Source: Candidatus Obscuribacterales bacterium
GTDB taxonomy: Bacteria; Cyanobacteriota; Vampirovibrionia; Obscuribacterales; Obscuribacteraceae
Assembly (NCBI GenBank): GCA_019745415.1
Contig: JAIETF010000053.1
Location: 1 to 64,000 of the forward strand
Direction: 5' to 3'
Length of the DNA: 64,000 bases
Each line of letters starts with the position of its first letter. Positions within the stretch are counted from its first letter, which is position 1. The notes under the pieces were generated by a model. The model was not told where the DNA came from, ran no database searches, and saw only the letters and a list, made by a program, of their open reading frames with translations. A program made the translations under genes and the position numbers. Positions 1 through 64,000 of this stretch are shown one piece after another.

Positions 1-100
1 TCTTGAAAGCAATTGGTTCTAGCGCAACCATATGACCCCCAACCGGGGTATAACCAAATCAAATCCCCAAGACCCCCAAGGCAAGAGGTTGTAAGTAGTA

Positions 101-646
101 ATGCACTTTCGAGTCTTTGTCGACTGCGATCGCACCCTCGTCAATACTGACCTGGCCTTTTTGCTGAGCCCATCTCTTTTCGACCGGCGACCCAAGTTTT
201 TCCTGCCGGGCAAAGTTGTAATGACAGAAGCAAGACCAAGCGCCGAAGCCTTCTTGCAAGCTCTAAAGGAGCACAATTTTGATGTTTCAATATTGACCCT
301 CGGACACTCTCGCTTTCAATCCAAAGTTCTCAAGAAGCTCAATCTCTTGCAGTATGTCGAAGGCATTTATGGTCCCGATAATTGGCAAGAGTTAAAACGA
401 CCAGATGGCTTTGTTTTGATTGATGATATGAGCGCCGATTCAGTCGGCATTGCCTATAAATTTCGCTGGCTTGGTCGCCACCGCTCACTTGAGAACCTTG
501 ATGCTTGGGACGACATGGTGCGCTTTCATCTAATCCAATGCGAACCTTTCACCGGCGGCAAGAAAGACCTCTTGCCTCTCACTGAACATCTAAACGATGT
601 CAAAGAACGCATGGCTTTTCAAATCGAAAACGGCAGAGCCACTTAG
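101..646 (+). CDS. HAD-superfamily hydrolase (phosphatase-like)
   Basis: A 181-residue protein with HAD-fold signatures. Motif I is D8-x-D10-x-T12 at the N-terminus, the nucleophile and acid/base aspartates. A motif II-like Thr sits in a strand near residue 66 (SILTLG), and the acidic motif IV pair is D108-D109 (VLIDDM). The protein is short and has at most a small cap, so the substrate cannot be read from the sequence; small phosphate esters or a 5'-nucleotidase-like role are possible. A purine-rich AGAGG lies 12 bases before the ATG. The preceding 100 bases hold only a short CCCC-AACC-GGGG dyad at 37-48. The gene stands alone, convergent with the proline iminopeptidase gene. Family confident, function unknown. 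Confidence 0.8.
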   Translation: MHFRVFVDCDRTLVNTDLAFLLSPSLFDRRPKFFLPGKVVMTEARPSAEAFLQALKEHNFDVSILTLGHSRFQSKVLKKLNLLQYVEGIYGPDNWQELKRPDGFVLIDDMSADSVGIAYKFRWLGRHRSLENLDAWDDMVRFHLIQCEPFTGGKKDLLPLTEHLNDVKERMAFQIENGRAT

Positions 647-720
647 ACATTGTCAGCCAATGAAATCAGACTAGTTTGTCAGATCTCTATTGGTGAAATA
701 TCTTTACCATAAATAATCAG

Positions 721-773
721 CAAAAAAGAAAGAGGCGGCAGAAACAAATGGAAGATCCACTGTTTCTGCCGCC
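721..773 (-). terminator. Intrinsic terminator of the proline iminopeptidase gene
   Basis: A perfect 13-bp stem (734-746 with 761-773, GGCGGCAGAAACA arm) closes a 14-base loop. Read on the minus strand it is followed by a T-rich tail (TCTTTCTTTTTTG). It lies just past the stop of the minus-strand gene ending at 801. The plus side lacks a good U-tract, so it probably serves mainly the minus strand. Confidence 0.8.
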
Positions 774-800
774 CTTTCAACTATGGTTCAGCGCTCGCTT

Positions 801-1790
801 TCAAAGCCCGGCGTACTTATCGCAGGCATTGAGCAAAGCGCGACGAATGCCCGGCTCATTCATTGAATGACCGGCATCGGGCACCACGATGAACTCGGCT
901 TCGGGAAAAGCCTGTGCCAACTCGAAAGCCGACGTGGCCGGGCAAACCATGTCATAGCGACCCTGCACGATGGTGGTCGGAATATGACGAATGAAATCTA
1001 CCCCATCAAGCAGCTGCGAGTCGCTCTCGAAGAAGCAGTTGTTGACGAAATAATGACATTCGATACGGGCGAAAGCCGTGGCGAAGTCATCACCGCCGTT
1101 GCGGGCGATCAGCTCGTGGTCGACGAAGAGCTTGGAAGTAGCGCCCTCCCAGATACTCCACGCTCTGGCTGCTTCCAGACGCACCTTCTCGCTCTTGCTG
1201 GTCAGGCGCTTGTAATAAGCCTTGATCAGGTTGCCCCTCTCACGCACCGGAATGGGCTTGAGATAGTCCTGCCAGAACTCGGGGAAGACATAGCTCGCTC
1301 CTTCCTGATAGAACCAAGAAAGCTCTTTCTTGCGCCCCATAAAGATGCCGCGCAGAACCAGTTCGGTCACCCTCTCCGGATGCGCCTCGGCATAAGTGAG
1401 AGCGAGAGTGCTGCCCCAGGAGCCACCAAAGACCATCCACTTGTCGATACCGAAATGCTCGCGCAGAGCCTCGATATCAGAGACGAGATCCCAGGTGGTG
1501 TTATTCTCGAGCGAAGCAAAAGGCTTGCTCTTGCCGCAACCACGCTGATCAAAGAGGATGATGCGATAGCGGTCGGGGTTGAAGAAACGGCGATAGGAGG
1601 GCGAGGTACCACCGCCGGGGCCGCCGTGCATAAAGACCACCGGCTTGCCTTTGGGATTGCCCGACTCTTCGAAATAGATAGAGTGCCCGCCTTCCACATC
1701 CAGATAGCCGGTGCAAAAGGGCTCAATCTCTGGATAGAGCTCGCCGTCTTGCCGCGTCACAGGCTTGGTTTTTCTGATTTTCTTGACCAT
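801..1790 (-). CDS. pip: Proline iminopeptidase (peptidase family S33)
   Basis: A 329-residue alpha/beta hydrolase of the prolyl aminopeptidase family, which removes N-terminal proline from peptides in the cytoplasm. The oxyanion motif HGGPGGG is at 55-61 and DQRGCG at 81-86. The nucleophile is Ser124 in GGSWGS, followed by Asp280 (GRYD) and His308 (DAGHSM). This completes the Ser-Asp-His triad, and the length is normal for the family. There is no signal peptide. AGGAAA lies about 4 bases before the ATG and supports the start. Another alpha/beta hydrolase (CocE type) lies 35 bases upstream on the same strand, so the two may be cotranscribed and both act on peptides or acyl esters. Confidence 0.93.
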   Translation of the reverse strand: MVKKIRKTKPVTRQDGELYPEIEPFCTGYLDVEGGHSIYFEESGNPKGKPVVFMHGGPGGGTSPSYRRFFNPDRYRIILFDQRGCGKSKPFASLENNTTWDLVSDIEALREHFGIDKWMVFGGSWGSTLALTYAEAHPERVTELVLRGIFMGRKKELSWFYQEGASYVFPEFWQDYLKPIPVRERGNLIKAYYKRLTSKSEKVRLEAARAWSIWEGATSKLFVDHELIARNGGDDFATAFARIECHYFVNNCFFESDSQLLDGVDFIRHIPTTIVQGRYDMVCPATSAFELAQAFPEAEFIVVPDAGHSMNEPGIRRALLNACDKYAGL

Positions 1791-1825
1791 TTTGTTTCCT
1801 GCTTTCTTTGTTGAAAGTCTAGCAG

Positions 1826-3859
1826 TTAGTTGAACTGCCTGTTGATCACTTGCTTGAATTGCCTCTTGCGCAAGGTTCTTCCGTTCACCGAAAGATAGCG
1901 CGTGACCGAGACATTCAGCTTAGTTTTGTCCGAGACCACCCTGATAATGGTGCGATGTTTGACATGACGCCCCTGGCTCACCATGCTGGTGGTGGCTCGT
2001 CCGGTATAGCGCGCAAGCCATGGCTTTTCGTCGCAAGCCGCCCACGAGTTCTGATTCTCTATGTAGAACTTGCGCTCTTTGATGCGCAATGCCTGCCTAG
2101 AAACAATGGTGTGGCTGCGTTCAGTGCTGCGGCCGTCGATGAGGCGACGACGCTGCTTCACTTCACTTTCCGGCTTATCCTGGGGATACCAGAGACCTTC
2201 GCTGAAAGGAGCGCCGCGCTTTGGCTTGACCGCAGGCAGGTCCTTCACCTCTTGCTCTCGGCTGCGCGCCGGCACCACCGGCAGTGAAAGCACCGAAGCC
2301 GCGAAGTCGACCCGACCAACCATGCGGTCTGGGCTGGGCCAGCACATGATCAGCTGAGCGTTCGAGACCGAGAGGCGAATTTTGTGCCCGGGCTTGAAAG
2401 TCCAGGTGGTGAAATGCAACTCACCGTCAAGTTCGTACCATTCGTTTGCCGCAGGCAGAGCCGGCTTGAGTCTATCTTTCAGAAAGGCCGGATTGAAGAG
2501 CCGACCGGTGACAAGAGCCACCGTGCCGTCCGGCGCCACATCTTCAAGCCGCACCGTCCACTTGGCCGAGGGCGAACTGGCGCTTACCTTCAGCTTGACA
2601 GAGGGAAAGCCGATAATCTGACTGGCACGCTTGAGCGGCGCGCTTTCCCAGAAAAGGCTTTCAGCATCGTCCCCGGCCATGTCGCCTGTGGTATCACCCC
2701 ACCAAGTGCCGGCAGCAGTGCCACCGAAGGCCTTGTAGGTCAACGACTGCACCGCAGGGCCTGCACTCGGGGACAATTGGTACTTCTTGCGCCGAGTGCC
2801 CTTGACCGGATAATCGAAGCCATGAAAATAACCCGGCACCGTTTCGATCTCTTTGTCGGCCGCATGCCCATCGCGCACAAAGACCATGAACTCTTTGCGC
2901 TTTTGGGATTTTGACCAAGCCAGACTTTCGGCGCTACCAGGCACTAGATAGCGCCTAAACCAAGAAGCCATGCGGTCAAGCCATTCCCAGTTGGGGCCCG
3001 GTGTACCATCATCGGGGCAGGAATGATTCCAGGGTCCGATATCACAGCGCACATCGCCCTTGAGCTTCTGGAACATACGCACAGTGGCGGTGCGATAGCC
3101 GTCCAACAGCCCACCCATGAGGTAAACCGGGATGTTGATGCGACTGTAGTCTTCGCGCAGACTCTTGCGCCTCCAGAACTCACCATCGCGCTGATTGCTC
3201 AGATAGGTGAAAATCCATGGCTCTTTATCAAAGCGCTGCCTGAAATAGGAAGCATCGAGTTCGTAGCCGGGCGTGCGCGGCAAGCCCAACTCGTGATTGA
3301 TGAAGAGGTGATAGGGGTCGAGATGCAGGTTGCCGTCGATGTAGTGCACGTCGTCGTGAAACAGATCATCGGAAGCATGCACTGCATGAATGGCTTTCAA
3401 AGCAGGCGGACGGCGCATAGCCATCTGCAAGCTATTGAAGCCGCTCCAGGAGACACCAAACATGCCGACATTTCCGTTTGATTGCGGCAGGTCAGCCAGC
3501 TGGCGAATCACTTCTTCGCCGTCTTCCATCTCGATATCGGAATATTCACGCTCCGGGTAGGCGCCTTCCGACGCACCGGTGCCGCGAATGTCGACCTTGA
3601 CCGAGATGAAGCCAAGCTGTGCTAGATAACTGAAGCAAGGATAGTCACCCACATAGAAGGTGTCATCCTTGCGGTAGGGAAGATACTCGAGAAGCACCGG
3701 GAAAGTCTCGCCGCGCCGCTTGGCACAGGGCATCCACAAGGTTGCAGCCAACTTTAAGCCGTCTGGCATAGTCAGGCTGCGCTTTACCACTCTGTATCTA
3801 TAGAAACTTTTGCGACCGAGCTTTTCACTCGAAGCTCGCTGCGATGCTGTCTTAGTCAT
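1826..3859 (-). CDS. CocE/NonD-family (X-Pro dipeptidyl-peptidase S15-like) hydrolase
   Basis: A 677-residue serine hydrolase. The N-terminal alpha/beta-hydrolase domain has DIRGTGASEG (90-99) and nucleophile Ser137 in GVSWSG. A later GLLDGY Asp and NHS His supply the rest of the triad. The C-terminal third is the beta-rich X-Pro dipeptidyl-peptidase domain (SPSAKWTVRLEDVAPDG, then GHKIRLSVS). Family members cleave X-Pro dipeptides, cocaine-like esters or beta-lactam esters, and the substrate cannot be told here. No signal peptide is visible, so it is probably cytoplasmic. The neighbouring proline iminopeptidase supports, but does not prove, a role in proline-peptide turnover. Confidence 0.88.
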   Translation of the reverse strand: MTKTASQRASSEKLGRKSFYRYRVVKRSLTMPDGLKLAATLWMPCAKRRGETFPVLLEYLPYRKDDTFYVGDYPCFSYLAQLGFISVKVDIRGTGASEGAYPEREYSDIEMEDGEEVIRQLADLPQSNGNVGMFGVSWSGFNSLQMAMRRPPALKAIHAVHASDDLFHDDVHYIDGNLHLDPYHLFINHELGLPRTPGYELDASYFRQRFDKEPWIFTYLSNQRDGEFWRRKSLREDYSRINIPVYLMGGLLDGYRTATVRMFQKLKGDVRCDIGPWNHSCPDDGTPGPNWEWLDRMASWFRRYLVPGSAESLAWSKSQKRKEFMVFVRDGHAADKEIETVPGYFHGFDYPVKGTRRKKYQLSPSAGPAVQSLTYKAFGGTAAGTWWGDTTGDMAGDDAESLFWESAPLKRASQIIGFPSVKLKVSASSPSAKWTVRLEDVAPDGTVALVTGRLFNPAFLKDRLKPALPAANEWYELDGELHFTTWTFKPGHKIRLSVSNAQLIMCWPSPDRMVGRVDFAASVLSLPVVPARSREQEVKDLPAVKPKRGAPFSEGLWYPQDKPESEVKQRRRLIDGRSTERSHTIVSRQALRIKERKFYIENQNSWAACDEKPWLARYTGRATTSMVSQGRHVKHRTIIRVVSDKTKLNVSVTRYLSVNGRTLRKRQFKQVINRQFN

Positions 3860-4283
3860 AGAGGTTACCTCAACCGTGATATAAGCCGCAGAACACTCCT
3901 AACGGACGTTCCAGACAGGCTTGGACACTGGTCGTGAAAATGCTTTGTTTTTTAGACTAAAGAAAAGAAATTGTTGTCGAGATGAGGGCTGAATACTATG
4001 GCTTTCTTTTATTAGTGATCAATGAACTTCTAATAAGTCTTGTCTTATAACTAGTCATGAGTTTCTGTATAAAACTAGCGAAGCCTTGCCAACATTAAAC
4101 ACAGCCGCCACCTGACATCTGCGATAAACACGCGAAAAATACCCGTGCCAGCAGATTGGCTCCAGAATATCTGCCAGTTAAAGGCATGAAAGCCTTGGTT
4201 GTCATGAGATTTTCACCCAACTCATGCGGGTATATAACAGGGGTCTATCTGTATATCTCTGCCGGAAGGCACTGGAGACTCTC
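3860..4283. other. Divergent intergenic region, no gene seen
   Basis: These 424 A+T-rich bases separate two divergent genes and must hold both promoters. A small dyad ATAAG-TCTTGT-CTTAT lies near 4034-4049. No convincing ORF or RNA gene is visible; the open frame from 4156 runs out of frame into the real gene and lacks a ribosome-binding site. Confidence 0.5.
4210..4238 (+). promoter_or_regulatory. Candidate sigma-70-type promoter of the 4284 gene
   Basis: TTTTCA (4210-4215), a 17-base spacer and TATAAC (4233-4238) lie 46 bases before the chosen ATG. The spacing is ideal, but the boxes are only fair matches. Confidence 0.35.
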
Positions 4284-4976
4284 ATGGCTGACAAACCGAT
4301 CTGCGGCTCGCAACAGCATATTGAACAAGCTGAAGCAAAGAAAGCTTCCGAACAGGGAGTAGTCGATAAATTTTGGGATGCTATCGGACTCGGCGCTCCT
4401 GCCGATCTAAAAACAGTGCCTTGTGAAACCCAAGCACAAAAGCTTGAAGCAATGAGACCTAAGTTGACGCCTCAAGAGAACGACCAGGTAAATAAGAATG
4501 TCAAACAGCTTGAGAATGCTGTAAAAGCCGGTAATTTAGAGGCTTTGGGCGACTTCTTCAACCGCATCGCCCCGCGCGCCGACGACAAAACCAACCCAGA
4601 TGCCTTTCACAAAAGCTCGCGGGTCAAGGTTGCCGACGAAACTTTCCACAGACTCAACAAAGAATTGGGAAAATACGGCATTGACCTAGACTACAGGTCA
4701 ATGGGCGTTTATCACGGCGATCGCTCCCCCTCTCTTATAGTTTCTCGCGAATACCCTCACCCTACCGAAAAAGGGGCGACCATGCACGCCGAACTGACAC
4801 TTCAAGGCGGCACCGATCGCGAAATGATGAAGTACAGCGGCACCGATAAAGTAACGATAAGAGAAAACGGTAACACCTCTTTTGATAAATTCAGAGATAG
4901 CAACGGCAAAACCGCGGCTGAGAATGCCTATGCCACAGTCATGAAGCCCTATTTGGATGCCCAAAAAGGGAAGTAA
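4284..4976 (+). CDS. Hypothetical protein, 230 aa
   Basis: No family recognised. The ATG at 4284 is preferred over an upstream in-frame start because GGAG sits 6 bases before it. The product is soluble, charged and without signal peptide or membrane segments. The N-terminal half is helical and Glu/Lys/Gln-rich; the C-terminal half (about residues 120-230) is mixed and contains repeated Gly/Asp turns. Only eight bases separate its stop from the stop of the convergent 4985-7042 gene. Nothing in the sequence shows a function. Confidence 0.7.
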   Translation: MADKPICGSQQHIEQAEAKKASEQGVVDKFWDAIGLGAPADLKTVPCETQAQKLEAMRPKLTPQENDQVNKNVKQLENAVKAGNLEALGDFFNRIAPRADDKTNPDAFHKSSRVKVADETFHRLNKELGKYGIDLDYRSMGVYHGDRSPSLIVSREYPHPTEKGATMHAELTLQGGTDREMMKYSGTDKVTIRENGNTSFDKFRDSNGKTAAENAYATVMKPYLDAQKGK

Positions 4977-4984
4977 GACTGTTC

Positions 4985-7042
4985 CTAAAATTGACGCCCG
5001 ACAATTCTGCCCACAGTGGTGTCGGAGAGCCTAGCGAAAGTCATGGTTTTATCGCCACGGGCTATGCGATCTTGCAACTCTTTAGTGTAAGCGAGCACGG
5101 TCGGATCTGTATGCACATCAACCAGGGTGCCGTGAGCATTACGCAATAGCTTCAGATAGTCTTCGGTGGGCAGCTTTGTGCCGGCTAGATTTTTGCCTTC
5201 GCGCAAAGAAATCATCGCCAAAGTCAAATAATTGACCGGTGCCTGACCATCCATTCCGGGTTGGGCATAAGGAGCAATCTTGCCGTCTTTGAAATGCGCA
5301 ATATTGAGACCCTTGTTGGCGAAACGTCCCCAGATTACTTCTCTTGCCTCAGTGCTCAAACCACCTTTGGCGTCTTGAATCATCTCTTGCAGAGACATTT
5401 TTGCTCTATCGTTGAACTCCATAAAGGCAACCTGCGAGCCACTGGCTCTAAATCTGTCGGCAGCGACAGTCATCAATCCACGGAAGTTAGGGAAACTGCG
5501 AGCTTCCGGCGCCAGCCAAATATGCTCTCCCCAGACGGCGCTTTTAATTACTTTGCCATCGACTGGAATCACTTGCGACTGAATGCCGCCGATAACTTTG
5601 CCATTGCTGCCCCTTAAGGCAACAGCGTCCCAGGTGCCGTTGCGATCGGTCAAATAGCCATAATATGTGCTCAGCTTCTCATACTCAGACTTATCAGGAA
5701 AAGCCTTTTTCAGACCAGGATAATACTCTTCACGCATCACCTGTTTCATGGCTTTGGGGTCACGCATGGCTAACTCGCGCATGCTTTCAACACCGGCGAT
5801 ACTGGGCACGGTATGAAAATCAACTTCGGTGATCACTTTGCCATCGCTAGACTTGAATCTCTCGAAGTCGCGGCGCCACTGCTCGTCATATGTAACACCA
5901 GCCGGTGTCTTGGTGGCGGCAATACGCTCCATGCTCAATTCGACTTTTCTTGGGTCGCCGACTTCTTTAGCAACTTGCGCTTCCATGCGATGAGCATAGG
6001 TTTCACCGCCCAGTCTCAACTGACGATACTCCATATAGGCTTTAGCTTCATCACCACTGCGCAAAGTCTGAGCCACTTTGTCAAATTCGCCCTTTCTGCT
6101 CTTCAAATACCATTCATGGGCAAATTCATGGGCACGGTCGGCAGCATTGCCGCTGCCTTGCAAATGCACTTCTTTGCCGCGCAAACTGGTGGTCTCTTGA
6201 CCGGTTTTCACACGCAAAGATGCCACCTTGCCTGCCAGATCATCAAGAGTTTCTGATTTGCCGGCAAGTCCGTTTAGCTGCAGATCTCGCTCAACCGGAT
6301 TGCCCCTGCCGATACGATCGTTCAACTTGCTCAGACCTAAACCAGCCGCTCTCTGAAAACCAGGCAATGCCATATTGAGAGCAGCCCCGGTCAGCATGCT
6401 GTTGCCGATATCTTGTGCACTAGAGAGATGACCACTGACGCCATCAGAAACCAGTTTAGCCGAGGCCGAACCACCTGCACCCAAAACGCCATAACCAGCT
6501 ATTTTTGCCCCAAAGTTGAGATTAGCCAATTTGGGATTGAATTTTTCATAGATACCAAATGCGGTGAGCGAGCCAGCCATATTTCCCAGGCGAGTTTCAC
6601 CGTTACGCACATCACGCAAGCCGTCATAAGCAACCGCACCACTTATCTGACCGGTCTTATCGCTCATCAAAGTGCGCGAAAACTTGGCTGCGTTTTCGGC
6701 TCCGGCTACAGCGGCCACCTTAGCTTCGGCGCCGGTGATACTCATCGCCGACCTGATTAAGCCGGATGCAGCTCGACCAGACGCCACATAAACAAGGGCC
6801 AAGCCCACCCCTGATACAGCCGCCTGGGTAACAGTCTCTTTGCTGAAACCTTCTGCCTTTCCTACGACTGAATGATCGGCACGTTTTACCACATCTCTAT
6901 CGGCTATAGCCTGCGAAGCTTTGTTGGCGACACTACCGAAAGTGTTTACGAAGAGCGCGTTGTAGGCGTCAGTGGCGACATTAGAGAGAGGATTGACCAC
7001 ATGGGCTTCGGTCCAACTCATCGACTCGGTTTCTTTGTTCAT
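4985..7042 (-). CDS. Large orphan protein with HExxH motif and weak GNAT-like C-terminal region
   Basis: A 685-residue protein of no recognised family. The first 250 residues are Ala/Gly-rich and include hydrophobic stretches (about 75-100 and 155-230) that could insert into a membrane. Residues 305-309 read HEFAH, a zincin HExxH motif in a helical context (ADRAHEFAHEWY). Residues about 400-570 (AVWGEHIWLAPEAR, FRGLMTVAADRF) loosely resemble an acetyltransferase fold. No signal peptide is evident. The start is uncertain: the chosen ATG has only a weak ribosome-binding site, and an in-frame ATG lies at codon 8. The three-part layout recalls secreted effectors or toxins, but that is inference. 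Confidence 0.7.
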   Translation of the reverse strand: MNKETESMSWTEAHVVNPLSNVATDAYNALFVNTFGSVANKASQAIADRDVVKRADHSVVGKAEGFSKETVTQAAVSGVGLALVYVASGRAASGLIRSAMSITGAEAKVAAVAGAENAAKFSRTLMSDKTGQISGAVAYDGLRDVRNGETRLGNMAGSLTAFGIYEKFNPKLANLNFGAKIAGYGVLGAGGSASAKLVSDGVSGHLSSAQDIGNSMLTGAALNMALPGFQRAAGLGLSKLNDRIGRGNPVERDLQLNGLAGKSETLDDLAGKVASLRVKTGQETTSLRGKEVHLQGSGNAADRAHEFAHEWYLKSRKGEFDKVAQTLRSGDEAKAYMEYRQLRLGGETYAHRMEAQVAKEVGDPRKVELSMERIAATKTPAGVTYDEQWRRDFERFKSSDGKVITEVDFHTVPSIAGVESMRELAMRDPKAMKQVMREEYYPGLKKAFPDKSEYEKLSTYYGYLTDRNGTWDAVALRGSNGKVIGGIQSQVIPVDGKVIKSAVWGEHIWLAPEARSFPNFRGLMTVAADRFRASGSQVAFMEFNDRAKMSLQEMIQDAKGGLSTEAREVIWGRFANKGLNIAHFKDGKIAPYAQPGMDGQAPVNYLTLAMISLREGKNLAGTKLPTEDYLKLLRNAHGTLVDVHTDPTVLAYTKELQDRIARGDKTMTFARLSDTTVGRIVGRQF

Positions 7043-7305
7043 ATAGATGACTCACAAAAAGAAAATTGCTGTGGGCGATGTATCAATTGTGTGTTTGTAA
7101 CGTGACATTTGCTGGACAACTCAGTGGGGGAAATACGTAGTCCATGATTAATTGAACTGATTTGGATTGAAGACGCTCCCGCGAGAACTACTCAGTCATT
7201 GCCTGAGCAATTACCTTCGTAATTGCCTTATATAGATACCAAGTTAACCGTCCGGTCGGTCAACAAAAGAGGCATCTATACTTGTTTACGCAAGTTCAAA
7301 ATGTG

Positions 7306-7334
7306 TTGACGTAAATCGCCGTTGCCAATATCGT
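7306..7334 (+). promoter_or_regulatory. Candidate promoter of the DAHP synthase leader
   Basis: TTGACG (7306-7311), 17 bases, then TATCGT (7329-7334). A start near 7341 would give a leader of about 215 nt before the coding ATG, long enough for an attenuator or riboswitch. Confidence 0.45.
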
Positions 7335-7444
7335 GTATGAACTTGCTCCTCACAAAGAAATTTTTCGCACTACAAATCTGCACAACATACTGGATAGATA
7401 AATGCGCTACTACGGCTTTTATTTTTGGTTTACAGAGGTTCGCC

Positions 7445-7517
7445 CGGGGTGAATTGATTCACGTTGCTGAATTCCCGAGGCGGACCGCTTGCAGTAAATG
7501 CAGCGGTCTTTTTATTT
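7445..7517 (+). promoter_or_regulatory. Structured leader with intrinsic terminator (candidate attenuator)
   Basis: The outer pair CGGG (7445-7448)/CCCG (7474-7477) encloses a GTGAA-TTGA-TTCAC hairpin (7449-7462). Immediately after it, GACCGCT (7483-7489) pairs with AGCGGTC (7502-7508), with an inner GCA/TGC pairing, followed by TTTTTATTT. This is a rho-independent terminator 40 bases before the DAHP synthase start. The stretch AGGCGGACCGC at 7478-7488 loosely resembles the conserved T-box core that pairs to form an antiterminator, but I could not identify a specifier stem. Premature termination controlling aromatic synthesis is the likely role. Confidence 0.55.
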
Positions 7518-7557
7518 GAACCAAAAATATTTGCACGCAAACTACAAGGAAAGAAAA

Positions 7558-8748
7558 ATGGCTCAGGCACAAACTAATGAACAGATGAAAGCTCAGCTTA
7601 CCGAGGCAAATCAAAGAAGCGAAGTACAAATCTCGGAAGGCGTCACCTGCGGCGGAAAAACCCTATTAATAGTGGGCGGACCCTGCTCGGTGGAATCATC
7701 TGAACAAATGCACACAGTCGCCAAAGCACTCAACAAGAAAGGTATAAACGCCATCAGAGGCGGCGTCTACAAACCACGCACCTCGCCCTACGCCTTCCAG
7801 GGCATGGGTGAAGAAGGGCTGGCTATCTTAGGGGAAATATCAAAAACCTACAAAATGCCCGTCATCACCGAAGTCATGTCTGAAAAGCACGCCGATATAG
7901 CGGTTCACACCGCCGACGTTTTGCAAATCGGCAGTCGCAACATGCAAAACTTCGAGCTTCTCAAACATATCGGCAAGCTGGACAAACCGGTCATACTCAA
8001 ACGCGGACTCTCAGCCACTTTAGACGAATTCCTCATGGCGGCCGAATACATTATGGCCGGCGGCAACAACAAAGTTATCTTGTGCGAACGCGGCATCAGA
8101 AGCTATGACACCGCCACCCGCAATGTCCTCGATCTTGGTGGTGTTGTCGCCCTTAGACAGATGACTCATCTACCTATCATTGTCGACCCTTCGCATGCCT
8201 GCGGCAAACGCGAAATGGTGGCAGATCTGGCTCGGGCGGCAATTGCCTGCGGCGCCGACGGTCTCATGATCGAATGCCATCCTCAACCGGAAAAGTCGGT
8301 TTCGGACGCCAGACAAGCCATTTCACTAGAACATATGCTGGAAATTGTCGAAAGCCTGGTGCCTATTGCCGAAGCAGTAGGCAGAAAAATGCCTGGCACT
8401 GTCGGCAGTACAAACAAAAGGGAGTCAGTCGTTTCGCTCAGTCTGCGAGATGCAATGGCTTCAGAACTGCATTCGATTCGCCATGAAGTAGACAGACTTG
8501 ACGCCACAATCGCCACACTTCTCGAAAAGCGCCTGCTTTTAGCTATGGAAGTCGGTGAACTAAAGGCTGAACTGAAGCTGCCCATTCGCGATGTCAAACG
8601 CGAAGAAGCAGTTCTCGATATGGTCGCCAAACATTGTTCGATACCGCAAATAGCCAAAAAAGTGCGCGAAATCTACAAATCGATCATGGAAGCCAGCCGA
8701 ATCTTGCAAAAGGAAGAAGCACAAGATAAAGAATCGAAAGTGGCGTAG
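7558..8748 (+). CDS. aroF: DAHP synthase fused to C-terminal chorismate mutase
   Basis: A 396-residue two-domain enzyme. Residues about 25-285 are a type I-beta 3-deoxy-7-phosphoheptulonate synthase (PEP plus erythrose 4-phosphate), with GGPCSVES (40-47), RGGVYKPRTSP (67-77), metal-site GPCS, LKRG (147-150) and VDPSHACG (209-216). Residues about 295-385 are an AroQ-type chorismate mutase (SLRDAM...IRHEVDRLDATIATLLEKR...K). The mutase usually serves as the feedback sensor for prephenate or aromatic amino acids. The C-terminal position of the mutase matches the Bacteroidetes-type fusion rather than the N-terminal arrangement of Bacillus. AAGGAAAG precedes the ATG at 7558 by 4 bases, so upstream in-frame starts are not used. 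Confidence 0.93.
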   Translation: MAQAQTNEQMKAQLTEANQRSEVQISEGVTCGGKTLLIVGGPCSVESSEQMHTVAKALNKKGINAIRGGVYKPRTSPYAFQGMGEEGLAILGEISKTYKMPVITEVMSEKHADIAVHTADVLQIGSRNMQNFELLKHIGKLDKPVILKRGLSATLDEFLMAAEYIMAGGNNKVILCERGIRSYDTATRNVLDLGGVVALRQMTHLPIIVDPSHACGKREMVADLARAAIACGADGLMIECHPQPEKSVSDARQAISLEHMLEIVESLVPIAEAVGRKMPGTVGSTNKRESVVSLSLRDAMASELHSIRHEVDRLDATIATLLEKRLLLAMEVGELKAELKLPIRDVKREEAVLDMVAKHCSIPQIAKKVREIYKSIMEASRILQKEEAQDKESKVA

Positions 8749-8773
8749 GGAAAGCTATCGAGAAACAAAAGAA

Positions 8774-8806
8774 AGAACCTCTGATCACTTTGTGATTAGA
8801 GGTTCT
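8774..8806 (-). terminator. Terminator between convergent genes
   Basis: A 15-bp stem (8774-8788 with 8792-8806, one G-U) closes a TTT loop. The minus-strand side is followed by TTCTTTTGTTTC, so it mainly ends the vWA-gene transcript, whose stop codon lies inside the stem. It also sits 26 bases past the aroF stop and may act on both strands. Confidence 0.7.
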
Positions 8807-9846
8807 ATTGCTCCCAAAATACCTTTTTGAGATGCTTCCTCAAAAAGCACTACATAAGCCTGTTTACCCATGCCTCTCGCACAGAGCGCATCGTTCAGGC
8901 CAGCTACAAAGTTAGCACCTTCGGCTGAAAAACCAGTTTGTAGAAATACGAACCGACTCTGCCTGAGCACCGGATTCCGACTCAAAGCATCAGCTAAGAT
9001 AGTGCCGTTCTCTTTACTAGAAACCGCCTGACCATCGGTGATCAGTATAATCAGTAAGGGACGCGGCGAATCCGCGGTAGCTTCGACAAGAGCAGCAGGC
9101 AGATATGTATTTCCAGTAGTCACTGCTTTTTCGAGAATATTCTGAATACTGTTAGCTGATTTGTTCAACCTGGCATCTACTGTTTCATTGAAAAGATAGA
9201 GGTCGAAATTAGAACCAACCCGACTTTCAACCGCCTTACAAAACCTGCTTACTTCCTCGTTCACCCAAGTCCAGCGAAGCTTGGCTGAGTTGCCCAAAGG
9301 TCGGTACATAGATCCAGAATGGTCAATAACCAACCTAATTTGAAAATAACGCAGCGCATTCTTTAACTTGTCAGCACTGCTTCCGCCTTGCAAACCTTGT
9401 TGGTTAATATCCATCTGCGGTCTCATTACAGCAAGATAAACCTTTCCGTTTCTTTCAATCTTCAAGCTAAAGGTGTCTTTATCAATCGTTGCCTGCAAGA
9501 TACGGTCCCCTGCAACGACACCAGCATAAAATGCCTTACTGCCCCTTTTGACCTCATCGACCAAAGTGGGTAACTGTGTACTCTGCGGAATAACACCAGC
9601 CTCGACACAAGCCATACCGAATGCGCTTATCTGACCAGTCAGCTTAGTTTTGGAAGCAGGTACTTGAGTTGTATTGGGGCTCACAGCCTTATTATGTCTC
9701 CCCACACTGGTCTTTTGAGCCCATACCGCCAAGGGCGCAAACATTGCCCCAAATAAAAGAAAAAAGAGAATGCCCAAAATGAGAGTACACAAAGAGAAAG
9801 ACTTAGAACTAAGCCTAATTATCCTTGCCATATCTTCATCTTGCAC
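8785..9846 (-). CDS. Membrane-anchored PDZ-like/von Willebrand factor A protein
   Basis: A 353-residue envelope protein. Residues 18-42 form a signal anchor or signal peptide ending in VWAQ. Residues about 90-140 resemble a degenerate PDZ domain (KAFYAGVVAGDRIL). Residues about 168-345 are a vWA domain with an intact MIDAS: D175-x-S177-x-S179, a Thr near 247 and D271 in ILITDG. vWA domains bind proteins through a divalent metal. The gene overlaps the upstream TPR gene by 11 bases, so the two are translationally coupled. The vWA-plus-TPR pairing resembles the BatB/BatC logic of stress-related envelope complexes, but no AAA ATPase gene is nearby. Confidence 0.82.
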   Translation of the reverse strand: MQDEDMARIIRLSSKSFSLCTLILGILFFLLFGAMFAPLAVWAQKTSVGRHNKAVSPNTTQVPASKTKLTGQISAFGMACVEAGVIPQSTQLPTLVDEVKRGSKAFYAGVVAGDRILQATIDKDTFSLKIERNGKVYLAVMRPQMDINQQGLQGGSSADKLKNALRYFQIRLVIDHSGSMYRPLGNSAKLRWTWVNEEVSRFCKAVESRVGSNFDLYLFNETVDARLNKSANSIQNILEKAVTTGNTYLPAALVEATADSPRPLLIILITDGQAVSSKENGTILADALSRNPVLRQSRFVFLQTGFSAEGANFVAGLNDALCARGMGKQAYVVLFEEASQKGILGAIEPLITK

Positions 9847-10642
9847 CGTGAGGTTTCTTTGTACTTAAATTTAAGGACGGACTGCTAACAGTCCTCCCTC
9901 CATTCACTTTAAGTGCTTGTGCATGAGCCTGCATAGCATTCTCAGCAGGAATACCAACAGCCTGGGACGGATCCCCAGAAACCGTATAGTTCTGCACATT
10001 ACGATTGCTAACAAAGGAAGAAGTCTGGCCTCGACGCAACAGCGCATCTGCACGCCTCTGATAACGTTCAGTTATATCTTGTTGCTCCTTATTGAGCTTC
10101 TCAAACTCTTTCTGAGTTGCCAATCTCAACTCCTCAGCACTTAAGCTCTTCGGCAAACGATTTACATTCTCATCAAACCTCTTCTCAGCAGCCTTAATCT
10201 CCTCTTCTTGTTGCGCCAACAAAAGGCTGCGTTCGCGTGCCTGAGCAGATGAAAGGGATGGCTCTACATTGTTTCTATCTTGTGGAATCTTGTAAGGCAT
10301 CAAATCTCTCAAGGCGCGTTCTGCATATCTTGCCAACTCAGTACCTTTGCTCAAATCCTGGCACTTAGCTAGCGATTTCCGCGCAGCATCTATCCGTCCA
10401 AATTTAGCCAAAGACGAACCCAAGTAAAAATGAGCAAGTGCATTACCAGGTTGCCTAGCAATAAGGTCGTTGGCTAGCTGCATGGTCGCCTGATAGTCAC
10501 CTGCCTCAAAAGTAACTTTCAAAAGCCTAGCCTCCTGCTGACCTTGAGAGAAAGCAGAGATTGAGAAAACTAAGGCAACGAGACATGAGCAGATAAAGCA
10601 GCTTAAAAATGTTGTCAATTTCAAACTGTGGAAATTACCCAT
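9836..10642 (-). CDS. Secreted TPR/coiled-coil protein
   Basis: A 268-residue protein. A signal peptide covers about residues 10-33 (SCLVALVFSISAFSQG). One or two TPR motifs follow at about 40-110 (GNALAHFYLGSSLAKFGRIDAARKSL lies within). A Glu/Arg-rich coiled coil spans about 130-205, with a disordered tail. The ATG at 10642 is chosen because GGAG precedes it by 8 bases, whereas the upstream TTG would place that site inside the gene. It is cotranscribed with the vWA gene and divergent from another TPR protein 68 bases away. A scaffold for the vWA partner is a reasonable inference. Confidence 0.75.
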   Translation of the reverse strand: MGNFHSLKLTTFLSCFICSCLVALVFSISAFSQGQQEARLLKVTFEAGDYQATMQLANDLIARQPGNALAHFYLGSSLAKFGRIDAARKSLAKCQDLSKGTELARYAERALRDLMPYKIPQDRNNVEPSLSSAQARERSLLLAQQEEEIKAAEKRFDENVNRLPKSLSAEELRLATQKEFEKLNKEQQDITERYQRRADALLRRGQTSSFVSNRNVQNYTVSGDPSQAVGIPAENAMQAHAQALKVNGGRTVSSPSLNLSTKKPHGAR

Positions 10643-10710
10643 AAGTCGGCTCCGCAAAAGCTTCCATGTTATTATACTTAATCGTTTAATTGTTCACTTA
10701 GCAAGATACC

Positions 10711-11763
10711 GTGATAAAAACCGACCTAAAGAAATTAATCCCAATTACTCTTTGTATGCTGGGCTCAATACGTTGTCTGCATGCCACACCTGCCGCAAAT
10801 AACGCCATTGACTATGTCAAATTGGGACAGAAACAATATTCACAGGCAAATTTCAAAGAAGCAGCCGCCAGCTTTCGTTTAGCGATCTATCAGGGCGCCA
10901 AAACAGCGTCAGTATGGCTCTACTTAGGCGAATCTTACGATCGAAGTGGAGAAAAGAATGCAGCACGTCAGACTTATCAAACTATACAGAAATATTTTCC
11001 AAACAGCCCTGAGTGCGCAAGAGCGACTGAACGACTCTCGAAATTGCCAGCGGAGGTTCAACCACAATTACCTGCAGTAACATCGGCCGCAGCAACAAAA
11101 ACAGAAGAGAAAGTGGTCGAAAAGCGGAAGTCCTTGAAAAATCGAATCTATGTCATTCCACCACAGTTTGGACACGCTCCTGTCGACCCGAACACCATTA
11201 GCACTATACGCAACTTGGTTAAGGCCCTACCTAGACCGGTATACAAAATACTTGATCAAGGGGGTACCAACATTTACATTACCCCTAACCTCATAGATAA
11301 ATTTCCAAAAACAGTTGGCGTAATTAACGAAAATCTCGGCTGTTATTTTTCTAAAGAGCGCGGCCGCACGTATGGACGCGAAGTCTATATGTGCGAAAGA
11401 ACTGGTGCCGGAGACGGCTCAGGCACTCAACTAAATCCAATAATGAGTGAAGAAGACATGAAAGGTTTCTTTTATACATTCTTATCTCACGCCCTGAATG
11501 ACTGCCTTGAAGTGCCATCAAACGATCGGCAGTTTGTTGCCATGTATAAGCAAGACTACGCCAATCTTGATACCTCCGACCCGAGCCTTCACGCATTTAT
11601 AGCACCAACAGAAGGTATGCACGATACCTTTGCTGCTCTCTGCGCCAGCATTATGGGCAGCACCAATCCTACCAACGAAATGTGCAGCCAAAAATTTCCG
11701 CGCTGCAGAGCATGGATTGTCGATAGGCTGAAAATTTTGTCAGACCAAATACCAGATCAATAG
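10711..11763 (+). CDS. Secreted TPR protein with degenerate lethal-factor-like peptidase domain
   Basis: A 350-residue protein starting with GTG. Residues 8-27 are a likely signal peptide (ITLCMLGSIRCLHATPA). TPRs cover about 32-110. The C-terminal region (about 143-345) opens with RIYVIPPQFGHAP and contains SHALND at 259-264 and HDTFAALCA near 304-312. These occupy the places where anthrax-lethal-factor-type (ATLF) metallopeptidases have HExxH and ETFAE. The catalytic Glu and second His are absent here, so if related it is a pseudoenzyme. That kinship is my pattern reading and is not proven. The gene is divergent from the vWA/TPR pair. Confidence 0.72.
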   Translation: MIKTDLKKLIPITLCMLGSIRCLHATPAANNAIDYVKLGQKQYSQANFKEAAASFRLAIYQGAKTASVWLYLGESYDRSGEKNAARQTYQTIQKYFPNSPECARATERLSKLPAEVQPQLPAVTSAAATKTEEKVVEKRKSLKNRIYVIPPQFGHAPVDPNTISTIRNLVKALPRPVYKILDQGGTNIYITPNLIDKFPKTVGVINENLGCYFSKERGRTYGREVYMCERTGAGDGSGTQLNPIMSEEDMKGFFYTFLSHALNDCLEVPSNDRQFVAMYKQDYANLDTSDPSLHAFIAPTEGMHDTFAALCASIMGSTNPTNEMCSQKFPRCRAWIVDRLKILSDQIPDQ

Positions 11764-12015
11764 CAATTAACCGGCTCAATATTCTCCGAAAATTTATCCA
11801 AAATCTCACGAATCTCTTTTCTCCGAGCTTCGCCTACTGTGCATATAGTCACGCCATTTGCTTACACTTCGGCCGGCAGGATAGCTGGAGTTTTCTTCAT
11901 CATCGTTTAGTGAGTTAACAAGGCACCCAGATAAGACGTGAGCGGTCCAGGTTGATAATTGTCGGTAAAGCATACTGCCTACTTTGCCGCCGTTAAAGGG
12001 CATTGACCAGCATAG

Positions 12016-12441
12016 CTATTTCTTTGCCAAACTTTTCTTTACCCTGATGAAAACAGCTATAGAAAAAAGAAGAATCAGAAAGCCGGTAGGCATCAATATA
12101 ACAACAGAAGTAGCATCAATGAAGTGCTTACCCTTCTGACCCGTGTAAACACGGCTAAGCGGCTCCCGTACTATGGTAGTTGACATTGAAGACTCGTCTG
12201 AGAAGGGACGAAACTTTATCTGGCCTTCCTCTAAAAGCTTTTCGGCCTTCCTGGCAGTAACGACCTCTCCAGTCTCAGTGTTGCGGAAAGAAACAACTAC
12301 ACCTCTATCATTCATCTCCGCCTTCCAGCCCACAATCAATCTCCCTAAATCATCACCACATATCTTCGCCACTGGCAGCGCGCAGTCTAGTATACAAAAA
12401 ACTTGGGGTCGAGAAAACCAAGCCCCAGAACTTCCGAGCAC
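12016..12441 (-). CDS. Hypothetical protein with C-terminal membrane anchor
   Basis: A 141-residue open frame starting with GTG. A charged soluble part (about 35-110) precedes one hydrophobic helix at about 112-133, followed by a basic tail (RVKKSLAKK), the layout of a tail-anchored protein. No family recognised. The start has no clear ribosome-binding site and may lie further in. Codon content looks ordinary for the window, which favours a real gene. Confidence 0.5.
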   Translation of the reverse strand: MLGSSGAWFSRPQVFCILDCALPVAKICGDDLGRLIVGWKAEMNDRGVVVSFRNTETGEVVTARKAEKLLEEGQIKFRPFSDESSMSTTIVREPLSRVYTGQKGKHFIDATSVVILMPTGFLILLFSIAVFIRVKKSLAKK

Positions 12442-12616
12442 ATAAATCGCAGCTTGAACCTTGAAAATTTAGTATTAAACATTGAGCATTCAACGTGGTA
12501 CAAGAAAATGGGCGGCGTAAAACCAACCCAATTAAGTCACCCAATAAGCGCGCCATATCGTAAAAGCGCCCTGCCGCTAACAAACTCTGCCACAGCTAAA
12601 ACAAGACGATTCCACT

Positions 12617-13633
12617 ATGAACATCCTCATTATCGGCGGCACCAAATTTCTGGGCAGACATCTAGTAAACGCGGCTTTGGCAAAAGGTCATGCTATTACA
12701 ATCTTTCATCGAGGTCTCACTAATCCTGGTCTTTTTGCCCATACTAGCATCAGAGAGACTATCGGCGACAGAAAGAAGAAGCAGGACTTAGATAAGCTAG
12801 AAGCCCATTATGACTGCGTTATCGATACCTGTGGTTATGAGCCGGAAGACATTGAGCTTTCAGTTGAGGCGCTCAAAGTTAAGACAAAAAACTACCTCTT
12901 CGTCTCTACTATCTCTGTTTATCAAACAAAGTTTGGCGTTGACATAGACGAAGAATCTGCCCTGGTAGAGCAACCCATAGCGCCGGAAGCACCCAACTAT
13001 GCCACCCAGAAAGCTCTATGCGAAAGCATTCTCGCTAAACATCTAGATAAAGACCAATTTCTCATTGTCAGACCCGGACTAATAGTAGGTCCTCATGATC
13101 CAACCGACCGTTTTACTTACTGGATTAGAAGAGTGCGGCAAGGCGGGGTTATCCTTGCGCCGGGCAACCGCGACAGAGCTGTTCAGTTTATAGATGTGCG
13201 AGACCTCGCAGACTTTCTCATTGCTCTAGCGGAAAAACAATGCACAGGCATCTACAATGCTGTGGGCCCCGGTCAAAAGCTGACCATGGGCACTTTCCTC
13301 GATACTGCTCTCGAAACTCTTTACGGCAATGCTTCCGTCAAATCTAGCAAGCACTTAAGCAAACCTGCAAAACTGAAATGGGTCAGTGAAGAAAACTTAG
13401 AACAAGCAGGCATTACGGCTTGGATGGAAATGCCTCTCTGGCTACCTGAGGCTTCAGACTTGCAATCAATGATGCTGGTCTCAACAGATAAAGCAGCCCA
13501 AGCTGGGCTAAAATGGCGACCGCTTGCCGAGACTATTGCGGCAGTCAACGAATGGGACCAAGCAAGAGGCTCGATTACACTTAACGCCGGGCTGAGTGCC
13601 GAGAAAGAAGAGAAGGCACTTTCTTCTTTCTGA
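12617..13633 (+). CDS. NAD(P)-dependent epimerase/dehydratase (atypical/extended SDR)
   Basis: A 338-residue Rossmann protein. The nucleotide-binding motif GGTKFLG is at 7-13, an acidic strand (DCVIDTCG) at about 69-76, and the catalytic YxxxK in NYATQKA near 124-130. The C-terminal part is a variable substrate domain. Proteins with a GGTxFxG start and this length often act as nucleotide-sugar epimerases or reductases or as plastid RNA-binding-type SDRs. The substrate cannot be assigned. The region 5' to it (12442-12616) shows no other gene. Confidence 0.82.
   Translation: MNILIIGGTKFLGRHLVNAALAKGHAITIFHRGLTNPGLFAHTSIRETIGDRKKKQDLDKLEAHYDCVIDTCGYEPEDIELSVEALKVKTKNYLFVSTISVYQTKFGVDIDEESALVEQPIAPEAPNYATQKALCESILAKHLDKDQFLIVRPGLIVGPHDPTDRFTYWIRRVRQGGVILAPGNRDRAVQFIDVRDLADFLIALAEKQCTGIYNAVGPGQKLTMGTFLDTALETLYGNASVKSSKHLSKPAKLKWVSEENLEQAGITAWMEMPLWLPEASDLQSMMLVSTDKAAQAGLKWRPLAETIAAVNEWDQARGSITLNAGLSAEKEEKALSSF
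13602..13631 (+). terminator. Weak terminator hairpin at the end of the SDR gene
   Basis: AGAAAGAAGA (13602-13611) pairs with TCTTCTTTCT (13622-13631) across the last codons and stop, followed by GATTTTC. The stem is A/T-rich, so its function is uncertain. Confidence 0.3.
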
Positions 13634-14033
13634 TTTTCAATCACAAGCTTTGACTCTCGATAAATGCCTTAGCAAACCAAACCTAATATCAACCATACAG
13701 AAGGATGAGAATCGAAAAAACGCAACCATGGTTCACGCAACTTGGCTATTTCACTCGCCTTGATTTTATTGATAGCGACGCTTCTGAAATGAGCTGGTGC
13801 GGTTAACTCTAGATAAGTAAAAAGTGTCGGATATTTCTGCAAGACAGACAACGGAATCGCGTGAAATGCAAAACACTTAGTTTTTATTTGACTGCGTTTC
13901 TGTGTCTGCTATGAAACCTTCAAAAACGAAACGACGTGCTAAATGCACCCGCGAAAATCAATAAAAACCGCATCAGCTGCACGAACAAAATTTCACAAAC
14001 TCGCTTAAATGCCGACGAATACAACCCAACTAT
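13634..14033. other. 400-base spacer, no gene supported
   Basis: This stretch separates convergent genes. The only sizeable frame is a 60-codon minus-strand ORF (13669-13851) without a ribosome-binding site or recognisable features. No strong hairpin or repeat was seen. Confidence 0.4.
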
Positions 14034-14681
14034 TCACCGCCCGGCTCTTTTGTTCAATATTTTACCAGCTTGTTTAACTCTGTCAGAGTCAGCTGTCTTG
14101 ACACCATTGATCATCTGACCACCCGCACCCAGCCTAAGCAGACGCACATACGGGTAAGCATCGAACATCTGATGAATCTCCACCTCGGTCCAGATACCAT
14201 CCATCCAATTATTCGTATATACTTGCGTGCCCTGTCCCATAATGCCGCAATGGGCGCTAGTGCCTGCATTAAGCTTGCTGGGAGGATCTCTAAAAGCTAA
14301 AAGAATATCTCCCGGCTGACAGTCTTTTAGCAGAATAGCGTCATCAATCTCTTCTCCCTCGCCATTGCGAATGACACGCTCCAGGCAACCATTCGACTGT
14401 CTAAGCAACTGCAGTCGCATTGCCGTCACCAGAGGGCTGCGCACCGAGCTTACGCCAGCCTGTCTAAGCACATTGCTTACCGCAGCCGCGCAACCAAGCG
14501 TGCCATTAGCTAAGCCAAAACCCTTCCACATTTCCTTTCCGACAGAAGCTTTAGCAACACCATAAATGCTCTTAGAGGGCAAAGATTTAGCTTGCCAGGT
14601 CGCTCCGTGATGACCAGCAAAAGCCGCCTGCGACAGCAAGCCTAAAGCTAGCACCAATGGTAAAAGAAGTCGCATCAGCAA
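14034..14681 (-). CDS. Secreted NlpC/P60-like cysteine peptidase
   Basis: A 215-residue protein with a clear signal peptide (residues 1-22, ending AAFA). The mature part shows the NlpC/P60-type order: Cys64 at the start of a helix (LGCAAAVSNVL), PGDILLAF at 123-130, then His144 in SAHCGIMG. Such enzymes cut peptidoglycan stem peptides or hydrolyse amides in the periplasm. The TTG at 14681 has AGGA seven bases before it, and an ATG two codons in is the alternative. It lies 77 bases downstream of norB on the same strand and may be its own unit. Confidence 0.75.
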   Translation of the reverse strand: MLMRLLLPLVLALGLLSQAAFAGHHGATWQAKSLPSKSIYGVAKASVGKEMWKGFGLANGTLGCAAAVSNVLRQAGVSSVRSPLVTAMRLQLLRQSNGCLERVIRNGEGEEIDDAILLKDCQPGDILLAFRDPPSKLNAGTSAHCGIMGQGTQVYTNNWMDGIWTEVEIHQMFDAYPYVRLLRLGAGGQMINGVKTADSDRVKQAGKILNKRAGR

Positions 14682-14758
14682 AGAAATATCCTATGTAAAA
14701 CCAATTATGCTTCAGCGTTTAGATTATTGCTGAAAAGAAAGCAAAGTTGACGCTTTCG

Positions 14759-17044
14759 CTATGTCCTAACTGCATTTCTCTCTCTTTCAATGTTCTCGTC
14801 AAGATCTTGCGATATTGACCAGCCGGTCTTCAGCCCAAGCACGAACCAACCTAAAGCCATGGCCCCTAAAGCAAATACTACATCACCCAAGACGCGGGCC
14901 CATCTCAATGTATTCATCAAATCTGTCTGCATAAACTCAGCCGAGCGGGCATACCACAAACCATGTTCGACACTTGCCCAAGTTTGCCAAAGACCCACAG
15001 GCAATAGGCTAAGCACAACCATTAGAGCCAAACCAATATTGATTGACCAAAAGGCAAAGCTCAGACTCTTGTCTTTCCACTTGTACTTGGTGCCCAATCC
15101 TTTCAGACAAAAGAGCATAAGCCCGATGGCAAGCATGCCGTAAACACCGAAAAGAGCAGTATGACCATGAACCGGCGTGGTATTCAAGCCTTGCATGTAA
15201 TAGAGCGCAATTGGTGCATTAATTAGGAAGCCGAAAAGCCCGGCGCCGACAAAGTTCCAAAAGGCCACTGCCACAAAGAAATAAATGGGCCACTTATAGC
15301 TTGCCACCCATGGTCTAGCCTTGCTTAGAGTGAGATTGCCATAGCCCTCAAAACCGATAAGAGTGAGCGGCACCACTTCTAAAGCGCTGAAAGTGGCGCC
15401 CAAAGCCAATATCGGTGTCGGTGTCCCTGAAAAATAGAGATGGTGCATAGTGCCAATGATTCCACCAGCCAGAAAAATGGCGGTAGAGAAAAGTACACTG
15501 GCTGTGGCTGTGCGCGTTGCCAAAAGCCCCATGCGCGTGAATAGAAAGGCGATTACCACTGTGGCGAAAACCTCAAAGAAGCCTTCCACCCACAGATGCA
15601 CCACCCACCAGCGCCAATATTCGGCAATGGCCAAATTTGTATGCTGACCATACATCAAGCCGGCGCCGTAAAAGCCTGCTATGGCAAGCGATGATAGTAA
15701 GAAAAGCATGAGCAAACTGCGGTTCTCTTGGGGGTTCTTGAAGGCCGGCCAGAGTGCTCTAGCCATCAAGCTAAACCATAGAAACAAGCCAACCAATAGA
15801 AAAATCTGCCAAAATCTGCCAAGGTCGACATATTCATAACCTTGGTGACCAAACCAGAAATTGGCTGTTAGACCAAGTCTTTGTTGCACCCCCAACCACT
15901 GCCCAAGCATTGAACCTACAACAATTAGCACCAGGCAGAAAAAGAGAAAATTGACGCCTAATTTCTGAAACTTCGGCTCTACGCCTGAAACAGCAGGAGC
16001 TACAAATAAACCAGTCGCGAGCCAAGCTGTAGCAATCCAAAAGATACCCAGCTGAGTGTGCCAGGTGCGAGTTACGGCATAGGGCAACCAATCTGCTAAA
16101 GGGAGACCATAAAAGCCAGAACCTTCGACGCCGTAGTGTGCAGTTACAGCTCCCAGACCAACCTGGGCAAGAAAGAGCGCACCAGCCACCCAGAAATACT
16201 TTACCGTTGCCACCATCGAGGGTGTTGGCTTGAGAGCCAAAAGTGGATCTTGCCCTGGTATATCGTGCTCGCTTGTTTCATTGCTTCTTTCTTTAGCAAA
16301 ATACCAAGCCAGAGTGCCGATACCAGCGAGCAAAAAGACCACGCTAAAGACCGACCAGACAACAATTGTGCCGGTAGGCGCGTTATCTATCAGGGCTTCA
16401 GCAGGCCAATTGTGAGTATAGGTAACACTTTCGCCCGGGCGATTAGTTGCACAAGCCCAAGAAGCCCAGAAGAAAAAGGCCAGAAGCTTATGCATATTCT
16501 CATCAGTGCGCACCGCTTGCGGTTGCATTGCATATGCCTCTCTCAGCTTTTTCAGGCTCTCTTCGCCCCTAAATAGTGCCGAATAGTGCTTACCAGTGGC
16601 TTCTATCGCTTCGCCTTGAGAGACCGTCAAAAGCAAATCACGGCTCGACTGATTGTAAGTGTTTTTGCGCATTTGCTCCTTGAGGCGCGCCTTTAGAGCG
16701 GCTTGCTTCTCGGAATCCAACTTGGAAAAAACGCTGCCGTGTTCTTGTTGTGACCATTGGTCAAGCATATAAACAAGCTCGCGGTGCAGAAAATCTGCCG
16801 ACCAATCGGGGGCGATATAAGCACCATGACCCCAGATGCTGCCTAGTTCTTGCCCGCCAATCGACTGCCAAATATTCTGGCCGTCTTTTATATCTTGCGA
16901 GGTGAAGAGCACCTTATCGCCCACCACCACCCGCTCAGGCACGGGTGGGGCTTGCATATAAATTTCATAGCCGCAATAGCCTAGAACGGCAAAAGAGGCA
17001 ATCACAACCGTGATCAGAGCTGTCCAAAGTCTTTTGTATTGCAT
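14759..17044 (-). CDS. norB: Quinol-dependent nitric oxide reductase (qNOR)
   Basis: A 761-residue inner-membrane haem-copper-oxidase-family enzyme that reduces 2 NO to N2O with quinol. The N-terminal TM and the cytochrome-c-like but haem-free domain (IGGQELGSIWGHGAY, 62-76) mark the quinol type. Haem and FeB ligands are visible: His329 (TWHTQ), His483 with Glu487 (VHLWVEGFFE), His534-His535 (TMHHLY) and His626/His628 (VHGHTA). About 14 membrane helices are present and the length is typical. It starts 3 bases after the ric stop, so it is translationally coupled in the operon rubredoxin-ric-norB. It probably detoxifies NO or ends a partial denitrification; no nirS, nirK or nosZ is in the window. 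Confidence 0.96.
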   Translation of the reverse strand: MQYKRLWTALITVVIASFAVLGYCGYEIYMQAPPVPERVVVGDKVLFTSQDIKDGQNIWQSIGGQELGSIWGHGAYIAPDWSADFLHRELVYMLDQWSQQEHGSVFSKLDSEKQAALKARLKEQMRKNTYNQSSRDLLLTVSQGEAIEATGKHYSALFRGEESLKKLREAYAMQPQAVRTDENMHKLLAFFFWASWACATNRPGESVTYTHNWPAEALIDNAPTGTIVVWSVFSVVFLLAGIGTLAWYFAKERSNETSEHDIPGQDPLLALKPTPSMVATVKYFWVAGALFLAQVGLGAVTAHYGVEGSGFYGLPLADWLPYAVTRTWHTQLGIFWIATAWLATGLFVAPAVSGVEPKFQKLGVNFLFFCLVLIVVGSMLGQWLGVQQRLGLTANFWFGHQGYEYVDLGRFWQIFLLVGLFLWFSLMARALWPAFKNPQENRSLLMLFLLSSLAIAGFYGAGLMYGQHTNLAIAEYWRWWVVHLWVEGFFEVFATVVIAFLFTRMGLLATRTATASVLFSTAIFLAGGIIGTMHHLYFSGTPTPILALGATFSALEVVPLTLIGFEGYGNLTLSKARPWVASYKWPIYFFVAVAFWNFVGAGLFGFLINAPIALYYMQGLNTTPVHGHTALFGVYGMLAIGLMLFCLKGLGTKYKWKDKSLSFAFWSINIGLALMVVLSLLPVGLWQTWASVEHGLWYARSAEFMQTDLMNTLRWARVLGDVVFALGAMALGWFVLGLKTGWSISQDLDENIERERNAVRT

Positions 17045-17047
17045 TTT

Positions 17048-17770
17048 CTATTTTCCGCTCAGTTCAGAAGCAATTGCCCGAGGAAAGAGAATGGAATTCT
17101 CTTTGTGGATGTGTATGCGCAAGTCTTTATCGAGCTTTTCTAGACCATCCAAGAGGGCCAGCCAGCTATTGCAGGCGCCTTGCGGCGCTCGATACTGATC
17201 AGTTAGCTCTCTCATTTTCACAAGAGCCTGGCCGGCATCTTCATGCTCGTTTTCCATGCATCTAACTGGGTTGAGCACAGTGCCGAAAACAGGCTGCCTC
17301 TTATGCACAGCAGCATCTAGAGAGCGAATATAAGGAAATAGAATTTTCTCTTCTTTACCAGTATGTGTTTCAAGTTCGTTCTTTAGAGCTTCAAAGACAA
17401 TCTTCAACTCTAAAAGCCTCGCATCTTTCTGCCCGTGTACAGCAGCTACTTTTGCCGCAAGAGCGGCTAGCCTAGGCAGTTCCTGATTTAGATAGGCATG
17501 GTGAGTTTTGACAATATGATCAGTCAAGTCGGTCAAACTTGCTTTTAGCCAATCTGGCTCACCTTGAGCCAACCGAGTACTATCAGCTTGATCAAACTCG
17601 TCTAGCATTTTGCCGACTTGTTCTAGCGACAGACCTGCCTTTAGACAGGCCTGAGCCAGGGTTGCTTTGCCACCACAACAAAAGTCGATGGACAATTTAT
17701 CGAACAAAGCGGCACGCGCTGGTTTTGCAGCGACCAGAGCGCCTACGGTCGCTTCTTCTAAAGCGTTCAT
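17048..17770 (-). CDS. ric: Iron-sulfur cluster repair di-iron protein (RIC, ScdA/YtfE family)
   Basis: A 240-residue cytoplasmic protein with two parts. The ScdA N-terminal domain (residues 1-70) contains DFCCGG (29-34). The hemerythrin-like four-helix domain has spaced His/Glu ligands (KTHHAYL, ETHTGKEE, ENEHED, HIHKEN). Family members repair or deliver iron to Fe-S clusters damaged by NO or peroxide. The ATG at 17770 has AAGGAAG seven bases upstream; the upstream GTG would place this site inside the gene. It lies 32 bases after the rubredoxin gene and 3 bases before norB, which makes a nitrosative-stress operon very likely. Confidence 0.93.
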   Translation of the reverse strand: MNALEEATVGALVAAKPARAALFDKLSIDFCCGGKATLAQACLKAGLSLEQVGKMLDEFDQADSTRLAQGEPDWLKASLTDLTDHIVKTHHAYLNQELPRLAALAAKVAAVHGQKDARLLELKIVFEALKNELETHTGKEEKILFPYIRSLDAAVHKRQPVFGTVLNPVRCMENEHEDAGQALVKMRELTDQYRAPQGACNSWLALLDGLEKLDKDLRIHIHKENSILFPRAIASELSGK

Positions 17771-17802
17771 AAGATCACTTCCTTTGTTTTTCACTCTATT
17801 TC

Positions 17803-18018
17803 TCAGGCAGCTTCTTGCTTAGCTTTCTCGCCGTTTGTTTCAGCTAGACTTACGCAAGAACAGCTTTGATAAAATTCGGGACGGCTGCCGCAACCTGGGC
17901 ACTGCCAGTCTTCCGGCAAGTTGGCATAAGCATAGATGTCTTGTGGCAAGGCGTTTGGAATGTCGCCTGCGATGTTTTCTTCGTGTATGTAGTTACACAA
18001 TGTGCAAATGAATTTCAT
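17803..18018 (-). CDS. Rubredoxin-like iron protein
   Basis: A 71-residue protein with two CxxC knuckles, CTLC near residues 5-8 and CPGC in WQCPGCGSRPEF, the FeS4 site of rubredoxins. Two more cysteines (SCSC) lie in a short C-terminal tail. The ATG at 18018 has AGGAG eight bases upstream, so the longer upstream frame is not used. It is the first gene of the rubredoxin-ric-norB operon. It may pass electrons in NO or oxygen defence, perhaps to RIC, because qNOR takes electrons from quinol. Confidence 0.88.
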   Translation of the reverse strand: MKFICTLCNYIHEENIAGDIPNALPQDIYAYANLPEDWQCPGCGSRPEFYQSCSCVSLAETNGEKAKQEAA

Positions 18019-18067
18019 GACTTTTCTCCTTTGATTATAGATTGGAGATAAATGGACCTTTATATCC

Positions 18068-18095
18068 ACAATAGCACATGTCACTTTTTTGTCAA
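18068..18095 (-). promoter_or_regulatory. Promoter of the rubredoxin-ric-norB operon
   Basis: On the minus strand TTGACA, a 16-base spacer and TATTGT lie about 50 bases before the rubredoxin ATG. The -35 box is a perfect match and the -10 box a good one. The divergent Rrf2 gene begins 68 bases to the right, so its product could act here. Confidence 0.65.
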
Positions 18096-18125
18096 TAGCG
18101 CAAACGCCCGTAGCATGGTAATCTG

Positions 18126-18139
18126 AATATAAAGATATT
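18126..18139. promoter_or_regulatory. Candidate Rrf2/NsrR-type operator
   Basis: AATAT-AAAG-ATATT is a perfect 5-bp inverted repeat about 24 bases before the Rrf2 start. It sits where an autoregulating repressor would block its own promoter. The A/T-rich dyad is compatible with Rrf2-family sites, but the match is short. Confidence 0.35.
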
Positions 18140-18162
18140 TTTGTTGGTTATTCAGGTGTCCT

Positions 18163-18600
18163 ATGATTTCGCAAACCGCCGAGTACGCTTTAAGGGCTAT
18201 GGTTTATTTGGCAATGAAGGCAGATGGGTCGGCTGCAACCGGCACTGAAATTGCCGAAGTAACTCTGGTGCCGCCAGGCTACCTAAGCAAAATAATGAAT
18301 CAACTAGCCAAAGCCAAACTAGTGCGCTCACAACGAGGCGTGGGCGGTGGCTTTGTTTTGTCTAGAGAGCCCGCGTCTATATCAATACTAGATGTGGTGA
18401 ACGCCGTCGACCCGATTGAAAAGCTTACTAGCTGCCCGCTGGGCATCAAGAGTCATGGTGTTAATCTCTGCCCCTTGCATAAAAGGCTTTCAGAAGCCAC
18501 CGGGCACCTAGAGGCCGCTTTCGCCGCCTCTACTCTCAGCGAACTAGTGGAAGAGTCGAAAAGCCCGCTTTGCAAAAGCGTTCCACTTGATATTAAATAA
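18163..18600 (+). CDS. Rrf2-family transcriptional regulator (NsrR/IscR-like)
   Basis: A 145-residue winged-helix repressor. The N-terminal HTH opens with ISQTAEYALRAMVYLA, has the recognition helix near 36-52 and the wing RGVGGGF at 58-64. Cys91, Cys103 and Cys137 could ligate an Fe-S cluster. The C91-C103 spacing is wider than in classic NsrR (C-x4/5-C-x5/7-C) but is seen in other Rrf2 proteins with CPLG...LCPLH. Its divergent position beside rubredoxin-ric-norB argues that it senses NO or cluster damage and controls that operon. Family is sure; the ligand is inferred. Confidence 0.9.
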   Translation: MISQTAEYALRAMVYLAMKADGSAATGTEIAEVTLVPPGYLSKIMNQLAKAKLVRSQRGVGGGFVLSREPASISILDVVNAVDPIEKLTSCPLGIKSHGVNLCPLHKRLSEATGHLEAAFAASTLSELVEESKSPLCKSVPLDIK

Positions 18601-18611
18601 CCAAGGCAAGT

Positions 18612-19202
18612 CTATTGAGATCGAAGCTGTTTGATTATCTCTTTGATCTGGCGAAGATGAATCTGCTGATGAGGAGCGGCAAAAGCCAGCCACTCCAGTG
18701 CGTTCATATCACCAAACCAAGGGTGCTTGAATTTGACGTTTGGATGTGCGGCTAAATCGAGCCGCTCAACTTTTTCGACAAAGTCTTTGGTCATTTCCTT
18801 GAACTCGTCGATGATAGTGGTCGGATCTACCTGCGCCGATGGTTTTACAGCCTCTATAGAGGCGGCAGGCAGCTCATTTGAGCCGCTTGAGAGAGCTTCA
18901 AGCACTTTCTGCATTCTCTTGCCGACTATAATCAAATGTTGCATGGTCATTGCACAAGACCAAAAGCGCGAGCTATCTTCTAGACCTGGCAGCCTCTTAA
19001 TCAAGCGGCGTTCGCCCAACTGTTCGACCGACAAACTTCCTACCGCTTCTAAAATATCTTTCGTCTCTTGCTGAAAATCTCTTAGAGCTGCGGCTTTCGA
19101 AGCTCGCTGCATGCGCAGCGGGAAGATAACGAATTTGACTAGAGCCCATTCATAAAAGGGCAAACCCGCACCGGGTCTATCTAGTTTTGGTTCTTGCTGC
19201 AT
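18612..19202 (-). CDS. DinB-like (metal-binding four-helix) protein
   Basis: A 196-residue helical protein resembling the DinB/YfiT superfamily. It has an early His in MTMQHLI and the C-terminal APHQQIHLRQI helix, which together supply a metal-binding His set. Members include thiol transferases and stress proteins. The first ATG with a plausible site (19202) is used; upstream in-frame codons lie in the operator region. It converges on the Rrf2 gene with an 11-base gap and is divergent from the HxlR regulator, with two operators between. Direct HxlR control is therefore likely. Confidence 0.7.
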   Translation of the reverse strand: MQQEPKLDRPGAGLPFYEWALVKFVIFPLRMQRASKAAALRDFQQETKDILEAVGSLSVEQLGERRLIKRLPGLEDSSRFWSCAMTMQHLIIVGKRMQKVLEALSSGSNELPAASIEAVKPSAQVDPTTIIDEFKEMTKDFVEKVERLDLAAHPNVKFKHPWFGDMNALEWLAFAAPHQQIHLRQIKEIIKQLRSQ

Positions 19203-19262
19203 AAGCTTGACACTGCCTTTATGGACTATTTTTATAGATAGCAAATAAACTCTCAAAAGAGT

Positions 19263-19279
19263 ACTTGCATTTTGCAAGT
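19263..19279. promoter_or_regulatory. Operator box 1 for HxlR-type regulator
   Basis: ACTTGCATTTTGCAAGT is a palindrome with 7-bp arms and a TTT centre. It lies 61 bases upstream of the DinB-like start and is near-identical to box 2, whose centre is 35 bp away. Confidence 0.65.
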
Positions 19280-19297
19280 ATTTAGCTTACCCCAACC

Positions 19298-19314
19298 ACT
19301 TGCATTTTGCAAGC
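19298..19314. promoter_or_regulatory. Operator box 2 for HxlR-type regulator
   Basis: ACTTGCATTTTGCAAGC differs from box 1 in only the last base. It lies 29 bases before the HxlR ATG. A repeated palindrome between divergent genes is the classic sign of a shared, autoregulated operator. Confidence 0.65.
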
Positions 19315-19342
19315 AGCCCTCTTTTTCTGCTAAAATTCACAC

Positions 19343-19780
19343 ATGCCTATCGAAAAAACAGTGCAACAGCGTTCACAGTGCGTCTTTAGCAACGCGCTCG
19401 ATCTTTTCGGCGACAAATGGACCTTGCTCGTTGTGCGCGACCTTTTCTTCTTCAATAAGCATGAATACAAAGAGTTTTTATCCAGCCCTGAAGCGATTGC
19501 CACCAATATCCTTTCAGACCGTCTCAAAAAGCTTTATGCGGCCGGAATAATCGACGAAAAGATTCATCCTGAAAATCGCAGTCGCAAGCTCTATTATTTG
19601 ACCACCAAAGGTAAAGACCTGCTGCCCATTTTCTTGGAATTAGCAAAGTGGGGCGCCAAGTACATGAAAGACCTGCCGGCAATGCAGAATCTTTATAGAA
19701 AGTTAGGCAACGATGAAAAGGGCTTGAAAGCCCAAGTTATCGCCGATATTCAAAAGTGGGAAGCCGAAAATCTTGGCTAA
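19343..19780 (+). CDS. HxlR-family winged-helix regulator
   Basis: A 145-residue DNA-binding protein. Cys13 precedes the HxlR signature DLFGDKWTLLVVRDL (20-34), followed by a recognition helix (AIATNILSDRLKKL, about 51-64) and the wing NRSRKLYYLTTKG. HxlR proteins often sense aldehydes, quinones or oxidants through a conserved N-terminal Cys. The twin palindromes upstream are its likely operator, controlling itself and the divergent DinB-like gene. A strong terminator follows ten bases after the stop. Confidence 0.9.
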   Translation: MPIEKTVQQRSQCVFSNALDLFGDKWTLLVVRDLFFFNKHEYKEFLSSPEAIATNILSDRLKKLYAAGIIDEKIHPENRSRKLYYLTTKGKDLLPIFLELAKWGAKYMKDLPAMQNLYRKLGNDEKGLKAQVIADIQKWEAENLG

Positions 19781-19789
19781 TAAAGCAAA

Positions 19790-19815
19790 GAAAGAGCCCC
19801 ATATGGGGCTCTTTC
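19790..19815. terminator. Bidirectional terminator after the HxlR gene
   Basis: A perfect 26-base palindrome (13-bp arms centred on ATAT) with GAGCCCC cores lies between the convergent HxlR and Gly/Asp/Cys-rich genes. The arms end in A and T runs, so transcription on either strand meets a stem with a U-containing edge. Confidence 0.75.
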
Positions 19816-19854
19816 CCTCTCCCTCTCGATTGAGCTTTTTCCAGCTTCCGGCTA

Positions 19855-21339
19855 TTAGCCTATGCCTGGCGGTGGATTGCGGCGCAGCTCCTCTTCGCTG
19901 ACCGTGGTGTAAAAGAGCGGCTGCCAATTCTCAGACAAGCGCATCCAATTACTGGTGCCGATTCCATCAGAGTTCTCTAGACCAACTGCTGTGCCGCTAC
20001 CATGGGCATACCAGTCGGCCCCTTGGTCAATGACCAGGTTAGAGTTAGGACGGTCGGCCCGCACCGAACCTGAAATATATATGCCGTCTATATTCAGATT
20101 CGAAAAATCTCCACGACTGCCAATCCATGGCTGGAAGTTATAGCCTTCGGGCGGAGACTGAAAACTAGCTATGCCGTTTTCATTTGTGATTGGTCTGTCA
20201 AAGACTGCATACATATCTCTAAAGTCGGCATATGATAAACCTCCTCCGATGCCGCTCTGGTTCTGGTTTTGCAATTCAACCCATCTGCCGTCTGTGGTAT
20301 GAGCATAGCTGCGAAAATTAGTCATTTCCACACGTGCGTTGGGATCGGCTTCTTTGCCCTTTTCTGGATAAACCATATTCCAGGCCATCATATAGTTGTA
20401 TTTATCATCAGGCACTGTCGGTTTGTCTACACCAGCTCCGGCTTTTCCTCCAAACCAGCCGAAATGATCGGTGTTCTCACCGGGAAATACTTGATTGGCA
20501 TTTCTACTGTTTTGTTGCAATACTTGCTCTACTGTACCTCTTGTTGGTTTGCTGCGATCTGGTTGTGAACTGTCTGAAACGCTTGTGTTATCGGTGGTTT
20601 CATATTTAGAATCAGAATAATTATCTGAGGGGCCGCCAACGCCATAATACTCCCCGGAGCCACCGTCGCCACCACCACATCCACCATCACCGCAGCCACC
20701 GCCGCCACCATCACCGCAGCCACCATCACCGCCACCACCGGAGCCATCGCCGGCACCGCAACCAGCACCAGCGCCATCGCCTGTGCCGCAAGAAGCAGCA
20801 CCGCTATCACCACCGGCTCCAGAACTCTCGGCAGGTGCGGGACCACTTCCGCCGCCGCCACCGAATCTTCTTCCGTGACTATCGATGCAATGGGTTTCGC
20901 TCTCAGTCCTGCCATTGCGATAGCGGCGCTCACGGCTGACGCAAACGGTTTCTTCGTCTTCTTCAGACTCTCGGTGCATATCTTGTTCATCATCGGTACT
21001 AAAAGAAAGTTCGGGTAACAGATTACGTCTCAGGTCTCTCAAGTCTTCTCTGGCTTCTTGCATCCACTGCCTGGCTATATGGTGGCTGCCTCTATCGCTT
21101 GCTCGGTCTGCTCTTTCCAAGTCTAGTAGTAGTTCGTCGAATTTGTCTTCGGTCAGTCGATTTCTCTCTTGGGTGATTAACTTGTCTAGTCCTTGAGAAA
21201 GGCTGGGTGACATATTCTTTGAATTGTCTCGCATCAGCTCTAGTAAATTTAGGTTCGATTGTTCCTCTCTATATTGTTTGTTCTCATCATTGCAATTTTG
21301 AAAGTCCAATGGACTTTCCATGTGGTGCACTCTTACCAT
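19855..21339 (-). CDS. Orphan protein with Gly/Asp/Cys-rich central region
   Basis: A 494-residue protein of no recognised family. Residues about 1-160 are polar, charged and helical (many Glu/Arg). Residues about 158-230 are almost only Gly, Asp, Ser, Ala and Cys, including GDGGCGDGGGGGCGDGGCGG, with Cys spaced every few residues. Residues about 265-494 look like a folded beta-rich domain with many aromatics. No signal peptide is visible. ATG at 21339 is chosen (GGAG 9 bases before). A Gly/Asp/Cys linker could bind metal or be a flexible surface spacer; both are guesses. It ends at a shared terminator with the HxlR gene. Confidence 0.72.
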   Translation of the reverse strand: MVRVHHMESPLDFQNCNDENKQYREEQSNLNLLELMRDNSKNMSPSLSQGLDKLITQERNRLTEDKFDELLLDLERADRASDRGSHHIARQWMQEAREDLRDLRRNLLPELSFSTDDEQDMHRESEEDEETVCVSRERRYRNGRTESETHCIDSHGRRFGGGGGSGPAPAESSGAGGDSGAASCGTGDGAGAGCGAGDGSGGGGDGGCGDGGGGGCGDGGCGGGDGGSGEYYGVGGPSDNYSDSKYETTDNTSVSDSSQPDRSKPTRGTVEQVLQQNSRNANQVFPGENTDHFGWFGGKAGAGVDKPTVPDDKYNYMMAWNMVYPEKGKEADPNARVEMTNFRSYAHTTDGRWVELQNQNQSGIGGGLSYADFRDMYAVFDRPITNENGIASFQSPPEGYNFQPWIGSRGDFSNLNIDGIYISGSVRADRPNSNLVIDQGADWYAHGSGTAVGLENSDGIGTSNWMRLSENWQPLFYTTVSEEELRRNPPPGIG

Positions 21340-21514
21340 GGGTGGGTTCTCCGGTCGGTTCACGTTGTCAAGCTAACCCGGCGTTATGTCGAAAATATGG
21401 CGAAAGCGCCTAGAGAGATTAATTGCCGAAAAGACCGCTAATCGAAGACGTCTGCGAGACTCTTACAGCCAACAAAATCTTCAAGCTGCCGAAAAGAGCT
21501 ATTAATCTTTCTGC

Positions 21515-21715
21515 TTGATTGAATCTGATGAAAATAGGCAAGACGATCTGCTAGAAGAAATCGTCAATTCGTTTTTTCTATACAACCTTTTCCAAATCAA
21601 TAAGACCGGCACTTTCCTGCAGATGTCCATCAAGTCGAACCAAAGGGTTCGACGATTTCGCATTGCCTTGTGCAAGCGAATAAACCTCAACCAAATCAGA
21701 GAACTACTCAAATGA
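21515..21715 (+). CDS. Possible small ORF coupled to the glyoxylate-cycle gene
   Basis: A 66-codon frame starting with TTG. Its TGA overlaps the ATG of the next gene (ATGA at 21712-21715), a layout typical of translational coupling. The peptide is acidic at the start and basic at the end and has no recognised family. No ribosome-binding site supports the TTG, so it may be chance. Confidence 0.25.
21634..21653 (+). promoter_or_regulatory. Leader hairpin before the malate synthase-isocitrate lyase gene
   Basis: GTCGAACC, loop AAAG, GGTTCGAC forms a perfect 8-bp stem 58 bases before the ATG. It has no U-tract, so it is not a terminator; an operator or an RNA element is possible. The rest of the 372-base spacer 21340-21711 shows no other clear signal. 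Confidence 0.35.
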
Positions 21716-24696
21716 AAGCAAATCGAGCAGAAATCAGGTTTCCAGCCCCAGCCGTTCTCAATCTTGAAAAGCAATTTGCTCATATTCTTACTGATGAAGC
21801 TATCAACTTTCTCGTCACTCTCTCAGACTCTTTCGAAAGTCGCAGACAACAATGCTTGCTCGATAGAAACCGAAAACAACGCTATATAGATAATCGCAAA
21901 GCTCTCTATTTTGCTTGTTCCAGTCTGTCTATCGGTCAGGAAGACTGGAAGGCTGCCCCTTGCCCAGCTGAAATTGAGAAACGACAGGTGGAGATCACAG
22001 GCCCGGTAGACGCCAAAACCATTATCAATGGTCTCAACAGCGCAGCCGATGTTTTTATGGCCGACTTTGAAGATAGCAGCTCGCCAAGCATCGCCAATAT
22101 GCTTTCTGGTCAAGCCAATCTCTATTGCGCTGTGCGCCGTAATCTCAACTTTATAAACAAAGAGGGTAAAAACTACTTTCTAAAACCCGACACCAATACA
22201 GTTCTAATGGTCCGTCCGCGCGGCTGGCACCTGGAAGAAGCCCATCTATTAATAGACGGAAAGCCTATTTCAGCCTCACTTTTCGACTTTGGACTTTTCT
22301 TCTTTCATAATGCCAGAGAGCAAATCAGCCGAGGCAGCCGTCCTTATTTCTATTTGCCCAAGCTTGAAACCCACCTGGAAGCCAGACTATGGAACGATGT
22401 CTTCAACTTGGCTCAGGACTTGCTTGGAATCGAACGCGGCACAATTAGAGCCACTGTCTTGATTGAAACAATCGTAGCCTCTTATGAGATGGAAGCCATT
22501 CTCTTTGAACTGAAAGATCATGCTGCCGGCCTCAATGCCGGACGCTGGGACTATATTTTCAGTCTCGTCAAGAGATTTAGGCAGCACCCTTCAAAGGTCT
22601 TACCAGACCGCAGCGAACTGACTATGGAAGTCTCTTTCATGCAGGCCTATTGCCGCCGGCTGGTCGACATCGCTCACCGCCATGGTGTTCACGCCATCGG
22701 CGGCATGTCGGCGTTCATACCCAACCGCCATGATGCGGCAGCGAACAAGCTGGCTTTCGAGCAAGTGGCGCAAGACAAGAGACGCGAAGCAAACCAAGGT
22801 TTTGATGGCACTTGGGTGGCCCATCCCGACCTGATAGCCATCGCCAGGCAAGAATTCGCGCAAGTACTTGGCGAGCGCAGCAACCAGAAAGAAAGAGTCT
22901 TGCTTGACACCGAAAGGGTCAAACCAGAGGAACTCTGCTATATGGACAAAGTCTCGCTAAAAGTGAGCGAAATCGGCGCACGCCTCAATATAGAAGTAAG
23001 CCTTCTTTATCTTAGCGCCTGGTTAGCCGGTCGGGGTGCTGTGGCCATTCACAACCTTATGGAAGATGCGGCTACCGCTGAAATCTCTAGAGCACAGCTC
23101 TGGCAATGGCTAAAGCACTCAGCTCTGATGAGCAGCGGCGAGAGATTCAGCCGCAAGCTCTTTCGCAAATATCTAAGGGAAGAGTTCAATCGCCTTCTGC
23201 AAGAGCAAACACACAAAGAACAATCACACTATCTGCAGCAAGCCCGCACCATTTTGGAAAAAGTGGTGCTGAGACAGGGTTTTGTCGAGTTCATCACCAG
23301 TGAAGCCTATGCCTATCTGCTCGACAACGAATCAACAAATATCAAGAGTCAAACAATTATGAACACACAGCAGGAAAATCAGGAAGAAGCGCAGAGCCAC
23401 AACGAGATCATCTCAGAGGCAGCCTTGATGGAAGCCGGGTGGAAAGTGCAAGAGCGCTGGCAAGGCATCAAACGGCCCTATAGTGGTGAAGACGTGATGC
23501 GCCTGCGTCCTTCCATTTTGCCCGATTGCAATCTGGCGCGCCATGGTTGCGAACTGCTTTGGCAGCGCATGCACACTTTGCCCCAGGTGATCGCTCTGGG
23601 AGCAATGACAGGTGCGCAAGCGGTACAGATGGCCAAAGCCGGACTGCAAGCCATTTACCTAAGTGGCTGGCAAGTGGCGGCTGATGCCAATCTTGCCGGA
23701 CAGACCTTCCCCGACCAGAGCCTTTATCCTTCCAATAGTGCACCAGCATTGGTGCGTCGTCTCAATAGCGCTCTCATGCGCCACGACCAAATTTTAAACT
23801 TAACCGGGCAGGGTTCGACCGATTGCTATCTGCCCATTGTCGCCGATGCAGAAGCCGGTTTTGGTGGTCCTCTTCAGGCTTTCGAATTAATGAAGCAGAT
23901 GATCGAAGCGGGCGCTGCGGCTGTGCACTTTGAAGATCAGCTGGCTGCCGAAAAGAAGTGCGGACATATGGGCGGCAAGGTACTGGTACCAACCTCGCAG
24001 TTCATTCGCACTTTGGCAGCGGCGCGCATGGCTGCCGATATCATGAACGTTCCGACTTTGATTGTTGCCCGCACCGACGCTCTCGACGCCACCCTTTTGA
24101 CCTCCGATATCGACGAAAGAGACAGACCTTTCATCGTACCCGGCTCAGAGCGCACCAGCGAAGGCTTCTATCGCGTCAAGGGCGGGCTTGATGCCGTCAT
24201 TGCCCGCGGTCTGGCTTATGCACCTTATGCCGACCTGGTCTGGTTCGAATCATCCCGCCCCGACCTAGAAGAAGCCCGCCTCTTTGCTGAAGCCATCCAT
24301 GCAAAATATCCAGGCAAGCTTTTGGCTTACAACTGTTCGCCATCGTTTAATTGGAAGAAGAACCTGGACGATGCCACAATCGCCCGCTTCAATAGTGAAC
24401 TGGGCAAAATGGGTTACAAATTCCAGTTCATTACTCTAGCCGGCTGGCATGCTGTCAACCTGAGCGCCTACAAACTCAGCCAAGAGTACGCGCTTGAAGG
24501 AATGCCTGCCTATGTGCGGCTACAGGAAGAGGAATTCGCCCTTGCCGATCAAGGTTACTCGGCGGTACGGCACCAAGCCGAGGTCGGCGCCGGTTGGTTC
24601 GACAGACTTCTGCTCAGCATCACCGGCGGAGAGTCATCCACCACAGCTTTGAGCGGCTCCACCGAAAGCGAACAGTTTCACGACCAAAAGAAATAG
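21712..24696 (+). CDS. aceB/aceA: Malate synthase-isocitrate lyase fusion (bifunctional glyoxylate-cycle enzyme)
   Basis: A 994-residue cytoplasmic protein. Residues about 10-540 are malate synthase [26 protein letters not shown], catalytic Arg region [39 protein letters not shown] and [11 protein letters not shown] are all present. A linker (about 541-560) leads to isocitrate lyase (about 565-980) with [30 protein letters not shown] (catalytic Cys750 in KKCGH) and [10 protein letters not shown]. Together the halves turn isocitrate plus acetyl-CoA into succinate and malate, so one chain carries the whole bypass. An internal ATG at 23359 opens the lyase half but lacks a convincing ribosome-binding site. 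The start at 21712 matches the usual AceB N-terminus. A strong terminator follows. Confidence 0.93.
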
Positions 24697-24769
24697 TCAA
24701 AAGGCGGATTTATAGCCTAGTAACCTAAAACAAAACAAGAAAAACTTCTACAGAACCTATCAAATGAGC

Positions 24770-24808
24770 AACACCGGACAGCTAAAGGGGCTATCCGGTG
24801 TTTTTTTA
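24770..24808 (+). terminator. Terminator of the glyoxylate-cycle gene
   Basis: AACACCGGA (24770-24778) pairs with TCCGGTGTT (24794-24802), with an inner AGC/GCT pairing, and a run of T to 24808 follows. This is a canonical rho-independent terminator. Confidence 0.88.
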
Positions 24809-24871
24809 TTATTACTTTACCATAAATAGTATAGATATCATAAATAGCAAAGAGCAAATCATATTTGAAAA

Positions 24872-27800
24872 TTATTGGAGCTTACTAGCGCTCGCACCAG
24901 TCAAAGCAGCAATTGAAATAGTACCGGTGTCTCGCAGCACCTGAGCTTGGGCATTGCGAAATTCCACAAAGGCTCTAATTTGGGCTGCTAGCGCGTTGAC
25001 ATAAGAACGCTGCGCCTCGATCAATTCTAAATTGGTGCCATTACCCAGCGATAATCTTTTCGATGCCAGTCTCAACCCTTCTCTTGAAGCATTGACATTA
25101 ACCTCGGTGATATTTATCTGTTCTTCGGCGGTCTGCATATCAAGAAAAGAGTTATGCACTTCCTGAGTTATCTTGAGCAGTTCTTGGTTGTATTCATATT
25201 GAATACGTCTGGCAATAATTCTATTGGCTTCCATATTGGCCATATCACTTACCCCCAGTCCAGAAAGATTCCAGGTTACCGATGTGCCGAGAGTGACGCT
25301 GCTGCCCAAGACCCCGCCGACATTGACACTGCTTGTACCAGTGCCGGTTGTAGACAGATTGACGCCGGCAGCCGAAGTAGCACCTCCGGCCAACCCAGAC
25401 GATAGACCAGCTAGCCCGCCTGCGCCCGAAAGTTTGGTATTACTGGGTGAGACAAAAAGTTGCGCAGTGGGCAAAAGCGCACTGCCGGCTTGAGCGATGG
25501 CCGCCTTAGCAGCTCGACGCTGGGCTTCCAGAGCCTTCAACTCCGGTCTGAGGCTGCGCGCTCTGGCCACAAGCTCGACTGGTTTGGCGGCGGGATCTAT
25601 TAAAAATGTCTTGCCCAGTGTTTCTTCTTTGGGTAAAAGGTTATCCATGATATCGCTGTTCAAGACCACAGCTAAAGCAATAGCCGCTTTGCGCGTGGCC
25701 ACCTGCTGATTGACCAAGTTCTGAGCATCTGATGCCAACTGCGATTCAGATTGCATTACCGCAAACTTAGTGCCTATACCGGCTCTAAATTGCTGCTTGG
25801 TGAGCTTGAGGTTTGCCCTCGATGTTTCCAGAGATTTGATGCGCACCTGCAAAAGCGCCTGATTATAGAGCACTTCGTTATATTTGCGGTAGACATCTAA
25901 AAGTACGTCGTTGACTTGCTTGCTATAGTCGTTCCTCGCCGCTTTCATATTGTAATAGGTGTTAAATGCCGTACTTACCACTTTGCCGCCTTGAAAATAA
26001 GCCCAAGTGAGCGATGTATTGCCGGTGCGCAAATTGAACAATTTATCGCCGCCTTGATAAACATTCTGATAGCGGTAGGTCATGCTCAAGTCTGGCAAAA
26101 AGCCGCCAAGAGAACCTGCAAAGAGAGCTCTTCTAGCTTTATAGTTATCGTTTGAAATCTTGATCGGCAAGTTATTACTTAATGCTTGTTGCAGTGCTTC
26201 CGCCAGGGTGATACCGCGGTTATAACTAGCTTCAAGTTTGATGGGCGGCAGTTTCTGTTGACCAATAGGCAAAAGAAAAGTGGCATCGGGATACTTGATG
26301 CTTATGCCCTCTTGCGCGGCTTCCGGCAGAGGCTGCAATAGCGTCTCTGTTATCTCTTCCGCCTTACGATACTCTGATTCCAAAAGTGTCTCGACATCTT
26401 GATCGCTTTTGGCGGGACTGCTCAAATCTTGAGCAATAGCCGGCTGATAGGCATTTGCAGCCAAGGCTATACCGGCAAGCAAAAGACTGAGACTGACTTT
26501 CTGCACCAGATCTTGCTTGCTTTTCTCTTTTTTCCCGGCTGCGCCGCTAAGCTTTTCTTTCCATTCATTGAAAATGGTGAAGATGACCGGTACAACAATC
26601 AGGGTTAACAGCGAAGATGTTGCCAAACCGCCAATCACAGCCACAGCCATGGGCGAACGCACTTCTGAACCAGCACCGAGACCCATGGCAATAGGCACCA
26701 TGCCGGCCACCATTGCCAGAGTGGTCATCAAAATAGGGCGCATACGCGCATCACCGGCGGTGCGTATTGCCTGGTCGACACTCATACCTTGATGCATCGA
26801 CATCAAGCAATACTCCACAAGCAGTATGGCATTCTTAGCCACCAGCCCCATAAGCATAACTATACCAATGAGAGCATAAAGCCCCAGAGGTTGCCCGGAA
26901 ATCATGAGAGCGGCGATAGCTCCGCCGATAGAAAGAGGCAGAGAAGTCATAATAGTGAAGGGGTGCACAAAATCGTTGAAGAGCAAAACAAGCACACAGT
27001 ACATAAGCAATACCGCCGCCACAATGGCTACGGCAAAGCCCTTGAACACATCTTGCTGCAGCTCCACATCTCCCGAAGGTGATTCCACCACCGAAGCCGC
27101 TTTGTTCTTAAAGGCCGGCAGGGCGCGTATTGCTTCTATCGCCTCACCTAAGGGCATTTTGTCTACAAGTTGGGCGCTAATTAGCACCTGTCTTTGCTTG
27201 TCATAGCGAGTAATCTCGGAAGGTCCGCTGGTGACATCAATCGAAGCCAGGGCGGACAAAGGTATAAGGGCACCATTAATCGAGCTGACTTTGAGATTAC
27301 GTATCCATTCCAAATCTTTCTTAAACAGCGGGTCTATCTGTACGCGCACATAAATTTGGCGGTCGGGAAGATCAAAGCGGCCAAGAGCAATATCAGCATC
27401 ACCAATAGTGGCAACCAGGGCTGTGCGGGCGATAGATTGCACGGTTACTCCGTGTTCCGCCGCCAACTCACGGTTTGGTTTAATGACCAGCTGGGGCGCC
27501 TGCAGTGAAGCATTACTTTGCACGTCGGCTAGACCCTTTATGTCTCTCATCTGCCTGGCAAGCTCTTGTGCTGTAGCATCAAGCTCGGTCGGATTAGAGC
27601 CGACCAAACAGAAATCTACTCGACCGCCGGGACCACTGGTATTGATAAACTTAGTACGAATGGAAGGCACGTTTTGAAGCACTTCTCTAATTTGCTGCTC
27701 CACCACTTGCTGCGAATCTTTTCTTTCACCCCTGTGCTTGAGGCTAATGTATAGATTGGCTTTATTGACCTTGCCGCTTTCGCCGCCGCTGCTTATGGAA

Positions 27801-29590
27801 GAAGCCTCGCCGGGCGTGCCCACAGCCGAGAAAACCCGTTCGACATTTTTGTTTGCCTGCACCAGCTTACTTATTTTCAAGACTGTAGCGGCTGTACCTT
27901 CGATGTCTTTGCCCGGTGGCAGCTCTACCGACAAGATAGTCTCACCGCGGTCTACCGAACCAATTAAGTTCATCGGTATTAGCGCAGTCAAGCCTAAACT
28001 AAAGAGAAAGAAACCAAAAGCAGCCGCCAAAGTGGTTTTACGATGCTTGAGGGCCCAATCGAGACAGACATCGTATAGTTCGACCAGCTTAGAACGTCCG
28101 CTTTCAGCCGGCGGGTTCTTCAGCCAAAAGGCAGCCATCATCGGGGTCATAAGACGAGCCACCACCAAAGACATAAAAACGGCGATGGCTACAGTGAAGC
28201 CGAACTGACGAAAGAACTGACCGGGTATGCCCGATATAAGCGCCAATGGAACAAAGACAGCGATAATCGAAAAGGTTGTAGCGACAACAGCCAGACCAAT
28301 TTCGTCGGCGGCGTCAAGTGCTGCCTGATAGGGCGTCTTGCCCATGTGAATGTGTCTGACGATATTTTCGACTTCAACAATAGCGTCGTCGACCAAGATA
28401 CCAATTACCAAAGCCAACCCTAAAAGCGACATATCATTCAGGGTATAGCCCAAGAGTTTAATAAAGATGAAAGTAGGTATCATACTGAGAGGCATAGCCA
28501 GAGCCGATATGCCGGCAGAGCGCCAGTCTTTGAGAAAGACCCAGATGATCACCACGGCCAGCACCGCTCCCAATACCAATGATTCGATGGTGGCGTCGAA
28601 CGACTCTTGCACATAAACAGCACTGGTGCGCACTTTTTCAATCTTTACCGAAGGCGGCAAAGTAGCCTTCATTTCATCAAGCTTGCGGTCGACCATTTTG
28701 GCCACCTGGGCCATGCCTCTACCGGTGCTGCGCTTGAGCGAAAACGCTACAACCGGTTTGCCATCTAAATAAGCCATCTGTCTGGCTTCGGCATGAGAAT
28801 CTTCCACCGTGCCGAGACTGGAAAGAGGGGCAAACTCACCGTTACGTAGAGCTATTTTAAGATTGCGTAATTCGTCTATGTCATGCGCACTGCCGACAGT
28901 TCTGATGGTCTGTTCGGCACCGGCTAAGCGCCCTCTGCCTCCCGGCATATTGATGTTGCGCAAACGTACCTGGTTGTTCACGCTTTCAGCTGTAAGTCCG
29001 ACAGCCTCCAGCTTAGCAGGGTCTAGATTGATTCTTACTTCGCGGGCTACACCGCCTGAACGCTGCACCTGCCCCACCCCAGGCACCGACAAAAGCACAC
29101 GGCTGATATCGTTATCAATAAGCCAGCTAAGCTCAGTATCGCTCATGCTGTCTGACGAAACTGTATAAGTGGCAAAGGCCTCGCCGGCAAAGTCAAGTCT
29201 TTGGATTATTGGTTCAGTGATCTCGGCTGGCAGCGAGGCTCTAATGCGATTAACCCGATCGCGCACATCGTTGACGGCGCGGTCGGTATTGGTGCCTAGC
29301 TCAAACTCAACCGTAGTAGTAGATGAGCCTTCCGAAATATTGGAAGTTATGTGCTTGATATTGGATAAACCCGAGAGTGCGTCTTCAACTTTGCGAGTCA
29401 CCTGAACTTCCAACTCGGACGGTGCCGCACCACTCTGGGCTATGCTTATGCTCACTGTGGGCATGTCGATATTGGGCAATTCATCCATCTCAATCTGGGT
29501 GAAACAGACCAGCCCAGCGATAGTGAGCATGATAAAAAGCAAAATGGAGGGTATAGGCTGTCTGATTGTCCAGGCAGAAATATTGAGCAT
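24872..29590 (-). CDS. RND efflux pump fused to TolC-type outer-membrane factor
   Basis: A 1572-residue protein. Residues 1-1012 are a full HAE-1/AcrB-type RND transporter, with the TM1 start QPIPSILLFIML, DELPNIDMP, proton-relay Asp401-Asp402 (GILVDDAIVEVEN), two large periplasmic loops and 12 expected helices. After a short Lys-rich cytoplasmic stretch, residues about 1029-1054 look like a signal peptide (VSLSLLLAGIALAANAYQPAIAQ region). The rest (about 1055-1572) is a TolC/OEP factor with the repeated helical barrel pattern (GITLAEALQQALSNN...; RRIQYEYNQELLKITQEV). A GTG codon at 26506 could start the TolC half separately, but no strong ribosome-binding site precedes it. The adaptor gene lies 22 bases upstream. 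Drugs or other hydrophobic compounds are the likely substrates. Confidence 0.92.
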   Translation of the reverse strand: MLNISAWTIRQPIPSILLFIMLTIAGLVCFTQIEMDELPNIDMPTVSISIAQSGAAPSELEVQVTRKVEDALSGLSNIKHITSNISEGSSTTTVEFELGTNTDRAVNDVRDRVNRIRASLPAEITEPIIQRLDFAGEAFATYTVSSDSMSDTELSWLIDNDISRVLLSVPGVGQVQRSGGVAREVRINLDPAKLEAVGLTAESVNNQVRLRNINMPGGRGRLAGAEQTIRTVGSAHDIDELRNLKIALRNGEFAPLSSLGTVEDSHAEARQMAYLDGKPVVAFSLKRSTGRGMAQVAKMVDRKLDEMKATLPPSVKIEKVRTSAVYVQESFDATIESLVLGAVLAVVIIWVFLKDWRSAGISALAMPLSMIPTFIFIKLLGYTLNDMSLLGLALVIGILVDDAIVEVENIVRHIHMGKTPYQAALDAADEIGLAVVATTFSIIAVFVPLALISGIPGQFFRQFGFTVAIAVFMSLVVARLMTPMMAAFWLKNPPAESGRSKLVELYDVCLDWALKHRKTTLAAAFGFFLFSLGLTALIPMNLIGSVDRGETILSVELPPGKDIEGTAATVLKISKLVQANKNVERVFSAVGTPGEASSISSGGESGKVNKANLYISLKHRGERKDSQQVVEQQIREVLQNVPSIRTKFINTSGPGGRVDFCLVGSNPTELDATAQELARQMRDIKGLADVQSNASLQAPQLVIKPNRELAAEHGVTVQSIARTALVATIGDADIALGRFDLPDRQIYVRVQIDPLFKKDLEWIRNLKVSSINGALIPLSALASIDVTSGPSEITRYDKQRQVLISAQLVDKMPLGEAIEAIRALPAFKNKAASVVESPSGDVELQQDVFKGFAVAIVAAVLLMYCVLVLLFNDFVHPFTIMTSLPLSIGGAIAALMISGQPLGLYALIGIVMLMGLVAKNAILLVEYCLMSMHQGMSVDQAIRTAGDARMRPILMTTLAMVAGMVPIAMGLGAGSEVRSPMAVAVIGGLATSSLLTLIVVPVIFTIFNEWKEKLSGAAGKKEKSKQDLVQKVSLSLLLAGIALAANAYQPAIAQDLSSPAKSDQDVETLLESEYRKAEEITETLLQPLPEAAQEGISIKYPDATFLLPIGQQKLPPIKLEASYNRGITLAEALQQALSNNLPIKISNDNYKARRALFAGSLGGFLPDLSMTYRYQNVYQGGDKLFNLRTGNTSLTWAYFQGGKVVSTAFNTYYNMKAARNDYSKQVNDVLLDVYRKYNEVLYNQALLQVRIKSLETSRANLKLTKQQFRAGIGTKFAVMQSESQLASDAQNLVNQQVATRKAAIALAVVLNSDIMDNLLPKEETLGKTFLIDPAAKPVELVARARSLRPELKALEAQRRAAKAAIAQAGSALLPTAQLFVSPSNTKLSGAGGLAGLSSGLAGGATSAAGVNLSTTGTGTSSVNVGGVLGSSVTLGTSVTWNLSGLGVSDMANMEANRIIARRIQYEYNQELLKITQEVHNSFLDMQTAEEQINITEVNVNASREGLRLASKRLSLGNGTNLELIEAQRSYVNALAAQIRAFVEFRNAQAQVLRDTGTISIAALTGASASKLQ

Positions 29591-29612
29591 TTTGATTACC
29601 TAGTTTTAGTTT

Positions 29613-31022
29613 CTAGAGTGTGGCGCTTCTAACTAAGTCGCCGTCGGCAACAAAGACCGTTCCTTCTTTGACTATTGTTTCGCCGGCTTGCAAGCCGTCT
29701 AAAATTTCCACATAGCGATCATGGCGCAACCCTGTGTTTACACGTCTTTTGCGAGCAACACCATTCTCAATCACCAAGACCGAGGCCTTCTCATTTTCAT
29801 AAGCAAGGGCAGACTCAGGCACCGCCAAGCTTTCACGGCTAACAGTGGCGATTGTAGTGGTGACGAACATGCCGGCTTTGAGGTCTTTATCTGTCGGCAA
29901 GGCGATTCTAATTTTGCCAAGCCTTGAAGTCGAATCGACACTGGGAGCAAGCAACCAGACTTTGCCGGTTAAAGAGCGTTTGCCATCGCTCACCAGCACT
30001 TCCTGCCCCAGTCTAATTTGGTCTAAATCTTGCTGAGGCAGCTTGGCTTGCAATTCTAGTTCGCCGTTGCGAATCATCTTATAGATGATTCCACCGCTAT
30101 ATATTTCGCCAAGATGAGCACTTCTTTCGACAATTAGACCGGCATCGGGAGCCTTGACTATGGCTTGCGCTATCTGGGCTTGCAGCTGCTCGACACGAGC
30201 CCGGTGCTGAGCCACGGTGCTGGCGGCGATACTAATATCTTCGTGCCGTCCACCGGTCTGCATTTCATTCAGTCTCAGCCTTTCTCTCTCTCTATTTAGC
30301 TGAGCCTGCCGCAAGCCTTCCTTGGCGGTTTCAAGAGCCGCCTTGTAAGATTGCACATCGGTCCGCTTTTGCTCGGCTTCCTGGGCAGTAGCACCGCCTT
30401 CCCGATAGAGAGACGAATACCTTTCAGAAATTGAAAGTGCATTGCTATATTCAGCCGATGCTCTGGCTATGGCTGCTTCTTTCTGAGCGATGTCGGCGGC
30501 TGTGGAATCGAGCGCAGCTCGCTGCATTTTAATTTCTTCTTGCCGATTGGGCTGCAAAGATTTCTGGTAGCTGGCGGCGGCATTATCTAAGAGTGCCTGC
30601 TCTTCCTTAAGCTGAGCATTCAAGATATCGGTATTGAGCCGGGCTAGAATCTGACCCTTTTGCACCCAGTCGCCTTCTTCGACAAAAAGAACATCGATTT
30701 TGAGCCCGTTAGCCTGAGAACCTATTTCTAGGGGATCTCTGGCCATAACCGTGCCTGTAGCCTTGATCTCTCTAGCCAGAGAATGTTTGTCGACCCGGGC
30801 AGTCTCTACTGTGATTGCCCTTTTCACCGGCTTTTCGTTTTTGCCCTGACCGGCTACAAAATTGCCCATCCCGATGACCAATGCTAGAGCAGAGCCAAAG
30901 GCCAGTCCCAGCCAGAGCCTCTTATTTTTAAAGACTTTCAAGAAACTCTTTTCGGGTTTGCTGAAGCCTAAGAAGCGCCCGGTTGGGCATGTCGTTCTCT
31001 CTTTTTCTTGTGTTTCTAACAT
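29613..31022 (-). CDS. Efflux RND periplasmic adaptor (membrane fusion protein, HlyD/AcrA type)
   Basis: A 469-residue protein. A basic cytoplasmic N-terminus and one membrane helix (about 36-58) lead to the split lipoyl domain (GLKIDVLFVEEGDWVQKGQ and AIVKAPDAGLIVERS). It flanks a long alpha-hairpin (about 135-270, with AALDSTAADIAQKEAAIARA). Beta-barrel and membrane-proximal domains follow (AKLPQQDLDQIRLGQ; VPESALAYENEKASVLVIENG). It bridges the RND pump and the outer-membrane channel. It is the first gene of the two-gene efflux operon, divergent from a TetR regulator. Confidence 0.92.
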   Translation of the reverse strand: MLETQEKERTTCPTGRFLGFSKPEKSFLKVFKNKRLWLGLAFGSALALVIGMGNFVAGQGKNEKPVKRAITVETARVDKHSLAREIKATGTVMARDPLEIGSQANGLKIDVLFVEEGDWVQKGQILARLNTDILNAQLKEEQALLDNAAASYQKSLQPNRQEEIKMQRAALDSTAADIAQKEAAIARASAEYSNALSISERYSSLYREGGATAQEAEQKRTDVQSYKAALETAKEGLRQAQLNRERERLRLNEMQTGGRHEDISIAASTVAQHRARVEQLQAQIAQAIVKAPDAGLIVERSAHLGEIYSGGIIYKMIRNGELELQAKLPQQDLDQIRLGQEVLVSDGKRSLTGKVWLLAPSVDSTSRLGKIRIALPTDKDLKAGMFVTTTIATVSRESLAVPESALAYENEKASVLVIENGVARKRRVNTGLRHDRYVEILDGLQAGETIVKEGTVFVADGDLVRSATL

Positions 31023-31075
31023 TGGTCACCTGGATGAACTTAGTCATGGTTTGGTTGGGAGGAAAACTTTTGCGG

Positions 31076-31103
31076 CGTTCTATATAAGGAACTATATCGA
31101 ACG
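31076..31103. promoter_or_regulatory. Candidate TetR operator between efflux operon and regulator
   Basis: CGTTCTATATA, six bases, then TATATCGAACG forms an 11-bp inverted repeat with one mismatch. A second TATCGAAC copy follows at 31108-31115 as a direct repeat. It lies in the 154-base divergent spacer, 54 bases from the adaptor ATG. Confidence 0.55.
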
Positions 31104-31176
31104 TTTGTTATCGAACACCTGTTTATTATAAAACCGTTGTGTGAAAAAAGTCCAGCCATCTGTTACATTAGATTTG

Positions 31177-31746
31177 ATGCCTAAGATTGTCGACCACGAA
31201 GAATACCGCCGCGAGCTCTTGACTAAGAGTTTCGACGCCATGGCTGAGAAGGGCTATAGCGCCCTCACCATGCGCGATCTATCTAAAGCAATTGGGGTTT
31301 CAACCGGCACAATCTATCACTACTTTGAAAGCAAGCAAGCTATCTTTGAGGCTCTGCTTGACCATTTCTTAAATAGTAAAGCTACTAATTTCGTAGAGTT
31401 CGCCGCTCAGTCAAAGAACTTTGAGCAAGGACTCGACCTCTTGCTCGACTGGATGCAAGAAAACGAAGAATACTTCATGAAATGGACCCTCATTCAAATA
31501 GATGTATATCGCTCAGGCGACGAAGTACTCTTGACCAAAATGCGCGATACATTTTGCTCACCCGCCTTGCTTGAGATATTCAAGCAAAGACTATTCATAG
31601 ATGACGAAAGCATCTGTGATTTCATCGGTGTGTTTATGTCGGGCATGGTCATGGAAAGAGCCCTCTCGGGTAGAGATCTGAGATGGAGTCAACAAAGAAC
31701 TCTTCTAAAGACCATGCTTCAGCTCTATTTTAAGAAACATAAGTAA
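31177..31746 (+). CDS. TetR/AcrR-family repressor of the efflux operon
   Basis: A 189-residue regulator. The N-terminal HTH is clear (ALTMRDLSKAIGVSTGTIYHYFESKQAIFEALL at about 28-60), followed by an all-helical ligand domain. The ATG at 31177 places the HTH at the usual distance from the N-terminus. A GTG 36 bases upstream would add 12 residues; neither start has a good ribosome-binding site. It is divergent from the adaptor/RND-TolC operon, with an inverted repeat between. It very probably represses that operon until an effector binds. Confidence 0.88.
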   Translation: MPKIVDHEEYRRELLTKSFDAMAEKGYSALTMRDLSKAIGVSTGTIYHYFESKQAIFEALLDHFLNSKATNFVEFAAQSKNFEQGLDLLLDWMQENEEYFMKWTLIQIDVYRSGDEVLLTKMRDTFCSPALLEIFKQRLFIDDESICDFIGVFMSGMVMERALSGRDLRWSQQRTLLKTMLQLYFKKHK

Positions 31747-31777
31747 GTGCTGAGTACAGCAAAGAAATACACTGACT

Positions 31778-34261
31778 CTATTGTCTAACCCAATATTCAT
31801 CTCGCGGATAGAGATCGTGATTTAGCTCAACTGCTGGAAACTTAGTGGTCGAGACTCTTCCATTGTCTTGATCAAGTATCTCGCTCAGTAAGGCACGGCA
31901 GTCGGCACCGGTTTCTTCGCAATAGTCGGGAATGCGACTCTCGTCATACCTTTGCAAAACCTGTGCCTTGCCTGCTTCAAAAGGGGTCATACTACCGACC
32001 ATTGTCGCTCCGAACGAAAGCACATAAGGAAAAGAATTGGCCACTGTGCGCATTGTACGCTGGGTCGGACACCAGACTGCCACTATGCCGCCAGGCTTGA
32101 GATACCGCTTGAGATTCTCGAAATGCTCTTTTGAATAGAGCATGCCCGAGCCGGAATCATAGGGACGCAGAGGATCCTGCTCAATGACGTCATACTTACG
32201 ACCCTCTCTTTGCAAACCCTTTCTGCCATCGGCAAAGACCATACGAATGCGCTGGTCAGAAAGCAAACGACTGAGCGGCTTGTATGGCTTCGTCTTATTT
32301 AGCTGCTTGAGACAGTCATAAGTGGGCTCGACAATCTCAAAGCAAGTGATGTTTTTGGTCAATTGATTGGCACCACTGGCATATAGTGTATTGCCGCTGC
32401 CCAAACCGATGACAGCCACATCTAAGGGCTGAGGATGCAAAAAGACAGGCAAAAGACCAATCTGTGAATGATACCGCCCATAGGGCAATTCGCTATGACC
32501 TTGTCCATTGACATAAACAAAGGTGTGCTCAGGGCTCCAGCTTACCGGGCCGGTGGCGGCAAGACCACTGTGATCTTCGCTCATAGTAAACTGACCGGGG
32601 CTGCAATAACCGTGCAGTTTATGCCAAATTTCTTTAGCATTGGGCACATAGAAAAAGAGCCCAAGGGCGGCAGCAGCAGTCAAAACAAGAGAGAGACCGC
32701 CAGAGAGAGCTGGTTTATTCAACTTCTCTTTGAGTAGACCAAAGAGCCACATAAACAAAAAGATACTGCCGCCCAAAAGAAAGAGACGCAGGGTGCCTGA
32801 TGTCTTCAAATATCTAAGGGCAAACAAACCGACAAAAAGCGACCCCAAGGTCGAACCGATAATATTGGCTGTCTGCACCAAACTAATGCGTCTGCCAACA
32901 AATTTGAGGTCGGTCTGCAAGACCTTTTGCAGGCTGACAAAACTCATACCCATCAATGTCACAGGCGGCACAATCAAAGCAGCCGGAAGAAAGACATAAA
33001 GCTGCAAGAGCAATTTAAGCGGCGGTATTTTGGCGCTAAAATCGATTGGATCATACTGTCCGAAGAACTCAAAGAGACTTTTGAACACTGAATCAAAGCC
33101 TAGATTCTTGACGAAAAAGGCAAGGGCAACCACTGCATAGATACTGCAAAGTGATTGAAACAGGAAAAAGTCGGATGCAGGATTTTTGCGCCTGGCGAGC
33201 AGTCTTGAACCAAGCAAGGTGCCGGCGGCAAGCCCAAACAAATAAAGAAACAAAAGCCAACCATAGGTCATCGAATTGGCTTTGAGCATGACCGAGATTA
33301 GCCTGAACCACAAAATCTCAAGACCAAGCGCTAGAAAACCTGAAAGAGCACTGAATGTCGCCCAGGCCGCCAGACGAGGTCCGGTCATCGCTTGAGAAAC
33401 CGCCGGAATCAGGGTAGCCTCATCCAATTGTTCTTTATTAGACTTCGCCGCTACCGAATCAATATGTGCTTGAACACGCTCAGGCTCAGCCGGGCACTCT
33501 GCATCGACCTGATCGCCAGCGAGGCGGCGCGCCCGGCTGCCCACGATAAAGGCGCCCAGAGCACAAACTAAGTTAAGAGCTGCACTGAGATAAAGACTCG
33601 GTTCATAGCCTAGATTGCGAACCATAAACAATGCCGCCACCAAAGAGCCAACCGCCGAACCCATTGTATTCAAGGCATAAAACCAGGCAATACTTATCGG
33701 AGCTCTGGCAATAATGGTGATAAAAGCCCTAGAGATAACCGGCAGGGTCATGCCCATAAAGAAAGTCGGCAAACAAAGCGCAGCAAAAACGACAATAAAA
33801 GCTAACAGGCGGGAGTCACCCAGAAAAGGCACCCGACAATAGAGAAAGTCATAGAGCAAGACCTTGCTGCCGGCGCCGAAAAGACCTATCAATAGCTCAG
33901 AGACGGCAAAGGCAAAAATCAACGAAGAACGGCGCTGCATTTTGTCGCAGATGATACCACCGGCGAGACTACCAACACCCATGCCGAGCATGCAGGCGGC
34001 AGTTATCAAACTAACTGAAACAGTTTCTGCTCCTGTAAAAAGACCGAGCATACGCTGCCAGACAACTTGATAAACCAAAGCACAAAAGCCTGAAACAAAA
34101 AACAATAGCAAAATCATCAACAAAGCAGCATTATTGTTATTGCTTGCTTTGTCGTTATTGCCAGGAACTTTATTACTAGGAACGTTATTAACTGGTTCGC
34201 TATCAGTCGGACGGCTTTTGTTTGGCGCACTGCTTACCGAGGCAGAACTTTCATCTGTCAT
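31778..34261 (-). CDS. Membrane-bound spermidine synthase-like protein (MFS/aminopropyltransferase fusion)
   Basis: An 827-residue protein. A Ser/Asn-rich disordered N-terminus (1-44) precedes about 12-14 membrane helices arranged like the fused MFS/spermidine synthase family (FVSGFCALVYQVVWQRML at about 55-72, GMTLPVISRAF, and a second set after residue 300). The C-terminal domain (about 600-800) is a Rossmann methyltransferase-like fold with VAVIGLGSGNTLYASG, an acidic strand (CFEIVEP), and EQDPLRPYDSG where spermidine synthases have the catalytic D-A/S-x-D region. The real substrate of this family is mostly unknown. Single gene. Confidence 0.82.
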   Translation of the reverse strand: MTDESSASVSSAPNKSRPTDSEPVNNVPSNKVPGNNDKASNNNNAALLMILLLFFVSGFCALVYQVVWQRMLGLFTGAETVSVSLITAACMLGMGVGSLAGGIICDKMQRRSSLIFAFAVSELLIGLFGAGSKVLLYDFLYCRVPFLGDSRLLAFIVVFAALCLPTFFMGMTLPVISRAFITIIARAPISIAWFYALNTMGSAVGSLVAALFMVRNLGYEPSLYLSAALNLVCALGAFIVGSRARRLAGDQVDAECPAEPERVQAHIDSVAAKSNKEQLDEATLIPAVSQAMTGPRLAAWATFSALSGFLALGLEILWFRLISVMLKANSMTYGWLLFLYLFGLAAGTLLGSRLLARRKNPASDFFLFQSLCSIYAVVALAFFVKNLGFDSVFKSLFEFFGQYDPIDFSAKIPPLKLLLQLYVFLPAALIVPPVTLMGMSFVSLQKVLQTDLKFVGRRISLVQTANIIGSTLGSLFVGLFALRYLKTSGTLRLFLLGGSIFLFMWLFGLLKEKLNKPALSGGLSLVLTAAAALGLFFYVPNAKEIWHKLHGYCSPGQFTMSEDHSGLAATGPVSWSPEHTFVYVNGQGHSELPYGRYHSQIGLLPVFLHPQPLDVAVIGLGSGNTLYASGANQLTKNITCFEIVEPTYDCLKQLNKTKPYKPLSRLLSDQRIRMVFADGRKGLQREGRKYDVIEQDPLRPYDSGSGMLYSKEHFENLKRYLKPGGIVAVWCPTQRTMRTVANSFPYVLSFGATMVGSMTPFEAGKAQVLQRYDESRIPDYCEETGADCRALLSEILDQDNGRVSTTKFPAVELNHDLYPRDEYWVRQ

Positions 34262-34366
34262 AAATTTCGAGTATTAGCCTCATGGGGCGACGGCGCAAAA
34301 CGCCTATTTTACGCCATCATTGCCCAATAAGGCTTAGACTTTGCCAAGCTTGGCCATATATTCAGC

Positions 34367-34837
34367 CTAAGACGGCCAGATAACAGGATCAGCAGACTTG
34401 ATGCCGTCTTCCATCGTTTCAGAATTGAGCGAGCCGTCTTTAGCCTGCACGCATATGTAATACAAGTCAGAATCGGAAATATTTCGCAAAGTGCGACTAC
34501 CAGCCGGGCTCACACGCACAATCGTGCCTTCTTCCACAGCGAATACCTCGCCGTCAATTTGCATTTCACCACTGCCACCCAGAAAAATATAGGCTTCCTC
34601 GTTTTCTCTATGCTGGTGATAAAAGGGCACCGCCGCGCCAGCCGGCAACTTATTCATAGATATTTGCATACCGCTCAGGCCTAAAAACTGTTTGATAAAC
34701 AGTTTGCCCTTAACAGTGCGCTTAAGCGCCGGCAACTCCAATTTATAGTCGTCGAGCCGAGCAAGCGGACCGGTATAGGCGGCACTAAAATTGGCACCAA
34801 TGCGCGTGCGAATATCAGCTGTTTGGTTAACAGGCAT
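34367..34837 (-). CDS. Cupin-domain protein
   Basis: A 156-residue protein with a single conserved beta-barrel cupin. Motif 1 is about 73-92 (PFYHQHRENEEAYIFLGGSG) with His75, His77 and Glu81 as metal ligands. Motif 2 is weaker (about 112-125, PAGSRTLRNISDSDL). A strong GGAGGT lies six bases before the ATG. Small cupins are isomerases, dioxygenases or sensors, and the substrate is unknown. It is divergent from a TetR regulator with two matched operator boxes, so it is the likely regulated target. Confidence 0.85.
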   Translation of the reverse strand: MPVNQTADIRTRIGANFSAAYTGPLARLDDYKLELPALKRTVKGKLFIKQFLGLSGMQISMNKLPAGAAVPFYHQHRENEEAYIFLGGSGEMQIDGEVFAVEEGTIVRVSPAGSRTLRNISDSDLYYICVQAKDGSLNSETMEDGIKSADPVIWPS

Positions 34838-34861
34838 GAGACTTACCTCCAGGTTTTGAAT

Positions 34862-34878
34862 TTTGTACCACTCAGTAT
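34862..34878. promoter_or_regulatory. Operator box A between cupin and TetR genes
   Basis: TTTGTACCACTCAGTAT is the inverted counterpart of box B (15 of 17 positions match). It overlaps the minus-strand -10-like TATACT, so binding would block cupin transcription. Confidence 0.6.
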
Positions 34879-34909
34879 ATAATATGATTAAAACAGATCA
34901 AGAGTTTTT

Positions 34910-34926
34910 ATACTGGTTGGTACAAA
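34910..34926. promoter_or_regulatory. Operator box B next to the TetR start
   Basis: ATACTGGTTGGTACAAA is a near-perfect inverted copy of box A, 48 bases away centre to centre, ending five bases before the TetR ATG. It also covers a plus-strand TATACT. Autoregulation is likely. Confidence 0.6.
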
Positions 34927-34930
34927 TTTA

Positions 34931-35521
34931 ATGAGCCGAGGCAGACCAAAGAAATTCAATAACGACCAAGCCCTGCATGACGCCATGCTTGTTTTTTGGC
35001 GTAACGGTTACCGAGGCACGGCGCTGGACGATCTTACCGCCGCTCTCAACATCAACAAACCCAGTCTTTACGCTGCCTTCGGCGACAAAGAAGAACTATT
35101 TCTGAGAGTAATCGACCATTACCGCTCCCATATTCTTGCCCCAATTTCAAAGCCGTTGGCCCAATGCACCAACCTGAAGGACGGCTTGCGTCAATACTTT
35201 AGAGACATAGCGAAAATTGTTATCGGCAAAGAAACCCCGCCCGGCTGCCTGGTTGCCTGCATGCTTGCCGATGAATGCTGCGAAAGCGAATTGATCAAGA
35301 CAAAGCTGGCTAGCGCCATAAGTGAATCAGATCAGCTCTTTTGTCGTGTCTTTGAAAAGCATATAGATGAACTAAACCCTCAGATTACACCGGAAGCTGC
35401 CGCTGTTCTATTGGTCTCCACTTTACACGGTCTATCGATCAGAGCCAGAGCCGGCGCCAGTCGCGAAACCATCGAGAGCGGCGCTTCTGCCTTTCTAAAG
35501 GTGGTGCTCAAACCGGCTTAG
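34931..35521 (+). CDS. TetR/AcrR-family regulator
   Basis: A 196-residue regulator. It opens with SRGRPKKFNNDQALHDAM; the HTH spans about 25-55 (GTALDDLTAALNINKPSLYAAFGDKEELF), followed by a TetR_C-like domain with conserved PPGCLVAC (99-106) and the late segment LVSTLHGLSIRARAGAS. This GCLV type is common in YcdC/AcrR-like regulators of small redox-enzyme genes. The ATG is five bases from operator box B, so the transcript is nearly leaderless. It most likely controls itself and the divergent cupin gene. Confidence 0.9.
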   Translation: MSRGRPKKFNNDQALHDAMLVFWRNGYRGTALDDLTAALNINKPSLYAAFGDKEELFLRVIDHYRSHILAPISKPLAQCTNLKDGLRQYFRDIAKIVIGKETPPGCLVACMLADECCESELIKTKLASAISESDQLFCRVFEKHIDELNPQITPEAAAVLLVSTLHGLSIRARAGASRETIESGASAFLKVVLKPA

Positions 35522-35536
35522 TTTGCCTTTCGCCAG

Positions 35537-36178
35537 TCATTGGCAAACACTGAGCCGATGAGGGTTAATCAAATCTTCTATCTCTAAATGCTCTTCCAGT
35601 TTCTCCCAAAGAGCATCGGCACCCTGGGCAATTTTTAAATCCATTTCGTCTTGGTGAATGGGCAAGACCTGATAAAAATAGACCTTCTTTTCCTGCGAGA
35701 CCTCAAGCTCAAAGAATTCTTCCGCAAAAAACAAGGGCGGAGCAAGCAAAAAACCTGCCATTTCAAGCTCTTCGCAAACTGGCTCACCGGTGGGAACAGT
35801 ATGATTGATGCCGAACCAGGTAGCGGCATAGTAAGGATGCCTTGCTAGAATCTTGAGCCATCTAATCGGCCAGTAATTCTTCTCATCTTCGAAAGCTTCC
35901 ATTGTAAGGGGCCAATCAGGGGGTAAACAGATCAACAACTCGGCATATTTAAACTCATCCAGTTCTTCCGGCACATTCATAGGCAAATCGCTCATACCGG
36001 TGGTAACTAGAGTGATGAATGGTCTTTCTTCATCTGCAGGAACAATATGAATATCAATATGCAATGCGTCTGAAACTGTTTCATGCAAAACCAAATCAAA
36101 ATCGCCTACATACTCTTCAATATGTGCAGTGACGAGACTGATCAAATCAGGTGAATCAGGTGAATCAGGTGAACCCAT
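35537..36178 (-). CDS. Suppressor-of-fused (SUFU) domain protein
   Basis: A 213-residue protein. Residues about 12-205 match the bacterial SUFU-family pattern: HIDIHIVPADEERPFITLVT, GMSDLPMNVP, YAELLICLPPDWPL, NYWPIRWLKILARHP and LPIHQDEMDLKI. In animals SUFU restrains Gli factors. In bacteria the domain is widespread, often as an immunity-like partner of polymorphic toxins, and no biochemical role is settled. The N-terminal SPDSPDSPD stretch comes from a 9-bp tandem repeat. Convergent with the TetR gene; no toxin gene is adjacent. Confidence 0.85.
   Translation of the reverse strand: MGSPDSPDSPDLISLVTAHIEEYVGDFDLVLHETVSDALHIDIHIVPADEERPFITLVTTGMSDLPMNVPEELDEFKYAELLICLPPDWPLTMEAFEDEKNYWPIRWLKILARHPYYAATWFGINHTVPTGEPVCEELEMAGFLLAPPLFFAEEFFELEVSQEKKVYFYQVLPIHQDEMDLKIAQGADALWEKLEEHLEIEDLINPHRLSVCQ
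36146..36172. repeat. 9-bp tandem repeat in the SUFU gene
   Basis: Three perfect copies of ATCAGGTGA encode the Ser-Pro-Asp repeats at the N-terminus of the SUFU protein. Copy number could vary by slippage in steps of three residues without frameshift. Confidence 0.8.
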
Positions 36179-36301
36179 AAATCTGCTTTCCTCGACTGAC
36201 TTATCTGCCTATACCCAAGAGCGGGTTCGGTTAGACTATAGAAAAAGAGCAGAATTAAGTTGGCAGTAATTTGCACAAACTGCAGGAGTAATTAGCGGTA
36301 G

Positions 36302-37231
36302 ATGAAGATTCTAGTTTTAGGTGCCGGTGCCACAGGCGGATACTTTGGCGGTCGCCTATTGGAAGCCGGTGCCGACGTGACATTTCTTGTGAGAGCGGCG
36401 CGCGCAGAACGTCTGCGCCGCGATGGGCTAATAGTAAAGAGCCGCTTTGGCGATATTCATCGAAAAGAGCTTTCTTTGATTGAAAAAGCAGAAAACTACT
36501 ACGATCTAGTTATTCTCTCTTGCAAAGCCTATGACCTGGAAAGCAGCATAGAAGCCGTAGCACCAGCCGTCGGTCCAGAATCAATGATCTTGCCACTTCT
36601 GAACGGCATGCAACATCTAGATGTGTTGAAGACTAGGTTTGCGGAAGAAAATGTTTTGGGCGGCTGTTGCATCATCTCATCAGAACTAGATGAAGAAGGA
36701 CGAATCATTCACTTTAACGCTAATCACAGTTTGCGCTATGGCGAGCTTTCGGGCATCATGAGCGAACGCATACAAGAGCTTGAGGAGCTAATCAACCCTT
36801 GCAACTTTACCTCGCAAGCAAGCTTTGCCATTGTGCAAGACATGTGGGAAAAATGGGTACTGATAGCCAGTCTGGCGGCACTAACCACAATGATGCGCGC
36901 CACCGTCGGCCAAGTCGCTAGATCTCCTTATGGTACAACCATCGCCTCGCAACTAGCCGATGAATGTCTAGCAGTTCTGAAAGCCCACGGTTTTGAACCG
37001 GAACAATCCTTTGTCGACTCCACGCATTCGAGGCTAGTCGATACATCTTCCAGTCTAACGGCATCTATGCTGAGAGATATGGAACGTGGAAATAGAGTTG
37101 AAGCGCAGCAGATTTTGGGCGACTTTATAGAGCGCGCCCAGAGCAAAGATGTGCCTGTGCCCATGCTGCAGGCAGCATATTGTCATGTTTGCGCTTATCA
37201 ACGAAGGCGAGAAGAAAAGCAGCTACAGTAG
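36302..37231 (+). CDS. panE: 2-dehydropantoate 2-reductase (ketopantoate reductase)
   Basis: A 309-residue NADPH-dependent enzyme of pantothenate (CoA precursor) synthesis. The Rossmann motif GAGATGGYFGG is at 7-17, and SCKAYD carries the catalytic Lys near residue 76. LLNGMQHLD near 98-106 and the C-terminal helical domain (WEKWVLIASLAALTT; SSSLTASMLRDMERGNRVEAQ) complete the fold. AGGAG lies 13 bases before the ATG. Its last nine bases overlap the end of the convergent bestrophin gene. Some PanE-like proteins reduce other 2-oxo acids, so the substrate is likely but not certain. Confidence 0.88.
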   Translation: MKILVLGAGATGGYFGGRLLEAGADVTFLVRAARAERLRRDGLIVKSRFGDIHRKELSLIEKAENYYDLVILSCKAYDLESSIEAVAPAVGPESMILPLLNGMQHLDVLKTRFAEENVLGGCCIISSELDEEGRIIHFNANHSLRYGELSGIMSERIQELEELINPCNFTSQASFAIVQDMWEKWVLIASLAALTTMMRATVGQVARSPYGTTIASQLADECLAVLKAHGFEPEQSFVDSTHSRLVDTSSSLTASMLRDMERGNRVEAQQILGDFIERAQSKDVPVPMLQAAYCHVCAYQRRREEKQLQ

Positions 37232-38233
37232 AATATCGGCTACTGGCTCTAAGTTTGCAGGAATGTTCTGGTCACCGGTAAATTGTAGAAGATCGATCTC
37301 GATAGAACGAGCGAGCGCAGAAATTGGTACATCATTCAGACCCAATTCAAAAGGATCTTCGCTGCTATCTCCTACTTGTTCCATCGTAATAAACATCCAA
37401 GAGATAAGAGTACCGAATGGAATCACAGTCCAGACGAGAGTTCCACCGGCAGACTTAGACAGCTCATCTATTAAACCGAAGGGCAGCAAAAGCAAGAATA
37501 TCCAAACAAAGACATTACTAAAGTGCGCATACTGACGGGGAAAAGGAAAGTTCTTCAATCTCTCACAGGCACCTTGTTCACTAAACAGGCTCACCAAAAT
37601 TTCGGTCAGTCTCTCAAGGGCATGATCGCTCAGCTGCAGGTCATCGCAGCCACCTTCTATATCGCTAAGCTGCAACCTCAAAAGAGCCAGAGCCTTGTTG
37701 TCAACTCTTTTCACCTGCTCATAGTCGCCCCTGCTGAGATTTGTCTGCAAATAATCATCGAGAGTCTTCTGCGAATGCTCAGGCGGAGAGCAAAGCTTTT
37801 TCACCAGGCTGACTTCGGGAGCAGGATTCTCTCTTTTTCTTTCAGTCGACGAAATACGCAGTTGCATAGCAAGAGTGTGGCAATAGTAAATTTGTCTTTT
37901 TACCAAAGCAATTCGACGGTCCTTAACCGGCTTGCTTACCTTGTCTATGCCCGCAACTAAAACCCCGGCAAAAGCGCGTGATAAGCTGCCTATGGCTCCC
38001 CAAATCTTCCGCCCTTCCCACAATCTTTCATAAGAGGAGTTATTCTTGAAACCTATATAGAAGGCAACGGCCGTGCCGATTGTGCCAACGGGCAAGAATG
38101 GAATCGCTAGGGACTTTAACCCATAGTATTGAAAAGCCGCATAAGCGGCTGCAGTGTATAAAAAGAAGAAGACAATATAGCGCCACGAGAACCAAAGCAC
38201 TATAGATGTCTTTATGTCGTTCTTTATGTACAC
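37223..38233 (-). CDS. Bestrophin-family (UPF0187/YneE) membrane channel
   Basis: A 336-residue inner-membrane protein. Signature segments are IPFLPVGTIGTAVAFYIGFKNNSSYERLWEGRKIWG (in parts, about 43-80) and a second pair of helices near 235-290 (FSNVFVWIFLLLLPFGLIDE; WTVIPFGTLISWMFITMEQVG), with a cytoplasmic helical middle. Bacterial bestrophins form pentameric ion channels; cation conductance is known for one homologue. The C-terminal DPFELGLNDVPISALARSIEIDL is typical of the family. Its 3' end overlaps panE by 9 bases. Confidence 0.9.
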   Translation of the reverse strand: MYIKNDIKTSIVLWFSWRYIVFFFLYTAAAYAAFQYYGLKSLAIPFLPVGTIGTAVAFYIGFKNNSSYERLWEGRKIWGAIGSLSRAFAGVLVAGIDKVSKPVKDRRIALVKRQIYYCHTLAMQLRISSTERKRENPAPEVSLVKKLCSPPEHSQKTLDDYLQTNLSRGDYEQVKRVDNKALALLRLQLSDIEGGCDDLQLSDHALERLTEILVSLFSEQGACERLKNFPFPRQYAHFSNVFVWIFLLLLPFGLIDELSKSAGGTLVWTVIPFGTLISWMFITMEQVGDSSEDPFELGLNDVPISALARSIEIDLLQFTGDQNIPANLEPVADILL

Positions 38234-38356
38234 AATCTACTCCTGCAATTACAGCTCTCAATTGTGGCACAAAATGAGCACGGGCTTTTTATGAAATTAC
38301 TATGGATTCAGATAGAGCGCGGAGCGCAAGTCTCTCTTTCGGCTTAATACTAACTT

Positions 38357-41300
38357 CTACTCAACTATCTTCTTAAGTCTGGTCACCCAACCTGCTTGAG
38401 ATGGTTTCTGCCCACTCAAATAACCTTCATAGGTGCTTAATGGCGAACCGGCATCGGGAGCCGCTGGAGCAGCTTTGTTATCGTGCAGCTTAGAACCGCA
38501 TTCTCCACAAAACTTAGCATCACCTTCTTGCGGGGCGCCGCAAAGGTGGCAAGAAATAATCTTGGTTTCCAGCCTGAAGCCGCATTCTCCGCAAAATCTA
38601 GAGCCTGGGTCAAGCGGCTCGCTGCAGCCGGGACAAAGTTCTTGAGCCGGTCGAGCTTGAGCAGCTTGGGGTTCTTGAACTGGATTATATACAGGCACTT
38701 GAGGAGCGATCGGCTGATACTGAACCGGCATATCGGGCTGGGGAATTGGTGCAGTCACGCCCGGAGGCACGCCAGCTTTGCCACCCGGTTTTATTTCGCC
38801 ACCTGAAAAACTATTGACACTTTGCCAGAAAGCATCTTCAGAAGCATCCGCCTGAGCCGCTGGCGGCATTGAAAATGCATTTTCTGGCTGCGGCGTGGAC
38901 TGAGGCGGTAAACCTATTGCAACATCTCGAACATCGCTGGCATTTATCTTTTCTTCTTCGCGAGTTTGTGCCTTTTTGCGACCCTTGCCCTTTTTGCCGC
39001 TCTCGTTCTGCTCTCTGGCCCGCTGTTCTTCTTCCTGCTGAGCCCTCTGCAGCTCTTCCATCTTGGCCTTGCGCGCCGCCTCTTCTTTTGCTGCTTCTTC
39101 ATTGAGTGCGGCTTCTTGTTGCGCTCTCAGTGCGGCTTCCTGCTGTGCTCTCAGTGCGGCTTCTTGCTGCGCTCTCAGCGCTGCTTCCTGCTGTGCTCTC
39201 AGTGCGGCTTCTTGCTGCGCTCTCAGCGCTGCTTCTTGCTGCGCCCTCAGTGCTGCTTCTTGCTGTGCTCTCAACGCCGCCTCTTGCTGCGCTCTCAACG
39301 CCGCTTCTTGCTGCGCTCTCAGTGCTGCCTCTTGCTGCGCTCTCAACGCCGCCTCTTGCTGCGCTCTCAGTGCTGCCTCTTGCTGCGCTCTCACAGAAGC
39401 CTCTTGCATCTTCAGAGCCTCTTGCTGCGCTCTTATTTCTGCTTCCTGTTGTGCTCTCAGCGCCGCTTCCTGTTGGGCTCTCAGTGCTGCTTCTTGTTGC
39501 GCTCTCAGTGCTGCCTCTTGCTGCGCTCTCAACGCCGCTTCCTGCTGGGCCCTCAGCTCAGCTTCTTGTTGGGCTCTCAATGCTGCTTCTTTTTGTGCCG
39601 CCTCTTGCTGTGCTCTCAGTGCGGCTTCTTGTTGTGCTTTCAGTGCTGCTTCTTGCTGTGCTTTCAGTGCGGCTTCTTGTTGCGCTCTTAACGCAGCTTC
39701 TTGCTGCGCTTTCAGTGCTGCTTCTTGTTGCGCTCTCAGTGCAGCTTCTTGCTGCGCTCTCAGTGCGGCTTCTTGCTGTGCTTTCAGTGCGGCTTCTTGC
39801 TGCACTCTCAGTGCTGCTTCTTGCTGCGCTTTCAGTGCGGCTTCTTGCTGCGCTCTCAGTGCTGCTTCTTGTTGCGCTCTCTGCGCGGCTTCTTGCTGTG
39901 CTCTCAGTGCTGCTTCTTGCTGCGCTTTCAGTGCTGCTTCTTGTTGCGCTCTCTGCGCCGCTTCTTGCTGCGCTCTCAGTGCCGCTTCTTGCTGTGCTCT
40001 CAGTGCCGCTTCTTGCTGTGCAGACTGAGCTGGAGCAGATGCCGTCGACATCGCCGGCTTGGCAAGCGTTGTCGGCGAAGGGGCTGCGGCCACCGAAACA
40101 GGTCTTGGCGTGGCATCCTGCATTGTCTCCAGCAAGAAGCGAGACGGCGCCAAAACCACATCGTTGAACTTGCCCGGATAAGAGACATAGAGCATATCTT
40201 TTGCCCTAGTCATGCCCAAATAGCACAGCCTGCGTTCTTCTTCGGGATCGCTCGCCGTCTCTGAAGGGAAGAGGCCTTCAGCCATACCAGTCAAGAAAAC
40301 TATTGGGAACTCTTTTCCCTTAGATTCATGCAAACTCAAAATGAAGACCAACGGTTCTGCCTGTCCCTCTGCCGCTTTCGGCGAGGTCTGACTGCGCACA
40401 AAATCACCGACTGTTTTGAACTTACGGGCCTCTTCCTCCAATTGGGTCAACTTGCGCATTGGCTCATAATTGACACCAGGCGGCACTTTCACAGCCTTAT
40501 AATACTCAGAAAGACGTTGGGTGCGCTTGAGCAGAGCGATCGTCTCAGCCGGCGGAAGATTCTCATGATTCATGGTGCGAATGATGCGCACCAACTGCTC
40601 AAGATCTTGGCAAGACTGGTCGGCTACTGCTTCCGAATATATCTCTACCGCCTTCAAGAATGATAGGTTATTGGCTTCGGCAAAGCTGGCGATGGTATTG
40701 AAGAGCCTTGGGTCTACTTCTTTGGTTCTCAGCTGACAAACACGCTCGAATGATTCGCGTGCCTTAGGACCATCAGGATCCATAACCAAGCGCAGAAAAG
40801 CCATGATATCGGCTACTTCATCCGGCACCATGGTAGAGTCTGGATTAGTGGTTAAACACTTGATGCCTCGCCGAAAGAGGGCTTCTTCCACCAAAGAGGC
40901 ATAACGATTATATCGGTAAAGAATGGCTATATCTTGCGGATTCCGTCCGCTGGCGAGCAATGACTCTATCTCCACCGCCACCCACTCAGCTTCTGCTGCT
41001 TCAGTCTCAGCAAGCTGCGGTCCAACCACGGCACGATCGCCGCTCATCTCCCAACCGGGAACCATCTCCTTACGAATTCGGCGCCTACTCATACCAGTGA
41101 GCAGACGATTGGCCAGCTCAACTATATCGGGGTGCGAGCGCCAATTGTTCTCTAAGACGAAACAGCGAGCGTTGGGCAAACGCAGCGAAACTTCGGCAAT
41201 AAGTTTAGGCAACGAACCCTTACTTTCATAGATTGATTGGTCTTCATCTCCCGAGATAAAGAGATTATCTTGAGGCAGCGCCAACATGCGCAGCAAAAGA

Positions 41301-42955
41301 TCTGCTGCAGCGTTGGCATCTTGGTATTCGTCAACCAGCACAAATTCAAACTGATATTGATATCGCGCTCTGATATCAGCATTATCGGCAAGTAACTGAG
41401 CTGCCATGGTGACCATGTCATCACGGTCTATTTTGTTGCTTTTCTGCAACTGCTCCTCATAGCCTTGATAGACCCTAGCCACTAGTTCATCGACGCTGTT
41501 TTTAGCCCTATCTTTGACATGCTTAGGGGTAATCAAATTAGCTTTATATAGCGAAATGAGGGAAGCTAAGGTGAACTCTTCCAGCTCTTCAGCCATTTCG
41601 AGTGTCATTTGATCTAAGTCGCGCTTGTACTTTGCCAAAAGCCTCTGTATGACGCGTTGCGGATTACCCTCGACTTTCAGCGGTGGCTTGCGCTTAATAG
41701 CGTTGGTATTCTCCTTCAATAGCTTGAGACCAAGCTCGTTCCAGCTATGAAAATGTAAGCGCTGCAAAGAAGGTTTATCGATTAGATTCTCAAGCTCGGC
41801 GCGCAGCGAGCGAGCGCTTTCAGTAGAATGTGAAATAACCAAGATGCGCTCAGGATTTACACCTTGCGAAAGCAGATGGGCTACTCGCCGAGCCACACAG
41901 GTACTCTTACCCGTTCCCGCACCGCCGGTGATGGCGATTGGACCGGCACCATAGGTAATGGCACACCGCTCAATGTCATCTTCCACCGGCAAGTCAACCA
42001 GATGCGAATTAGCTTGCCCCGAAACCAGCCTGCCCGAGGGCGACTTCTTGCGCCCTGTCACCCAGACATCGGCCACGGCGTCGACACAATCCATCAAGTT
42101 GGCCAAAAGATCAACCACGGTAAAGCGCAAGAGCTTCCAACCATCGCTCAGTAAAACCAGGGTACGTTTTGCTTCCGACGAGCGGGCATTAGGATTATCA
42201 AGACTGGCCAAAAGATCACATTCGACCGCTAACTTATTGCCACGTTCAACCATGGCAAAATCGAGCATATAATCGCCCAGCACATACTGTGGTATAACGA
42301 CCAGACCACGACTGACTAGAGCCTTATAGAGAAAGTATTCCGCCTTTAGCATAGGCGGCAAATTTTCGCCCTTGAGCATCCGAAAATGATGCAAGTCGAT
42401 AAGCATGCCATCCATTAGCCATGCTACTTTTTCCCAGGTAACACGTCGTCCGGCATATTCCAGGTCATCGCATGCGGCGCCATAAGAGAGAAATTCATCA
42501 AGACTGAGCGGCGTTGTCAAAATCAAAGGCTTTTGAGCCATAGCCCGCGGGTAGAGCAAATGATGATAGAAATACCAGAGTTGCTGCGGTGTCTCCGGTG
42601 CCACCAAATCGGTAACAATGAGCACGTCGGCATCAATCATGTCCAGTTCCAACTGAGACAAGAGAGGGCGACCAAATGTGGTCTGGGCGGCTGCATGCTG
42701 ATAAAGATAATCAGCCTGCTTGTAGAGCATCTCTCCGGCTATTACAAGACTTTTGACGCCCCTTGACTTGAAATTGATAACTGCAGACTCAATCAGAGCT
42801 TCTTGGTCTTCAGAGTAGTCTGATAAAAAAAGCCCGCGAGCCGAACCCTGGTAGAGTCCCAACGAATCGACAAACCAATGCACGGCATCGCGAGACTCGC
42901 CCGGCTGGGGAGGCATGCGATTCGGCGATTGATCTGATCTGACTATGTTTGACAC
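38357..42955 (-). CDS. Multidomain SF1 (UvrD/Rep-like) helicase with nuclease-like domain, octapeptide repeat and zinc ribbons
   Basis: A 1532-residue protein. Residues about 40-190 form an alpha/beta region resembling a P-loop domain without Walker A. Residues about 200-290 resemble a Vsr/DUF559-type nuclease (Asp232, Glu245-Cys-Asp247, then GWKLLRFT). Helicase motifs follow: GGAGTGKST (344-352), VDEYQD (541-546), GDEDQSIY (569-576), ENNWRSH, HESKGKEFP and LGMTRAKD, ending near 925. Residues about 977-1285 are tandem AQQEAALR-type octapeptides, a Gln/Glu/Ala-rich helical rod. The tail has two zinc ribbons (CPGC...FCGECG and CHLCG...FCGECG). It is probably a DNA-repair or mobile-DNA-processing ATPase with a long stalk. 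A strong helicase call; the other parts are inference. Confidence 0.9.
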   Translation of the reverse strand: MSNIVRSDQSPNRMPPQPGESRDAVHWFVDSLGLYQGSARGLFLSDYSEDQEALIESAVINFKSRGVKSLVIAGEMLYKQADYLYQHAAAQTTFGRPLLSQLELDMIDADVLIVTDLVAPETPQQLWYFYHHLLYPRAMAQKPLILTTPLSLDEFLSYGAACDDLEYAGRRVTWEKVAWLMDGMLIDLHHFRMLKGENLPPMLKAEYFLYKALVSRGLVVIPQYVLGDYMLDFAMVERGNKLAVECDLLASLDNPNARSSEAKRTLVLLSDGWKLLRFTVVDLLANLMDCVDAVADVWVTGRKKSPSGRLVSGQANSHLVDLPVEDDIERCAITYGAGPIAITGGAGTGKSTCVARRVAHLLSQGVNPERILVISHSTESARSLRAELENLIDKPSLQRLHFHSWNELGLKLLKENTNAIKRKPPLKVEGNPQRVIQRLLAKYKRDLDQMTLEMAEELEEFTLASLISLYKANLITPKHVKDRAKNSVDELVARVYQGYEEQLQKSNKIDRDDMVTMAAQLLADNADIRARYQYQFEFVLVDEYQDANAAADLLLRMLALPQDNLFISGDEDQSIYESKGSLPKLIAEVSLRLPNARCFVLENNWRSHPDIVELANRLLTGMSRRRIRKEMVPGWEMSGDRAVVGPQLAETEAAEAEWVAVEIESLLASGRNPQDIAILYRYNRYASLVEEALFRRGIKCLTTNPDSTMVPDEVADIMAFLRLVMDPDGPKARESFERVCQLRTKEVDPRLFNTIASFAEANNLSFLKAVEIYSEAVADQSCQDLEQLVRIIRTMNHENLPPAETIALLKRTQRLSEYYKAVKVPPGVNYEPMRKLTQLEEEARKFKTVGDFVRSQTSPKAAEGQAEPLVFILSLHESKGKEFPIVFLTGMAEGLFPSETASDPEEERRLCYLGMTRAKDMLYVSYPGKFNDVVLAPSRFLLETMQDATPRPVSVAAAPSPTTLAKPAMSTASAPAQSAQQEAALRAQQEAALRAQQEAAQRAQQEAALKAQQEAALRAQQEAAQRAQQEAALRAQQEAALKAQQEAALRVQQEAALKAQQEAALRAQQEAALRAQQEAALKAQQEAALRAQQEAALKAQQEAALKAQQEAALRAQQEAAQKEAALRAQQEAELRAQQEAALRAQQEAALRAQQEAALRAQQEAALRAQQEAEIRAQQEALKMQEASVRAQQEAALRAQQEAALRAQQEAALRAQQEAALRAQQEAALRAQQEAALRAQQEAALRAQQEAALRAQQEAALRAQQEAALRAQQEAALRAQQEAALNEEAAKEEAARKAKMEELQRAQQEEEQRAREQNESGKKGKGRKKAQTREEEKINASDVRDVAIGLPPQSTPQPENAFSMPPAAQADASEDAFWQSVNSFSGGEIKPGGKAGVPPGVTAPIPQPDMPVQYQPIAPQVPVYNPVQEPQAAQARPAQELCPGCSEPLDPGSRFCGECGFRLETKIISCHLCGAPQEGDAKFCGECGSKLHDNKAAPAAPDAGSPLSTYEGYLSGQKPSQAGWVTRLKKIVE
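39100..40024. repeat. 24-bp tandem repeat array in the helicase gene
   Basis: About 36 copies of a 24-bp unit (plus strand GCTTCTTGCTGCGCTCTCAG with four flanking bases) encode AQQEAALR-type octapeptides. Silent third-position differences are scattered, while protein copies stay nearly identical, with L/Q, R/K and A/V swaps at a few sites. Two hybrid units (around 39600 and 39410) look like unequal-recombination joints. Antisense frames stay open through the array because the unit length is a multiple of three. Confidence 0.92.
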
Positions 42956-43329
42956 CAGGGATGAAACTACCTAAATGGCGGTGCAAAGAAAACTTGTCCG
43001 CAAAGCATGACCGCTCCTATTTTAATGCCCCTTTAGAAGACAACTAATCACTAATTACATTTATCTACCTAATAGAAATATATCTAGGGCTGCCAAGCGA
43101 CCGATAATCGGTCAACTTCATTAATTTTTGAAATCGCTGAAAGGCTCACCATTTCAGGCTGATCGCCTAAATCACCCTTAACATTCGAAAACTTGACATG
43201 TTTTCAATTGACCAGGGAATAGTACAATCACCCCTGGGACATTCCTATGAGTGTCCTTGGTGCGCCCAATAACCAAACCATTTAGTTACCAGGTTACTAA
43301 GCGCAACTTCTGAAAGGAGAAGACGTTCG
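42956..43329. other. Regulatory spacer upstream of the small peptide gene
   Basis: These 374 A+T-rich bases lie between divergent genes. They hold a 15-base palindrome GACCGATAATCGGTC (43099-43113), a dyad CTGAAA/TTTCAG (about 43139-43159), a TTGACA box (43193-43198) without a well-spaced -10, and a hairpin GGACATTC-CTAT-GAGTGTCC (43237-43256) in the probable leader. No ORF is supported. Confidence 0.45.
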
Positions 43330-43542
43330 ATGAGATCAGCACTTCTAGTCCTTGCAGCCATGGCAGCCGTTTCGGTGCCGGCAGCGAATGCGCAGGTTTG
43401 CGGTGACGAGGGAAGATATTTCCACCTCCGTCCGCCATCCTACTCCATTCCCCGTCACAGAAAACAGTGCATCCACCGCTGGGCGAAAGCTCTGCGTTGG
43501 TATAGAGAGCACAACGGCGACAAGCCCCTCTGCACCAAGTAG
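43330..43542 (+). CDS. Small secreted cationic peptide with three cysteines
   Basis: A 70-residue precursor. Residues 1-21 are a clean signal peptide (MRSALLVLAAMAAVSVPAANA), probably cut before Gln22. The mature 49 residues are rich in Arg, Lys, His, Trp and Tyr (net charge about +7 without His) with Cys at about 24, 47 and 68. GGAG lies ten bases before the ATG. No family recognised. A secreted, basic, aromatic, Cys-bearing mini-protein may be antimicrobial, an envelope-binding factor or a signal; nothing decides. It has its own structured leader and 3' region and a strong terminator. Confidence 0.65.
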   Translation: MRSALLVLAAMAAVSVPAANAQVCGDEGRYFHLRPPSYSIPRHRKQCIHRWAKALRWYREHNGDKPLCTK

Positions 43543-43576
43543 GATCGAGCTTAACCAAGCTCGTTTCGATGAATTT

Positions 43577-43624
43577 GTCCTCTATCACATGACTCCGGGC
43601 TTGCCTGGAGGCATGGGTGAGGAC
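43577..43624 (+). ncRNA. Structured 3' region of the peptide mRNA (possible RNA element)
   Basis: Three nested helices can form: GTCCTC/GAGGAC (43577-43582 with 43619-43624), CATG/CATG, and CTCCGGG/CCTGGAG (43593-43599 with 43604-43610) closing a CTTG loop. No U-tract follows, so this is not a terminator. It may be a regulatory or stabilising hairpin, or part of a separate small RNA ending at the terminator near 43777. Confidence 0.35.
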
Positions 43625-43664
43625 GGTTTCTTTGTCAGTTAGGCGCTCTGGCAGGCGTAGGCAT

Positions 43665-43681
43665 AAAAGGCTATTTTAGCC
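43665..43681 (-). terminator. Terminator of the peptide-binding-protein gene
   Basis: On the minus strand GGCTA-AAA-TAGCC is followed by TTTTATG, 20 bases past the stop at 43701. The stem is short, but the placement and U-run are right. Confidence 0.5.
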
Positions 43682-43700
43682 ATCAAAAATGGGTAGTTCG

Positions 43701-45362
43701 CTACCGACTTCGCCAAAAGGCGGCGTTGGTGGCGATATTGTCCCATGGTAGGCCGGCAATTTTTTGCCGGCCTTTTTGTATGCCTTCGATTTTGCCGTTC
43801 GAAACCACAATCAGGTCAGGTCTTACCATAAAGACCCAGGGCAGATTCTCAGCCAAATAGTTCTGCAAAGAAGCATAGACAGTCTTTCTTTCTGCTTGAC
43901 TGGCAGCCAGGCGACCTTGCTTTAACCAGTCATCAACCTGTTGCGATTGCAAGCGACAGAAATTGAGGGGACCTTTGCTGCTCCAGACCATGGTCGACTC
44001 CGGGTCTGGACCGAAAGACCGACTCCAAATCACCGCATCAAACCTTCCCTTCTGCATAAACGACCTGCGCAAAGCTGAGTATTCCAAAACCTCCACTTCA
44101 CAAGCTACATCTATGCGCGCCAGATAGTCTGCCACCACCTGCGCCATCTCATCGAAGTCTTTGATGGTCATTATCTTGATAGCCAGGGTTTCTCCGTTGC
44201 GCACCCAGCTTTTGCCGCGATGAACAAAACCAGCCTTTTCCAAATAAGCCTTGGCTTGCTGCGGCGAATAACTTACTTTTCTGACACCATCGAAAAAGGC
44301 CCAACTGGTTTCAGGAAAGTCAGTATCAGGTACGGTACCAAAGCCGGCATAAAGTGTTTTTAGTATGGCACCACGGTCAATGGCACAAGCAAAAGCCTGA
44401 CGTACTGAAAGTTCAGACCAAGGCGACCTTTCAAGATTGAATCCAAGATAGACAGTACGCCCACCTCTGAAAGAATCTACTTTCAGCTTGCCAGTCGATC
44501 GGTCACCGGCAACCTTGGCCAAGAAACTCTGCCAAAGCCGGCCATCTGCAGGGGCGAGGTCAACTTCTCCTCGCGCCAAAGCCGCCGCCAGCGCCATCTT
44601 ATCTGGTATCACTCGCCAAATAATGCGCTGGCTTGCCGCCGCCTCACCCCAATAATTACTGTTTCGCTCAAAGACAAGATATCGTCCGGCCAGCCAGCTC
44701 TTCAAATAATAGGGACCAGTGGCTATTGGTTCTCTAGCCAGAACCGAATTGCCATGGTCGCTTTGATTGATCACCGCTGCAGGCAAAATGCGCAGCTCGG
44801 CTAGGCGAGAAAGCAGAGGCTGGCAAGGTCGGGATAGCTTGACCACAAGTTCTCTGTCGCCAACAATAGTAACTTTCTCAATATCTCGATAATCACCACG
44901 AAATGGCGAGTACTGACCAGCACCGGCCAGCAACGACTGCTTTACATCTTCAACCGTCAAGACCTTCCCATTGTGATATTTCAAGCCCGGTCTGAGGGTA
45001 AATCTATAGGTCAAACCATCTGGCGAGACCGAAAACGATTCAGCTAATCCTGGAACCAACTGCATAGCATCATCGAACTTAACCAGTCCTTCGTAAACAA
45101 AACTGGAAGCACAATAAGAACCAGCATCTATGCCGCGCAAAGGATTGAAAGATATAGGCTCCCAGACCATGCCAAGTACGACTTGCGATTGGTCTTTTTC
45201 TTTTATTGAACCAGTGTCTTTGCCTGCGCAGGCATCAAGAGCGACAAGCGAAAGCACAAGACAGAACGCCCTACGACCAAATAAGATCGAATTCCTTGCT
45301 TTAGCCAGGAAAAGCCGTCTGATTAGGGCACCTGATTGCCTTGCGAAACGAAATAGAAACAA
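43701..45362 (-). CDS. ABC-transporter peptide/solute-binding protein (SBP_bac_5), probable lipoprotein
   Basis: A 553-residue protein of the DppA/OppA family. A basic N-terminus and hydrophobic segment (about 30-44) end in LDAC with Cys45, a lipobox-like site although Asp at -2 is unusual. Family landmarks follow: WEPISFNPLRG, GLAESFSVSPDGLTYRFTLRPGLKYHNGK, ATGPYYLKSW, FNLERSPWSELSVRQAFACAIDR and YAGFGTVPDTDFP. It binds peptides or similar solutes in the periplasm. No permease or ATPase gene is adjacent. The only available starts are TTG (45362) or later CTG codons. It overlaps the preceding gene by 40 bases, suggesting coupling. Confidence 0.87.
   Translation of the reverse strand: MFLFRFARQSGALIRRLFLAKARNSILFGRRAFCLVLSLVALDACAGKDTGSIKEKDQSQVVLGMVWEPISFNPLRGIDAGSYCASSFVYEGLVKFDDAMQLVPGLAESFSVSPDGLTYRFTLRPGLKYHNGKVLTVEDVKQSLLAGAGQYSPFRGDYRDIEKVTIVGDRELVVKLSRPCQPLLSRLAELRILPAAVINQSDHGNSVLAREPIATGPYYLKSWLAGRYLVFERNSNYWGEAAASQRIIWRVIPDKMALAAALARGEVDLAPADGRLWQSFLAKVAGDRSTGKLKVDSFRGGRTVYLGFNLERSPWSELSVRQAFACAIDRGAILKTLYAGFGTVPDTDFPETSWAFFDGVRKVSYSPQQAKAYLEKAGFVHRGKSWVRNGETLAIKIMTIKDFDEMAQVVADYLARIDVACEVEVLEYSALRRSFMQKGRFDAVIWSRSFGPDPESTMVWSSKGPLNFCRLQSQQVDDWLKQGRLAASQAERKTVYASLQNYLAENLPWVFMVRPDLIVVSNGKIEGIQKGRQKIAGLPWDNIATNAAFWRSR
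43751..43777 (+). terminator. Strong plus-strand terminator inside the convergent gene
   Basis: GGCCGGCAA-TTTT-TTGCCGGCC is followed by five T, a textbook plus-strand terminator. It lies within the last codons of the minus-strand substrate-binding-protein gene (encoding the KGRQKIAGL region) and would end the small-peptide transcript. Confidence 0.8.
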
Positions 45363-45772
45363 GCGAGCATAACCAGCATTGCACTAGTAACACCAAGCCA
45401 GAAGCCTGCCACAAGAATCTGCCAAACGATCAAAGCTTGCCTGGCGGTAAGCGAAATCATAATTCCCAGTCGATTGATTATATAGAAAACCACCGAACCG
45501 ACTGTAAAAAGCAAAGGCAAAAGCTTGAGCACCGGCGAAACAGGCACCGAGACAGCCATGACAAGACTGAGGATACACATGACCACAAGAACGATAGTCA
45601 CATAGTCTGAGAAACGCTGCTTGACGTTCTCAGCCACCGAAGCGTCATTAATGTGCTTGATGGCTAGAAAGAGATTAGCCAAACCTGCACGGCGAGGAAA
45701 CTGTCCCGACTCAGGCGCCATATCGGTTTCAGCTTTATTGTTCTGGTCTTTGGGTAGGTCCGCTTCCGACAA
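45323..45772 (-). CDS. Small integral membrane protein (hypothetical)
   Basis: A 149-residue protein starting with TTG, with GGAG nine bases upstream. A polar N-terminus (1-55) precedes three probable membrane helices (about 58-80, 84-105 and 115-143). No family recognised. Its end overlaps the start of the substrate-binding-protein gene by 40 bases in another frame, so the two are expressed together. A role in membrane assembly or transport with that partner is possible but unproven. Confidence 0.65.
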   Translation of the reverse strand: MSEADLPKDQNNKAETDMAPESGQFPRRAGLANLFLAIKHINDASVAENVKQRFSDYVTIVLVVMCILSLVMAVSVPVSPVLKLLPLLFTVGSVVFYIINRLGIMISLTARQALIVWQILVAGFWLGVTSAMLVMLACFYFVSQGNQVP

Positions 45773-45891
45773 CTGAATTTACTCCGTAAACGAGATTAAA
45801 GCTAACTTCCGACAACTCCCCTATATTATCAATCTTTGCAAACATGCTCAAACACTAATTGCTCATACACATCAATTTTGAAATTTGAATT

Positions 45892-46908
45892 TTGAAAAAT
45901 CAGACTCCTGCTGGAAATACACTAGATAACCAATCGACTCCCCATGTGACCGTACTGGTTCTTCACTGGCGCGGCATAGACAAGACAAGAGAATGTCTGA
46001 AAAGCCTAGAAAAGCTTGATTATCCGCGCTACAGCATACTATTGGTCGACAACGGCTCCGAAAGCAACGACGGCGCCATGCTTCAGTCTGAATTCGAAAA
46101 CATCGAGGTTTTGCGCCTTTCGACCAATCACGGTTTCGCCGGCGGCTGCAATCAGGGTATCAAACACCAACTGCTCAAAACTGCAGACAAGCAAGAAGAA
46201 AGCTATATCTGGCTCTTGAACAACGATGCCACGGTTAGGCCGGAAAACCTAAGAAAACTAATCGCCGTCTTTGAAGACAATAGCAAAGCTGGAGCCGCCG
46301 CCGCTCTAGTTTTGGAAGGCAAAGAAGGAGAGAAACGCGCGGCCACCGGAGTCGGAAAAATCGACTTTTCTAAAGCCAAGACCTATCTCAAGCCCATCCC
46401 AGACAATGCAGGTAGAGAGTCTAGCTCTATCCTGAGCTGCGATTGGGTGACAGGCTCGAATTTACTCCTCAAAGAGTCGGTGCTGAAGGAAATCGGTCTT
46501 TTCGATGAACGCTATTTTCTCTATTTTGAAGACGTAGACCTCTGCCTGCGTATACGTAAAGCCGGCTATGAATGTCTTTTGGTGGCAGATACCATGATCG
46601 AACACGAAGGCAGCGCCTCCACTCAAGGTGGCTTGAGTCTCTGGCGAGCTTACTATCACACCCGCAATCGACTACTTTTCTTCGCTCTACACTCACCACT
46701 TTACTTAAAGCCTTGGGCTTTCTTCTTGATAAGCCTACATGTGTTCAAGCATTGTCTCACTTTACCTGGAAGAGGGCCTTCAGGGAAGGCGAAGCTCAAA
46801 GTCGAGCTTATGGGATATGGCGACTACTGCTTGAGAACCTTTGGCAGAAGCACCAGGCTTGATTGGTGTGAAACTTTTGTTCTCGACAAAGCAGGCAAAA
46901 CGGAATAA
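45892..46908 (+). CDS. Glycosyltransferase family 2 (rhamnosyltransferase-like)
   Basis: A 338-residue GT-A enzyme. The fold starts with TVLVLHWRGIDKTRECLKSL (about 20-39); VDNGSES binds the nucleotide sugar, NHGFAGGCNQG is conserved, and WLLNNDATV (about 108-116) carries the DxD-equivalent. DWVTGSNLLLKESV and GLFDERYFLYFEDVDLCLR (about 185-225) are acceptor-side motifs with the catalytic Asp. It probably adds sugars to a surface polysaccharide. The TTG start has no ribosome-binding site, and a GTG near codon 19 is an alternative. Single gene ended by a palindromic terminator. Confidence 0.88.
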   Translation: MKNQTPAGNTLDNQSTPHVTVLVLHWRGIDKTRECLKSLEKLDYPRYSILLVDNGSESNDGAMLQSEFENIEVLRLSTNHGFAGGCNQGIKHQLLKTADKQEESYIWLLNNDATVRPENLRKLIAVFEDNSKAGAAAALVLEGKEGEKRAATGVGKIDFSKAKTYLKPIPDNAGRESSSILSCDWVTGSNLLLKESVLKEIGLFDERYFLYFEDVDLCLRIRKAGYECLLVADTMIEHEGSASTQGGLSLWRAYYHTRNRLLFFALHSPLYLKPWAFFLISLHVFKHCLTLPGRGPSGKAKLKVELMGYGDYCLRTFGRSTRLDWCETFVLDKAGKTE

Positions 46909-46925
46909 CCGATATCGGTTATTCC
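46902..46925. terminator. Palindromic terminator after the GT2 gene
   Basis: GGAATAACCGAT and its exact complement form a 24-base palindrome containing the stop codon. The flanking A and T runs are short, so strength is moderate. Confidence 0.5.
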
Positions 46926-47104
46926 AAAAATCCAGACAAAAGCAAGGTCCAAAACGAAGCGATCTGTGATAATAGTGACGGCTTATAACTGTCAACAACC
47001 TTGCTTCAGTTTGCAAACAAGTGTTTAATTAAGAGCCAAACAGTCTCTTAATCTGAAATCTTTCCAGATTGAGGGGCATATAAACTTTAGATATAGTTGT
47101 CAGC

Positions 47105-48343
47105 ATGCCCGAGCCCGCGCTCATGACTGGAGACCCAAAGCTGAATATGAACGTTGGTACTTCGGACTACAGACTCGGGCCGTTATTGTCTTACTTCGGC
47201 CTTCTGGAAGAAGAAGAAATCAGACGCGCCCTGAAAGTTTCGCTCGAAACTGGACTGCCTGTCGGTAAGGTGCTGGTCATGTTTGAGCGAATTTCTACTG
47301 CCAGCCTGAAAGCTGTATTAGATGCACAATGGATGCTCAAAGACGGCCTTCTCACCTTGTCGCAAGCCAAAACTGCAATCGACCTGGTCAGACGAAACAA
47401 CTGGCGCTTTGCGGACGCTTTGGTAACTCTCGGTGTCGATGCCTATGCTTCAAAAGGCAGTCGCTTAGGAGAACTGCTAGTCGGCTCTGGACAAATGCAG
47501 GAAGATGAGGTCGATGAGTTTCTCAAAGTCAGCGAATACTCAGGGCTTCCGCTCGGTCGTATCTTGCTTTTGCTAGACCGTGTGCACGAGACTAATCTCA
47601 ATACCACCCTTAAAGTGCAACACGACATCAGGCTCGGGGCTATCGAACTCAATCTCGGTCTCAACTTGCTCAAAGAGGCTATTGATGCTTCGTCTGCCGG
47701 TGAAAGCTCTGATAACACAAGGCTTGGCGATTTGCTTACTTTGTCTGGCGCAGTGCGCGAATCAGAGATAGAAATTGCTGCCAGTATTGCCGAAGCTAAT
47801 AACAAAATGATTGGCGAAGTCTTGACCGAACACGGTTGGATCGATGAGGCTCTGTTAGATAAGGCTCTAGCATTGCAAAAGAAAGCACGGTCGGGTGAAA
47901 TTTCAATCAAGAAAGCTGTTGAAACTCTAAAGGACCAAGCTCAAACCGGGCAGTTTCCGCCCCTTGGTGTAGCATCACAACTGCTCAATAACGAGTTTGC
48001 CCGGGGCATTTCGCTGTATGAATACCTCAGGTTGACAGGCTTTATGACCCCTACAAAATTAGCAGACGTTGTAGCCAGAGCCGCCAAAGAAAAAGACTTA
48101 CTGAGCAAACTAGGCATCAAGGAAGGCACTTCTATGAAGGAAGCCTTGAAGATTGCCGTCACCGACTCTGAAAAGTTTGAGAAGCTTTTGAACCAAACCA
48201 ATCCGGACGAAAAGAGAGAAATAGACAAGGCGGTCGACTTGCACAAACGAGTGCGCACAGGCTCTATCAAGCTCGATATGTCGATAGTGGAATTCACTTT
48301 GATGCGGACCAATTCGCAACTGGCATCTAGAGTAGCAGTTTAA
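47105..48343 (+). CDS. Tandem MshEN/GspE-N-like domain protein (possible c-di-GMP effector)
   Basis: A 412-residue soluble protein built of repeats resembling the N-terminal domain of GspE/MshE ATPases. RLGPLLSYFGLLEEEEI starts at 23, RLGELLVGSGQMQEDEV at 120, RLGDLLTLSGAVRESEI at 206, and IGEVLTEHGWIDEALLDKALALQ at 236-258. These follow the known c-di-GMP-binding pattern RLGxxLxxxGxI...L..AL..Q; only the last keeps the final Gln. No Walker motifs are present, so no ATPase is attached. No signal peptide. The next gene (TPR membrane protein) follows 61 bases downstream on the same strand and may be its partner. Confidence 0.78.
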   Translation: MPEPALMTGDPKLNMNVGTSDYRLGPLLSYFGLLEEEEIRRALKVSLETGLPVGKVLVMFERISTASLKAVLDAQWMLKDGLLTLSQAKTAIDLVRRNNWRFADALVTLGVDAYASKGSRLGELLVGSGQMQEDEVDEFLKVSEYSGLPLGRILLLLDRVHETNLNTTLKVQHDIRLGAIELNLGLNLLKEAIDASSAGESSDNTRLGDLLTLSGAVRESEIEIAASIAEANNKMIGEVLTEHGWIDEALLDKALALQKKARSGEISIKKAVETLKDQAQTGQFPPLGVASQLLNNEFARGISLYEYLRLTGFMTPTKLADVVARAAKEKDLLSKLGIKEGTSMKEALKIAVTDSEKFEKLLNQTNPDEKREIDKAVDLHKRVRTGSIKLDMSIVEFTLMRTNSQLASRVAV

Positions 48344-48404
48344 ATAGAGAGCAAGAGCAACTGCGGCAGAAACGTTGACACCGCCTGTGGTATCGCCAAT
48401 AAAG

Positions 48405-49538
48405 ATGAACAGCGACCAAATCCTTACCCTTGCCTTCCTTCTCCTAGCTCTGACAAGTCTCGGTTATCTCATTCCAATTACCCTGGCCCATCCTTCACCA
48501 CAATTAGTCATAGCTCTGGCAGTCGAGCTTTTGTGGTTTGGCGCCTGGTTAGCCTTCAAAATCTACAGACTGACCAGTGTCAGCGGCAGAGCTCATAAGG
48601 CAGTAATTGAAACCTTGGTAGAAACTGCCGTGCCGGAAAACTCGCTTTTCAGCAGCTTTATGAAGACTAGATCGATTTTTCGCAACTGCCTTAAGTTTGC
48701 TCTGGCAGGCATTTGGTCGCTGATGCTTCTCGATCTAAGCGGCTTTCTTTTAGCATACTTTGGCTTTAATCAATTAAGCAGCAAGATTTATACGTCGGCA
48801 CCGGTATCCACCTTGCTGGGTCTCAATGCCGGCTTTTCACTGGAAGTCTTGGGTGGAGCTTATATCGAGTCGAAGAACTGGCCGGCCGCTTTGAAGATAT
48901 TCAAAGAGATCGAGTCAATAAGGATGGCTCACTATGGACCAATTAGTGAAAAAATAGTGGCACTGGGCGTCGACTATGGCGATCTCTATTGCAAAATGAA
49001 CGACTTAGATAAAGCCGAAGCCAGTTACAAAAATGCCGTCAAACTGGGTGATCAGACTTTGGGTGATAGGGGCACCGGCAGAGGCTACACCCGCCTGGCT
49101 AATCTGCTCACTGCGCGCGGCAAACTACAAGAAGCTTCTCTCAACTATGAAAAAGCACTACACATGCGAGAAGAACAGTTTGGTAAGGATAGCGCCAAAG
49201 TAGCCGAAACACTCTTTGCTTACTCTGTTTTGCTAGACCGCATTGGCGACCACGCTAAAGCAAAGGACGTCCAAGAGAGAGCCGACAAGATCTACCATAG
49301 ACTAAAGAGCGATTCAAAAACACAGCCTAGCAGCAAGGGTGATTTCTCATATGCTGCCTTGTATGGTCTGGGTGGTTCTCTGCTTCTGGGTTGGTTGCTT
49401 TTCGGTCGGCGCGGATTCTTAACCGGCGTGGCCATAAAGATGTTGCAGAACAAGCTCAACCGCCTGGGTGAAAATCCGAGAGACAGAAATACCCTAGATC
49501 TATTGAAAAAATACGCCGGCAAAAACAAAAAAGATTGA
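48405..49538 (+). CDS. Membrane protein with TPR region
   Basis: A 377-residue protein. Two N-terminal helices (about 6-26 and 34-54) and one at about 95-120 precede TPR units at about 145-300 (AALKIFKEIESIRMAHYG; DLDKAEASYKNAVKLG; KLQEASLNYEKALHMREEQFG; DHAKAKDVQERADKIY). A last hydrophobic segment lies at about 318-335, followed by a basic tail. The layout suggests an inner-membrane scaffold. ATG at 48405 is preferred over an upstream TTG, although neither has a good ribosome-binding site. Probably cotranscribed with the MshEN-like gene. Confidence 0.75.
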   Translation: MNSDQILTLAFLLLALTSLGYLIPITLAHPSPQLVIALAVELLWFGAWLAFKIYRLTSVSGRAHKAVIETLVETAVPENSLFSSFMKTRSIFRNCLKFALAGIWSLMLLDLSGFLLAYFGFNQLSSKIYTSAPVSTLLGLNAGFSLEVLGGAYIESKNWPAALKIFKEIESIRMAHYGPISEKIVALGVDYGDLYCKMNDLDKAEASYKNAVKLGDQTLGDRGTGRGYTRLANLLTARGKLQEASLNYEKALHMREEQFGKDSAKVAETLFAYSVLLDRIGDHAKAKDVQERADKIYHRLKSDSKTQPSSKGDFSYAALYGLGGSLLLGWLLFGRRGFLTGVAIKMLQNKLNRLGENPRDRNTLDLLKKYAGKNKKD

Positions 49539-49618
49539 TTTGCCGATTTCACGTGATTTTTATGCTCGCCGCTCTAATGTTAATGCCATGAAAGGCGTTT
49601 TCTGTTTCTGAGGTGTGT

Positions 49619-49873
49619 ATGCTTACCATGTCGATGCTTCCCAACCAACCTGTATTAGAAGAAGCAAACTCGGTGAAGAAAGCTTCTGATATGATGCGGG
49701 CACTGGCTGACCGCTCTGCCTTCGAGTTGAAGACCGGCGCCAAGAGAATTACCAGCGGCAGCCGTTTCGCTTCCGCTGCCGGTGAAGACTTGCCAATCAT
49801 GCCGGACGACATCAACTCTAAAGAAAGACGCCCTTACTATAAAACAGCACCAGAGGCTTTCCAGGCTGCTTAA
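49619..49873 (+). CDS. Small hypothetical protein
   Basis: An 84-residue, polar protein with no signal peptide, Met-rich at the start and with a helical Ala/Lys/Asp-rich middle. Several close in-frame starts exist (49613 GTG, 49619, 49628 and 49634 ATG), with AGGTG at 49611-49615 favouring 49619 or 49628. No family recognised. It lies 95 bases before the ureohydrolase gene on the same strand and may share its transcript. Confidence 0.5.
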   Translation: MLTMSMLPNQPVLEEANSVKKASDMMRALADRSAFELKTGAKRITSGSRFASAAGEDLPIMPDDINSKERRPYYKTAPEAFQAA

Positions 49874-49968
49874 GCAACAAAATAAAGAAATGCGGTGCAG
49901 TAGCCCGCTCAAGGTCTTTTTCAGCTAACTTATGCCTAATTAGAGGCACTATCAAGAAAGACTGAAAA

Positions 49969-51024
49969 ATGACCGAACTTGCTTTCGACCCGAATGGACT
50001 GGCCAGCACCGACAATATCTTCGGCTTGCCCTTTACTGCAGAACAGGCTCAAATCGTTCTTATTCCAGTTCCCTGGGAAGTAACTGTTTCATACAGAGCC
50101 GGTACCGCAGCCGGACCCGCAGCCATATTGCAGGCCTCTAGACAAGTGGATTTATTCGAGCCGCTCCTGACTGATGCCTGGAAGATCGGTTTGACCATGC
50201 TCGACCTGCCTGAACAATTGCTTTTGATGAATGAACTAGCTAGAGGCAAAGCCGAAGCCTATATAAGCATGCTCGAACAGGGAGCAGACATGCAAGATGA
50301 AGATATGGCGAGACTCTTAAAAGAAATTGACCAAGCCTGCCAATCAATGAATAGCTGGGTGGAAGAAACAGCCACGCACTGGCTGGAAAAAGGCAAGATT
50401 GCTTGCTTGGTTGGCGGCGACCATTCCACCCCCCTGGGACTTCTGAAGGCGCTGGCTAAGAAACACGGCGACTTTGGCATTTTGCACTTTGATGCCCATG
50501 CCGATCTGAGAGATGCCTACGAGGGTTTCGAGTTTTCGCATGCTTCGATAATGTTCAATGCCCTCAAGATTAAAGAGTTGAAGAAACTTGTCCAAGTAGG
50601 CATCCGCGACTACTGCCAGGAAGAGTATGAATTAATAGCCGGCTCAAACGGGCGTGTCACTGCATATTTCGATCGCGACTTGAAAGCCCGACTTTATAGC
50701 GGCGAAAACTACAGCGAAATTTGCCAAATGGTAGTCAATCATCTGCCTGAAAAGTTCTATGTCAGCTTTGATGTAGACGGTCTAGATCCGAAACTCTGCC
50801 CCAATACAGGTACCCCTGTGCCAGGTGGTCTAGAATTGGAGCAAGCACTATATATGGTGCGAATGGCTGTACAGAGCGGCAGGAAAATGATCGGTTTTGA
50901 CGTTAATGAAGTAGCTCCAGGCGCAGATCAAGACGATGAGTGGGATGCCAATGTCGGCGCCCGTTTGCTCTATCGCCTGGCTAATCTAACCGCCTTGAGC
51001 AACAATCTAAAGCCTATTGTCTAG
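49969..51024 (+). CDS. Agmatinase/arginase-family ureohydrolase
   Basis: A 351-residue binuclear manganese hydrolase. The ligand set is complete: GGDHS (His152), HFDAHAD (Asp175, His177, Asp179) and SFDVDGLDP (Asp268, Asp270). GTPVPGGLE and DVNEVAPG are also conserved. Members release urea from agmatine or arginine, or formamide from formimidoglutamate. An extra helical stretch at about 85-140 sets this protein apart from plain SpeB, so the exact substrate is uncertain. Agmatine to putrescine would supply polyamines. It converges on jag. Confidence 0.87.
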   Translation: MTELAFDPNGLASTDNIFGLPFTAEQAQIVLIPVPWEVTVSYRAGTAAGPAAILQASRQVDLFEPLLTDAWKIGLTMLDLPEQLLLMNELARGKAEAYISMLEQGADMQDEDMARLLKEIDQACQSMNSWVEETATHWLEKGKIACLVGGDHSTPLGLLKALAKKHGDFGILHFDAHADLRDAYEGFEFSHASIMFNALKIKELKKLVQVGIRDYCQEEYELIAGSNGRVTAYFDRDLKARLYSGENYSEICQMVVNHLPEKFYVSFDVDGLDPKLCPNTGTPVPGGLELEQALYMVRMAVQSGRKMIGFDVNEVAPGADQDDEWDANVGARLLYRLANLTALSNNLKPIV

Positions 51025-51088
51025 CAAAGACCAGCGTTTTTGTTGAACTCCTTGTGCTTCTCAAGGTTCAACCTCACCAGAAACAGAA

Positions 51089-51112
51089 AGACGGTCCCTA
51101 ACAGAACCGTCT
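51089..51112. terminator. Hairpin between convergent ureohydrolase and jag genes
   Basis: AGACGGT (51089-51095) pairs with ACCGTCT (51106-51112). The tails are CTCTAAGC on plus and TTCTGTTTC on minus. It is a modest but well-placed bidirectional terminator. Confidence 0.4.
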
Positions 51113-51154
51113 CTCTAAGCTTATCTCGACTACTTTTTATCGACCCTTGCAGGT

Positions 51155-51691
51155 TTATTCTTCAGCGTCGCCATCGTGTCCGTCATCACCATGGTCTTCG
51201 CCGCCTTCGCCATCTTCAAGCCCTTTGAAGCTGATTACTATATGGCGTTCTTCCCCCTCGCCTTCACTCTCAGAAGCAAGGTCGGGAAAGTTCTCTTGCA
51301 AATAATTGTGCACCAGGCGGCGATCATAGGCAGTCATAGGCACCAAGGGGAAGCGCTCCGAGTCACCATTCAAAACAGCAACGGCGCCTTTCTTGGCTTG
51401 CTCTTCCAGGGTGCGGCGTCTTCTGCCGCGATAATCGCAGACATCAACTATAAAGTGGCTTCTATCGAGGGTTTTGCTCTTCACCATCTGACGCACAACA
51501 AACTGCAGAGATTCAAGAGTTTGACCATTCTTACCGATCAAAATGCGAGCATCATCAGACTTGCACTCGATGCGATAACAAGTGGTTGTGTCGTCAACAT
51601 CTTCCTGCAAGACCTCTGCTTCGATGTCTAAAATGGCTAGGATTTTCTCCAAATAGCTTTTTGCATTATCGTCAAATTGGCTTAGATTCAT
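51155..51691 (-). CDS. jag: Jag/KhpB (SpoIIIJ-associated) RNA-binding protein
   Basis: A 178-residue protein. The KH-like domain (about 14-85) carries the GKNG loop at 53-56 (ILIGKNGQTLESLQ). The R3H domain (about 95-155) has R124-x3-H128 in AYDRRLVHNYL. The tail is Glu/Asp/Gly-rich and highly acidic. The short N-terminal Jag_N extension of Firmicutes is missing. It binds RNA and is linked to cell-envelope growth control in other bacteria. It starts 3 bases after the yidC stop in the conserved rpmH-rnpA-yidD-yidC-jag order. Confidence 0.95.
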   Translation of the reverse strand: MNLSQFDDNAKSYLEKILAILDIEAEVLQEDVDDTTTCYRIECKSDDARILIGKNGQTLESLQFVVRQMVKSKTLDRSHFIVDVCDYRGRRRRTLEEQAKKGAVAVLNGDSERFPLVPMTAYDRRLVHNYLQENFPDLASESEGEGEERHIVISFKGLEDGEGGEDHGDDGHDGDAEE

Positions 51692-51694
51692 GGT

Positions 51695-52978
51695 TTATTT
51701 CTTCTTTTTCTTTTTTGACTTGCCTTTTTCCACAGTCTCGCCTTCTTTGGCGAGTTTATCGGGATCGAACTGTATGGTTGCGCCCTCTTCGGAAGAAACA
51801 CCGTTCTTGCCGTTTTTGCCACTGTTCTGAGAACTAGGCGCAGTGCCAATATCGATAACTTTGGGATTCCTTTGATTGTTCTGATTGTTCTGGTTATTTT
51901 GATTAGATTTACTGCTCGGTGCAGTCTTTCTATCTGCATCGACATCGATCAAATCGGGTGCCGGCTTGCGCATAATAAGCCAAGTTTGCAGAGTCTGCAC
52001 CACGCTCGATACCAGCATATAAAGATAAACACCGGCAGGAAGCGGGATAATCACAAAAGTGGCAGTCATAACCAGAGGCATCATTTTGGCGGTATCGGCC
52101 TGAACTCGCTGCTGCTCATCCATCTGACTGGGGTCTTTGGGGGTGGTCATGGTCAGTTTCGACGATAGAAACATGGTTAGACCAAACAAGGCAATCATTG
52201 CCACTAGGTCTAGATTCTCAGGTTTGAGCAAGTCCAAACCAGTAGCTTTCTTGCCGAGTGAATTGATAAACAAGAAAGAATCGTTCTTAGCCACACCTTC
52301 GACAACCGCTTCTACTTTATAGTCGCCTGGCTTGAGAAATACAGCGTGCCCTTCTTGATCGATGGTGGCTTCATCAGCTTTAGCCAAGGTGGAACCCTTT
52401 TGCACTTGCCACTTCACTTTGAAATCAGCCGGTACCTCGCCTTCCACTACGCGGGTGGAAAAGTCTACCTTATCGCCTTCTACAGCCTTGCTTTCGCCGG
52501 GAAAAATAACCAGCTTTGCGACTTTTCCATCTTTTGAGACATATGGACAATTAGATCCGGAAACTTCTTTGTGCTCTCTTTTGGCGCTTTCTTTCGCCTC
52601 GATAACTTTGACCGGCACATCTATTGGTCTGTCTGAAAAAGGCGGTCCGTTGAAAGTACCAAAAAGCGCCAGCAAGATGGGCAGCTGCACAAGCATCGGC
52701 CAGCAACCGCTCATAGGGTTGACTTTGTTGACCGACCAAAACTCCATCATCTTGCGCTGCAACATTTCTTGGTCGTCTTTGTAGCGCTCTTGCAACTCTT
52801 TAAGCATGGGCGAAAGCTTGCCCATTTTCTGCATATTCTTGGTTGATTTAGACACTAGAGGCCAGACCAAGGCGCGCACGGCCAAAGTAAGCATGATTAT
52901 GGCAAGACCATAGCTCTGAGTTTTCTGCACAACAAATTGCAGAAAAGGAATCATTAACTGATAAGTAATAAAGTCCAC
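51695..52978 (-). CDS. yidC: YidC/Oxa1 membrane protein insertase with extra periplasmic domain
   Basis: A 427-residue insertase. TM1 (about 14-44) carries conserved Arg35 and Pro40 (TLAVRALVWP). The cytoplasmic helical hairpin (45-90) and TM2 (WPMLVQLPILLALFG, about 93-108) follow the five-helix Oxa1 core, as do TM3 (about 256-277) and TM4-5 (about 300-338). Between TM2 and TM3 is an unusual insertion of about 145 residues (110-255), partly Ig-like beta-rich (VDFSTRVVEGEVPADFKVKWQVQKG; PGDYKVEAVVEG). The tail is Asn/Gln-rich and ends in Lys. No E. coli-type P1 domain precedes TM1. Part of the origin cluster. Confidence 0.95.
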   Translation of the reverse strand: MDFITYQLMIPFLQFVVQKTQSYGLAIIMLTLAVRALVWPLVSKSTKNMQKMGKLSPMLKELQERYKDDQEMLQRKMMEFWSVNKVNPMSGCWPMLVQLPILLALFGTFNGPPFSDRPIDVPVKVIEAKESAKREHKEVSGSNCPYVSKDGKVAKLVIFPGESKAVEGDKVDFSTRVVEGEVPADFKVKWQVQKGSTLAKADEATIDQEGHAVFLKPGDYKVEAVVEGVAKNDSFLFINSLGKKATGLDLLKPENLDLVAMIALFGLTMFLSSKLTMTTPKDPSQMDEQQRVQADTAKMMPLVMTATFVIIPLPAGVYLYMLVSSVVQTLQTWLIMRKPAPDLIDVDADRKTAPSSKSNQNNQNNQNNQRNPKVIDIGTAPSSQNSGKNGKNGVSSEEGATIQFDPDKLAKEGETVEKGKSKKKKKK

Positions 52979-52985
52979 GCTACGG

Positions 52986-53324
52986 CTACCTCAAAAGAGA
53001 AAAATGGTCGGGCACGTCATCGATACCGCCTTCATGATAGGGATGACATTTGCAGAGTCTTTTCAGTCCCAGAAAGAGACCCTTGAAAAAACCAAAACGC
53101 CTGATCCCTACAGCCATATATTGTGAACAGGATGGATAAAACCTGCATGATGGCTGTCTCAAAATCAGAGTCTTCTGATAGAGCCAGAGGAAAAACAAAG
53201 CCAACCTTGACAACAGGCTTAGACCGCTACAATCGGCAAAGATAGCCGTTTGACCGTAACGAACCTCCTGATGGGGCTGCTTGCAGTCAAAATTACATTT
53301 ATTGTCGGTCAGATAATTTATCAA
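52986..53324 (-). CDS. yidD: YidD membrane protein insertion efficiency factor
   Basis: The core is unmistakable: [27 protein letters not shown], then [23 protein letters not shown] (in parts). YidD is a short amphipathic membrane-associated protein assisting YidC. The 112-residue length from TTG is longer than the usual 70-85, so about 30 N-terminal residues may not be translated; no internal ATG offers a better start. It lies between rnpA and yidC, 7 bases from each. Confidence 0.9.
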
Positions 53325-53330
53325 TGTGTT

Positions 53331-53807
53331 TTACAGATTCGGTTTGCCGAACTTCTTATTTGCCTTGACGAGACATTCGCGCATGACTCTCTTCAAATCG
53401 CTGTAAGGCAGCTCCTGTGCTTCGGCACCTATAACGAAAATGGCTGCATACCAATGCTTGAAACCGTCTGTCAATTCATCACCACTCAAGAGCTCTGTCT
53501 TGACGGCTTTGTAGGCTTCTCTTACTCGTCTTTTGCAGCGATTACGGCGGCAAGCGCTTTTCAATACTTTCTTTGCTATAGAAAAGCCCACAAGTAGCCT
53601 TGCAGGCTTGTTTTCAGCAGGACCATTCTTCTCGGTCCTCAAGCGCTTTGGAACGAAGCGGTGCAATATGTATAGCGTCAGACAACCTGAAGACACCGAA
53701 CGCCTTGCAGTGTATGCACGGGTGAATACGCTTGACTTGCGCGCCCGCTCTGATGCCGGAAGCAAGAAAAGACTCTTATACGGACAGGCGATAACGGCCT
53801 TTGGCAC
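53331..53807 (-). CDS. rnpA: Ribonuclease P protein component
   Basis: The protein subunit of RNase P, which helps the RNA component trim tRNA 5' leaders. The RNR signature [15 protein letters not shown] is clear at about 83-97, with VGFSIAKKV upstream. From GTG at 53807 it is 158 residues and overlaps rpmH by 32 bases in another frame. A TTG at 53765, 11 bases after the rpmH stop with AGAG upstream, gives a more normal N-terminus ([17 protein letters not shown]). The overlap form resembles the Thermus arrangement. Confidence 0.93.
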
Positions 53808-53910
53808 GACGAGCTTTAATTACTTTTTGTCCAGACTTGGTAGACATTCTTTTAAGAAAGCCGCTTCCTCTCTTGGCTTTGCGAATAGCACCTCTGAGTG
53901 TTCTTTTCAT
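53776..53910 (-). CDS. rpmH: Large ribosomal subunit protein bL34
   Basis: A 44-residue basic protein beginning [20 protein letters not shown] and ending [10 protein letters not shown], with the family core [24 protein letters not shown] lies 11 bases before the ATG. It is the first gene of the leftward rpmH-rnpA-yidD-yidC-jag operon next to dnaA. Family members usually start MKRTxQPS; here RGA replaces QPS. Confidence 0.95.
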
Positions 53911-54223
53911 GTCTTATGTAACTCCTGACCTGAATTCAAGTAAAAATTTTTTGGCGTTTTGTCGCATTCTATCGAAGGCATAGCTATGCTATCATCTATT
54001 GCAAATACTTCGAGAAGTCTGCCATGAAGGCGGACTAAAAATTTACGAATAATTGCTCACTTAGAGACGTTTCAGGTGAGTTTGGGCTAATTTGGCGCGC
54101 CGACTGCAAAATCACTTGTCAGTCATTTAAATAGCGTGCGAAATGCAAATTGTTGCCCAGCGACTTGCAATGCCTCAATCACATGGCTATCGTAGCCAAT
54201 TACCACTCAGGACCCTAGTTTCG
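53911..54223. other. Divergent rpmH-dnaA promoter region
   Basis: About 310 A+T-rich bases carry the promoters of the leftward rpmH operon and rightward dnaA. No convincing DnaA box was found here. A small dyad GGCATAGCTATGCTATC lies near 53978-53994. The possible earlier dnaA start at 54143 lies inside. Confidence 0.5.
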
Positions 54224-55699
54224 ATGACAAACTCAAATACAGAAGACGTGCGCCTCCTCAAATCAAACAAAGATGTCTGGAGCGAGGCCAGAGTCATTCT
54301 GGAGAAAAAGCTTAGCCAGCCTAGCTTTGAGAGCTGGATTAGGCCGGCTCAACTGGTGGAATTAGCCCAGGGACAGGCTTCTATTGCCGTGAGCAATGAA
54401 TTTATGCGCGGCATGGTGGCAAATAACTACGCCGCTGCTGTCTCTGAAGCCATCGGGCAAGTTATTGGCAGCCCTGTCTCGATCAAGGTAATCGTCGATC
54501 CGAGCGTGAAAGCAGACAATTATACTGCCACCATAGCCAGTATCAGTAGCGAGGGAACTGAAGCAGAGACTGCCATTGCCCAACCAAGCCAGCCGAGTCA
54601 GAGCGTCTTCCAGTCGCTCGGTCAAGCCAATCCTTCCAATAGCGCTCGTTTACCCGATTCGGTGTTGACAGCCCGCAGCAATCTCAATGCCAAATATCTA
54701 TTTGAAACCTTTGTCGTGGGCGCCCACAACCGCTTCACCCATTCGGCGGCTTTAGCAGTGGCGCAAAGACCCGGACAAGCCTATAACCCTCTATTTATAT
54801 ATGGAGGGGTTGGTCTTGGTAAGACACATATCATGCATGCCATAGGGCACGAGATTTTGCGACATTCTCCCAATGCCTCAATCAGATATATAAGTTGCGA
54901 AAAATTCACCAACGAACTCATCAACTCGATTAGAGACGACCGCATGTCCGACTTCCGCAAACGTTACCGGCAGGTAGACGTTTTGTTGGTTGATGATATT
55001 CAGTTCTTGCAGGGCAAAGAAAGTACCCAAGAAGAGTTCTTCCATACTTTCAACGCCCTGCGAGATTCAGGCAGACAAATAGTACTCTCGTCTGATCGTC
55101 CACCCAAAGCCATTTCCCACCTAGAAGAACGTCTACGCAGTCGCTTTGAATGGGGACTGATAGCCGACATTCAAGCACCTGACCTGGAAACCAGGGTAGC
55201 CATTTTGCGCAAGAAATGCGAAGCTGAGAATATGCGTATTGATGACGATGCTCTTGAGTACATCGCCTCAGTATTCACTACAAATATTAGAGAGTTGGAA
55301 GGCGCCCTGATCAGGGCGAACGCATACAGCAGCCTCACAGGCGAAGCATTGACCGTGCAATCACTTGCCGGTATGTTGCAGCCCACAGTTCCAAACAACA
55401 AGCCCAGAGCCACTATAACTATCGATCGCATCATTCAAACAGTGGCTTCACACTATAGAGTCGAGCCCAGCGAATTGCGATCAGCAAAACGCAGTCAAGA
55501 CCTCACCTTGCCAAGACATATCGCCATGTATCTGGCCCACGAACTTATCAAGATGAGCTTTCCAAGAATTGGAGAAGCTTTCGGCAATCGCAAACATACA
55601 TCTGCTTTATATGCGCATTCTAGAATTAAGGAGGCCTTGCCTAAAGACCCCAATCTAGCGCAGTCGGTAAAGCAAATCTCAAACCAGTTGGCAGATTAA
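54224..55699 (+). CDS. dnaA: Chromosomal replication initiator DnaA
   Basis: A 491-residue initiator. Domain I (about 17-95) has EKKLSQPSFESWIRP; a Ser/Gln/Pro-rich linker (about 105-145) is domain II. Domain III carries Walker A GGVGLGKT (194-201), Walker B VLLVDD (253-258) and sensor segments (QIVLSSDRPP). Domain IV ends with the DnaA signature as FGNRKHTSALYAHSRI (about 453-468), where most bacteria have RDHTTV; the Asp-to-Lys and Val-to-Ala changes may alter box preference. ATG at 54224 is preferred over 54143 because domain I then starts at the usual place and AGGA lies upstream. Confidence 0.97.
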   Translation: MTNSNTEDVRLLKSNKDVWSEARVILEKKLSQPSFESWIRPAQLVELAQGQASIAVSNEFMRGMVANNYAAAVSEAIGQVIGSPVSIKVIVDPSVKADNYTATIASISSEGTEAETAIAQPSQPSQSVFQSLGQANPSNSARLPDSVLTARSNLNAKYLFETFVVGAHNRFTHSAALAVAQRPGQAYNPLFIYGGVGLGKTHIMHAIGHEILRHSPNASIRYISCEKFTNELINSIRDDRMSDFRKRYRQVDVLLVDDIQFLQGKESTQEEFFHTFNALRDSGRQIVLSSDRPPKAISHLEERLRSRFEWGLIADIQAPDLETRVAILRKKCEAENMRIDDDALEYIASVFTTNIRELEGALIRANAYSSLTGEALTVQSLAGMLQPTVPNNKPRATITIDRIIQTVASHYRVEPSELRSAKRSQDLTLPRHIAMYLAHELIKMSFPRIGEAFGNRKHTSALYAHSRIKEALPKDPNLAQSVKQISNQLAD

Positions 55700-56093
55700 C
55701 TGCCTGTAGAAAACTTGTGCAAAAGTTGTCCGCTTGTTGTAAACCCGTTGTGCAATCCCCACCACTTGGCGTATATACGACTTTTCTTTATCAACAAAGC
55801 ACAGACAAGTTTTCTACAGGGGATCTTCGGACAGGGTTTAAGTTTCAAGGCTTATCTACAAAAATTGGCTTCCCCTCCTACTTCTATATAACTAAATTTA
55901 TTGAACTAACAAGAGTAGAAATGCTAAAGATGGCTCAGGTTGCCAAAAACACACTAGAGAGAAGTTGAAAATATTCCCCGCAAACGGTAATCTTTATGGA
56001 GATTTCCAAGGCACTAAGCACTACACATCGGAAATCGTTCCTTTATATATACAACTGGATCGTTAAGCAAATAATTTCCCGAGGTTTCAACAA
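55700..56093. other. Candidate chromosomal origin (oriC) in the dnaA-dnaN spacer
   Basis: A 394-base non-coding spacer. It contains near-matches to the DnaA box TTATCCACA: TTATCAACA (55788-55796), TTATCTACA (55852-55860), TTTTCTACA (55810-55818) and its reverse TGTAGAAAA (55706-55714), plus weaker TGTGCAAAA at 55716-55724. Boxes cluster in the first 160 bases; the rest, up to dnaN, is A+T-rich and suited to unwinding. The gene order supports an origin here. Functional proof is lacking. Confidence 0.7.
55703..55820. repeat. 16-bp inverted repeat enclosing the DnaA-box cluster
   Basis: CCTGTAGAAAACTTGT (55703-55718) has a perfect inverted copy ACAAGTTTTCTACAGG at 55805-55820, 118 bp apart end to end. 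Each arm holds a variant DnaA box in opposite orientation. It sits immediately after the dnaA stop. Confidence 0.8.
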
Positions 56094-57290
56094 ATGCACT
56101 TTGCAGTTCAAAAAGATGTCCTGGTGAAAGCCCTTAAAGATGTGACCAGCGCTCTTGCAACCAGAGTGGTGCAGCCGATTCTCAGCAATGTCTTGATTGA
56201 GAGTCTTGACGAAACCACAGTTAAATTCCACTGCACCGATCTCGATTTGACAATCGAAACAAAGGCAACTGGTGTTGTCTATACACCAGGCTCGATAACC
56301 TTGCCCGGTAAGAAGCTTCTCGAGATCGTCTCCAAGCTGCCTAGTGACTTGGTTTCTTTCCAGGTCAATAAAGACACCTTCGAAACTTCAGTTACCTGCA
56401 AACGTTCTAAGTTCAGCATCACTGGTCTCCCGGCTGATGATTTTCCAAAAACTGCCGAGAGCCGTTCGCGTGAAGGTGTCTTGATGCCTTCCGATGTGCT
56501 TAGAAAGAGCATTGTGCAAACAGCTTTTGCTGCTGCTGCCTTCGACACAAGCAGCATCTTAGGCGGGGTTTATCTGGTTATCGATAATGGCAATTTCGAG
56601 TGCACAGCCACTGATGGCTCTCGCCTTGCTCATCGCTTTGAAAAATTGAATGTGGCTGTACCAGCAGCGCGTGCCGTCGAAGAAAGCGAAGCAGCCATGG
56701 AAGTAGAAGGCGAAACCAAGTCGGCTACAGCTACTCTTGAAAAACCAGTGAGCTTGAAAGCGATTATTCCTGCCAAGTCTTGCACCGAGATTGTCAAAGT
56801 TCTCGACAGCCAAGACGGCAAAGATGTGAGACTGGCTGTGGTCAACGGTCAAATTACTTTTGAGACCGAGACTCATTTCCTTTCCACCCGACTGATCTCT
56901 GGCGAGTACCCCCAATACCAGACACTCTTTCCCAAAGACTACAGCCATCTGGCCAGTTTCAAACGTGATGAGGTGGTGGGAGCAATCGAACGTGTGGCGG
57001 TTATGTCGGATGACCGTACTCACCTTATTAAGCTGCACTTTGAAGCCGAGATGGTACAAATTTCAGCCAATACACCTGATGTTGGACGCGCTCAAGAAGA
57101 AGTTTCAATCGGACTGGAAGGCGAAACCATCGATGTAGCTGTGAACGTGCGTTATTTAACCGATGTCTTGCAGAGACTGGGTGTAGATGAAGTAAAGCTG
57201 GAAATGACCGGTCCGCTCAAGCCCCTAATCATCAAGGGTATCGGTGACGAAAATTACAAATACCTGCTCATGCCTGTGCAGGCTAAATAG
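56094..57290 (+). CDS. dnaN: DNA polymerase III beta sliding clamp
   Basis: A 398-residue protein with three repeated clamp folds (about 1-125, 130-275 and 278-398). Landmarks are ALATRVVQPILSNVLIE near the start, CTDLDLTIE, GLPADDFP, ATDGSRLAHR, FLSTRLISGEYPQY and the ending YKYLLMPVQAK. It tethers polymerase to DNA as a dimeric ring. A stretch rich in Glu/Ala/Val at about 190-220 is a longer inter-domain loop than usual. GAGG lies about 9 bases before the ATG. It starts 394 bases after dnaA across the candidate origin. Confidence 0.96.
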   Translation: MHFAVQKDVLVKALKDVTSALATRVVQPILSNVLIESLDETTVKFHCTDLDLTIETKATGVVYTPGSITLPGKKLLEIVSKLPSDLVSFQVNKDTFETSVTCKRSKFSITGLPADDFPKTAESRSREGVLMPSDVLRKSIVQTAFAAAAFDTSSILGGVYLVIDNGNFECTATDGSRLAHRFEKLNVAVPAARAVEESEAAMEVEGETKSATATLEKPVSLKAIIPAKSCTEIVKVLDSQDGKDVRLAVVNGQITFETETHFLSTRLISGEYPQYQTLFPKDYSHLASFKRDEVVGAIERVAVMSDDRTHLIKLHFEAEMVQISANTPDVGRAQEEVSIGLEGETIDVAVNVRYLTDVLQRLGVDEVKLEMTGPLKPLIIKGIGDENYKYLLMPVQAK

Positions 57291-57293
57291 TCT

Positions 57294-57782
57294 GTGGGTT
57301 TTTCGGTATCAGTCTCTGCGCTTCTGAACCGTTTCTCAAAAGCTCTAATCGCTTTTGCTTTGCTAGCTTGTTCCTTGCTTTCTTTTCTTTCTTTCACCGG
57401 TACAGCAGCTTTAGCTGATAACCTCTCCGACCTAAACAGTTTAGGCAGGGCTTCTTCGGTCTATTATTACTCACAGGGTAAACCCAACGCCGGCGAGCTT
57501 TGGCTGGCTTTTAAACGGCTCAAGAGTGCCTCACCGGCTCAGGTCAATGCAGCGGTGATCAAAGCCCGTTTCACTAATGCCACGAGCGCAGGTAAAATCT
57601 ATCTTTTTCTCTTGATGCGCGAAGTAGATCCGGTGGCAGCCAGTCATTTAATGGATAAGCTAATTACTAACAAAAGCAAGGTTGTCTATCGAAAGTCTTA
57701 TGCCAGTGAAACTATAACGGTTGAAAAACTGGCCAGGCGAATAGCTGCCGGACTAGATGTTTTGCAGGCAGATAAGCCTTGA
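57294..57782 (+). CDS. Hypothetical secreted protein
   Basis: A 162-residue protein starting with GTG, three bases after the dnaN stop. A signal peptide of about 40 residues (hydrophobic core about 15-37, ending TAALA) leads to a mostly helical mature domain without cysteines. No family recognised. Coupling to dnaN is a chance of packing or reflects a shared transcript; nothing indicates a replication role. Confidence 0.68.
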   Translation: MGFSVSVSALLNRFSKALIAFALLACSLLSFLSFTGTAALADNLSDLNSLGRASSVYYYSQGKPNAGELWLAFKRLKSASPAQVNAAVIKARFTNATSAGKIYLFLLMREVDPVAASHLMDKLITNKSKVVYRKSYASETITVEKLARRIAAGLDVLQADKP

Positions 57783-57800
57783 TTTAGCAGAAGAGGAAAA

Positions 57801-58721
57801 TTGGCATATTATCTCGCTCCAGTATCAAATGGTCTTGGCGATCTAATCGTCACCATTCCAATTTTGCAGGCTCTCATCAAGAGCGGTCACGAAACTTATC
57901 TGATTATGCGTTCGCCCGCCCAGTATGGTCTCTCCGGCAAGATAGACGGTCTGGCAGGCAGCATCAAAGAGTCAGAGTTTAAGCCGGAAGCACTCAAACC
58001 CGGTGATCGATTTTTCAACTTCAGAGACCATCCCTTGCAGTCTTCATCAATCTGGGGTTCAAAAGAGTTCAATGACCTTTATCCTGGCTACAAGATACTC
58101 GATGTCTTAAAGGGCATTTGTCGTGACTTTCAAATAGATTGCGACTTTAGTTTGCAGCCTTTGTCTTTTCAGAGACGCGAAGATTTAAGCAATACAGTTA
58201 TCTTTATTCCCGGCTCGGCCGGGCACTTCAAGTGCTGGCCTGATAAGCATTGGCTAGCCTTGGCACAGTTGCTTAAAGAGCAAGAAATACCAGTGCTTGT
58301 CATCGGTGAGCCGGAGCGCTGCCAGATCGTGGCAAAAGTGATTGAAGCCGGTCTACCCCACGAGGCCACACCTGGTATTTGCGACGCCCTTGACGTTATC
58401 AGCAGTGCCAGAGCTGTTGTAGCTGTGGATACCGGCTTGATGCATTTGGCTGTGCATCAGGGGGTGCCTACAGTCTCTATTTTTCGCTATAACAACATGT
58501 TTATGCGGCCATACAAGCATGTGCGCTCGCTAATTGCCTCGGTTTGCCCTGCTGTATGCCTAGAGCGAGAATTTGCCGATAGCCCCAACGAGAAGTTGGC
58601 TTATCCGGTATGGCAGCTCTGGGAGCCTTTGACCTGCGCCCTGGACGACGAGAGAGAGCGTTGTCTTTACGGCATCACACCCCATGCTGTTTTTGTTGAA
58701 CTGAAAGAGCTGCTGAGCTAA
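57801..58721 (+). CDS. Glycosyltransferase family 9 (heptosyltransferase-like)
   Basis: A 306-residue GT-B enzyme. The N-terminal domain opens GLGDLIVTIPILQAL (about 11-25), with catalytic-type Asp14. The C-terminal domain has FIPGSAGHFKCWPDKHW (about 135-151) and the donor loop AVDTGLMHLAVHQGVPTVSIF (about 212-232). GT9 enzymes usually add heptose to the LPS core, though this may use another sugar. TTG start. It follows the secreted orphan by 18 bases and precedes the isochorismatase-like gene by 29, so all may be one transcript. Confidence 0.85.
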   Translation: MAYYLAPVSNGLGDLIVTIPILQALIKSGHETYLIMRSPAQYGLSGKIDGLAGSIKESEFKPEALKPGDRFFNFRDHPLQSSSIWGSKEFNDLYPGYKILDVLKGICRDFQIDCDFSLQPLSFQRREDLSNTVIFIPGSAGHFKCWPDKHWLALAQLLKEQEIPVLVIGEPERCQIVAKVIEAGLPHEATPGICDALDVISSARAVVAVDTGLMHLAVHQGVPTVSIFRYNNMFMRPYKHVRSLIASVCPAVCLEREFADSPNEKLAYPVWQLWEPLTCALDDERERCLYGITPHAVFVELKELLS

Positions 58722-58750
58722 AGTTGTGTAGTTTTTATAGAAGGGTGGAA

Positions 58751-59353
58751 ATGGCTAAGACCTTATTGCAAATGCTCAATGCCGAAGGTTGTCCCGGCAA
58801 GCTATCGGAAAGTGCACTGATTGTTGTTGATGCACAGCGTGAGTACAAAGACGGGGCCGTGCCTCTCTCTGGCTTTGACAAGGCTGTGGATGAGATTGCT
58901 GACTTGGTCGAGCGCTCTCGCCGCGCCGGAGGCAAGATTTGGTTTGTTAGGCACAAAACAATTAGCGGTGCCCCTATTTTTGATCCGGATGGACCCTATT
59001 TTCAAATCGTTGATGAGCTCAAGCCGCAGAGCCAAGATAGCATTATCGATAAGTCTCAACCTTCCAGTTTTGTAGGCACCGATTTAGACGAGCAGCTCAA
59101 AAAGGCAGGCTTGAAAAACCTTATCGTAACTGGCTTTATGACTCATGCTTGTATCAGCACTACTGTCAGGTCAGCCCATGCCTTGGGTTATCCAGTCACG
59201 GTGGTGGCTTCAGCCTGTGCCACCCGCGATTTGCCGTCGGCCACAAAAGGCGGTGAAGTCGTCAAGGCTGGCGACCTGCATAATGCCACCTTGGCGGCTT
59301 TGAAAGACCTCTTTGCCGTGGTGGTTGATAGTTCACAAGCTATTTCTGAGTAG
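58751..59353 (+). CDS. Isochorismatase-family cysteine hydrolase
   Basis: A 200-residue alpha/beta enzyme with a complete Asp-Lys-Cys triad: Asp27 (VVDAQ), Lys101 (IIDKSQPSSF) and Cys134 (GFMTHACISTT). The cis-peptide-type VTGFMTH precedes the Cys. Relatives include nicotinamidases and N-carbamoyl hydrolases. The family's nicotinamidase metal-site DxHxxxH is absent, so nicotinamidase is unlikely. AAGGG lies five bases before the ATG at 58751. Confidence 0.88.
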   Translation: MAKTLLQMLNAEGCPGKLSESALIVVDAQREYKDGAVPLSGFDKAVDEIADLVERSRRAGGKIWFVRHKTISGAPIFDPDGPYFQIVDELKPQSQDSIIDKSQPSSFVGTDLDEQLKKAGLKNLIVTGFMTHACISTTVRSAHALGYPVTVVASACATRDLPSATKGGEVVKAGDLHNATLAALKDLFAVVVDSSQAISE

Positions 59354-59412
59354 TCAAGTCTGTTGGAAAACTTAGAAAATAACTAACTAGCTTTAAGCTA
59401 TATGAAAGCTAT

Positions 59413-59428
59413 CTGACAAACTTGTCAG
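59413..59428. promoter_or_regulatory. Hairpin/dyad upstream of the patatin gene
   Basis: CTGACA-AACT-TGTCAG is a perfect 6-bp dyad, 80 bases before the patatin-like ATG. It could be an operator or a weak terminator of the preceding gene; no U-run follows. Confidence 0.3.
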
Positions 59429-59507
59429 GAATCGGCATACTTGACCTGATAAAATCCCAAAGGTGGACTTCTCACGGCTTGCTTGAGCAAGCCTGCATCG
59501 GGTCAAA

Positions 59508-60515
59508 ATGAAAATGAAAAAATTTGCGCTTCTTCCCCTCATCGCAAGCATGACTATTTTGGTCGGCGGCAATGCTGTTTTCGCTGATGAGACTGCAGCT
59601 GCACCAACTGCACCGGCTAAAAGCACCAGTGCGGAAGATACAAGTCGTCCCCGTCCTAAAATAGGGTTGGCTTTAGGTGGCGGCGGAGCGCGTGGTTCAG
59701 CCCATGCCGGTGTTCTCAAAGTTTTGAAAGACGAAGGTATTCCAATCGATGTTATCGCCGGTACTTCCATCGGTAGTGTTGTAGGCGGTTTGTATGCCTC
59801 AGGTATGCCGGTGGAAGAAATCGCCAGTCGCTTCCAAGATTCTGAGTTGATGAAACACTTCATGACTGTGCCTCTTTCGGTTCGTATTTTGGTAGCGCCG
59901 ATTATGGTTATGCCTAGACTATTTGGTCACCATCCCTATGACGGTCTTTATTACGGCGGTAAATTCAGAGACTACGCCAATAGATTGGCCGGTAATCATT
60001 CATCCATTGACAAGCTGAACATTCCTTTTGCAGCGGTGGTGACGAATATGGTGGACGGTGAAAGCTGTCGCATCACCCGTGGCGATCTTGGCACCGCCAT
60101 GCAAGCCAGCACAGCTGTACCTGGCCTAAGAAAGCCGGTGGAGATCGAAAACAAGCTTTATTGCGATGGCGGACTAATCTGCAATGTGCCTGTCAACCAT
60201 GTGCGTGAAATGGGTGCCGACTTTGTTATTGCCGTCGATATCGATGAGCCTCTGGTAGACCAGCCCATCAAGAACTTTAGAAAGATCGGCTCGGTGAGCA
60301 AACAAGCTCTTCGCATTCAGCTCAACGCTCAAGACGTAGAACAGTGCAAAGATGCCGATGTGGTTATTCACCCTGATACCAAGGGTATTTCACTTATATC
60401 TCGCAAAAAAGCAGACGGCATGAGGGGCTACGAAGCCGGTGTGAAAGCTGCCAAAGAAATGATGCCCGAGCTTAAGCGCAAACTGGCAGAGCGTGGAGTT
60501 CTTTGCTCTAAATAA
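59508..60515 (+). CDS. Patatin-like phospholipase, secreted
   Basis: A 335-residue protein. A signal peptide (1-26, ending AVFA) is followed by a Thr/Ala/Pro linker and the patatin domain (about 50-230): oxyanion GGGGARG (57-63), nucleophile Ser87 in GTSIG and catalytic Asp220 in DGG. The C-terminal part (about 230-330) is helical. The RssA/NTE-like single-domain form suggests lysophospholipase or acyl-hydrolase activity in the periplasm or outside. No outer-membrane barrel (as in PlpD) is attached. Its stop is 20 bases from the convergent YkgJ-type gene. Confidence 0.9.
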   Translation: MKMKKFALLPLIASMTILVGGNAVFADETAAAPTAPAKSTSAEDTSRPRPKIGLALGGGGARGSAHAGVLKVLKDEGIPIDVIAGTSIGSVVGGLYASGMPVEEIASRFQDSELMKHFMTVPLSVRILVAPIMVMPRLFGHHPYDGLYYGGKFRDYANRLAGNHSSIDKLNIPFAAVVTNMVDGESCRITRGDLGTAMQASTAVPGLRKPVEIENKLYCDGGLICNVPVNHVREMGADFVIAVDIDEPLVDQPIKNFRKIGSVSKQALRIQLNAQDVEQCKDADVVIHPDTKGISLISRKKADGMRGYEAGVKAAKEMMPELKRKLAERGVLCSK

Positions 60516-60535
60516 GCAGCAGAAGTAGCTGGCTT

Positions 60536-62116
60536 TTAGGCCTTGAGACTTTGTTCAAGCTCAAATAGCACCTTGTGAAATAGACGAGGTGTAGCAAAGG
60601 CAAAGTTGTAAGCCACGTTTTCTTGTTTAGAGTTCTGACCCATGGTGAGCAATTCGCGGTCCAAGCGCCAATAGGCTTCATAGATGTCTTCTATGTTGAG
60701 CTTGTTTTCTTTGCGCAAAATAGCCGAGGCTTTGGCATAGAGCATGACGCAGATAATCGAAGCCATTAGGCAGTTATAGCCGGAAACTACTCCAAACCCG
60801 GCGGCTGCCGGTCCAAAGTAAGTCTTGGCGAAAAGGCGTAGATAGAGCCAGCGTCTGAAGTAAGCTTCCAGCTCGGGGGTAAGCGGTTCGAACTTCTTCT
60901 TGCCGGCAGCTTCCAGGTTGATACGACCAGCATTTGGAATAGTGCCGGTCTTAAACAAGATGGTGCTTACAGCAGAGAGGCTATAGCGAGTAAAAGAGCG
61001 CACTACGGTAAATAGATTAGCTGGATTGAGTATGTTTCGCCTTTGCATCTGCCAAAGACCTTTCTCGTCCACCCTAATGAGGGGATAGAGAAAGAATCTA
61101 TAGAACATTGACCGAAGAGTCATTTCTTCGGTTGAGCCTGGTGTCATATCAGAATCGGGTGGGACAACCGGGTCGAAGTTCTGCAACTCAGATAACGGCT
61201 GCCCGGCTCTCTTGAGCTTGATCGCTTTCTGGAGAATTTCCGAGCCCGCCGGCAAGACCTGGAAGATACTTAGGTCGGTGCGGTTGAGCAAGAGGTCCAT
61301 GAGTTTCTTATCTACTTCTAGAAACTCGGACCATGGTACGGTCAAGCCCAAGGTCAGGTCGACTGTTTGGAAAGGAGTTTGGTCCTGCTGGGCGACTTTG
61401 GCACCGTCCAATTCTTTGGGGGCGTCCTTGACCTCCATAGCTGCTTCGGTCTTATTGAGAGCGCGAGCATATTTTTTGGTTAGTTCCAGTGCTTCTTCCA
61501 AGGCTTGCACTTGGTCTGTCAGCAAGTTGCCCTGGTTCTTAGCCGCTGCCATACTGTTATAGACAACGCCGGTGTATACACCGGAAGGTGTTTCTACAAA
61601 GGAGTAGGGAAAGAGCCTGCAAGTGACCGGCTTTTGATCTTCTCCAAGATAACCATGGATGAAGCAGAGTTTGTCTATGAGAAAGGGGCACGAACCGTCT
61701 TCGCGCGGCTTAGTATAGTGGGGATGCCCGGCTAAGCCCGCTTTGTATTCGGCTTCTCGGTGCATGAAGAGTTCTCTGCCCTTGAGTGCCGGATGAAGAG
61801 ATTGCCAGTCTACATGTTTGATGCGGTCATAGTCTTCCTGAGACATGCCCACCGACCAACCCGAACAACAGCGACCACAACCCTGGCAGTTGTAGCGCAC
61901 ACCTTCCGGTATGTGCAGAACTAGCGCCGAGTCATTGCCCGATTTTTCAGAGACTTGACTAGCTGTGCCCTGATTGCTTTGAGTGCTTTGACAAACTTCT
62001 TCACCCTGAGAATTATCGCCAGCCTGACTGCTTTGCTTGGCAGAATTCGGCGCATTATCGCTCTGTTTATCCGCTGACTGGTCGTGCTTTTGCTCTTCCG
62101 ACATCTTTACTCTCAT
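60536..62116 (-). CDS. YkgJ-family cysteine-cluster protein, long form
   Basis: A 526-residue protein. A Gln/Ser/Asn-rich disordered N-terminus (1-65) leads to the Zn/Fe-chelating YkgJ-type region (about 75-175): CQGCGRCCSGW, then CPFL...CFIHG...CRLFPY. The remaining 350 residues are helical with some hydrophobic stretches (SGYNCLMASIICVMLYAKAS) and unlike known domains. YkgJ proteins bind metal or Fe-S clusters, with uncharacterised function. It may share a transcript with the RDD gene 24 bases upstream. Confidence 0.8.
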   Translation of the reverse strand: MRVKMSEEQKHDQSADKQSDNAPNSAKQSSQAGDNSQGEEVCQSTQSNQGTASQVSEKSGNDSALVLHIPEGVRYNCQGCGRCCSGWSVGMSQEDYDRIKHVDWQSLHPALKGRELFMHREAEYKAGLAGHPHYTKPREDGSCPFLIDKLCFIHGYLGEDQKPVTCRLFPYSFVETPSGVYTGVVYNSMAAAKNQGNLLTDQVQALEEALELTKKYARALNKTEAAMEVKDAPKELDGAKVAQQDQTPFQTVDLTLGLTVPWSEFLEVDKKLMDLLLNRTDLSIFQVLPAGSEILQKAIKLKRAGQPLSELQNFDPVVPPDSDMTPGSTEEMTLRSMFYRFFLYPLIRVDEKGLWQMQRRNILNPANLFTVVRSFTRYSLSAVSTILFKTGTIPNAGRINLEAAGKKKFEPLTPELEAYFRRWLYLRLFAKTYFGPAAAGFGVVSGYNCLMASIICVMLYAKASAILRKENKLNIEDIYEAYWRLDRELLTMGQNSKQENVAYNFAFATPRLFHKVLFELEQSLKA

Positions 62117-62140
62117 GACAATACGATCACTAGAGTAATT

Positions 62141-63019
62141 TTACCAGTCTGTTAGCGCTTTTTTCTTCATTGCTTCTTCGAGCAATTCTTCGCTGTTGGG
62201 CTCTCGTCTGAGACTGACTGTGGTATTGCATATGATATCTTCAATCGATTCTTGCTTCCTGTTTACTAGGGGCAAAACGTAAGCTAGCCAGAGAGTCAAT
62301 GGGCAGATAAGGCGGGCAAAATGCCTATAGGTAGCTCTTTCAAGCGATAATCTTGCTCCGGCTTTGGTTGTGGTCTTCAATCCCAGGAGGAACTCTCCCG
62401 GTGTGGCCATTAGGGCGGAAGACTGAAAAACGGCGTGATAAAACCAACTCCAGAGGCAGAGAAAGATATAGTCAGGAATATAGATGATGAACTGTCTTTC
62501 GAACCTATCGGTGTAGATAAACTGAAAGGGAATCGCTATTTGCTTGGTAAAGGGCAGCAAAGAGCCGACGAGTTCGGAGAGTGCCGGAGGCAACCGTAAC
62601 ATCTCTAAGAGACTGACTGGTAATTCCGCGTGCATAGGACCGGAATAGAGTCCAGGCAGCCAAAGCGGTTGCAGCGTGTAGAGTAGACCGAACTGCTCGA
62701 TTAGACCTTGTAAAAACGGCTCGCCGTTAAAGTAATGGACACCCAAATAGAGGTTGCTCAAAAAGCCAAACAGAGAAAAACTGCAGGCAAGAATTAAAGC
62801 ATCGAGAAAAAATGCACCGCCTCTGGCTGCTAGAAAAGCAGCATCTAGGCATGTTTTTATAGATTTCTTTGTTTTGTATTCATCACCAACATAAAAGTTG
62901 CTTTCTAATACTGCCGGCGGTGCTTTTGCATCGCCAACAACTTGGCAGGCCTGCAACCATTCTTTCTCGTCTGAATCAGGCGATGCTAAGATTTTCCAGG
63001 CAATCTTGGTTTCGGACAT
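62141..63019 (-). CDS. RDD-family membrane protein
   Basis: A 292-residue inner-membrane protein. The RDD signature begins at AARGGAFFLDALIL (about 64-77), and the conserved late motif ATPGEFLLGLKTT (about 205-217) is present. Four to five helices are predicted (about 68-92, 108-125, 180-200 and 240-258). A large hydrophilic loop between the first helices sets it apart from minimal RDD proteins. RDD proteins may be ion transporters, but the role here is unknown. Divergent from the truncated haemoglobin gene. Confidence 0.8.
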   Translation of the reverse strand: MSETKIAWKILASPDSDEKEWLQACQVVGDAKAPPAVLESNFYVGDEYKTKKSIKTCLDAAFLAARGGAFFLDALILACSFSLFGFLSNLYLGVHYFNGEPFLQGLIEQFGLLYTLQPLWLPGLYSGPMHAELPVSLLEMLRLPPALSELVGSLLPFTKQIAIPFQFIYTDRFERQFIIYIPDYIFLCLWSWFYHAVFQSSALMATPGEFLLGLKTTTKAGARLSLERATYRHFARLICPLTLWLAYVLPLVNRKQESIEDIICNTTVSLRREPNSEELLEEAMKKKALTDW

Positions 63020-63152
63020 GTCTCAGGACACCCCCGTAATGTGAAGTAGAAGATTGTATAAAGTATTTTGGTATAGTGACCAGTATATTTGTCGGTCCGG
63101 TCGGGCGCTATAGAGTTTTCCCCAGGTTCTTTGCGCAAGGTAGAATTTTTGC

Positions 63153-63533
63153 ATGGATGCATTGTCTGTAATTTACGAGCAAGTTGGTTCCGAAGAGCCC
63201 TTTTATAGATTGGTAGAGTTTTTCTATAACGGCGTAGAAGACTCTACTGTGCTTAGACCGCTTTACCCAAAAGACTTAAGCGAAGCAAAGTCAAAACTTG
63301 CTAAGTATTTGATTTACCGCATGGGCGGCAGTCAAGCTTATGTGCAAGAGCGGGGACATCCCCGCATGCGTGCCAGACATATGCCATTTAAGATAGGAAT
63401 GAAGGAGCGGGATGCCTGGCTCTTGGCTATGAATTCAGCTCTAGACCAGACCGAAGAATTTAAGCCTTTTAGAGCCGAACTCGACGCCTTTTTTGAACAT
63501 TTCGCCACTTTCATGATCAACCAGCCTGACTAA
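63153..63533 (+). CDS. glbO: Truncated haemoglobin, group II (trHbO-like)
   Basis: A 126-residue globin. Family landmarks include PFYRLVEFFYNGV (helix B, with Tyr B10 candidate), LRPLYPKDL, GGSQAYVQERGHPRMRARHMPFKI (in parts, with proximal His in HPRMRARH) and ERDAWLLAMNSAL with the group II Trp. It binds haem and O2 or NO. Together with norB and ric elsewhere in the window it points to NO or oxygen handling. AAGG lies 12 bases before the ATG. The 133-base divergent spacer with the RDD gene contains a TTGCGCAA dyad. Confidence 0.92.
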   Translation: MDALSVIYEQVGSEEPFYRLVEFFYNGVEDSTVLRPLYPKDLSEAKSKLAKYLIYRMGGSQAYVQERGHPRMRARHMPFKIGMKERDAWLLAMNSALDQTEEFKPFRAELDAFFEHFATFMINQPD

Positions 63534-63561
63534 GCAGCTAAACGAAAGGCATGCTATTTTG

Positions 63562-63999
63562 CTAATCAGTTCTGTGCTTGTTTTCTGCATCTTTACTGCT
63601 TGCTTGCATTAGAGATATGTTGAAGGGAATCTGCTTCCAGGGACTTAACCGGCTAGTTTTAATCCAATTGGTAATGGAATGCAATGACTGGGAAGTTTGG
63701 CGATAGGTATCAGGCTGAAAGGCTGCTTTTCCAACAAGGATGTTCTGGTTACAGTCAGTGTATGATTTGAAATGAGTTTGAAGCAGAAGTGAGGCAGCTA
63801 GCATGCGCGACTTTGCTTCTGCTCGACTGAGATAGCCGGCAATGAAGCCTTCTCTCGTGGCGACAATGTACCTAGCCAAATCCCAGCCGAGAAGACCAGA
63901 TTCTCTCGAGTTTACAAAGTGCTTTCTGAGCTGATCGAGCAGCGCATCTTTATCAGCGGTATTGCGGCCGCACAAAAACACGGCAAAATCTATCTGCAT
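63562..63999 (-). CDS. DUF1266-like protein (may continue beyond the window)
   Basis: A 145-residue frame with a possible ATG start at 63999, two bases from the window edge, so the true start may lie outside. The segment GWDLARYIVATREGFIAGYLSRAEA (in parts) and the following LLLQTHFKSYTDCNQNILVGKAAF match the DUF1266 pattern of cytoplasmic proteins of unknown function. Convergent with glbO. Confidence 0.6.
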   Translation of the reverse strand: MQIDFAVFLCGRNTADKDALLDQLRKHFVNSRESGLLGWDLARYIVATREGFIAGYLSRAEAKSRMLAASLLLQTHFKSYTDCNQNILVGKAAFQPDTYRQTSQSLHSITNWIKTSRLSPWKQIPFNISLMQASSKDAENKHRTD

Positions 64000-64000
64000 T

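Follow-up and report, generated by a model that had tools for sequence, protein, structure and literature searches.

How can a pump of the inner membrane and a channel of the outer membrane come from one reading frame, and what becomes of the joined chain? The question is raised by a gene in the 64,000-nucleotide stretch of DNA analysed here (the window), from a Candidatus Obscuribacterales bacterium. A single open frame on the minus strand (29590-24872) starts with ATG and runs through 1572 codons without an internal stop. Pfam searches placed in it a complete HAE-type RND pump and, continuing in the same frame, a TolC-type outer-membrane factor (OMF), so that the open reading frame and the domain matches bear out the original prediction of an AcrB-type pump and a TolC-type factor encoded as one 1572-residue chain. 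Two full-length conserved domains joined in one open frame are far beyond chance. The features of the locus, with the evidence for each, are the following.

31141..31746, plus strand: divergent TetR-type regulator (PF00440)
29613..31022, minus strand: periplasmic adaptor gene (MFP), 22 nt upstream of the fusion in the same operon (HlyD_D23/HlyD_3; TIGR01730)
26567..29590, minus strand: RND pump half, residues 1-1008 (PF00873, MdtB relative, relay residues)
26498..26566, minus strand: cytoplasmic tail and Lys-rich n-region, residues 1009-1031, EWKEKLSGAAGKKEKSKQDLVQK (sequence)
26504..26506, minus strand: in-frame GTG, V1029 (also GTG in the congener)
26447..26497, minus strand: hydrophobic h-region, residues 1032-1048, VSLSLLLAGIALAANAY (hydropathy; alignment with signal peptides of free OMFs)
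26432..26440, minus strand: putative signal peptidase I site A-I-A, residues 1051-1053, followed by Q1054 (kept in the congener)
26222..26431, minus strand: N-terminal extension of the mature OMF, residues 1054-1123 (long extensions also in free relatives)
24872..26221, minus strand: TolC-type OMF core, residues 1124-1572, and stop codon (PF02321 twice; OprN match)

The fused gene and its operon

The RND half is matched by ACR_tran (PF00873) over residues 5-1007 with an E value of 1.5e-242, covering positions 2-1020 of the 1021 in the model, and its best solved relative is MdtB (9lyq, E 9e-129). Proton-relay residues, located by motif, are D401 and D402 in TM4, K919 in TM10 and R951 in TM11; all of them are invariant across the four fusions found in this study. 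Multidrug models gave 741 bits, a score under their curated cut-offs, versus 419.5 bits for the heavy-metal (CusA/CzcA) model TIGR00914, whose cut-off is 701, and the RND half thus misses the metal type. By these scores the substrate class of the window pump is predicted to be multidrug-like HAE. CusA/CzcA-type heavy-metal pumps with a C-terminal TolC/CusC domain are annotated in Bacteroidota. Those CusA-CusC fusions have the same domain order, but are of the heavy-metal type and belong to another phylum. Since multidrug models outscore metal-type models here, the window pump is not simply of the Bacteroidota type.

In the OMF half, PF02321 (OEP) was found twice, the best repeat being residues 1339-1555 (E 3.6e-41). 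OprN and OprM are its closest solved relatives, and the match in sequence is clear (OprN 5iuy, E 2.4e-9); an AlphaFold2 model of this half, built from two sequences only, had a mean pLDDT of 39, too low for the model to be of use. The closest group of sequences, 43-44% identical, is formed by the free OMFs of OMF-adaptor-MacB operons, which adjoin an adaptor and two genes in ABC-exporter order in the window genome itself (G000) and in G001, G024, G030 and G033. Domain tests of the neighbours in the window genome gave an adaptor, a MacB-type permease and an ABC ATPase. Judging from this similarity, it seems that the RND pump was joined with a copy of the channel of a MacB-type ABC exporter. When plasmids were searched, the OMF half alone gave no match; the plasmid matches otherwise came mostly from Proteobacteria.

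The adaptor scored 166.7 bits against TIGR01730 (RND_mfp), over the cut-off. Adaptor, pump and channel make up a complete tripartite efflux operon, with pump and channel in one frame. The divergent TetR-type regulator probably controls this operon, and a sigma-70-like site, by consensus match only, lies at 31154-31125 on the minus strand. The operon resembles AcrAB-TolC, MexAB-OprM and MdtABC in having all three parts, in keeping the relay residues and in having MdtB and OprN/OprM as best relatives, but differs from them in that pump and channel are one chain. Searches of open-licence papers found none that describes a natural fusion of an RND pump with an OMF. The locus shows that an inner-membrane pump and an outer-membrane channel can come from one reading frame.

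Other genes of the window were noted as well. Malate synthase and isocitrate lyase, both enzymes of the glyoxylate shunt, form one 1008-residue chain (21670-24696, plus strand), which is also present in Candidatus Obscuribacter phosphatis and, in a version about 59% identical, in the genome G001. An 827-residue chain (31778-34261, minus strand) combines an MFS-type membrane part with a spermidine-synthase domain, and a 502-residue open reading frame (19855-21363, minus strand) contains a long low-complexity stretch rich in Gly, Cys and Asp.

The junction and the fate of the joined chain

The chain does not begin with a Sec signal peptide for the OMF half; that peptide lies inside it, at residues 1029-1053. 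Residues 1009-1055 read EWKEKLSGAAGKKEKSKQDLVQKVSLSLLLAGIALAANAYQPAIAQD in the window and EWKEKLSVAAGRQEKSKQSLVEKVSLNLLLVGVLALSAALQPAFAQD in O. phosphatis (G002), which carries the same fusion. From the RND side, a Lys-rich stretch is followed by a hydrophobic segment and then by PAIAQ. The hydrophobic segment reaches a peak Kyte-Doolittle mean of 2.46 over the 12 residues from 1034, with a 19-residue mean of 1.58. Hydropathy and alignment thus agree with the original prediction, which had accurately positioned a signal-peptide-like segment at about residues 1029-1054.

Comparison of the two copies showed that the linker (residues 1009-1056) is the sole fast-evolving part of the gene, with a dN/dS of 0.24-0.30 versus about 0.02 on its flanks, a rate at least 10-fold higher. 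Signal peptides are commonly under relaxed constraint. The letters of the linker differ in the congener, but its character is kept (Lys-rich, hydrophobic, P-A-x-A-Q), and the cleavage site is preserved as PAIAQD in the window and PAFAQD in the congener within a segment that is only about 62% identical. The junction can be aligned with N-terminal signal peptides of free OMFs, one of which, that of the G030 protein, ends in PAFAQ. In a second RND-OMF fusion, found in the genomes G048 and G066 and described below, the junctions likewise align with the signal peptides of the free OMFs of sister genomes. From these alignments we infer that the junction is the OMF's own signal peptide, retained at fusion. 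Going by alignment and the -3,-1 rule alone, the sites would be AIA|Q in the window, AFA|Q in the congener, VYS|A in G066 and MYS|E in G048, the last being a weak or poor site for signal peptidase I.

The fusion is probably a precursor that is cut by signal peptidase I to yield a normal tripartite pump with 1:1 synthesis of its parts. In this reading, a three-gene efflux operon (divergent TetR, adaptor, RND pump) would have acquired, in frame with the 3' end of its pump gene, an OMF gene that kept its signal peptide and came from a group whose other members stand beside MacB-type ABC exporters. The ribosome would then release one 1572-residue precursor, whose RND half would insert with its C-terminus inside, and the internal signal peptide would export the OMF half. 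Signal peptidase I would cut after A1053 and free the OMF for assembly through Omp85, leaving synthesis coupled 1:1 and the two membranes untethered. Export, cleavage and assembly of the OMF half are predicted steps; each of the four fusion genomes (4/4) has one match to signal peptidase I and one to Omp85. The C-termini of RND pumps are cytoplasmic, and this topology, together with the signal-peptide character of the segment, agrees with the earlier proposal that the segment has to export the second half.

That proposal had also offered cleavage or self-processing of the chain. Cleavage appears probable; self-processing found no support, as no autoprocessing element was found in the fused chain and signal peptidase I is encoded in all four fusion genomes. 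The suggested 1:1 stoichiometry by design applies to synthesis, where the gain is small, since RND tripartite pumps already consist of three RND and three OMF chains. A precedent for the arrangement is FbcH of Bradyrhizobium, a cytochrome b/c1 precursor with a retained internal signal peptide that is cut inside the polyprotein. There, too, a multi-spanning inner-membrane protein is followed by an exported protein, although FbcH belongs to a respiratory complex and not to efflux. If cleavage is true, the fusion is a clean natural case in which signal peptidase I yields two proteins for different membranes.

Another source of free channel would be the GTG at 26506, which was probably the start codon of the OMF when it was still a separate gene. 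If it were still used, a free OMF precursor would be made besides or instead of the fusion. We regard continued use as unlikely. The GTG is common to both congeners and would open a textbook signal peptide (MQKVSLSLLLAGIALAANAYQPAIAQ), and a related family starts its OMF directly after the RND stop codon. However, the best anti-Shine-Dalgarno pairing has only -2.9 kcal/mol and lies about 19 nt upstream of the GTG, so that no Shine-Dalgarno sequence stands at the right distance, whereas the unfused family keeps AAGGA just upstream of its ATG. No promoter-like site was found near the junction, and termination-reinitiation needs a stop codon, of which there is none here. In G048 no start codon is present that would retain the signal peptide, and internal initiation is therefore not a general explanation, though it may add free OMF in Obscuribacter. 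The mature OMF would be the same by either route, if signal peptidase acts.

It is quite unlikely that the chain stays uncut, with the hydrophobic segment as a 13th transmembrane helix and a spacer of about 70 residues keeping the pump covalently tethered to the channel across the envelope. The segment does resemble a weak transmembrane helix by its 19-residue mean, and the window spacer (residues 1050-1124) is long enough. Counted from where the hydrophobic segment ends up to the first OMF helix motif, the spacer has 74 residues in the window, 76 in the congener, 34 in G048 and 25 in G066, corresponding at 3.5 A per residue to a maximum reach of about 259 A in the window, 119 A in G048 and 88 A in G066. 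The periplasmic part of AcrB measures 40+30 A and that of the OMF about 100 A, with the equatorial domain of the OMF (helix H1) half way along the latter (PMC8277102). Adding half of the OMF length to that of AcrB, at least about 120 A would be needed to reach the equatorial domain, and an uncut chain with a reach of 88 A could therefore not assemble in G066. By length, the need for cleavage is thus nearly absolute in G066, borderline in G048 and absent in the window type. Long N-terminal extensions occur in free relatives as well, which indicates that the spacer is no adaptation for tethering; OMF signal peptides of the ordinary, cleaved sort can be aligned with the segment, which retains its AxA; and the outer-membrane machinery would have to insert an OMF still anchored in the inner membrane. 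If the chain did remain uncut, it would be a permanently coupled trans-envelope machine, and models of how the components of two membranes meet would need change.

Conservation and origins of the fusion

The fusion occurs in two species of Obscuribacter, a non-photosynthetic relative of cyanobacteria. In O. phosphatis it is intact and 97% identical to that of the window, and lies on contig MOYA01000004.1. Gene order is common to both genomes, with the adaptor, the TetR-type regulator and the MFS-spermidine synthase gene on one side and the malate synthase-isocitrate lyase gene on the other. The frame is thus uninterrupted in a separate genome, which answers the concern, raised with the original prediction, of a stop or frameshift near 26500. 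The two copies have diverged at silent sites to a dS of about 0.75 (range over the main parts, 0.73-0.76). The RND part has a dN/dS of 0.005-0.021 and the OMF part one of 0.013-0.032, and the copies differ by a single indel, of two whole codons, in the linker. Low dN/dS against this amount of silent change, together with the lone in-frame indel, argues that both halves are selected as proteins in the joined frame. There is a negligible chance that the fusion is an artefact of assembly or sequencing, or the result of a recent read-through mutation heading to decay: the window genome is a draft in 118 contigs, but the fusion recurs on a separate contig of the congener with heavy silent change, a two-codon indel that keeps the frame, and a dN/dS of at most 0.03 in both halves, so that we can conclude that neither faulty assembly nor gene decay accounts for it.

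The distribution of the fusion was surveyed with a model of the fused chain, taking the two best candidates per genome and about 150 matches listed; the surveys bound the frequency for this kind of pump only, and fusions of other RND subfamilies could escape them at both class and phylum level. Among the matches listed from 289 genomes of the class, end-to-end matches without stops occurred only in the window genome, O. phosphatis, G048 and G066. A phylum sample of 244 genomes gave no further fusion among the matches listed.

The fusion of G048 (L061:4231-8904) and G066 (L084:3228-7871) belongs to another melainabacterial family. Its RND halves are 72-73% identical to each other and 31-32% identical to that of the window. 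As in the window, pump and channel are joined in one frame through the OMF signal peptide with the adaptor just upstream, but the spacer is much shorter (25-34 residues). In four genomes of the same family (G053, G058, G061 and G064; L085-L088) this pump and its OMF are encoded by separate genes in convergent orientation. Because these sister genomes keep separate genes, the G048/G066 fusion must have had an independent origin, and because those genes are convergent, the OMF gene had to be inverted or re-inserted. A pump-channel fusion has therefore arisen at least twice in one bacterial class, with the signal peptide of the channel retained each time.

A likely pre-fusion state is seen in a third family, f5 (L062, L118-L130), where the RND and OMF genes share a frame and are parted by a single TAA in all 14 junctions read. 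ATG follows the TAA directly in 12 of the 14, and in most of them an AAGGA-like ribosome-binding sequence lies inside the last RND codons. This TAA-ATG junction is ordinary tight coupling; loss of one stop codon in such a junction would give a fusion like that of the window.

Within Obscuribacter's own family no fusion was found elsewhere among the matches listed, and a third congener (G001) has no close copy. The idea that the fusion is general in this family was rejected, as the nearest RND genes among the matches listed, whose products are 54-59% identical to the RND half, end normally. These free pumps have short polar tails, and all but one of those opened had no detectable OMF alongside. 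The exception, G015, has two separate downstream OMF genes, whose products are about 27-33% identical to the OMF half of the window.

Two further long frames were set aside. One in G299, also of 1572 residues, owes its length to an upstream extension in GC-rich DNA. The other, in G354 (L136:3878-7897, minus strand; 1340 residues), is an RND pump lengthened at its C-terminus by about 300 residues, which by eye are unlike an OMF. In G064, a frame of 677 residues just upstream of the RND gene (L085:8058-10091, minus strand) combines a glycosyltransferase family 2 domain with an HlyD-type adaptor.
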